Positions 1 to 35,666 of a stretch of DNA of 35,666 nt are shown in pieces (the stretch's first letter is position 1; every line of letters begins with the position of its first letter). The notes under the pieces were generated by a model. That model was not told the origin of the DNA and searched no databases. It saw only the letters and a list, made by a program, of their open reading frames with translations. A program made the position numbers and the translations under genes. Location: NCBI GenBank assembly GCA_030688615.1, contig JAUYIZ010000050.1, forward strand, positions 1-35,666, given 5' to 3'. Source of the DNA: Desulfobacterales bacterium (GTDB taxonomy: Bacteria; Desulfobacterota; Desulfobacteria; Desulfobacterales; JAUYIZ01).

Positions 1-2
1 TT

Positions 3-386
3 GAGCAAGCCGAAGCTAATAATGTAGATGCCCTATATAACTTAGCTGATATGTATAGATATGGACTAGTTGTAGAAAAAGATTTGGGAAAAGCGTTGCG
101 TCCCAAAGAGGTTGCCGACTACCTGGGTGTTGACGATAAAACCATTATCAAATACTATAAGGAATTAGGTGGAATGCGCTTGGGTAGCCGATACATTTTT
201 TTTGAAAGGAGAATTATCGATGCCATACAAAAAAGGACAACAGTGGATAGCCCAGGTGCGGAAGGATGGACAACGGCTGAACAAAGTGTTCCAGACCAAG
301 AAGGAGGCAAAGGACTGGGAAGCCGAAATGAAGCGAAAGCCAGTAAACGAGTGGAGCGAGAAGACCGACATGACATGCTTGATTGA
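3..386 (+). CDS. Partial ORF open from the left window edge: Sel1-like repeat segment followed by an excisionase-like HTH domain
   Basis: Frame 3 is open from base 3: EQAEANNVDALYNLADMYRYGLVVEKDLGKAL (Sel1-repeat pattern), then RPKEVADYLGVDDKTIIKYYKELGGMRLGSRYIFFERRIIDAI (MerR/excisionase-type HTH). The 3' part overlaps the integrase in another frame. Confidence 0.55.
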   Translation, partial: EQAEANNVDALYNLADMYRYGLVVEKDLGKALRPKEVADYLGVDDKTIIKYYKELGGMRLGSRYIFFERRIIDAIQKRTTVDSPGAEGWTTAEQSVPDQEGGKGLGSRNEAKASKRVEREDRHDMLD

Positions 387-1317
387 CTGGGCGGAAGCAT
401 ACATGGATACTGTAAAGGTGCGGTTTTCAGACGAAACTTACACAGAAAAACGGACGATGTTCAAACACTTTTTCAAGGTAATCGACCCTGAAACACCAGT
501 AAGCAAACTGACGCCTGCCATGGTAATGGATCATATCGTTAAGCAAAGCCAGGAGCGGGGTGGAAACTGCGCCAACAAAGACCGTAAGAACCTTGTGGCT
601 GGATGGAACTGGGGTATGAAGTATCTTACCCCAGTATTGCCCGCTCCAAATCCGTGTCTTGTGGAAAAAATGCCAGAGAAACGGTATCCGAGATATGTGC
701 CGTCAGAGCAGGATTTCTGGAAGGTTTATAAAGTTGCCGAAGGTCAGGACAAGTTGATGTTGTCAGCGTTTCTTCATCTTGGCGCTCGGCGGGGTGAAAT
801 CTTCCGCATGAAATGGGATGATGTGGATTTCCCCAGTAGCAGGGTAAGGTTATGGACGAAAAAGAGGACGGACGGAACCCTTGAATTCGATTGGCTTCCT
901 ATAACCCAGGAGTTGAGGAAGATGCTTTTAGGGTGGTGGGAGAGCCGACCTGTTAAAGAAAGCCCGTTCGTGTTCGTTTGCCTTAATGAGGGAAACTTTT
1001 GTCAACCGCACTACGGTAAGCCATTTACCTCCCGCCAACACTTTATGGAAAAACTGTGCGAAAAGGCGGGGGTCAAACCGTTCGGCTTCCACGGTATCCG
1101 TCATCTGACCGCGTCAACCCTTTACAAACTGGGCTACGAAGTGGCGGTTATTCAGATCGTATTGCGTCATCAAAGCCCCAGCACAACGGAGAGGTATTTA
1201 CGGCGCATTGGTCTGGAGCGTGTTCGGGATGCTTTGGAGAACATTGCCGAGGCGGAGGAAGCCGAAGTTATTGCCATCAGCGAAATGGCTAAAAAGAGAA
1301 ACGGAAATGTCATCTAA
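220..1317 (+). CDS. Tyrosine-type site-specific recombinase/integrase
   Basis: Catalytic patterns HLGARRGEIFRMKWDDV, GFHGIRHLTASTLYKLG and LRHQSPSTTERYLR (R..HxxR..H..Y). ATG at 220 is preceded by AAAGGAG. Confidence 0.93.
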   Translation: MPYKKGQQWIAQVRKDGQRLNKVFQTKKEAKDWEAEMKRKPVNEWSEKTDMTCLIDWAEAYMDTVKVRFSDETYTEKRTMFKHFFKVIDPETPVSKLTPAMVMDHIVKQSQERGGNCANKDRKNLVAGWNWGMKYLTPVLPAPNPCLVEKMPEKRYPRYVPSEQDFWKVYKVAEGQDKLMLSAFLHLGARRGEIFRMKWDDVDFPSSRVRLWTKKRTDGTLEFDWLPITQELRKMLLGWWESRPVKESPFVFVCLNEGNFCQPHYGKPFTSRQHFMEKLCEKAGVKPFGFHGIRHLTASTLYKLGYEVAVIQIVLRHQSPSTTERYLRRIGLERVRDALENIAEAEEAEVIAISEMAKKRNGNVI

Positions 1318-1328
1318 AAAGAAAAAGC

Positions 1329-1361
1329 CGTCTGGGGAGCCGTCAACTCCCCAAGCGGCAA
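1329..1361 (+). terminator. Probable hairpin terminator after the integrase
   Basis: Stem-loop gccgtctggggag / ctccccaagcggc just after the integrase stop. Confidence 0.5.
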
Positions 1362-1391
1362 ATACTGAAAACCATAACATATTAATTTTAA

Positions 1392-1467
1392 TGGTGATCC
1401 CACCGGGACTCGAACCCGGGTTACCGGCGTGAGAGGCCGGCGTCCTAGACCACTAGACGATGGGACC
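1392..1467 (-). tRNA. tRNA-Glu (anticodon CUC), CCA encoded
   Basis: Reverse complement GGTCCCATCGTCTAGTGGTCTAGGACGCCGGCCTCTCACGCCGGTAACCCGGGTTCGAGTCCCGGTGGGATCACCA folds as a cloverleaf with anticodon loop CTCTCAC. Confidence 0.93.
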
Positions 1468-1557
1468 GGTGGGTCAAAAAAGCAGAACTGGACGATATAA
1501 AAAGACGGGGGAAATGTCAAACCTTATTTTTCCGGCTACCCGGCCCGGAACGCAGGG

Positions 1558-1869
1558 TCAAACCGATGGCGGGGGATTGGCTTCGGGGCCGGACCTCCCG
1601 GGCTCCCTTTTCTTTCCTTTTCTGAATCCGAATACCAGATAAATCAACCACCCGATAAAGGGGATAAAGGCAATGATCCCCCAGAGTGCCTTGATGCCCA
1701 AGGAACCGAAATCCTTGCGTGCGACATCGAGGATGGCCAGACTGGTCAATACATAAAAGACCATTCCGATGACGATCCATCTTATAACCAGCGCCGTATC
1801 CAAATCTGTCCTGCCAAAAGATCGGTTGTCTTTGATTGAGAAGATACCTTGATTGACCCTAAATGGCAT
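1558..1869 (-). CDS. Small PLDc_N-domain membrane protein
   Basis: Two hydrophobic helices and GIKALWGIIAFIPFIGWLIYLVFGFRKGKK, typical of PLD-nuclease N-terminal membrane proteins. Confidence 0.65.
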   Translation of the reverse strand: MPFRVNQGIFSIKDNRSFGRTDLDTALVIRWIVIGMVFYVLTSLAILDVARKDFGSLGIKALWGIIAFIPFIGWLIYLVFGFRKGKKREPGRSGPEANPPPSV

Positions 1870-1915
1870 GATATGAATAATAAAGTCAAGCAGTGTGAGA
1901 GGAAGATGGGAGAAT

Positions 1916-3286
1916 ATGGCAGGAAAAATTTCAAAAACAACTTTCAGCTGCCAGGCCTGCGGTTACCAAACGCCCAAATGGATGGGCAAATGCCCGGACT
2001 GCGGCCAGTGGGAAACCTTGGTGGAAGAGGTTCAAACGGGCAGGGCCCCATTTGGTCAGGTCAGCGGTTTTTCTTCCGACAAGCAGGAACCGGTGCCCAT
2101 TGATTCCGTTCAATTCGAAAATGAAGGGCGCATGGAAACCGGCATCCGGGAATTTGACCGGGTCCTGGGGGGAGGACTGGTTCCCGGGTCCATGGTCCTG
2201 ATCGGGGGAGATCCGGGAATCGGCAAATCGACCCTCATGCTGCAGGCCCTTTACGGGCTCGCGAAAAACCAAACCACGGTCCTGTATGTGTCCGGCGAAG
2301 AATCTGTAAGGCAAATTGCCATGCGAAGCCGGCGCCTTAATGCCATGTCGCCGAATTTATGGGCCGTTTCTGAAATAGATCTTGACATCATCCTCTCCCT
2401 GGTGCAATCCAAAAAGCCGGATGTTCTGGTCATCGATTCGATCCAGACCGTTTACAGCGGCGATTTGACGTCCACGCCCGGCAGCGTGAGCCAGGTCAGG
2501 GAATCGACGCTGAAGTTGATGCTGATGGCCAAAAAAACGGGCATCCCGACCCTGCTCGTCGGCCATGTCACCAAGGACGGCGCCATAGCCGGCCCGCGGC
2601 TCTTAGAGCATATGGTGGACACGGTCCTTTATTTTGAAGGCGACCGGAATCATATTTTCAGGATTCTCCGGGCCGTAAAAAACAGATTCGGCTCCACCAA
2701 TGAAATCGGTGTGTTTGAAATGGGAGAAAAAGGGCTGGAGGAAATCGCCAACCCTTCGGCGTTATTCTTATCCGAACGTCCGGCCAATGCGCCGGGCTCG
2801 GTCGTCACCGCCTCCATGGAAGGGACCCGGCCCATTCTGGTCGAGCTTCAGGCTCTGGCCGGCACGGAAAGCCTCGGGACTCCCCGCAGAACCATTCTGG
2901 GCCTTGACTACAACCGGGTGTCGCTGCTGGTGGCGGTTATGGAAAAAAAACTGGGTATGCAAATGATGCGTCACGATATTTTCATGAATGTTGCCGGGGG
3001 GGCAAAAGTGGATGAACCGGCAGTGGACCTGGGAATCGTTTCGGCCATCGCCTCAAGTTTTTTAGACCGCGCCGTTCCGGACGGCACCGTCGTCATGGGT
3101 GAAGTAGGGCTGACCGGAGAGGTCCGGGCCATCAGCCATATTGACACCCGCATGACAGAGACGATAAAAATGGGTTTTACGAAATGTTTTGTCCCCGAAA
3201 CCAACTTAAAACGCATGCCGCGCAATAACGATATCGAAGTTATCGGAATTTCAACCGTGTCCGATGCCATGGAACTGCTTTTTTAA
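1916..3286 (+). CDS. radA: DNA repair protein RadA/Sms
   Basis: N-terminal zinc finger CQACGYQTPKWMGKCPDC, Walker A GGDPGIGKSTL, KNRFGSTNEIGVFEM and a Lon-like C-terminal domain. Confidence 0.97.
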   Translation: MAGKISKTTFSCQACGYQTPKWMGKCPDCGQWETLVEEVQTGRAPFGQVSGFSSDKQEPVPIDSVQFENEGRMETGIREFDRVLGGGLVPGSMVLIGGDPGIGKSTLMLQALYGLAKNQTTVLYVSGEESVRQIAMRSRRLNAMSPNLWAVSEIDLDIILSLVQSKKPDVLVIDSIQTVYSGDLTSTPGSVSQVRESTLKLMLMAKKTGIPTLLVGHVTKDGAIAGPRLLEHMVDTVLYFEGDRNHIFRILRAVKNRFGSTNEIGVFEMGEKGLEEIANPSALFLSERPANAPGSVVTASMEGTRPILVELQALAGTESLGTPRRTILGLDYNRVSLLVAVMEKKLGMQMMRHDIFMNVAGGAKVDEPAVDLGIVSAIASSFLDRAVPDGTVVMGEVGLTGEVRAISHIDTRMTETIKMGFTKCFVPETNLKRMPRNNDIEVIGISTVSDAMELLF

Positions 3287-3290
3287 GTGC

Positions 3291-3893
3291 ATGAAACGGC
3301 CCACACAAAAGCCCGCCAAATGGGCTGACCATTATACGCGCAAAGCGCAAAAAGAACATTATCCGGCCAGGTCCGTTTACAAGCTCAAAGAGATACAGCA
3401 TCGACACGCCCTCATTCAAAAGGGTCACAAAGTGCTTGACCTCGGTTGTGCGCCGGGTTCCTGGACCCTTTATGCCGCAGAGCTTACCGGCCCTTCAGGA
3501 CAGGTTGTCGGCGTCGATCTGAAACCCCTATCCATCCCCGTGCCGTCCCATGTTCAAATTATTACCGGTGACATCCTGTCTCTTGATAAAATACTTCTGG
3601 AATCGATCGGAAAGGAGTATAATGCCGTCCTCAGCGACATGGCGCCGGACACAACCGGAAACAGGATAGTGGATTCCACGAGGTCTTTTCATCTTTGCCA
3701 GGCCGCCCTGTCCATTGCACAAAATTTTCTGCTTCCGGGCGGAGGGTTTATTTGCAAGATTTTCCAAGGGGACGGCTTTAAAAGTTTTTGTGAAGATGTG
3801 GCCTCGGTTTATCACAACTATAAAATATTTAAGCCACAAAGCAGCCGCAAGGCCAGCAGTGAAATTTATATAATTGGAAAAGGAAAGAAATAG
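3291..3893 (+). CDS. rlmE: 23S rRNA 2'-O-methyltransferase, RlmE/FtsJ family
   Basis: DHYTRKAQKEHYPARSVYKLKEIQ, VLDLGCAPGSWTLYA and AVLSDMAPDTTGNRIVD. Confidence 0.95.
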   Translation: MKRPTQKPAKWADHYTRKAQKEHYPARSVYKLKEIQHRHALIQKGHKVLDLGCAPGSWTLYAAELTGPSGQVVGVDLKPLSIPVPSHVQIITGDILSLDKILLESIGKEYNAVLSDMAPDTTGNRIVDSTRSFHLCQAALSIAQNFLLPGGGFICKIFQGDGFKSFCEDVASVYHNYKIFKPQSSRKASSEIYIIGKGKK

Positions 3894-3902
3894 GAGGAAC
3901 TT

Positions 3903-4649
3903 ATGTCAGGGCATAGCAAATGGTCTAGCATAAAACATAAAAAAGGTGCCGCGGATGCCAAACGCGGCAGGATATTTACCAGGCTCATCAAAGAAATTAC
4001 CATGGCCGCCCGCCTGGGAGGCGGCGATCCGGCCGCAAACCCAAGGCTGCGAACCGCCATCCAGGCGGCTAAAAGCGAAAACATGCCCAAAGATAATATT
4101 GAACGGGCAATTAAAAAGGGCACCGGCGAACTTGCGGGCGTCAGTTACGAAGAGTCGATGTATGAAGGTTACGGCCCGGGTGGAGCTGCCGTGCTCATCG
4201 AATCGTTAACGGACAACAAAAACAGGGCTGTGGCGGATATCCGCCACATTTTCAACAAACTCGGCGGCAACCTGGGTGAAAACGGCTGCGTTTCGTGGAT
4301 GTTCAGCAACAAAGGGTATATTGCCGTGGACAAAGACGCAGCCGATGAGGAGACCCTGATGGAAATCGGCCTGGAAGCCGGGGCCGAAGATATTCAGGCC
4401 GATGGCTCAATATTTGAAATCGTCACGGCCGTACAGGATTTTGAGACGGTAAAAAAAGCCATGGAAAAGGCATCCATTCCTTATACGGTCGCAGAGACCA
4501 CCATGCTTCCCAAAACCACCATCAACCTGATCGGCAAGGAAGCCGAGCAGATGATGACCTTAATGGAATACCTTGAAGACTGCGAAGATGTGCAAAAAGT
4601 TTACACCAATGCCGACATTGACGATACGGTGATCGACAAAATGGCCTGA
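3903..4649 (+). CDS. YebC/PmpR family protein
   Basis: [32 protein letters not shown]; full-length with RBS aggagg. Confidence 0.97.
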
Positions 4650-4668
4650 CCGGAGATGCTCCGGCAGC

Positions 4669-5361
4669 TTATGGGTCCAACTTGAGAATATCCGTATTTT
4701 CGGGGGGGGTAAAGGTGAAAAAGGAATCTTCCATTTTCGCATTGTACTGAAAGTCACTGAGCATGATGCGGGTTTCATCTCCGTATGTATTGTAGGTGTT
4801 GATTTGAATGATATCACTGGTGGCTTTGGATATGGACAGCTGTAAATAGGAAAAATCCATGGTTTTGTTTAACGGAAAAAGTTTTAAAATATAGGAGGTT
4901 TCTTTCTCTGCGGTTAACAGTATATTGAAATTTTTTCGAATTTGTTTGATATCCGAAAGAAACCCCGCCCCCTTGCCGTCTTTAAAAAATGAAGGCGCAT
5001 TTCCGATCATCACCTGCCGGTCTTCCGGCTTGAAAATCCACAGCGTTTTGCCATCCGTGATGATGATCTGTCTTTCCGGGGATTCATATTCCCACCGGAG
5101 TCTGTCCGGCCGTTTGACATATACTTTTCCCGCAGCCGAATCGGTAATCTCCATGGCTTTTAAGGTGGACTCCTGAAAGAAGGCTGCCGAGAAACTTGAA
5201 GCCGAGTATCTTGTTTCGATTTTTTCAATAATTTCTTTGAGCAACGCGGCAGGGACATTGGATTGCAGGCTTTCTGCCACCAGCCCTTGCTCACCAAAAA
5301 CCGCTGAAACCGATAAAATCAAGATCAGGCAGCCGATCAATATAACAGATTTAAATTTCAA
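4669..5361 (-). CDS. lolA: Outer-membrane lipoprotein carrier protein LolA
   Basis: Signal peptide, KVYVKRPDRLRWEYESPERQIIITDGKTLWIFKPEDRQV and a C-terminal FTPPENTDILKL. Confidence 0.9.
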   Translation of the reverse strand: MKFKSVILIGCLILILSVSAVFGEQGLVAESLQSNVPAALLKEIIEKIETRYSASSFSAAFFQESTLKAMEITDSAAGKVYVKRPDRLRWEYESPERQIIITDGKTLWIFKPEDRQVMIGNAPSFFKDGKGAGFLSDIKQIRKNFNILLTAEKETSYILKLFPLNKTMDFSYLQLSISKATSDIIQINTYNTYGDETRIMLSDFQYNAKMEDSFFTFTPPENTDILKLDP

Positions 5362-6731
5362 ATTTTCATTTCTCCGTATGATTTTAGTTTTTTATGCAGC
5401 GTTTTTCTGGTGATTCCCAGTTTGCGCGCGGTCTCGCTCTTGTTGCCGCCGGCAAATTTGAGCGTTTTTAAAATGATAATTTTTTCAACTTCATCCAGCG
5501 GCATATCCGCACCGCTTATCTCCAGAGCCGCAAAAGGTTCATCCGCTCCATCCACCGGGTGTTGCGTAATCAGCAAATCTGCTATATCCAGGTATTCCGA
5601 CCGGGACAGCACCACCCCCCTTTCGATGGCATTCATGAGTTCCCGAACATTTCCCGGCCAATCGTACCGGATCAGATAGTCCATTGCCCGGGGTGTCAGT
5701 CCTTTAATTTGTTTGCTGTTTTGTTCTGAAAACATTGTGACGAACCTCTGGGTCAGCAAAGGGATATCCTCCCGCCTCATCCGCAAGGGCGCAAGGTCCA
5801 GGCGGACGACATTCAAGCGGTAGTACAGATCCTCACGAAATGTCCTGTCCTGCAACATGGCTTCAAGGTCCCTGTTGGTCGCCACGATGAGCCGGACATC
5901 CACCTTAATGACATCCTCCCCGCCGACGCGGCTGATTTCTCTTTCCTGCAGAACGCGCAAGAGCTTTACCTGCATGGTCAGTGGCATTTCGCTGACCTCG
6001 TCTAAAAAAAGGCTTCCATGCTGGGCCTGCAAAAAGCGTCCCTCCTTGCGCCGGTCGGCACCGGTGAAAGCGCCCTTTTCATGACCAAAAAGTTCAGACT
6101 CCAGCAGTGTCTCGGTGATGGCGGCACAATTTATTTTAACAAAGGGGCCGTTTTTCCTCGAGCTGTTGAAGTGAATGGCCCCGGCTATCAACTCCTTGCC
6201 GGTTCCCGATTCTCCCGTGATGAGCACGGTTGCTTCCGATGGCGCCACCTGGGCCACGGTTTCCAATAGCCTCATCATGACCGGACTGCGGCCGATGATT
6301 TTCCGCTGGTCAAAATGCTCGCCTATATTTTCCTTCAGAAGCCGGTTTTCCTCTTTCAGCCGGACATGTTCCATCGCCCGTTCGATGGTCAGCCGGGCCC
6401 TGTCAAAATCAAGGGGTTTGGTCAAATAATCATACGCCCCTTTTTTCAGGGCTTCTATGGCGGTCGCAACAGACGAATAGGCCGTCATGATAATTACCGG
6501 AATGGCCGGATTGAAGGATTTAATTTGTTCGAGCGCTTCAAGCCCGGAGACCTTTAACATGCGCACATCCATCAAAACCAGGTCATACGGCCCCTGCTTT
6601 ACCTTCTCAACGGCCACAGACCCGTCATCTGCTTCGGTCACGTCATAGCCCCATCCACCCATGAGAGTTTTCAGCATCGTGCGATGGGAATGATCATCAT
6701 CCACCACCAGAACGGTGTTTTTTTCTTTCAT
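5358..6731 (-). CDS. Sigma-54-dependent response regulator (NtrC family)
   Basis: REC domain, AAA+ GESGTGKELIAGAIH and GAFTGA, C-terminal Fis-type HTH. Confidence 0.95.
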   Translation of the reverse strand: MKEKNTVLVVDDDHSHRTMLKTLMGGWGYDVTEADDGSVAVEKVKQGPYDLVLMDVRMLKVSGLEALEQIKSFNPAIPVIIMTAYSSVATAIEALKKGAYDYLTKPLDFDRARLTIERAMEHVRLKEENRLLKENIGEHFDQRKIIGRSPVMMRLLETVAQVAPSEATVLITGESGTGKELIAGAIHFNSSRKNGPFVKINCAAITETLLESELFGHEKGAFTGADRRKEGRFLQAQHGSLFLDEVSEMPLTMQVKLLRVLQEREISRVGGEDVIKVDVRLIVATNRDLEAMLQDRTFREDLYYRLNVVRLDLAPLRMRREDIPLLTQRFVTMFSEQNSKQIKGLTPRAMDYLIRYDWPGNVRELMNAIERGVVLSRSEYLDIADLLITQHPVDGADEPFAALEISGADMPLDEVEKIIILKTLKFAGGNKSETARKLGITRKTLHKKLKSYGEMKI

Positions 6732-8500
6732 ATTTCCTCGCGCTGTCCGGAACAGGGCAATGCCACGGTGATCGTGGCGCCCTGGCCGGACTTGCTGTCC
6801 ACTTTGATCATGCCGCCGTGGGCCTCCACGATGTTGTGCGCAATGGCCAGGCCCAGCCCCGTGCCGGATGCCTTGGTGGTAAAATATGGATCAAAGATAT
6901 GGGCCAGGTCTTTTTCCGCAATTCCGGCGCCGGTGTCTGAAATCCGGATTTCCAGGTGATGCGTCCCGGAGTTTAGTACAAGCTCGACCTCCAGGATTCC
7001 TTCCTTTTCCATGGCTTCGATGGCATTAATATAAAGATTTAACAATACCTGTTTGATTTTATCCGGATCGACAACTACCGGATCTATCCCGGATGAAAGC
7101 CTAGTTTGTACCGCCACACCGGCTTCGGCAGCCCGCCTTTCAATGAGCTTAAGGGAATCTTCGATAAGCGCGGCCATGGATACCGGTTTTTTCGCAACAA
7201 CTACCGGTTTGGCAAACTCCAGCAGCTGCCCCACCACTTTGTTTAACCGGTCGACTTCCTGAATCATAATTTTTGCAATATGCAAATCTTCCGGAATCCG
7301 ATGATACCTTTCCTTGAAATATGTCGCAAACCCTTTTATCGAGCTTAAAGGATTTCGGATTTCATGGGCGACTCCGGCGGCCAGTTTCCCCACCGTTGCC
7401 AGGCGTTGACTGCGGGCGATTTCCTTTTTTAATATTTTCACCTCGCTCAGATCCTTAAAAATCAGCACATAGCCCAAAAACTTATGGTTTTCATCCTCAA
7501 GCAGGGTTGCGCTGACTTCCAGGGGTATCATCACGCCGTCTTTCCCCGGGCATTCGACCTCTCTTTCCAGAATATCCGGCTGAAGCTCCAGGGCATCGAT
7601 CTGCTTGCACAGTTCATCCGGGATCGTTGACCTAATATCCCTGCCCATGGCTTCATGGACGGAAAGCCCGAGAACCGAGCCGGCGACCTGGTTGAAAGAA
7701 ACTATATTCTTGCCGGTGTCAATGGCAATGAGGCCGATGGGCATATGCTCCACCAGGTTATCGGAGAAGGCCTTGATCCTGGACAGGGAGGCTTTGGTTG
7801 CGCGATAGCTCTGGGCGAAAAAAAGCAGAATCACTCCGGCAAACCCCACGAGCAAGAGGATCAGCCCCATGATCACCGTATGCTTCGCGTCTGATTTTCT
7901 ATCCGCTTCAATTGAGTTCATATCCAGACCGACAAAAATAATCAGATCGCTGGATAAAACATCGTTTCGGTCCTCCATTTGCAGTTCAAACCACCTGTGG
8001 AGCATCATGCGGCCCCGCCCCATCCCCATGGGCTCCCTGGCAGGGGAAAATTTTCGAAAAACCTCAAAAATTTTATCCCCGTTGGTCTCGGTCAGCAGGC
8101 GCCAGTTGACTTCACGCGATTCGGCTATGGTTTTAAAATCCAGTCCCGTCCCGTGCAGCTGTGATATCTGCAGGGGGTCATTATGCGCTAGAATCTTGCC
8201 TGTAGTATCGGTTACAAGCAGATAGACGATATCCGGTTGCTGGGCTGTTTCGGTCAGAAGCCTTTGCAGACGAAATCCCCTGCTGTGCATCTCCATCATT
8301 CCCGTGCGCGTGCCGGCCTCAAAAGATCTGATCAGAGCGGCGCCTTTCTCTATCAGCAGACGGGTGCCCTGCTGCTCCTGCCGTTTGATATTTTCCGCCG
8401 TTATAAAAATAAATATTGGCAGTAAAATGGCTACGGCACCTATAAATACCCACGGTGGGATGCCGATCCAGAACCTGCTGTCTTTTATCTTGTCTAACAT
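6728..8500 (-). CDS. Membrane sensor histidine kinase with PAS domain, partner of the adjacent regulator
   Basis: Two TM segments, a Met/Arg-rich sensor segment (REPMGMGRGRMMLHRW), H-box VAHEIRNPLSSIKGF and G-box GTGLGLAIAHNIVEAHGG. Overlaps the regulator start. Confidence 0.93.
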   Translation of the reverse strand: MLDKIKDSRFWIGIPPWVFIGAVAILLPIFIFITAENIKRQEQQGTRLLIEKGAALIRSFEAGTRTGMMEMHSRGFRLQRLLTETAQQPDIVYLLVTDTTGKILAHNDPLQISQLHGTGLDFKTIAESREVNWRLLTETNGDKIFEVFRKFSPAREPMGMGRGRMMLHRWFELQMEDRNDVLSSDLIIFVGLDMNSIEADRKSDAKHTVIMGLILLLVGFAGVILLFFAQSYRATKASLSRIKAFSDNLVEHMPIGLIAIDTGKNIVSFNQVAGSVLGLSVHEAMGRDIRSTIPDELCKQIDALELQPDILEREVECPGKDGVMIPLEVSATLLEDENHKFLGYVLIFKDLSEVKILKKEIARSQRLATVGKLAAGVAHEIRNPLSSIKGFATYFKERYHRIPEDLHIAKIMIQEVDRLNKVVGQLLEFAKPVVVAKKPVSMAALIEDSLKLIERRAAEAGVAVQTRLSSGIDPVVVDPDKIKQVLLNLYINAIEAMEKEGILEVELVLNSGTHHLEIRISDTGAGIAEKDLAHIFDPYFTTKASGTGLGLAIAHNIVEAHGGMIKVDSKSGQGATITVALPCSGQREEI

Positions 8501-8549
8501 AGGCTGTTAAGTATCCACCATAAGCAATGTGGTTTCAAGAACTATCTAT

Positions 8550-8688
8550 TTTCCATCCATAAATGGCCCTTTTCCGCAATCTCGACGTCAACCTTCGGAA
8601 TCGCTTGTGCGACGTACCTTCGTACGTCTCCGCGCAATTCCTTGATTTCCTTGACCTTGCGAAAAATTGCTCATTTATGAATTGGAAA
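8550..8688. repeat. 139-bp imperfect palindromic intergenic element
   Basis: TTTCCA-TCCATAAATG...TTTTCCGCAA pairs with TTGCGAAAAA...CATTTATGAATTGGAAA. The central hairpin GACGTAC-CTTC-GTACGTC (8611-8628) sits at the exact midpoint. Confidence 0.75.
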
Positions 8689-8752
8689 CACCGTCGTGCC
8701 CCAATAAGATTGGTGGATGGGCACTATCTAAGCCCAGGGCGCGGTCGGAAAC

Positions 8753-8787
8753 AAAAATCCCGCGAAGGCGATCCTCGCGGGATTTTT
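8753..8787 (-). terminator. Rho-independent terminator of the grpE-dnaK operon
   Basis: Perfect 13-bp stem AAAAATCCCGCGA / TCGCGGGATTTTT with 9-nt loop, just downstream of dnaK. Confidence 0.85.
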
Positions 8788-8815
8788 ATTAATCATCAAA
8801 AAGTGTTAGAACTTT

Positions 8816-10741
8816 TTACTTTTTATCATCCTTAACTTCTTCAAAATCTGCGTCCACCACATCATCGTCAGAACCGGAGGATCCGGACTGGGCGTTTGTT
8901 TCACCGGACTCGTCGTCCTGCTGCCCGGCATCCCGGGAGGATTGCTGATACATGGCTTCGGCCAGTTTATGGGCTGCCTGGGTCAGTTGATCACTCAACT
9001 GCTTGATCTGCGCCGTATCATCGCCTTCCATGGCTTTCTTGAGGGCTGCGGCGGCCGATTCCACCTGGCTTTTGGTTCCGCTGTCCACTTTTTCTCCAAG
9101 TTCCTTGATGGATTTTTCCGTTGAATAGATCAGGGAATCTGCGCCATTGCGGGCTTCCACCAGCTCTTTTTTCTTTTTATCTTCATCCAAATGGAGCTCG
9201 GCATCCTTGACCAGCTTATCGATTTCCTCCTTGGACAGTCCGCTGGATGCGGTAATCTTGATGGATTGTTCCTTGCCGGTTCCCATATCCTTGGCTGAAA
9301 CATTCACGATACCATTGGCATCGATATCAAAGGTGACCTCAATTTGAGGCATGCCCCTGGGCGCCGGAGGAATCCCCACCAGTTCAAATCGTCCCAAGGT
9401 CTTGTTGTTGGTCGCCATTTCCCGTTCCCCCTGAAGCACGTGGATGGACACTGCAGGCTGGTTGTCGGCGGCCGTTGAAAAAACCTGACTCTTTTTCGTG
9501 GGGATGGTGGTGTTCTTCTCGATCAGTTTTGTCATCACACTGCCCAGCGTTTCAATCCCCAGGGAAAGGGGCGTGACGTCCAGGAGCAGCACGTCTTTGA
9601 CATCTCCTTTTAACACACCGCCCTGAATCGCGGCGCCGATGGCCACCACTTCATCCGGGTTGACCCCCTTGTGGGGATCTTTCCCGAAAATCCGTTTGAC
9701 CCGTTCCTGAACAGCCGGCATCCGCGTCATGCCGCCCACAAGAATGACTTCGTCCACGTCCGATTTTGGAATACCGGAATCTTTCAGGGCCGTCTCGCAG
9801 GGCCGTACCAGGTTATCCAGCAGGTCAGATACCAGCGCTTCCAGCTTTGCCCGGGTAACTTTGATATTCAGGTGTTTCGGGCCGCTGGCATCGGCGGTAA
9901 TAAAAGGCAGATTCACATCGGTTTCCAGGGAAGAAGACAGCTCCATTTTTGCCTTTTCCGCCGCCTCTTTAAGCCGCTGCAGGGCCATCTTGTCTTTTCT
10001 CAGGTCCAGGCCCTGATCTTTTTTAAACTCATCGGCCAGGTAATCGATCAACCTCAAGTCGAAATCTTCCCCCCCGAGATGAGTGTCGCCGTTGGTGGCC
10101 TTAACCTCAAAGACACCTTCCCCGATTTCGAGTATGGAAATATCGAAGGTGCCTCCCCCCAGGTCGAAAACTGCAATCTTCTCATCTTTCTTTTTGTCCA
10201 GTCCATAGGCAAGCGAAGCCGCTGTAGGCTCATTGATGATGCGAAGCACATTGAGGCCGGCGATCTTCCCGGCGTCCTTGGTCGCCTGTCGCTGGCTGTC
10301 GTTAAAATAAGCAGGCACGGTGATCACGGCATCTGTAACCGGTTCTCCAAGATATTCTTCAGCAGTGTGCTTGATGTTTGCCAGAATAAACGAAGATATC
10401 TCGGCGGTACTGTGCTGCTTTCCCTTGAGGTTGATGCGGATATCACCGTTGCTTGCCTGCTCGATTTTGTAAGGCAGCACCGTAATGTCTTTTTGAACCT
10501 CCGGCGATCCAAATTTGCGCCCGATCAGCCGTTTTACGGCAAACACCGTATTTTCGGGATTCGTAATCGCCTGCCGTTTTGCAATTTGCCCCACCAACCT
10601 TTCATTATTGTTAGAAATGGCAACCACCGACGGCGTGGTCCGGCCGCCTTCGGTATTGGTGATAACCTTCGGCTCACCGCCTTCCATGATCGCCACACAC
10701 GAATTGGTGGTGCCAAGATCAATACCTATTATCTTGCCCAT
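8816..10741 (-). CDS. dnaK: Molecular chaperone DnaK (Hsp70)
   Basis: [22 protein letters not shown] and [38 protein letters not shown]; full length, 641 aa. Confidence 0.99.
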
Positions 10742-10789
10742 GTCCTTTCCTCCTTGCCTCTATCTATGCAACATCCTTTAAGATTTGTA

Positions 10790-11389
10790 TTATTTTGCTT
10801 CCGGTTTTGAGACCGCCACCATTGCAGGCCTCAGGAGCCGGTCATGTATCATATAGCCTCTTTGCAATTCCTTTATCACCGTATTTTCAGGGTAATCATC
10901 CGTTTCTTCCTGATAAACCGCTTCATGAAATCCGGGATCAAAGTCTTTCCCCACCACATCGATGGGTTTGACGGAAAAGTTCTCAAGTACCTTCAATATG
11001 TCTTTGAGCGTTAGATTCACACCCTCAAGGATACTGTTATTTATCTGGCTGTCGCTGTCCGAAAGGATAATGGCCCGTTCAAGGTTGTCCACGATAGGCA
11101 ACAGTTCCTTGATGAGGGATTCATTGGCAAATTTTCTGAATTCATTCATTTCCCGCATATTTCGTTTTTTATAATTTTCAAATTCCGCTGAAACTCTCAA
11201 CATCCGGTCATATGATTCTTTGGCCTCATCTTCAACTTTTTGAAGCTTTTCTTCCATTTCTTTTATTGCCTGATCCGGCTCTTTCCGGGCTTGTTCCGCG
11301 GAATCCGTCTCTTGGGAAACCTTGATCGTCGTACCGTCTTCCCGGTCATCCAGATCTTCCATATTTTTCTTTTCGTTCGTCATCGGCAA
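10790..11389 (-). CDS. grpE: Nucleotide exchange factor GrpE
   Basis: Coiled-coil plus SAEFENYKKR and VKPIDVVGKDFDPGFHEAVYQEE; upstream of dnaK in the same direction. Confidence 0.96.
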   Translation of the reverse strand: MPMTNEKKNMEDLDDREDGTTIKVSQETDSAEQARKEPDQAIKEMEEKLQKVEDEAKESYDRMLRVSAEFENYKKRNMREMNEFRKFANESLIKELLPIVDNLERAIILSDSDSQINNSILEGVNLTLKDILKVLENFSVKPIDVVGKDFDPGFHEAVYQEETDDYPENTVIKELQRGYMIHDRLLRPAMVAVSKPEAK

Positions 11390-11579
11390 CCCTTTTCTTC
11401 AAGAGCTCGCAAGCCTGGTTCATCTGTGGTAGTGTACAGTAATGCACAGAAAATAAGACGCTCTTGGGCAATGTCAAGGCGATAATTACAGGGCAGATTG
11501 CATCGGTCTGTTACCCATGGGATCGGTTGTGCACCCCCTGTCGAGTTTTCATGAAAAAACAGGTCATCCAAAAGATCGG

Positions 11580-11669
11580 GATCGATCCACGACACAGACT
11601 GCGCCACTTATCGCTGCTTCCTCCCGGACCTGACGAGGTTCATGGGAGCCTGTTGCATGGCGGCCGATC
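11580..11669 (-). ncRNA. ffs: Bacterial small signal recognition particle RNA (4.5S type)
   Basis: Reverse complement contains the SRP core GTCAGGTCCGGGAGGAAGCAGCGATAAGTGGC. GATC-containing ends can pair as a terminal stem; ends approximate. Confidence 0.88.
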
Positions 11670-11974
11670 AAAATGACACCGACATCTTCAATTCGAACCC
11701 TTCAGGGGGGATTCAGCCCCGCGTATAGCGGATTTCGGGTACAGGGCACCGCTAGCTCCCCGCCTAGCACAACCGGCCTGAATATATTCGCTTACCCCGG
11801 GTTTATCAAGAAAAAAGTTGAGTCTCAGGTTGTTATCAGCGTCACGGCCTGTATCCCGGACAAAGATTATGTTATATTGGATTAAGGGCACCAATTCTGT
11901 GGATTTATTTTTACGCGAGCCCTCAACACAAGGGGTCAGGAAAAACCAGGCAAGCGGAAAAGGGGACTGCAAAT

Positions 11975-12763
11975 TTGAAAATCGCAAGCTTTAATGCCAA
12001 CGGCATAAGGGCCAGAATCCCTGTAATTCTCAAATGGCTCGAGATGCAATCGCCCGACGTGCTCTGCCTTCAGGAGACCAAGGTCCAAGATGCTGATTTT
12101 CCGCAGGAAGCGTTTCGAACATCCGGGTACCACCTTAGTTTCATCGGGCAGAAAAGCTACAACGGTGTTGCGATTTTGAGCACGGCGAAACCCCGGGAAG
12201 TCGGGTTTGGTTTTGACGAAAACACGGCCGGGCAGCCCCAGGCGGACAAGGAAGCAAGGCTCATTCGGGCAGACATCGACGGAATAACGGTGGTCAACGT
12301 GTATGTGCCCCAGGGACAGGACCCCGACTCGGAAAAATTCAAATACAAGCTCGACTGGCTGGAACGCCTGCGGGCGTATCTTGGGCAACACTTCAGGCCC
12401 GATTGCCTGCTGGTATGCGCCGGAGATTTTAATGTGGCCCCGGAACCCAATGATGTTTACGACCCTGAAAAATTGCAGGGCGCCGTGGGATACCACCCCG
12501 CGGAACACGCTGCCCTTGCCCGCCTTAAGGATTGGGGATTGATAGACCTTTTTCGCAAGCATCATCCGGACGACAAGCAATACACTTTTTGGGATTACCG
12601 TGTCCCCAACGCGGTGAAAAGAGGTATCGGCTGGCGGATTGATCACATCCTGGCGACGGAAAAACTGGCGCAACTATCCACCACCGCCTGGGTTGACGAC
12701 CAGCCGCGGCTTGCCGACCGGCCTTCCGATCATACCTTCGTTGTGTCCGAGTTTGAGTTGTAG
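11975..12763 (+). CDS. xthA: Exodeoxyribonuclease III (AP endonuclease family)
   Basis: MKIASFNANGIRARIPVILKWL, DVLCLQETKVQD, CAGDFNVAPEPNDVYDP and RIDHILAT...SDHTFV. Confidence 0.96.
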   Translation: MKIASFNANGIRARIPVILKWLEMQSPDVLCLQETKVQDADFPQEAFRTSGYHLSFIGQKSYNGVAILSTAKPREVGFGFDENTAGQPQADKEARLIRADIDGITVVNVYVPQGQDPDSEKFKYKLDWLERLRAYLGQHFRPDCLLVCAGDFNVAPEPNDVYDPEKLQGAVGYHPAEHAALARLKDWGLIDLFRKHHPDDKQYTFWDYRVPNAVKRGIGWRIDHILATEKLAQLSTTAWVDDQPRLADRPSDHTFVVSEFEL

Positions 12764-12764
12764 G

Positions 12765-15170
12765 TTACATTTCGGACTTGAAGAACTCCTCCGGATTAAC
12801 AATGGAGTCGGGTTTTTTGGTGTGTTCGGCGGGCACGGTTCCTTCTTTGAATGCTTCGAAAATCGTTGTTTTAGACTCTTGAATCGGCAGCAGCCCCGTC
12901 TCGGCATCAATTTTAGCGAACACTACCCCCTCGGGTACCTGAAAAACACGCACCGGTTTATCACTCAATACTTTTTTCATAAACTCCAACCAGATGGGAC
13001 TTGCGGCCCGGGCGCCGGTCTCACCTTTTCCAAGGGAACTTTCCTCGTCAAAGCCGACCCAGGTTCCGGTGATATAGCGCGGCGTGTAGCCCACAAACCA
13101 GGCATCAAAAAGATCATTGGTCGTTCCGGTCTTGCCGGCTGCAGGCCTGCCCAGCGGCAGCACACTTCGGCCGGTTCCCCTTTTGACCACGCCCTCAAGA
13201 AGATGTGTCATAATGTATGCCGTGCTCTTTTCAATCACCTTCTCTCTCTCAGAGTTGCTCTCCTCGATCACCTTGCCGGTCCGGTCCACAATTTTTTTGA
13301 TAAACACCGGTTTGACCCGATATCCCTGGTTGGCAAATACCGAAAAAGCACTGACAAGCTCAAACAAGGACACACCCGAGGACCCCAGTGCGAGGGAAAG
13401 ATCTTTGTTGAAATCGTTGGTGAAACCTAATTTCCTCGCATAATCAATGGTGTAATCGATTCCGATATCCCTTAATATTTTTATCGTCACCACGTTGCGA
13501 GACGCTGCCAGCGCGTCTCGCAAAAGAGTGGGCCCGAAAAATTCGTCTCTGTAGTTTTTCGGCTTCCACTTAAAATCCCTTTCTTCGTCCTTGAACACGA
13601 TGGGCGAGTCGATTATAACCGTGGCCGGGGTATACCCTTTGTCAAGGGCGGCCGCATAAATGACCGGTTTAAATGCAGACCCCGGCTGCCGCCTGGATTG
13701 AATGGCCCGGTTAAATTGGCTTTTTGCAAAATCCTGGCCGCCGATCATGACTTTAACCAGGCCCGTTTCCGACTCGATGCACAACAGCGCCGCCTGTGCC
13801 TTGGGTTTCTGCTCTAAAGCCAGCTGCCAGTACTCCGGATTTTTGCTTTTTCCTTTCGCACTTACCATGATCACATCGCCGACTTTTAATACGTCTCCGG
13901 CACGGCGAACCCGCATATTGAAATACTCAATTTCAGGATCCGGTTTTCTGGCCCAGCGCATGTCATCCAGCGCTAAGGTGCCCATGGAATTTCCCATGCG
14001 GACCGTCACGGCCTTTTGGTCGTCGCTCACCTGCACCACAACGCCGTCTACGGTTTTTCCTTTTTCCAATGGATTGTTATCCAGTTCTTTTTGAAGTGTT
14101 TTTGAAAAAGCTTCGATTTCCTCCGGGGCAAGATGTTGCAGGGGACCGCGATATCCCTGACGCTTATCCAGCGCCAGCAGCCCCGTTTCCACGGCCTCCC
14201 GGGCAAACTTCTGCATCTCAATGTTGACGGCCGTATATATTTTGAGCCCGTTGTTGTACAGCTGATCCGGCCCGTACTTTTTCTCTATGTACTGGCGAAT
14301 ATATTCGGTGTAAAAAGGAACTTCCTCAATATACCAGTTGCGCCGGGGTTTAATATCCAGCGGGGTGTTAATGGCTTCGGTCGCCTGGATATTTGTGATA
14401 TAATTTTCAGCAACCATCCGGTTTAAAACATAAATCTGGCGTTCCTTGGCCCGTTCCGGATGCCGGAAGGGCGAGTATCGACTCGGTGCCTGGGGCAGAC
14501 CTGCCAGCACGGCGCACTCTGCGAGGTTCAATTCAACGACCGACTTTCCGAAATAATTCTGCGCCGCCGCCTGCACGCCGTAGGCGCCATGGCCCAGATA
14601 AATCTGATTGAGATACAAAAAAAGAATTTCATCTTTGGACAAGGCCTTGTCAATCCGGTAGGCCAGGATGGCTTCTTTTATCTTCCGGATATAACTTCTC
14701 TCGGGGGTCAGTAAAAAAGATCTGGTCACCTGCTGGGTAATGGTGCTGCCCCCCTGCACAATGGCCCCGGCTTCGATATTTTTATAAAAGGCCCGGACAA
14801 TACTTAAAATATCGATTCCGGCGTGTTTGTAAAATCGGGAGTCCTCTGCGGCGATAAAAGCGCTTTTCAAATTCTGGGGCATCTCCTGCAGGGGCGTTAC
14901 GATTCTGCGCTCCTTGTAAAATTCCGCTATTTTTCGATTGTCATCTGAATATACCGTCGTGATAATCGGAGGCCGATAATCACTCAGGGACGAAATTTTA
15001 GGCAGCCCTCTGCTGAAGTAGACATAGGTCCCGACGATACCGGCTGCCCCTAAAATTATCATGGCAACTGCCGCCCATAGAAATCCTCTGGCCAGTATCG
15101 AAAATAAGCCCCGCCCTTCTTTATTCGCACGTTTTTGCAATACTTGAGATGTACTTTTAGGTTTGGTCAT
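12765..15170 (-). CDS. mrcA: Class A penicillin-binding protein (PBP1A type)
   Basis: Glycosyltransferase EDSRFYKHAGIDILSIVRAFYKN and GGSTITQQV; transpeptidase SRRQPGSAFKP and GKTGTTNDLFDAWFVGYTP. Confidence 0.95.
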   Translation of the reverse strand: MTKPKSTSQVLQKRANKEGRGLFSILARGFLWAAVAMIILGAAGIVGTYVYFSRGLPKISSLSDYRPPIITTVYSDDNRKIAEFYKERRIVTPLQEMPQNLKSAFIAAEDSRFYKHAGIDILSIVRAFYKNIEAGAIVQGGSTITQQVTRSFLLTPERSYIRKIKEAILAYRIDKALSKDEILFLYLNQIYLGHGAYGVQAAAQNYFGKSVVELNLAECAVLAGLPQAPSRYSPFRHPERAKERQIYVLNRMVAENYITNIQATEAINTPLDIKPRRNWYIEEVPFYTEYIRQYIEKKYGPDQLYNNGLKIYTAVNIEMQKFAREAVETGLLALDKRQGYRGPLQHLAPEEIEAFSKTLQKELDNNPLEKGKTVDGVVVQVSDDQKAVTVRMGNSMGTLALDDMRWARKPDPEIEYFNMRVRRAGDVLKVGDVIMVSAKGKSKNPEYWQLALEQKPKAQAALLCIESETGLVKVMIGGQDFAKSQFNRAIQSRRQPGSAFKPVIYAAALDKGYTPATVIIDSPIVFKDEERDFKWKPKNYRDEFFGPTLLRDALAASRNVVTIKILRDIGIDYTIDYARKLGFTNDFNKDLSLALGSSGVSLFELVSAFSVFANQGYRVKPVFIKKIVDRTGKVIEESNSEREKVIEKSTAYIMTHLLEGVVKRGTGRSVLPLGRPAAGKTGTTNDLFDAWFVGYTPRYITGTWVGFDEESSLGKGETGARAASPIWLEFMKKVLSDKPVRVFQVPEGVVFAKIDAETGLLPIQESKTTIFEAFKEGTVPAEHTKKPDSIVNPEEFFKSEM

Positions 15171-15372
15171 GTCATCCTCTATCCGTCACTCCGGACCGAC
15201 CGGATCTTCGTATCCATCCAATTGCTACCAAATATCTATCTGGAATGCAAGACGTACCTTTGATGCAAAAAACAAATTGACTTTTTACGGTTAACCGGGT
15301 AATTAATTAAGTTTTATAAATAGATATCCCTATTTTTTAAAGATTCACCAATCCTGACAGGGAAAACATGTA

Positions 15373-15750
15373 ATGATTAACCTTGATTTTAAAAAAACCG
15401 GCGGCCTGATTCCCGCTATTGTGCAGGATTATCAAACCGGCGAAGTCCTGATGCTCGCATATATGAATGAACCGGCGTTCCACGCCACCCTTTCAACCGG
15501 AAACGCCACCTATTACAGTCGCAGCCGGCAGGAGTTGTGGATCAAGGGCGGCACTTCCGGAAATTTCCAGCACGTAAAGGAAATCCGGATCGATTGTGAC
15601 CACGACACGGTCCTGTTAAAAGTCAAACAGATCGGGGGAGCGGCCTGTCATACCGGTTATCGGAGCTGTTTTCATAAAATTGTCAAGGACGCTTCCCTCC
15701 AGATTTTAGACAAACCGGTATTTAACCCCGAGGAGGTGTACCGCAAATGA
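15373..15750 (+). CDS. hisI: Phosphoribosyl-AMP cyclohydrolase
   Basis: [28 protein letters not shown] and [27 protein letters not shown]. Confidence 0.96.
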
Positions 15751-16622
15751 AAAATAGATTAAAACTGGGCATTCCCAAAGGAAGCCTGCAAAACGCAACA
15801 ATTTCTCTTTTTAAGCGAGCCGGCTGGAACATTAATGTCAACGGGAGAAGTTACTTTCCCGAAATCGATGATGCTACCATAGAATGTGCCATTTGCAGGG
15901 CACAGGAAATGTCCAATTATGTGGAGAGCGGCACCCTGGATGCCGGGTTGACGGGCAAAGACTGGATTGCCGAAAACGACTCGGATGTGCATGTGGTATC
16001 CGACCTGATATATTCCAAGGTCAGCTCACGGCCGGCCCGATGGATTCTTGCCGTTGCTTATGACTCTCCCATCAAAACGCTCGAAGACCTTAAAGGCAAA
16101 AAAATTGCCACGGAACTTGTCAAATTTACCCAAAAATATTTTGCAGAAAAGGGGATCGATGTCATTGTCGAGTTTTCCTGGGGCGCCACCGAAGGCAAGG
16201 TGGTTTCCGGGCTGGCGGACGCTATCGTGGAAGTGACCGAAACCGGAAGCACCATAAAGGCCCATGGGCTCAGGATTATCAAAGAATTGATGCAAACCAA
16301 CACCCAGCTCATCGCCAACCGCCTGGCCTGGGAAAACCCTGTGAAAAAACAAAAGATCCAACAGATTGCCTTATTGCTCAAGGGCGCCCTTTTGGGCGAA
16401 AAAATGGTGGGCATCAAGATGAACGTGCCGGAAACCCATCTGAAACAGGTTGTCGGTCTGCTCCCCAGCCTCAACGCGCCCACCATCGCAACGCTTTACG
16501 AGTCCAAATGGTTTTCCGTCGAATCCGTGGTCAGTTCCAATGTCGTCAGGGATCTGATCCCGCAATTGCTGAGCAACGGCGCAGAGGGTATTGTGGAATA
16601 TCCTTTAAACAAAGTCATATAA
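15747..16622 (+). CDS. hisG: ATP phosphoribosyltransferase
   Basis: [38 protein letters not shown] and a C-terminal regulatory domain (long form). ATGA overlap with hisI. Confidence 0.95.
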
Positions 16623-16644
16623 TATGATCCCAACCCACTGAAAA

Positions 16645-17256
16645 ATGATCATAAAATCGGCCCAGTTTATTACCAGCGCCACCCAGCCGTCACAATATCC
16701 GCCTGCGGTGTTGCCCGAAATCGCCTTTTGCGGCAGATCCAATGTCGGAAAGTCCAGCCTGATAAACGCCCTTGTGAACCGGAAAAGCCTGGTAAAGACC
16801 AGCAACACTCCCGGACGGACCCAGTTGGTCAATTTTTTTGATATCAACGGCGCTTTTTCTTTTGTGGATCTGCCCGGCTACGGGTATGCCAGAGTCCCCA
16901 TAGCGGTGAAAAGAAAATGGCCGGCCATGATCGAAACTTACCTTTCCACCCGAAAGACGCTCAAAGGTGTAGTTCTGATCATGGATCTGCGCCGTACGCC
17001 CAATCAGGAGGAAACGAATCTGATCGACTGGTTCGACTATCATGGCATTGCAAAAATCCTCATCCTGACCAAAGCGGACAAACTCTCCAAAACCGGACAA
17101 AAAGCCCAACATGAGTCCTTTGCAAAATCATTTGAGACAGATAAAAGCCGGCTGATTCTTTTTTCGACCAAATCAAAACAGGGCATGGAAAACGTATGGC
17201 AGGCAATAGAAAATCTGATCGAGACATCCGAAACGGATTCAAGGCGGATAAGATGA
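16645..17256 (+). CDS. engB: Ribosome biogenesis GTP-binding protein EngB (YihA/YsxC)
   Basis: EIAFCGRSNVGKSSLINALVNRKSLVKTSNTPGRTQLVNFF and DLPGYGYARVP. Confidence 0.96.
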   Translation: MIIKSAQFITSATQPSQYPPAVLPEIAFCGRSNVGKSSLINALVNRKSLVKTSNTPGRTQLVNFFDINGAFSFVDLPGYGYARVPIAVKRKWPAMIETYLSTRKTLKGVVLIMDLRRTPNQEETNLIDWFDYHGIAKILILTKADKLSKTGQKAQHESFAKSFETDKSRLILFSTKSKQGMENVWQAIENLIETSETDSRRIR

Positions 17257-18188
17257 CGAACCCGGAAAATAATAAGCCCCCTGAGCCGCGACAGCAGGCG
17301 CATCATCAATATAAGTCCGGCTTTATATCCATCGTCGGCCCGCCGAATGTGGGAAAATCAACATTTTTAAACCGGGCGCTGGGGGAAAAAATATCCATTA
17401 CATCCCCAAAACCCCAGACCACGCGCAACCGGATCCTGGGCGTTCTGCACCGGCCTTCTGCTCAACTCATTTTCCTGGACACGCCCGGCATACACAAAGC
17501 AACCGGCCCTTTAAGGACCCGGATGGTGGATGTGGCTCTCGGGGCCATGGCCCAGGTGGATTGTATCCTGGTCATGGTCGATGCGGTACACCCCGACCCG
17601 CGCTCCGAAGAAATTCTAATACGGCACCTTGAAAAAAGCCGGACGCCCGCAATACTTTCACTGAATAAGATCGACCGGATTGAAAAACCGGCGCTGCTTT
17701 CCATCATCGGCAAATGGTCGCAACTGCATGTATTCAAAGCCGTGGTCCCCATCTCCGCAAAAAAAGGGACACAGGTTGACCGGCTGATCGAGACCCTGGA
17801 AAACCAACTTCCCGTCGGCCCGCCCTATTTTCCCGCAGAGACCATTACCGATGTTCCGGAGCGATTTATCGCCGCGGAAATGATAAGAGAAAAGATCTAC
17901 CGGTTAACCGGGCAGGAAATTCCTTATGCCACGGCCGTAACCATCGATTCTTTTTCCGAGGACGGCAAAAAAGCCCTGGTGCTTATCCACGCCACGATTC
18001 ACGTGGAGCAGGAATCCCAGAAGGGCATCATCATCGGCAAAAAAGGGAGCAAACTTAAAAGCATCGGCGAAGCCGCCCGGATTGAGATTGAAAGAATGGT
18101 CGGCCGCCGGGTGTTTTTACAGCTCTTTGTCCGGGTTCAAAAAAACTGGAGCAGAGACACAAAGGCCCTGAGGAAGCTGGGCTACTGA
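17253..18188 (+). CDS. era: GTPase Era
   Basis: IVGPPNVGKSTFLNRALGEKISITSPKPQTTRNRILGV, DTPGIH and KH domain IIIGKKGSKLKSIGEAARIEIE. ATGA overlap with engB. Confidence 0.97.
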   Translation: MTNPENNKPPEPRQQAHHQYKSGFISIVGPPNVGKSTFLNRALGEKISITSPKPQTTRNRILGVLHRPSAQLIFLDTPGIHKATGPLRTRMVDVALGAMAQVDCILVMVDAVHPDPRSEEILIRHLEKSRTPAILSLNKIDRIEKPALLSIIGKWSQLHVFKAVVPISAKKGTQVDRLIETLENQLPVGPPYFPAETITDVPERFIAAEMIREKIYRLTGQEIPYATAVTIDSFSEDGKKALVLIHATIHVEQESQKGIIIGKKGSKLKSIGEAARIEIERMVGRRVFLQLFVRVQKNWSRDTKALRKLGY

Positions 18189-18223
18189 CAAGGAAACAAG
18201 GATTCAAGGGTTGAAAAAACCAG

Positions 18224-18257
18224 ATAACCAGATCAACCAGATAACCAGATCAACCAG
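18224..18257. repeat. Two exact tandem copies of a 17-bp unit (ATAACCAGATCAACCAG)
   Basis: 18224-18240 and 18241-18257 are identical, between era and the HNH gene. Confidence 0.95.
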
Positions 18258-18274
18258 ACATCCGGAGGAAAACC

Positions 18275-18568
18275 GTGGAACCGTTTGCTTTTGATCTTGA
18301 AGAAGCAGATATGAAACGGGAGCGCCAGAAGGCAAGAGAATTGCGCGCATCCCAGTGGTGGAAACGGCGTCTGGCCAAGGGGATTTGTTACTACTGCGGC
18401 AGGGCCTTCCCCCCCGGAGCGCTGACCATGGATCATGTGGTTCCCATTGCTCGTGGAGGACAAAGCACAAAAGGAAACGTCGTTACGGCCTGCAAGGATT
18501 GCAACAGCAGAAAAAAACAGCTGTTTCCCATGGAATGGGAGGAATATCTTAAAAGCCTTCAATGCTGA
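18275..18568 (+). CDS. Small HNH endonuclease
   Basis: GICYYCGRAFPPGALTMDHVVPIARGGQSTKGNVVTACKDCNSRKK (CxxC, DHVVP, CxxCN). GTG start after ggagg. Confidence 0.88.
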   Translation: MEPFAFDLEEADMKRERQKARELRASQWWKRRLAKGICYYCGRAFPPGALTMDHVVPIARGGQSTKGNVVTACKDCNSRKKQLFPMEWEEYLKSLQC

Positions 18569-18623
18569 GACAGGGAAGCAACGGCTTCGATGATTTTATT
18601 ATACCCGGTGCAGTTGGGCTGGA

Positions 18624-19250
18624 TCATTTTCCCTGCATCAGCCTTTGCACATCCTTCAGTATCGCTTTGGGGTCGGGTGACGGGCCGTCGTAAGCAACCT
18701 GCATGGTTCCGTTCCTGTCCACGAGAGCCGTCAGCGCCGTGTGATCGACGAGCCCGCGTGCGATGCGTTTCACACCAACGCCAAAGTTCTTCCAGACCTT
18801 TTTGAGGGTGGCGGCATCACCTGTGAGAAAGGCCCAGTTTGCAAGGTCGAGGCCGTATCGGCTGGCGTAGGCCGCCATAATTTTCGGGCTGTCGATTTCA
18901 GGATCGGTGGTGACGGTGACGAAGAAGGCCTGCCGGCGTTCCACTCCTTTGAGCCCTCTCTGCACCTGGTGCATGGCCGCGGTAAGCAGCGGGCAGATAT
19001 CCGGGCAAGTCGTGTAGGAAAAAGTGATGATCACTACCTTGCCCCGCAGCGACTCAAAGGCCAGCGGACGCGCAGCCTGATCGATCAGCGTAAAATCCTG
19101 GATGGGGATACGGACCTCACGGCGCATGGTCTTCCGAACGGGTTGCATCAATTTCGGATCGTGACTCTGGCCCGCAATCGAATCGGTGAAGATGGCCAGC
19201 AGTATGACGAAAAGTTGTAATGATCTTAATATCCTGTTCCGGATTACCAT
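18624..19250 (-). CDS. SCO1/SenC family copper-binding protein
   Basis: VIITFSYTTCPDICPLL (CxxxC) and a conserved His in GLVDHTALTALVD. Confidence 0.9.
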   Translation of the reverse strand: MVIRNRILRSLQLFVILLAIFTDSIAGQSHDPKLMQPVRKTMRREVRIPIQDFTLIDQAARPLAFESLRGKVVIITFSYTTCPDICPLLTAAMHQVQRGLKGVERRQAFFVTVTTDPEIDSPKIMAAYASRYGLDLANWAFLTGDAATLKKVWKNFGVGVKRIARGLVDHTALTALVDRNGTMQVAYDGPSPDPKAILKDVQRLMQGK

Positions 19251-19308
19251 CGTCTGTCTCCCTGTATCGTGTGCGGTGCGCCCCAAGAAGGCGCTGAGAA
19301 TGAAGAAG

Positions 19309-19770
19309 TTAATCGGGTCCGGGTTGCTGTGGCGGTTCCGGGGGCTCACCATAGCCTAAAACCGTATCCCAGGGAATGCTGCAGTGAGCAACCACCAGAA
19401 AATCGTATTTTTCCCACCAGGCCAAATCACGGCCTTCCCGGCTCAGAAAGCGAACCATCCGCATCATGTCATTGATCTGCGCCGGCGTTAATGCAGGATC
19501 GTAAGCCGGCATTATGCCACTGCCCTTGGCAATGATTCTCAGAATCCGTCCGGTGCTTTCACGCGCCACAGTGTCTCTGAAATCCGGTACGAGCACCGGA
19601 AGCAGGGCCGCGAGCCGCCCGTCCCCCTTGCCGGTTAACCCGTGGCAGTTCAGACATCGCTCCGCATAGAGCGCCTCCATCCGCTCACTGCGACTGCAGC
19701 TCATTACCAGCGCGATCATGAAAACAATGGCGCACCGGCTGATGAACTTTGAATTTTCAAGAATCATCAC
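19309..19770 (-). CDS. c-type cytochrome lipoprotein
   Basis: Lipobox-like ALVMSCS, one haem motif CLNCH and a distal Met (GIMPAYD). Confidence 0.82.
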   Translation of the reverse strand: MMILENSKFISRCAIVFMIALVMSCSRSERMEALYAERCLNCHGLTGKGDGRLAALLPVLVPDFRDTVARESTGRILRIIAKGSGIMPAYDPALTPAQINDMMRMVRFLSREGRDLAWWEKYDFLVVAHCSIPWDTVLGYGEPPEPPQQPGPD

Positions 19771-19803
19771 GAAATCCTGATTTTTTCATCGCCGTTCAAA
19801 TTT

Positions 19804-20764
19804 TTATATAATCAAATGACCAAAAATGTCCTTGCTGTGTTTCATCATCTGTCGCCCGGCCAATATATCCTCTTCTGCAGTTCTGAAGACCTTTTCCCCG
19901 GGGCCGGGGTAAAATGCTGATGGTACACCTGTTTTCGGGGCATCCACCCGGGTACCCGGATATTTATAAGCCTTAACTGCCAGAGCCTGCCCCTCTCTGG
20001 TGAGCAGCCAATTAACATAAAGGGCAGCGGCATTGGGATGGGGACGCTTATTGGCCAGAGCAAGACCCCCTGTTTCCCCCCTTCCACAACCTTAACCTGG
20101 GACAGGGAAGCGCCGGCCTCCATAAAGTGGGCCACCCTTTCCTGCATAGGAGCAATACCGACAGGATATTTCCCTTTGGCTAACCATTCTACCTGGAGTC
20201 CTGTATTCCTGGTGATGACAGGTTCCTGCTTAACCAGTTTTCGCATGTAATCCAGCGTCTTTTCCATACCCAGATGTCGTTGGCCAGATGGGAGACAAAA
20301 GCATTCCCCCCGCCTGAAACCGTTGGATCATTAAAGACCAGCTTGCCTTTCCATTTGGGGTCCAGGATGTCCTTATAAGATTTCAATTCGGATTCTCCCA
20401 CCATGTTCGTATTACGCGTCAGATACCGCTGATAGATGGCAAGAAAACCTATGCCGTATTGATCCTTGTCCAAATAGGGCATCTCTCCCGCCACCCAGGC
20501 CGTCTTGTCGAGCACTTCCGGAAGAATAAATATTCCGGCAAATGAATCAATAAGGCCGGCCGGTTTCATGACCACGAGCAATGTCGTTCCCCCCGACATG
20601 ATGACATCCGGCACATAAACAGAGGCCGTCCGCTCCGATTTCATTTTTCTTGCCAACTCCCGACCACGCCCAACAACATAATCGACCTTTACACCATATT
20701 TAGCTGGAAAAACTGTGAATATCTCCCTAATGGCATCTCCTGCCGTGGTTGAGTAAACCACCAA
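19804..20764 (-). pseudogene. Extracellular solute-binding protein (iron(III)-type ABC), frameshifted
   Basis: VVYSTTAGDAIREIF...DPKWKGKLVFNDPTVSGGGNAFVSHLANDIW, then frame change to GMEKTLDYMRKLVKQEPVITRNTGLQVEWLAKGKYPVGIAP...VVEGGKQG, then another frame with GLALANKRPHPNAAALYVNWLLTREGQALAVKAYKYPGTRVDAPKTGVPS...KHSKDIFGHLII. No signal peptide upstream. Confidence 0.85.
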
Positions 20765-21000
20765 ATGGGTTTCAAATTAATCTATCGGCCTATTTTTTCT
20801 GATTATTTGAGCACCCTGATATCTAAAAAACACGACTGTTCAGGTCTAACCGGCAGTGTGGGGGATTATGGCAAAAGCCAACTGCTGCCTGCTGGTGTGA
20901 TGGTATGGATATCCATAGTTTTCAGAGCCATGAAAAACTGGGATACGTTGAAGGGGCTATGGATAATATACTGAAATTAATCCCAGTTTTTGAACACACG

Positions 21001-23280
21001 TCACCTTCCCCCTTTCTCTTCCAATGCCTTTAATACCTTGTCAGGCGTAATCGGAAGCTCTTTCATCCTTACCCCTACCGCATCATAAATGGCATTAGCC
21101 AATGCTGCAGCCACCGGCATCATATTTACCATACCGATAGACTTAGCTCCATAAGGGCAATGAGGATCATTGGTCTCGACAAGGAACGTCTTGACCGAGG
21201 GAACCTCGAGCACGGTGGGGACCTTATACTCAGTAAAATTAGGATTCATAACAACTCCCTCTTCATACATGATCTTTTCCATAAGAGTTGCCCCAATCCC
21301 CTGTGCTATAGCCCCTTGCATTTGACCTTCAGCAAGGGAGGGGTTTATCGCTCTTCCTACATCGGTGGCGGCCACAAAACTCAAAATCCTAACTATTCCT
21401 GTATCTTTATCCACTTCCACCTCAGCAATTTGGGCGGTGAACGGATAGGCCCTTGTGGCGTTCCCGAACATTCGCTGGTTTTTTTTCACGGTATCGGGTT
21501 CATCGATACCTTTACCTATTATAGCTGATCCTCCCCTTCTGAATATAGCAAACCTTGCTATCTCAGAATAAGATACTCCACTATCTGGACTGCCTTTGAC
21601 ATAGATGCGTCGATCTTTCATCTCCAGGTCTTCTACCTTAGCCTCGAGCATCTCCCCTGCCACATTAAGGATCTGTATTTTGGCATCATTGGCTGCTATC
21701 TTTACAGCATTCCCTCCACTCACGGTATTTCTACCGCCCCCGTAAGGCCCCAAAATGAACGGCACGACATCAGTGTCAAAAGGGGAATAATCAACATCCT
21801 TTAACGAAACACCCAGCTCCTCAGCTGCAATCTGTCTGAAGATGGTGGCCGTCCCTTGCCCCCAGTCAAGCTCTCCGGAAATTATACCGATTCTACCATC
21901 CTCTAAAATCTTGATGAAAGCAACGGAACCGCCAAAGTCCATCACCCTGGATTCGGAAAGATATGAACTACATGCGATTCCTATCCCCCGGTTGGATTGC
22001 TTATTCGCCTTCTTCTTTCGCCAGTGCGCATATTCAGTTATCTTTCCAATGCAATCCTCGATCCCGCAGCTGTCGATTTTCGCTCCTAAAATCGACACAT
22101 CGCCGGTCTTGTGGACATTTTTCAGTCTCAGCTCTGCCGGGTCAATGCCCAGTTTTCCCGCTATCATATCAAGCACAGATTCAAATCCAAACATCACCTG
22201 AAAAGACCCGAAGGATCTGTAAGGTCCAACAGGGACCTTGTTGGTGCAAACCGTCTTTCCCTCCAGCCTTACATTCGGACACCTATACAGGCCAGTGGGC
22301 CTTCCAAGACCTTCAATCATCATCTTGGGTGCGCGACCATAGGCACCCGCATCTGCAAGGGATTTTATATGTAGCGCTATAAAGGTTCCATCCTTCTTTA
22401 CTCCAATCTTCACCTGAACGGTGAGGGGCATAAGAGGACGGGTTGATGTGAGCTCCTCCTCTCTTGTGTTCACAATCCTGACTGGTTTTCCTACCTTCTT
22501 GGCCAAGAGAGCACAAACAACGTATTGCCTCAGCAATTCACCTTTCGCGCCAAAAGCACCCCCAATATATGGTTGAATCACTCTAACCTTGCTTTCAGGT
22601 ATATCCAAACCCTCAGAGAGAAAATGCCGAACCACAAAGGGATCCATAGAAGTTATCCACAAGGTTAGCTTGCCGGATCCGTCGAAATCGGCCAAACACG
22701 CAGTTGGCTCCAGATGGCATTGATGGACATATGGTATGCTGAACTTATCCTCATGTGTGTAGAACGCTTCCCGAAACCCCTTGGTTACGTCACCATATTC
22801 GACGTCTACCTCATTGATAATATTCGACTCAGAATCATGAATTATAGGAGCGCAAGGTTCCATCGCTTTCTCAGTATCAAAGACCGCAGGCAGTTCCTCA
22901 TATTGAATCCTTATCAGATCTAAAGCTTCTTCAGCTGTTTCCTCATCCACGGCTGCTACCCCTGCGATCTCATCGCCCACGTATCGAACCTTATCTCTAG
23001 CTAACAGGTAGGTATCTCGCGCTCCAAATGCCCCCCACTTAATTGGGACTTTACGCGGAGAGAGATCCTGGGAGGTTACTATGGCTTTTACCCCCCCCAG
23101 CCTTTCGGCCGCGCTAACGTCAACTGATATGATTTTGGCATGGGGATACTTGCTTCTCAAAATCTTCCCATAGAGCATCCCTGGAAGTTTCAGATCTACA
23201 CTATATTTTGCCCTTCCCGTAACCTTTTCTACAGCATCCACCCTAGGGAGGGATCGACCTACTACTGAATATTGTTCCAT
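21001..23280 (-). CDS. Molybdopterin-binding (large) subunit, xanthine dehydrogenase / 4-hydroxybenzoyl-CoA reductase family
   Basis: RVDAVEKVTGRAKYSVDLKLPGMLYGKILRSKYPHAKI, PYIGGAFGAKGE, VPVGPYRSFGSFQVMFGFESVLDMIA and GQMQGAIAQGIG. RBS AGGAGG upstream. Confidence 0.93.
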   Translation of the reverse strand: MEQYSVVGRSLPRVDAVEKVTGRAKYSVDLKLPGMLYGKILRSKYPHAKIISVDVSAAERLGGVKAIVTSQDLSPRKVPIKWGAFGARDTYLLARDKVRYVGDEIAGVAAVDEETAEEALDLIRIQYEELPAVFDTEKAMEPCAPIIHDSESNIINEVDVEYGDVTKGFREAFYTHEDKFSIPYVHQCHLEPTACLADFDGSGKLTLWITSMDPFVVRHFLSEGLDIPESKVRVIQPYIGGAFGAKGELLRQYVVCALLAKKVGKPVRIVNTREEELTSTRPLMPLTVQVKIGVKKDGTFIALHIKSLADAGAYGRAPKMMIEGLGRPTGLYRCPNVRLEGKTVCTNKVPVGPYRSFGSFQVMFGFESVLDMIAGKLGIDPAELRLKNVHKTGDVSILGAKIDSCGIEDCIGKITEYAHWRKKKANKQSNRGIGIACSSYLSESRVMDFGGSVAFIKILEDGRIGIISGELDWGQGTATIFRQIAAEELGVSLKDVDYSPFDTDVVPFILGPYGGGRNTVSGGNAVKIAANDAKIQILNVAGEMLEAKVEDLEMKDRRIYVKGSPDSGVSYSEIARFAIFRRGGSAIIGKGIDEPDTVKKNQRMFGNATRAYPFTAQIAEVEVDKDTGIVRILSFVAATDVGRAINPSLAEGQMQGAIAQGIGATLMEKIMYEEGVVMNPNFTEYKVPTVLEVPSVKTFLVETNDPHCPYGAKSIGMVNMMPVAAALANAIYDAVGVRMKELPITPDKVLKALEEKGGR

Positions 23281-23825
23281 TTTGACCTCCTATATCTCGA
23301 GATTTCCCATATCAAATCCACCCTGAGGGCTATATTGACTTCCTCAAGGTTTTGACTCTTAATTTGTAATTCTTCAGAGCGTTTCTTCAGCGCCTCCTCG
23401 ACCTGTTGGCATTTTCCGATCTCCTGCTTGAGCCGCTCATTTACTTTCAACAGTTCTTGGGTGCGTTTCAAAACTTTCTGTTCCAGTTTTTCATAGGCCT
23501 CACACAGGAGTTCTTCGGCTTTTTTGCGACCGGTGATATCCCGAACGACGCTTAAAATGGCTGTATTTCCTTTATAGGTGATACGGCGGCTGCCGATCTA
23601 AACAGGAATTGGCCTTTTATCTTTTGAATAATGTACACTTTCGAAAAAATGAAATCCTTTTTGCAGAATCATGCGAGTGTTTTTCAATATCCTCTGTTTA
23701 GGATAATCCGGAGCAACCAAATCTTCAGACGTCATTTTCAACAATTCTTTGCGGCTGTAACCGAAGAGAGCACATGCTTTGGCTTGTTAAGAATCACGAC
23801 AGCTGTGGGGTTAGCGTTCGTTAAT
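23262..23825 (-). pseudogene. PAS-domain/coiled-coil signalling protein remnant
   Basis: Fragments in different frames: ACALFGYSRKELLKMTSEDLVAPDYPKQRILKNTRMIL...SKDKRPIPV*IGSRRITYKGNTAILSVVRDITGRKKAEELL...KSQNLEEVNIALRV, with an in-frame stop and abrupt loss after NIALRV. Confidence 0.75.
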
Positions 23826-26808
23826 TCGATTCACCCCTGAGCACTTCATGCAGCACCTTTTCCATCTCTTTCATTTCAAAGGGTTTTGGCACAACCCCGC
23901 TAAAACCGTATGCCTTAAAATTTGACATGGCCGGATCATTGGAATAGCCGCTGGAGACAATGGCCTTTACTTCAGGATCGATCTTGAATAACTTTTCAAT
24001 GGCTTCTTTACCGCCCATCCCTCCGGGAATGGTTAAATCCAGGATGACGGCATTAAAAGGTTTATCCGATTCTTTGGCTGCTTTGTACATCTCAACCGCT
24101 TCAGCGCCATCGGCCGCAACCTCAACTTCATATCCCAACTGTTTCAACATTTTTCCTGCCATGTTCCTTAACATCTCCATGTCATCCATGAAAAGAATCC
24201 TGCCGCGGCCTTTATCAGGTTGTTCTTCCTTCTTTTCAGGCTTTAGCGCCGTTTTTTCCGAAGCGGGCAGGTAAATATGACAAGTCGTCCCCACACCCTT
24301 TTTCGAATCTACGACGATGCGCCCATTGTGGTGCCTGATTATGGAATAGACGGCTGAAAGACCCAGCCCCATCCCTTTTTGAATGCCTCTGTCTTTGGTC
24401 GAAAAATAAGGGTCAAATATCTTGGGAAGATTCTCTGCGGAAATACCGGATCCCTGGTCCTGGATGGAAATCTTTACGTATCGGCCTTTTTGTAGACGGA
24501 ACTCTGATTCTTCTTTTTCTCTCTTAATCACGAGATTTTCTGCGAATAACTTAATTATCCCACCCTCCGGCATAGCTTCAAGGGCATTAATAGTCAGACT
24601 GTTGATGACATGTTTTATTTGATCCTCATCATATTCAACCTGCCACAGATCCTCAGGCAGGAAAAATTCACACCTGACATTAGAGCCACTCAAAGCAAAG
24701 TTAACCGACTCCTTCACAAATTCAAGAATGGGGGCTGTTTTCTTTACCGGCGCTCCTCCCTTGGAAAAGGTAATCAATTGATGAGTCAGCTCCTTTGATT
24801 TTAAAGAGGCATTCTCGGCTTCGGTTAAAAATTCAATGATATCATCTTTACTTTCAGAATCCTTTGCCAAGGAAATATAGCCTAAAATAACAGTCAGAAG
24901 ATTGTTGAAATCATGGGCGATGCCGCCGGCCAGAATCCCGAGAGATTCTAGTTTTTGGGCTGTTAAAAGCTCTTCCTTCATTTTTTCCCGCTCAGCCATG
25001 GTGATGCGTAAGGCCTCATTGGACTTTTTCAAATGTTCCTGGGCCTCGTTTAACTTCTGTATGGTGACCTCCTTGTCTTGATAAAGTCTGGCATTTTCAA
25101 TGGCGGTGCCGATCTGATGTCCAATGGAAACAAAAAGCCGTATTTCTTCAGCCGTATAAGCACGCGGTTCGATAGATCCCATGGTCATATTGCCCTGCAA
25201 TTTATCCTTGGCATAAAGCGGTATCACGGCAAGCCCACGGGCACCGGTCCTTGCTGCAAACCCTTTTCTGTTTGCTGTACGGGGATGGGTTAATATGTCT
25301 TCAATGACCAGAACATCATCTGGTTTTAAGACAATGCTGGCGGTGCTTTGGCCCAGTTTCGTACTTTTTGCCAGCAGTTCCAATTCATGAGGGGCATGCC
25401 CTTTCTGAGCGGCAAACACCAGCTCTTGAGTTTGGGTGTCTAAAAGCCGGACAGAGGTGGAATGCGGCTTGAATAGTTCCATTACTTGATCCAGGGCGTC
25501 GTTTAGGATCTGATCAAGGGCCAAGGACTGGTTTACTGTTTGGGAGATAGAAAATAAGGTCGTGAGTGTTTTGTTTTGTTGTTCGCCTTGAGAATACATC
25601 TCCCTGTATTTTTCTTCGCTCTCTCGTAGCGCTTCTTCCGTCTTCTTGCGCTCGGTGATGTCAGTATGCGCTGAAACCCAAACTGTTCCGTAATCAGGAT
25701 GGTCAAACTTGGTAACGCTCGCGTAACACCAAAAGTGGGTGCCGTCCTTCTTGATGCTTTTTATCTCGCCGGACCATTCTTTGTTTTTATTTAGGGATTC
25801 TATGATCTCTTGCGCGGTTTCTTCCGGACTCCTTTCGGTAGGCGCATTGACTACAGAAACATTTTTGCCGATAAGCTCGCCTGGACCATAGCCAAACATC
25901 TCCTCAAACCGTGGATTGGCATATAGAATCTCCCCATCGCCGGCGCGGATAAGATAAACTCCTTCAGCAAGATTGGCCATAATAACACTGTGCAGTTGGA
26001 GCGTTTTCTCCAAATGCTTACGGTCGGTGATATCGGTGAAACAATGTAATGAAGCGGGTCTGCCTTCCCATGTGGTTACCACCCCATTGTTTTCAAGCCA
26101 TTTGATATCTCCATCCTTTGTAATGATTCTTAAAATATATGTTTCAGGAATTTCTTCTCCTTGGAACCTTTTGATGTTGTACTGCTTTGCCATCTGTTGA
26201 TCATCCGGATGAACAAAATCCATGAAAGGTCTGCATAACACCTCATCCCTACCATACCCTGTAATTTCAGACATTTTTTGATTTATAAATCTAACCATCC
26301 CCTCCTGAGCCACTGTAATCCCTTCATTTGCATTCTCTACAACCCCCCGATACTTCTCCTCGCTCTCGCGTAATGCCGTCCTCGTCCGTATCTGCTCGCT
26401 AATATCCCGCATTATTGCCAAAATATGAGTTTTTTCGTTTTCTTTTTTAACGATTGATGTCGAAATAGAAAGCGTCTTTCTCTCTCCATTTTTGGTCGTA
26501 ATTGTCCATTCTTCAGCTTGAATATCGACACCATCTCTCATTGAAGCCATACGTTCAATCGCACGCTTTTGAACTTCCGGGTCTGGGTACATGGTTTGAT
26601 ACCAACCGAGGCGATTAATTTCATCCATCGCATATTCTGTAATGTCACTCATCTTGGGATTCCAGGAGGTAAATTTCACATACGGTGCATCGGGAATATT
26701 GTGGCAAACACAAATTCCGTCAGCGACTTGATTAAAAAGTTCCTCAAGTATTTTTGCTTGTTCGAGCGATTCCTCTGTAGGTTTTGGGGCCATTAGAAAG
26801 ATCTCCAA
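23821..26808 (-). CDS. Hybrid sensor histidine kinase (multiple PAS, GAF, HisKA, HATPase, receiver)
   Basis: Repeated PAS/PAC motifs (HTDITERKK, FTDITDRKH), GAF segment, GGIAHDFNNLLTVILGYISLA, GMGLGLSAVYSIIRHHNG and C-terminal receiver. Confidence 0.94.
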   Translation of the reverse strand: MEIFLMAPKPTEESLEQAKILEELFNQVADGICVCHNIPDAPYVKFTSWNPKMSDITEYAMDEINRLGWYQTMYPDPEVQKRAIERMASMRDGVDIQAEEWTITTKNGERKTLSISTSIVKKENEKTHILAIMRDISEQIRTRTALRESEEKYRGVVENANEGITVAQEGMVRFINQKMSEITGYGRDEVLCRPFMDFVHPDDQQMAKQYNIKRFQGEEIPETYILRIITKDGDIKWLENNGVVTTWEGRPASLHCFTDITDRKHLEKTLQLHSVIMANLAEGVYLIRAGDGEILYANPRFEEMFGYGPGELIGKNVSVVNAPTERSPEETAQEIIESLNKNKEWSGEIKSIKKDGTHFWCYASVTKFDHPDYGTVWVSAHTDITERKKTEEALRESEEKYREMYSQGEQQNKTLTTLFSISQTVNQSLALDQILNDALDQVMELFKPHSTSVRLLDTQTQELVFAAQKGHAPHELELLAKSTKLGQSTASIVLKPDDVLVIEDILTHPRTANRKGFAARTGARGLAVIPLYAKDKLQGNMTMGSIEPRAYTAEEIRLFVSIGHQIGTAIENARLYQDKEVTIQKLNEAQEHLKKSNEALRITMAEREKMKEELLTAQKLESLGILAGGIAHDFNNLLTVILGYISLAKDSESKDDIIEFLTEAENASLKSKELTHQLITFSKGGAPVKKTAPILEFVKESVNFALSGSNVRCEFFLPEDLWQVEYDEDQIKHVINSLTINALEAMPEGGIIKLFAENLVIKREKEESEFRLQKGRYVKISIQDQGSGISAENLPKIFDPYFSTKDRGIQKGMGLGLSAVYSIIRHHNGRIVVDSKKGVGTTCHIYLPASEKTALKPEKKEEQPDKGRGRILFMDDMEMLRNMAGKMLKQLGYEVEVAADGAEAVEMYKAAKESDKPFNAVILDLTIPGGMGGKEAIEKLFKIDPEVKAIVSSGYSNDPAMSNFKAYGFSGVVPKPFEMKEMEKVLHEVLRGESN

Positions 26809-27143
26809 TCTAAAAAATTAGGAGTAATTCAGCGTGTTGTGCAGCACATAACCTGCATTTGTCAACAGTATCTGCCGCCAAAATTTCATTGACGTATATT
26901 TTTTGTATCCTGTAGTTTCGGATGTGTTTGAAAAGTGCATCTTGCCACAGTGCTGGGTCAGGTAAGGTCGAAATCAGGTACAGATTGAGAATTAACTATT
27001 CAATATCATAGACAAGCTAAAACCACAATATGTCTTTGGGAGGTTGTGAGGTTCGGCTACAGATTTCTTGCCGGACTCCAAACATATCCTATTTTTTAGA
27101 CGCATTGTGATATCATTGCCTGATATCGGACGATATCTATCGG

Positions 27144-27389
27144 ATGCTTCAGACTGCATTGATGTTCCGACCAGATGCCGGAAGATTAATTAGGGGAAGT
27201 GGGGGCTTACGGAAGATCCGTTGGAATCTTTCTGGTACAGGTAAAAGAGGTGCTTTACGTGTAATCTACTATTGGAGTCCTCCTGATACGATTTTCATGC
27301 TTTTCCCGTATAGGAAGTCGGAACAAGAAGATTTGACGCCGGATCAGCTCAAAATTCTCCGGCAAATGGTAAAGGAGTTTTTGTTATGA
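27144..27389 (+). CDS. RelE/HigB-type toxin, apparently N-terminally disrupted
   Basis: RMLQTALMFRPDAGRLIRGSGGLRKIRWNLSGTGKRGALRVIYYWSPPDTIFMLFPYRKSEQEDLTPDQLKILRQMVKE. Upstream coding pattern FFRRIVISL lies in a different frame. Confidence 0.8.
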   Translation: MLQTALMFRPDAGRLIRGSGGLRKIRWNLSGTGKRGALRVIYYWSPPDTIFMLFPYRKSEQEDLTPDQLKILRQMVKEFLL

Positions 27390-27679
27390 AAAAAGAACAG
27401 TTTGAAAAGCTTGTCATCAGTATTAAAGAGGCTGGGGATATAAAATCCGGGCTTAGTAAGCCGAGTCGTATGTATGAAATAAAGCCGCCTGATATTAAGA
27501 ATGTACGAGAGAAACTCAATGTCTCTCAGAATGAATTTGCGATCATGATTGGAGTCAGCGTTCGAACTTTACAGAACTGGGAGCAAGGCAGAAGAAAACC
27601 AGAAGGGCCTGCTAATGCATTGTTAAGAATAGCATCAATGAATCCCCAGGCGGTTCTTGATGCCCTACACGTTGAATAG
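27386..27679 (+). CDS. HTH antitoxin (NadS/HigA-like)
   Basis: KNVREKLNVSQNEFAIMIGVSVRTLQNWEQGRRKPEGPANALLRI; overlaps the toxin stop. Confidence 0.88.
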   Translation: MKKEQFEKLVISIKEAGDIKSGLSKPSRMYEIKPPDIKNVREKLNVSQNEFAIMIGVSVRTLQNWEQGRRKPEGPANALLRIASMNPQAVLDALHVE

Positions 27680-27890
27680 GAGCAGCCAATAAACGGATTA
27701 TAACTCGGCTATAATTTCCACCTATAGATCTCCCTTTATTTCTATCATTTTAACTGCCGGGCGACTGTATAAAAATCGGCGGGATTATTAAAGATGGAGC
27801 GGATAGGCCGCTTGACACAAAGCCCTTTTCTTGACATACTTTTCTTTACAAAAAGAAAGTTTCCGTAACTTAGATATCGATTTTGCGAAC

Positions 27891-28178
27891 ATGAAAAATG
27901 TAAAAATCAAATCAATGTTTCGGCCATCTCTTTTCTGGGATGCGGATAAAATCGATACATGGGATCATGCCGATTACATTATCGCTCGAATCCTGGACTA
28001 TGGAGACATGAATGATGTAAAGACGCTCAGAAAAATATATTCCGATGAAAAAATCATCGAAGTCGTCCGTACAAGAAGAGGGTTACTCCCACAAACCGGA
28101 AAATATTGGGCGGTCAAATTCAATATCTCCTTAAATGATGTCTCATGTTTGAAGAAGTATTACCGGAAAATGCTATAA
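27891..28178 (+). CDS. DUF6922-like protein (putative antitoxin of an AbiEii-type toxin)
   Basis: LFWDADKIDTWDHADYIIARILDYGDMNDVKTLRKIYSDEKIIEVVRTRRGLLPQTGKYWAVKF; overlaps the next ORF by 34 nt. Confidence 0.7.
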   Translation: MKNVKIKSMFRPSLFWDADKIDTWDHADYIIARILDYGDMNDVKTLRKIYSDEKIIEVVRTRRGLLPQTGKYWAVKFNISLNDVSCLKKYYRKML

Positions 28179-28564
28179 GTGTCGTCGAATCACTGGGAAC
28201 CCGATTAGAGGAGTTTTATTTGTCCGGTGGGACGGGATTTGCATTGCAATTGGGACACAGAAAATCGAATGATTTCGTTTTCTTTTCACCGAAGCCGTTT
28301 AAAAAGGATTTCATCGATCTTTATGCGGCAGACAAAATGAAATATACCATTGCAGACATCTGCGGCTTTTTTAAACAGCGCTTTAAGGCTTTTGACCTAA
28401 ACGTTTATCACGTATTGAAAAGCCTGGTCTTTTTTGAAGATGCTGAGAAGGAACCTTCTCCGGAGATGCTATTATCAGGCCAAGAATGGAAATGGGATAC
28501 GATTAAGTCCTTTTTTATTGTGAATCTTGAATTGTTTGAGAAAGAATTGACTCAGGAAATTTGA
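28145..28564 (+). pseudogene. AbiEii/AbiGii-type nucleotidyltransferase toxin with internal deletion and altered catalytic motif
   Basis: FYLSGGTGFALQLGHRKSNDFVFFSPKPF joins directly to KKDFIDLYAADKMKYTIADICGFFKQRF. The family has a central domain between these segments and DxD where this has DFV. Confidence 0.75.
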
Positions 28565-28730
28565 TACCCGAAAATTAGGCACTGTTGTTTCCGCACGGCC
28601 GTCTGGGCCAGGTTTCGTCCTGGTTGGGGCAGATACGGCTGGTGCGCTTGGTGAAGGGTATCTGACAATTCTTGGCCCAAGGGAGGATAATAAAAATAAC
28701 TTTATTTTTTGACCGCGGGAAATGTAGACG

Positions 28731-31532
28731 ATGAAAGAAGAATCCGTTCATCACCATAGCCTGCCTGCCGTCAAGATCGCCTTGTTTCGGGCTTTCTTTC
28801 GCGGGCGCGACGACGTCTATCCCCGCCGATTCGAGAGCCGAAAAACCGGCAAGTCCGGCTACCAGCCCGCTTGCGCCAACGAATGGGTGAAAAGCCTGTG
28901 TGATAAACGCTCTGTCAAGTGCACACAGTGCCCGAACTGCCGATTTATTCCCGTCGCGGACGATGCGATCCGCTGGCATCTTTCAGGGCAGGACGACGCA
29001 GGCCACGCTTTCGTCATGGGTGTCTACCCGATGCTCCAGGACGAAAAATGTTTTTTCGTGGCAGCCGATTTCGACAAGAAAAGCTGGCCTGAGGATACCA
29101 AGGCATTTATGGAAACATGCCGCCGGATGAATCTGCCTGCGGCATTGGAGCGGTCCCGTTCCGGAAATGGCGGCCACGTATGGCTTTTTTTCGATGAGGC
29201 TATTCCGGCTGCCTTGGCGCGTAAGCTCATTTCATACATCCTCACCGAGACGATGGAACGCCGTCCGGATATCGGCCTTGATTCCTACGACCGATTTTTC
29301 CCCAGTCAGGACACATTGCCCCAAGGAGGGCTGGGAAGCCTCATCGCGCTGCCGCTGCAGAAGCAGGCGCGAGAGCATGCAAATAGCGTGTTTCTCGATG
29401 AACGCTTCATTCCCCATGCGGACCAGTGGGCATTTCTGGCAACCGTGCGGAAGATTTTCCGCTCCGAGGCGGAACGGATTGTGTGTGAAGCTGAAGCAAA
29501 AGGACGGATCGTGGGAGTCCGTCTTGCCCCCATGAATGAAGACGATCATGCGCCCTGGGCGGCGCCGGCTTCGCGCCGGTGCAAGGAACCTCCGATCAAC
29601 GCACCGCCCAAGAGACTGGAACTCGTTTTCGGAGACCAGGTCTACATCGCCAAAGAGGGGCTTCCTCCGGCTCTTCGTAACCGGCTGCTCCGGCTGGCGG
29701 CCTTTCAGAACCCCCAATTCTACAAGGCGCAGGCCATGCGTCTTTCGACTTACGGCAAGGATAGGATCATCGCCTGCGCCGAGGATTACCCGCAGCACAT
29801 CGGTTTGCCGCGCGGATGTCTGGAGGACGTGCGAAGACTTCTGGCGGAGCTGAAGATCAAGGCCGTGGTCCACGACCAACGTTTTGGGGGCAGACCGCTT
29901 TCGGTCTCGTTTCAAGGGGAATTGCGACCAGAACAGAAGGCTGCTGCCGACGCGATGGCCGCACACGATATTGGGGTCCTATCCGCCACTACGGCATTCG
30001 GAAAAACAGTGGTCGCAGCGTGGTTGATCGCCCAACGAGGGGTCAACACCCTGGTCCTCGTGCATCGCCGGCAGTTACTGCAGCAGTGGGCTGAGCGATT
30101 GTCCATGTTTTTGGGCTTGCCGATCAATGAGATCGGCCGGATCGGTGGCGGCCGGAAAGAGGTGACTGGCGCGCTGGACGTGGCGGTCATCCAAAGCCTG
30201 GTACGCAAAGCCGTAGTCGACGACCGGGTGGGCGACTATGGCCATCTTGTGTTCGATGAATGCCACCATCTGCCTGCCGCAAGCTTTGAGCAGGTCGCCC
30301 GGCGGGCAAAAGCCACGTTTTTTACGGGCCTGTCGGCCACCGTGACGCGCAAGGATGGTCGTCACCCGATCATTTTCATGCAATGCGGTCCGGTGCGGTA
30401 TCGCGTCGATCCTAAGAAACAGGCCCTTGCGCGACCGTTCCGACACAACGTATTTGTACGACCAACCGGCTTTCAGTCCCGGGCAACACCCGGCCCGGAC
30501 GTTCGCAGCCAGTTTCACGACCTATACGACGAGCTGGTCGCCGATGAAGCACGCAACCGGCTCATCTGCAGGGATGTGATTCAAACCGTCCGGGAAGGAC
30601 GTTCGCCGGTTGTCTTAACGGAACGAACCGAGCACCTTGAGCATCTGGCGAAAAAGCTTTCTCCTGATGTGCGCCACCTGATCGTTTTTCGAGGCGGTAT
30701 GGGCAAAAAAACGCTAACTGGCGTTTCCACCCGATTGGCAGGCGTTCCCGAAAATGAAGGCCGGGTGTTGCTGGCTACCGGCCGATGTATTGGAGAAGGT
30801 TTCGACGATGCCCGGCTGGACACCCTGTTTCTTGCTCTGCCGGTGTCGTGGCGCGGGACCATCACCCAGTATGCAGGCCGGCTTCACCGCCTGCACGATC
30901 GCAAGCGCGAGGTTCGCGTATACGACTACGCCGACCTGGACGTACCCATGCTGGCAAGGATGTTCGACCGGCGTTGCAAGGGATATGAGGCGATCGGTTA
31001 TACGGTCCAGTTACCGGCCAGCGCCATACCGGGTTGGCCGGCCGATGTACCGCTTCCCGTCGATCCTTTGTGGAAACAGGACTATACCGCCAGCGTCCGG
31101 CGCTTGATTCGCGATGGTGTAGATAGGCCGCTTGCCACCCTGTTTGTCCATGCGACCCGTTCCGTGTATCCCGGCTCAGAAGGTGTCGAACGCGCCCGAA
31201 GCGCGACCGAGGCGTTCCTGTATCGCCGGTTGGAGTCACTGCCCCAGACAACCGGCAAGTTCCGACTGAATACGGAGTTGCCCATTGCCTTCGACGGCCG
31301 GGGCAAAATGGAGGTCGATCTTCTACATGCCGATGCGCGCGTGGCAATCGAGCTGGATGGCGCGCAGCATCTGGCCGATCCCCAGGCTTACCGTCGCGAC
31401 CGGCGCAAGGATTTATTGCTTCAGGAGAACGGTTATGTCGTCTTGCGGTTTCTTGCCGAAGACGTGGGGACACAGCTCGACGATGTGCTCGACGCAATTG
31501 TGCGCATGCTGGCGAATCGGCAGAGGACGTAA
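28731..31532 (+). CDS. TOTE-type fusion: archaeo-eukaryotic primase, SF2 helicase and DUF559/VSR-like endonuclease domains
   Basis: Primase: CFFVAADFDKK (DxD), SRSGNGGHVWLFFDEA and FFPSQDTLPQGGLGSLIALPLQ, with Cys cluster CDKRSVKCTQCPNC. Helicase: TTAFGKTVVAA, FDECHH, GLSATVTRKDG and QYAGRLHRLH. Nuclease: KMEVDLLHADARVAIELDGAQHLADPQAYRRDRRKDLLLQENGYVVLRF. Confidence 0.88.
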   Translation: MKEESVHHHSLPAVKIALFRAFFRGRDDVYPRRFESRKTGKSGYQPACANEWVKSLCDKRSVKCTQCPNCRFIPVADDAIRWHLSGQDDAGHAFVMGVYPMLQDEKCFFVAADFDKKSWPEDTKAFMETCRRMNLPAALERSRSGNGGHVWLFFDEAIPAALARKLISYILTETMERRPDIGLDSYDRFFPSQDTLPQGGLGSLIALPLQKQAREHANSVFLDERFIPHADQWAFLATVRKIFRSEAERIVCEAEAKGRIVGVRLAPMNEDDHAPWAAPASRRCKEPPINAPPKRLELVFGDQVYIAKEGLPPALRNRLLRLAAFQNPQFYKAQAMRLSTYGKDRIIACAEDYPQHIGLPRGCLEDVRRLLAELKIKAVVHDQRFGGRPLSVSFQGELRPEQKAAADAMAAHDIGVLSATTAFGKTVVAAWLIAQRGVNTLVLVHRRQLLQQWAERLSMFLGLPINEIGRIGGGRKEVTGALDVAVIQSLVRKAVVDDRVGDYGHLVFDECHHLPAASFEQVARRAKATFFTGLSATVTRKDGRHPIIFMQCGPVRYRVDPKKQALARPFRHNVFVRPTGFQSRATPGPDVRSQFHDLYDELVADEARNRLICRDVIQTVREGRSPVVLTERTEHLEHLAKKLSPDVRHLIVFRGGMGKKTLTGVSTRLAGVPENEGRVLLATGRCIGEGFDDARLDTLFLALPVSWRGTITQYAGRLHRLHDRKREVRVYDYADLDVPMLARMFDRRCKGYEAIGYTVQLPASAIPGWPADVPLPVDPLWKQDYTASVRRLIRDGVDRPLATLFVHATRSVYPGSEGVERARSATEAFLYRRLESLPQTTGKFRLNTELPIAFDGRGKMEVDLLHADARVAIELDGAQHLADPQAYRRDRRKDLLLQENGYVVLRFLAEDVGTQLDDVLDAIVRMLANRQRT

Positions 31533-31581
31533 TAATATGCCACTTAACTGGTTGTAAAATCTATATCCCTGTGGAACATGC

Positions 31582-31656
31582 ATATCGTGTTTGAAAAATT
31601 TAAAAGTTGTAATGCCCTTTTGATTTGATATTGATAAATTTTTTCAAACTCGATAT
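31582..31656. repeat. Long imperfect hairpin downstream of the TOTE-type gene
   Basis: Arm ATATCGTGTTTGAAAAATTTA (31582-31602) pairs with TAAATTTTTTCAAACTCGATAT (31635-31656): one mismatch and one indel over ~21 bp; inner AAAAG/CTTTT. Confidence 0.75.
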
Positions 31657-31713
31657 ATGAGAATTTATTTGGAGAAATGGCACGAATTCTTTGGCAGTTG
31701 ACATTCAGGAGCC

Positions 31714-31790
31714 TATTGCGCAACATGTATCCATAATGGTGTTTTACCCGAAAAGTTATTGAATGTCGTACTGTTAAGGCAAATTATCAA
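31714..31790 (+). repeat. Diverged repeat copy A (start of DUF6883-like fragment)
   Basis: CTATTGCG...ATAATGGTGTTTTACCCGAAAAGTTATTGAATGTCGTACTGTT; compare 32307-32395. Confidence 0.6.
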
Positions 31791-31798
31791 TTGATGCC

Positions 31799-31957
31799 AT
31801 GCCGATTGAAAGCACACATTATGGTCAATTGTATGAAATCAGGGGCGTATTAACGGGGCCAAATCATAAGAAGCTTTCTGTCTGTACCGTTTGGATAACA
31901 GAAAATGCAACCGGTTTAACGAAATTCATCACCATGTACCCGGATAAGAGGGGGTGA
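31799..31957 (+). pseudogene. DUF6883-like C-terminal fragment
   Basis: MPIESTHYGQLYEIRGVLTGPNHKKLSVCTVWITENATGLTKFITMYPDKRG*. A plausible N-terminal piece (NGVLPEKLLNVVLLRQIIN) lies upstream in another frame. Confidence 0.55.
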
Positions 31958-31962
31958 TAAAC

Positions 31963-32205
31963 ATGAAATATCAATTATTTGAAGAAGTTGTTTTAAAAAA
32001 AGAATTTCCAGATCAAAGACTGAAGGAGGGTGATATTGCGACTGTCGTGGAATATCATCCGGTTTCTGATGGGGAGGATGGATATTCTTTGGAAGTATTT
32101 AATGCTGTCGGCGATACCATAGCCGTCATAACAGTACCTGAATCTTCTATTGAAACGTTAACAAAAGATGGAATTTTCACTGTGCGTTTGCTGGCAACTG
32201 GATAA
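31963..32205 (+). CDS. DUF4926-like small protein
   Basis: MKYQLFEEVVLKKEFPDQRLKEGDIATVVEYHPVSDGEDGYSLEVFNAVGDTIAVITVPESSIETL; adjacent to the DUF6883-like fragment. Confidence 0.75.
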   Translation: MKYQLFEEVVLKKEFPDQRLKEGDIATVVEYHPVSDGEDGYSLEVFNAVGDTIAVITVPESSIETLTKDGIFTVRLLATG

Positions 32206-32206
32206 T

Positions 32207-32302
32207 ACCTAACGGCCGCTTCCCATTTTCCCCTTGATTTTTATGTCGCTATGGGCGCATAAAATCAGCATGGTACTCAATTGTAAGCGGCCCTTGTTTT
32301 TT
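32207..32302. repeat. Nested hairpin downstream of the DUF4926-like gene (terminator or degenerate attC-like structure)
   Basis: Outer stem GGCCGCTT / AAGCGGCC; inner imperfect stem CTTGATTTTTATGTCGC / GCGCATAAAATCAG with bulges. Preceded by ACCTAAC and followed by a T-run. Confidence 0.55.
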
Positions 32303-32306
32303 TTCT

Positions 32307-32395
32307 ATTGCGTACATCCAGCCGGATATCGATAATGGTGTTTTACACCAAAAGTACCTAAATGCCGCATTGTTTCGACTATGATTGCGCCAATT
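32307..32395 (+). repeat. Diverged repeat copy B
   Basis: CTATTGCG...ATAATGGTGTTTTACACCAAAAGTACCTAAATGCCGCATTGTT, aligning to copy A. Confidence 0.6.
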
Positions 32396-32648
32396 CGCTG
32401 CCGGCAGAGCTACTCAATGGGGACGCAGCATTAACGAAGAGTTGGGGCTCAATCTGAAAACTGTGCAAAACGCATAAATGCATGGTCCCTTTGTCCTCTA
32501 TCTGGGAAATCGCTTCATGGTGAATAAATTCAAACGTGTTTAAACAATTGATATTTCGATAGGGTAGCGATATAGTTGTCATTATCGAATCAAATTTTAT
32601 CTGTATTCCTTCTTGTTTTGCTTGAAAATGCTCGAATTGGGCAAAGGC

Positions 32649-32732
32649 ATGCCACAAGAACTAAAATACGACGAAATCGGCTACTGGTCTGAAATTAAAC
32701 TCGACATTATCCGAGAATATGCTGCCGTATAA
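32649..32732 (+). pseudogene. 27-aa N-terminal stub of a three-Cys-motif partner protein (TcmP)
   Basis: MPQELKYDEIGYWSEIKLDIIREYAAV* matches the TcmP N-terminal pattern (YDEIGYWSEIKLDII.EYA) and stops at the palindrome edge. Confidence 0.65.
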
Positions 32733-32769
32733 ATAAACAACCCTGCAGCTTGCTGCAGGGTTGTTTATT
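32732..32769. terminator. Perfect 38-bp palindrome (18-bp stem)
   Basis: AATAAACAACCCTGCAGC-TT-GCTGCAGGGTTGTTTATT. Confidence 0.85.
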
Positions 32770-32801
32770 CAAAAGATCTTACTATATGTAAGAGAGTGTT
32801 C

Positions 32802-33056
32802 ATGGTGCCGGAAAAATTTTTCGACGAAGCCGATTGGGACAAAATAGAGAAATTACATGAAAATGTTAGTCTGAAGAAAATTGTCAGACAATCCTTTAAT
32901 AACGAGACCTTCAAGGATTTCGTTATATTTGATAATCGTGGCGTTCTCGTATCGGAATCGCTTCGGAATTTTATAATTAGCTTGCTTTATTCAATCACCT
33001 CTTGTTGCAGGCGCAATGCTTTGGGATGCAAGCCCGGAAATTATCAAAACCCTTGA
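32802..33056 (+). CDS. Uncharacterized ORF (MVPEKFFDEADWDKIEKLHENVSLKK...), probably truncated at its 3' end
   Basis: ATG preceded by agagag. Coding-like to about SLRNFII, where the adjacent polyprenyl-synthase frame takes over. Confidence 0.4.
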   Translation: MVPEKFFDEADWDKIEKLHENVSLKKIVRQSFNNETFKDFVIFDNRGVLVSESLRNFIISLLYSITSCCRRNALGCKPGNYQNP

Positions 33057-33453
33057 TAGGACGGGATATTATTTGGGAATAGCTTATCAGGTCCGGGATG
33101 ATGTGATAGATGTCATAGGCGACTCAGAGTTCACAGGAAAGCCTATTGGTGTAGATGTTCGGCGACGTAAAATGCGTCTCCCGTTGATTCAGGCGCTTCA
33201 GGAATTAAGTGGAAGAAAAAGGCGGAAGCTTGAAGACCTATTACGAGCTACAAGTCTATCCGACGAAGCCCTTAGTGAGGCGCTCTGCTTAATAAAGGAA
33301 AGCGGTTCCATTGAGTATTGCATTTCCAAGACAAAGGAATACTGTGAGCGTGCCGCCGATGCCATGAACATTCTTTCAGAAGACATCGCATCGCTGAAGG
33401 TCCACCTCTATGTTGTTGCAAACTGGATTGCCTCTTTTGAGGATGGGACATAG
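32977..33453 (+). pseudogene. Polyprenyl diphosphate synthase, C-terminal part only
   Basis: SPLVAGAMLWDASPEIIKTLDRTGYYLGIAYQVRDDVIDVIGDSEFTGKPIGVDVRRRKMRLPLIQAL has the second Asp-rich motif; first Asp-rich motif and N-terminus absent. Confidence 0.75.
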
Positions 33454-33469
33454 AATTAAGGAGAAGATT

Positions 33470-33637
33470 ATGGGACAGTTGCTAATTAGCTTCAGAAAGA
33501 AAAGCAAAAATGCAGAGGAAAACGTCGTAAGTCATCCTCATTCCGATGGTTCAAACAAATACAATAACACACCACAGAGCCTATCATCCGGAAAAAGTGA
33601 GGATAAGATTTACACCTTACACAAAATAAAGGGCTAA
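33470..33637 (+). CDS. Small ORF, 55 aa, function unknown
   Basis: MGQLLISFRKKSKNAEENVVSHPHSDGSNKYNNTPQSLSSGKSEDKIYTLHKIKG*. Strong SD aaggagaag; starts 16 nt after the synthase stop. Confidence 0.5.
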   Translation: MGQLLISFRKKSKNAEENVVSHPHSDGSNKYNNTPQSLSSGKSEDKIYTLHKIKG

Positions 33638-33743
33638 TAGATGATGCCTTAAGAATTATCCCGAGTTATAACCGAGCAAACAGAATCGCAACAGACATAT
33701 TTTCCATTTTTCCGGCAAACCCTCTTTATCTAAATTTTACCCA

Positions 33744-33773
33744 ACTCCAAAATAGCCTTGACTATTTTGGAGT
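33744..33773. promoter_or_regulatory. Perfect 12-bp inverted repeat upstream of the DUF4143 ATPase gene
   Basis: ACTCCAAAATAG-CCTTGA-CTATTTTGGAGT, 18 bp before the ATG. Confidence 0.7.
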
Positions 33774-33791
33774 TTTGGTTAATATGGCCAT

Positions 33792-34916
33792 ATGCGTTAT
33801 ATCACGCCTTATGTCCTTGCGGATTTAAAGCAAAAAATGGTCTTTGTGGGCGGTCCTCGGCAAGTCGGAAAAACAACGCTGGCCAAGGCCGTTCTTTCAG
33901 AGAACTTTCCGGCAGGCCGCTACCTGAACTGGGATTATGACGAGGACCGCCAGGATATCCTGCGCAAAAGATGGAGCACTGAAAATAACCTGCTGGTGTT
34001 CGACGAGCTGCATAAATTCCCTCGCTGGAAAGGTTGGATTAAGGGGATTTACGATGTATCCCACGAAAAGCACACTTTTCTGATAACCGGTTCGGCCCGT
34101 CTTGACATTTACCGGCGAGGCGGCGATTCCTTAATGGGGCGATATCATTACTGGCGTCTGCATCCCTTTACTCTTGACGAAATTCCCGATGGCATTTCGC
34201 CGGAAGAGGCATTTAAGAGACTTATGACCGTCGGCGGATTCCCGGAACCATTTCTGGATGGGGATGAACGCCACGCGCGCCGGTGGCGGCGGGAACGGTT
34301 TGACCGGGTACTTCGTGAAGACGTGCGGGACCTGGAACAAATACGTAATATTCAGTTGCTCGGCATGTTTCTGGATATGCTTCGGTATCGCGTCGGCGGG
34401 CTGATCACCGTATCCAACCTGGCATCTGATTTACAAATTTCTCCCAAAACCGCCAAGGCATGGCTTGAGGTTCTGGAAAGAATGTATCTTGTCTTTATTG
34501 TTTGGCCCTATACAAAATCTCTGCCAAGAGCGGTGTTAAAGCCTCCCAAAGTATATTTTTTTGATAATGGCGATGTGTTGGCAGATGAGGGCGCGCGCTT
34601 TGAAAATCTTGTGGCGGCATCACTTTTAAAACGGCTGCATTTTCTTGAGGATCGAGACGGGTATCGATATGAGCTGCGTTACATTCGGGATAAGGAAGGA
34701 CGGGAGGTTGATTTTGCCGTCATAAAGGAAGGACGGCTGGAAGAGTTGATCGAAGCAAAATATTCTGATGACAATATTTCGAAACATCTTCTTTATTATG
34801 CAAAGCGCCTAAAACCGGAAAAAGCCACACAGATCGTGGCCAATATAAGAAGGCCCTATGATAAGGGGCAAATTAGGGTGGTTGATCCGATTACGTATTT
34901 TCGGGAACCGATATGA
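33792..34916 (+). CDS. AAA ATPase with DUF4143 C-terminal domain (AAA_14 family)
   Basis: MVFVGGPRQVGKTTLAKAVL, LLVFDELHKFPRWKGWIKGIYD, FLITGSARLDIYRRGGDSLMGRY and C-terminal YELRYIRDKEGREVDFAVIKEGRLEELIEAKYSD. Confidence 0.92.
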   Translation: MRYITPYVLADLKQKMVFVGGPRQVGKTTLAKAVLSENFPAGRYLNWDYDEDRQDILRKRWSTENNLLVFDELHKFPRWKGWIKGIYDVSHEKHTFLITGSARLDIYRRGGDSLMGRYHYWRLHPFTLDEIPDGISPEEAFKRLMTVGGFPEPFLDGDERHARRWRRERFDRVLREDVRDLEQIRNIQLLGMFLDMLRYRVGGLITVSNLASDLQISPKTAKAWLEVLERMYLVFIVWPYTKSLPRAVLKPPKVYFFDNGDVLADEGARFENLVAASLLKRLHFLEDRDGYRYELRYIRDKEGREVDFAVIKEGRLEELIEAKYSDDNISKHLLYYAKRLKPEKATQIVANIRRPYDKGQIRVVDPITYFREPI

Positions 34917-35221
34917 TTAATCAACTCATACTTAACGGGATAATCGCAGGAAGTGTCTATACCCTGGTTGCTGTTGGCTTTGCGGTTATCTACCGAACGG
35001 TAAGGTTTTTTCACTTTGCGCACGGCGTTGTGTTTACCGCAGGGGCTTATTTTACATATTTATTCAAGGCTTGGATGGGCTGGCCGGTTATCGCTGCAAT
35101 TCCAATATCAATCGGTTTATGCGCCGTGCTCGGCGTTATCATCGATAGCTTCGTCTACCGTCCTCTCAGGCATAAAGGTGCATCTTCTCTGATACTGCTT
35201 TTAGCATCCCTATATTTGTAA
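34913..35221 (+). pseudogene. Branched-chain amino acid ABC permease LivH, N-terminal part
   Basis: LNGIIAGSVYTLVAVGFAVIYRTVRFFHFAHGVVFTAGAYFTYL...KGASSLILLLASLYL*; ends after ~102 aa. Confidence 0.85.
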
Positions 35222-35532
35222 TCGGTGCGGTTATGGCTTCGGTAGCGGGGGCCGTATATGCTTATTATATCAGTTTCATCGACCCCACCAGCTTCACGGT
35301 AATGGAATCGATTTTTATTATATCCATCGTTATTATTGGCGGGGCCGGCAACATCTGGGGGTCTGTTCTGGCGGCGGCCGTGCTAGTTGTTCTGCCGGAG
35401 GCCTTACGGTTTTTGGGAATGCCGAGCGCTATCGCCGCCAATATGAGGCAAATTATTTACGGTGCCTTGTTGGTCATTTGCATGCTCTTTCGTTCCCAGG
35501 GTTTTATCGGTGAATATTCCTTTAAGAAATAA
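35206..35532 (+). pseudogene. Branched-chain amino acid ABC permease LivM, C-terminal part
   Basis: IPIFVIGAVMASVAGAVYAYYISFIDPTSFTVMESIFIISIVIIGGAGNIWGSVLAAAVLVVLPEALRFLGMPSAIAANMRQIIYGALLVICMLFRSQGFIGEY, in a different frame from LivH. Confidence 0.85.
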
Positions 35533-35535
35533 ATC

Positions 35536-35666
35536 ATGCCTATTTTAGATATCATAAACATTAATAAGAATTTTGACGGGACGATCGCTCTTGATGATTT
35601 TTCCTTAGAGATTGCGCAAAATTCCATCACCGGACTTATAGGCCCTAACGGGGCCGGCAAGACCAC
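35536..35666 (+). CDS. Branched-chain amino acid ABC transporter ATP-binding protein (LivG type), cut by the window end
   Basis: MPILDIININKNFDGTIALDDFSLEIAQNSITGLIGPNGAGKTT (Walker A). Confidence 0.9.
   Translation, partial: MPILDIININKNFDGTIALDDFSLEIAQNSITGLIGPNGAGKT

Follow-up and report, generated by a model that had tools for sequence, protein, structure and literature searches.

The window (the whole stretch of DNA analysed, 35,666 nucleotides of a Desulfobacterales contig) contains a complete open reading frame with an ATG start at 28731..31532 on the forward (+) strand, exactly the single 933-residue ORF given in a preliminary description of this DNA. The encoded protein carries, in one chain, a Prim-Pol domain, an XPB-like helicase and a DUF559 nuclease. 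The primase-helicase-nuclease fusion proposed earlier was borne out by Pfam matches to AEP-TOTE, ResIII and DUF559, with all domains above the curated cut-offs. Because full-length homologues 63-76% identical to the protein occur in many phyla and differ mostly at codon position 3, this is not a chance ORF. An AlphaFold2 model has a mean pLDDT of 77.9 and a pTM of 0.61, and is poor at a Cys cluster (residues 35-61) and in the linker 263-284.

The gene lies among partly decayed toxin-antitoxin modules. Upstream are a RelE-type toxin remnant without its N-terminus (27111-27389), an apparently intact NadS-type antitoxin (27386-27679), an apparently intact DUF6922 gene (27831-28178) and a nucleotidyltransferase-like ORF of the AbiEii/MNT toxin type (28145-28564, +). 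The last of these has no Pfam match and, as its sequence reads, is probably an internally deleted nucleotidyltransferase toxin. Downstream lie an apparently intact DUF4926 gene (31954-32205), a polyprenyl synthetase reduced to its C-terminal part (33016-33453), an apparently intact AAA_14/DUF4143 ATPase gene and a permease for branched-chain amino acids that is broken in two (34913-35532). One piece of the permease matches the N-terminal and the other the C-terminal part of a single Pfam domain, of which about 90 positions are missing through an internal deletion or frameshift. The preliminary description had the neighbours on both sides truncated, which is correct for the four decayed genes but not for the NadS-type, DUF6922, DUF4926 and AAA_14/DUF4143 genes. 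The ORF is separated from the decayed toxin gene by a GC-rich, apparently non-coding patch (28571-28690), for which a structured RNA was rejected on a fold z-score of -0.9, a single copy in the genome and no Rfam match. A tyrosine recombinase (169-1467; Phage_integrase, E 2.7e-19) adjoins tRNA-Glu at the contig's left end, and the two are possibly an integrated element that runs off the contig, unrelated to the ORF at 28731-31532.

By profile and motifs the N-terminal domain (residues 15-248; 28773..29474) is an AEP/Prim-Pol of the AEP-TOTE family (PF22548) and a predicted polymerase. The AEP-TOTE profile matches these residues with an E of 3e-93 (312 bits, cut-off 27), and phmmer relates them to the solved CRISPR-associated Prim-Pol of Marinitoga (2e-9). 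Foldseek did find the primase fold that had been read into the N-terminus, in the CAPP Prim-Pol 7nqf/7nqd (target TM-score 0.77-0.80, E about 3e-11), and CAPP Prim-Pols are the nearest solved AEPs to this domain. The Prim-Pol motifs, defined as hhhDhD, sxH and hD/E (PMC10345425), are all intact: D113-x-D115 (motif I; 29067..29075), G147-G148-H149 (motif II, sxH; 29169..29177) and Y186-D187 (motif III, hD; 29286..29291). Motif I, H149 and both residues of motif III are invariant in 50 homologues. A Cys/His cluster formed by C48, C57, C64, C67 and H83 (28872..28979) is invariant or near-invariant among homologues and is a possible zinc site, in a stretch for most of which the model pLDDT is about 50 or below.

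The central part (residues 397-760; 29919..31010) is an SF2 helicase whose Pfam ResIII/DEAD match covers residues about 397-540 (ResIII E 3.8e-18). Its best sequence match is archaeal XPB (PDB XPBII, E 9e-18), the NCBIfam XPB profile matches with an E of 4e-18, and the top Foldseek matches are to the XPB of XPB-Bax1 (E about 2e-16), with RadD and UvsW also among the closest folds. The target TM-score against XPB is only about 0.4-0.64 because the domain orientations differ. Since the NCBIfam XPB equivalog cut-off is missed (65 vs 610 bits), we call the domain XPB-like rather than XPB. Helicase motifs I, II and VI and a RED-like motif are all present. Walker A reads TAFGKT (29991..30008; T421, F423, G424, K425 and T426 invariant in 50 homologues), the DEAH-type motif II reads DECHH (30255..30269; D509-E510 invariant) and motif VI reads QYAGRLHR (30867..30890; Q713, R717 and H719-R720 invariant). 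R540-K541-D542 (30348..30356) stands where XPB has its RED motif, in place of R-E-D, and aligns to R-D-D of XPBII and R-E-D of AfXPB; R540 and D542 are likewise invariant. The linker that precedes the helicase (residues about 295-395, AFQNPxFY...PRGC; 29613..29915) is conserved across the classes described below, the phmmer match to XPBII begins inside it at residue 366, and it probably corresponds to an XPB DRD-like domain.

The C-terminus (residues 824-927; 31200..31511) is a PD-(D/E)xK nuclease domain of the DUF559 type, matched by Pfam (E 3.9e-11, 43 bits, cut-off 20.6) and by a profile of the DUF559 structure 3hrl (2.9e-8). Foldseek also ranks 3hrl first (TMt 0.83, probability 1.00, E 0.012), ahead of I-Bth0305I, Vsr and TnsA. 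The acidic and basic residues E861, D863, E874, D876 and K893, together with D890 and R891, are invariant in the 50 homologues.

Across the three domains, every catalytic position that is invariant in the 50 aligned homologues is present in the 933-residue protein and none is substituted, in agreement with the earlier statement that all motifs are intact. Compared with its three nearest homologues (75-76% identical), the gene shows differences of 0.18 at first, 0.11-0.12 at second and 0.47-0.51 at third codon positions. Third-position differences dominate even between distant homologues, which indicates purifying selection on the family, and the view that the gene is selectively maintained therefore holds at the family level. 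In-frame stops, single or double, occur in four homologues (loci L007, L014, L021 and L032). They fall at differing residues and use all three stop codons, which rules out recoding and points to decay or sequence error. The gene has a GC content of 0.59, against 0.36-0.48 in the flanking genes, and GC falls at its stop codon; this high GC accounts for the many overlapping long frames, as had been suggested. The contrast is mostly one with an AT-rich island: over the first 19 kb of the contig, long genes have a GC3 of about 0.60, and that of the gene (0.66) is only slightly higher.

A scan of contigs, with one genome per species, returned at least 577 relatives, the best 80 of which are 63-76% identical across nearly their full length. 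These 80 come from Planctomycetota, Acidobacteriota, Verrucomicrobiota, Lentisphaerota, Kiritimatiellota, Thermodesulfobacteriota, Pseudomonadota and candidate phyla, and the DUF559 form occurs in only 2 of 297 genomes of the host's own phylum. Among the 80 loci no shared neighbour was found (the commonest cluster is present in 6) and no common flanking DNA beyond a few pairs. The absence of a conserved neighbour, the unrelated flanks and the GC contrast indicate that the gene travels as single-gene cargo. The survey also shows no conserved operon partner, which agrees with the one-gene acquisition proposed in the preliminary description; of its phrase "recently acquired", horizontal transfer of a single gene stands on the unrelated flanks, and "recently" has to be dropped as undatable. 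A one-gene transposon with conserved ends was ruled out by the lack of common end sequences in the flanks of the 80 homologues, and around the ORF itself the only repeats are of 8-10 bp, by eye no more than chance. A phage origin was also rejected: matches to phage records are partial, covering the helicase in every match listed, and the same holds for viral structures. The nearest genes of the homologues include AbiEii (5 of 149), AAA_14 (4), HipA_C (2) and ParE (2). In a control set of genes drawn at random from the same contigs, at distances above 4.5 kb, AbiEii reached at most 1 of 149 and metabolic families dominated; the AbiEii enrichment is weak, suggestive but not strong. The commonest neighbour cluster is an uncharacterised protein of about 390 residues beginning MSEYQYYEFQAIDRPLT, found at 6 of the 80 loci (L003:4278-5474, L009, L016, L020, L068 and L073).

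The primase-helicase core (residues about 13-760) comes in three forms. Class a (about 815 residues) has an N-terminal coiled-coil-like stretch and nothing beyond the helicase; it is carried by plasmids, rhizobial and other, and by many genomes of the host's phylum. Class b (about 970 residues) has the N-terminal stretch and a C-terminal PLD nuclease. Class c, to which the gene at 28731-31532 belongs, has DUF559 and mostly no room for the N-terminal stretch: in 55 of 76 cases the open frame upstream is under 40 codons long. A quick maximum-likelihood tree of 74 core sequences unites all 30 class c members (SH-aLRT 100); a second group holds all 11 class b members and also L112, a protein that ends just past the helicase in an off-consensus tail. 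As the root was not inferred, gain and loss of the nuclease are indistinguishable in this tree. In the PLD-type sister clade (L106, L107, L110, L111 and others) the core is 43-46% identical to ours and the nuclease sits at the same C-terminal place, but it is of the PLD/HKD type rather than PD-(D/E)xK and the N-terminal coiled coil is kept. Two unrelated nuclease folds at one position suggest that nuclease action is important for function, with DNA cutting as a likely role.

No separate nuclease gene was obvious near class a copies when their neighbourhoods were read by eye. On conjugative rhizobial plasmids, class a genes lie near ParB, DUF1738/zincin metallopeptidase, DUF736 and recombinase genes, and the only annotation of the plasmid relatives is "DEAD/DEAH box helicase". 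On the Sphingobium yanoikuyae plasmid pTB1 (L103:664-8256) a class a gene comes fourth in a tniA-like/tniB/tniQ transposition operon, as an overlapping gene. At L114:4794-9772 a class a copy is interrupted by an inserted 388-residue ORF that resembles a transposase by eye, and an AbiEii-like gene, also by eye, lies directly upstream of the split copy.

TOTE systems, as outlined in PMC12458937 (citing Aravind, Iyer et al. 2022), are operons of TPR, OB, TBP and effector genes. Our protein has the AEP domain family in common with them, but on this outline TOTE systems have TBP, TPR and OB partners, whereas the gene at 28731-31532 stands alone. A TBP gene is absent from the host genome and from 38 homologue genomes, while archaeal controls gave matches, and no TPR or OB/CSD gene adjoins the ORF among the window neighbours. 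TPR and OB genes were also missing from the 25 commonest neighbour families of the 80 homologues, a weaker test than that for TBP. The TBP searches rule out a TOTE operon so described. The earlier label "TOTE-type conflict gene" consequently fits the Pfam domain name but not the system, for want of TBP and of a recurrent TPR or OB neighbour. Association with CRISPR was ruled out as well, since an exact-repeat scan found no CRISPR-like array in the window or in the homologue loci examined and no cas match appeared among the window neighbours scanned.

The non-CRISPR relatives of CAPP are mostly Prim-Pol and helicase proteins typical of mobile elements (PMC8211822). Stand-alone AEP-TOTE or "CAPP-helicase"-like proteins likewise join a Prim-Pol to a helicase that follows it in the same chain, and are often carried by mobile DNA; class c differs from them in having no N-terminal coiled coil and in carrying a C-terminal DUF559. 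The protein is a member of a known family, in a clade set apart by DUF559 and the missing coiled coil. Archaeal XPB-Bax1, a helicase-nuclease machine (PMC7293015), likewise couples an XPB helicase fold to a nuclease, but it consists of two proteins, uses another nuclease family, has no Prim-Pol and serves in DNA repair.

We read the protein as a self-contained, horizontally moving DNA-processing enzyme, most probably acting against invading DNA, a reading that we hold with about even confidence. In the mechanism that we envisage, the XPB-like double-strand translocase would load at an opening in the DNA (a replication fork, a transfer or injection intermediate, or a bubble) and enlarge it. The DUF559 nuclease, held behind the helicase in the way that archaeal XPB binds Bax1, would incise the opened DNA, while the N-terminal Prim-Pol could prime or fill on the exposed single strand. 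Such synthesis might either block or divert replication of the invader or supply duplex for more cutting. We infer the order of these events, their target and the defence role. The patchy presence (2 of 297 genomes) without conserved neighbours or flanks is as expected for defence cargo, and we also count for this role the attachment of either PLD or DUF559 to the same core and the frequency of AbiEii neighbours (5 vs at most 1 of 149). Against it, there is no methyltransferase or sensor gene for self/non-self discrimination, Prim-Pol activity has no obvious place in a restriction function, and nuclease-less relatives occur on conjugative plasmids and in one tniA-tniB-tniQ operon, so that the core may serve mobile elements.

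That last observation underlies the chief rival to a defence role, which we consider rather unlikely: the core would make incoming single-stranded DNA of a plasmid or transposon duplex or repair its gaps, DUF559 would trim or resolve intermediates, and the chromosomal copy would be stranded or domesticated cargo. The rhizobial plasmid copies near ParB, DUF1738, DUF736 and recombinase genes, the copy in fourth place of the transposition operon and the mobile-element character of non-CRISPR CAPP-helicase proteins (PMC8211822) speak for such maintenance. However, the DUF559-form genes have no conserved mobile-element neighbours, and a replication factor has no obvious need of a core joined to two different nucleases. 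We regard a host DNA-repair enzyme, resembling archaeal XPB-Bax1 with built-in gap filling by the Prim-Pol, as improbable. The closest folds (XPB of NER complexes, RadD and UvsW) and the R-K-D at the RED-motif position would suit it, but a gene so patchily distributed, passed singly between phyla and set among varied neighbours that include toxin genes is not a core gene. Very improbable indeed is a functionless passenger that is intact in this host only through late arrival, since all motifs are intact and the family is under purifying selection, despite the decayed neighbours and the in-frame stops in four homologues.

Returning to defence against invading DNA, a bolder version, which we offer as speculation, is an immune platform built of modules in a single protein: an XPB-like motor would open foreign DNA, the Prim-Pol would write new strands on it and an exchangeable nuclease (none, PLD or DUF559) would destroy it, a "prime-and-cut" scheme for which we found no described precedent. 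A literature search, covering work other than the primary TOTE papers, found no published assay of the Prim-Pol, XPB-like helicase and DUF559 architecture. The family is common, also in poorly cultured phyla, and the core alone, the core with PLD and the core with DUF559 form a natural matched series for asking what the Prim-Pol adds and whether the nuclease is the effector.

A second AEP-TOTE protein, of 552 residues, is encoded in the host genome on contig C398 (L105:2463-6560), between a TPR-repeat gene and Cas1. As judged by its genes, this locus is a CAPP-type cassette with a CRISPR-associated Prim-Pol. CAPP Prim-Pols are DNA primases and DNA-dependent DNA polymerases (PMC8211822). The protein on C398 has a related Prim-Pol domain but no helicase or nuclease match, and with it beside Cas1 in the same genome, two uses of one enzyme family can be compared in one cell.
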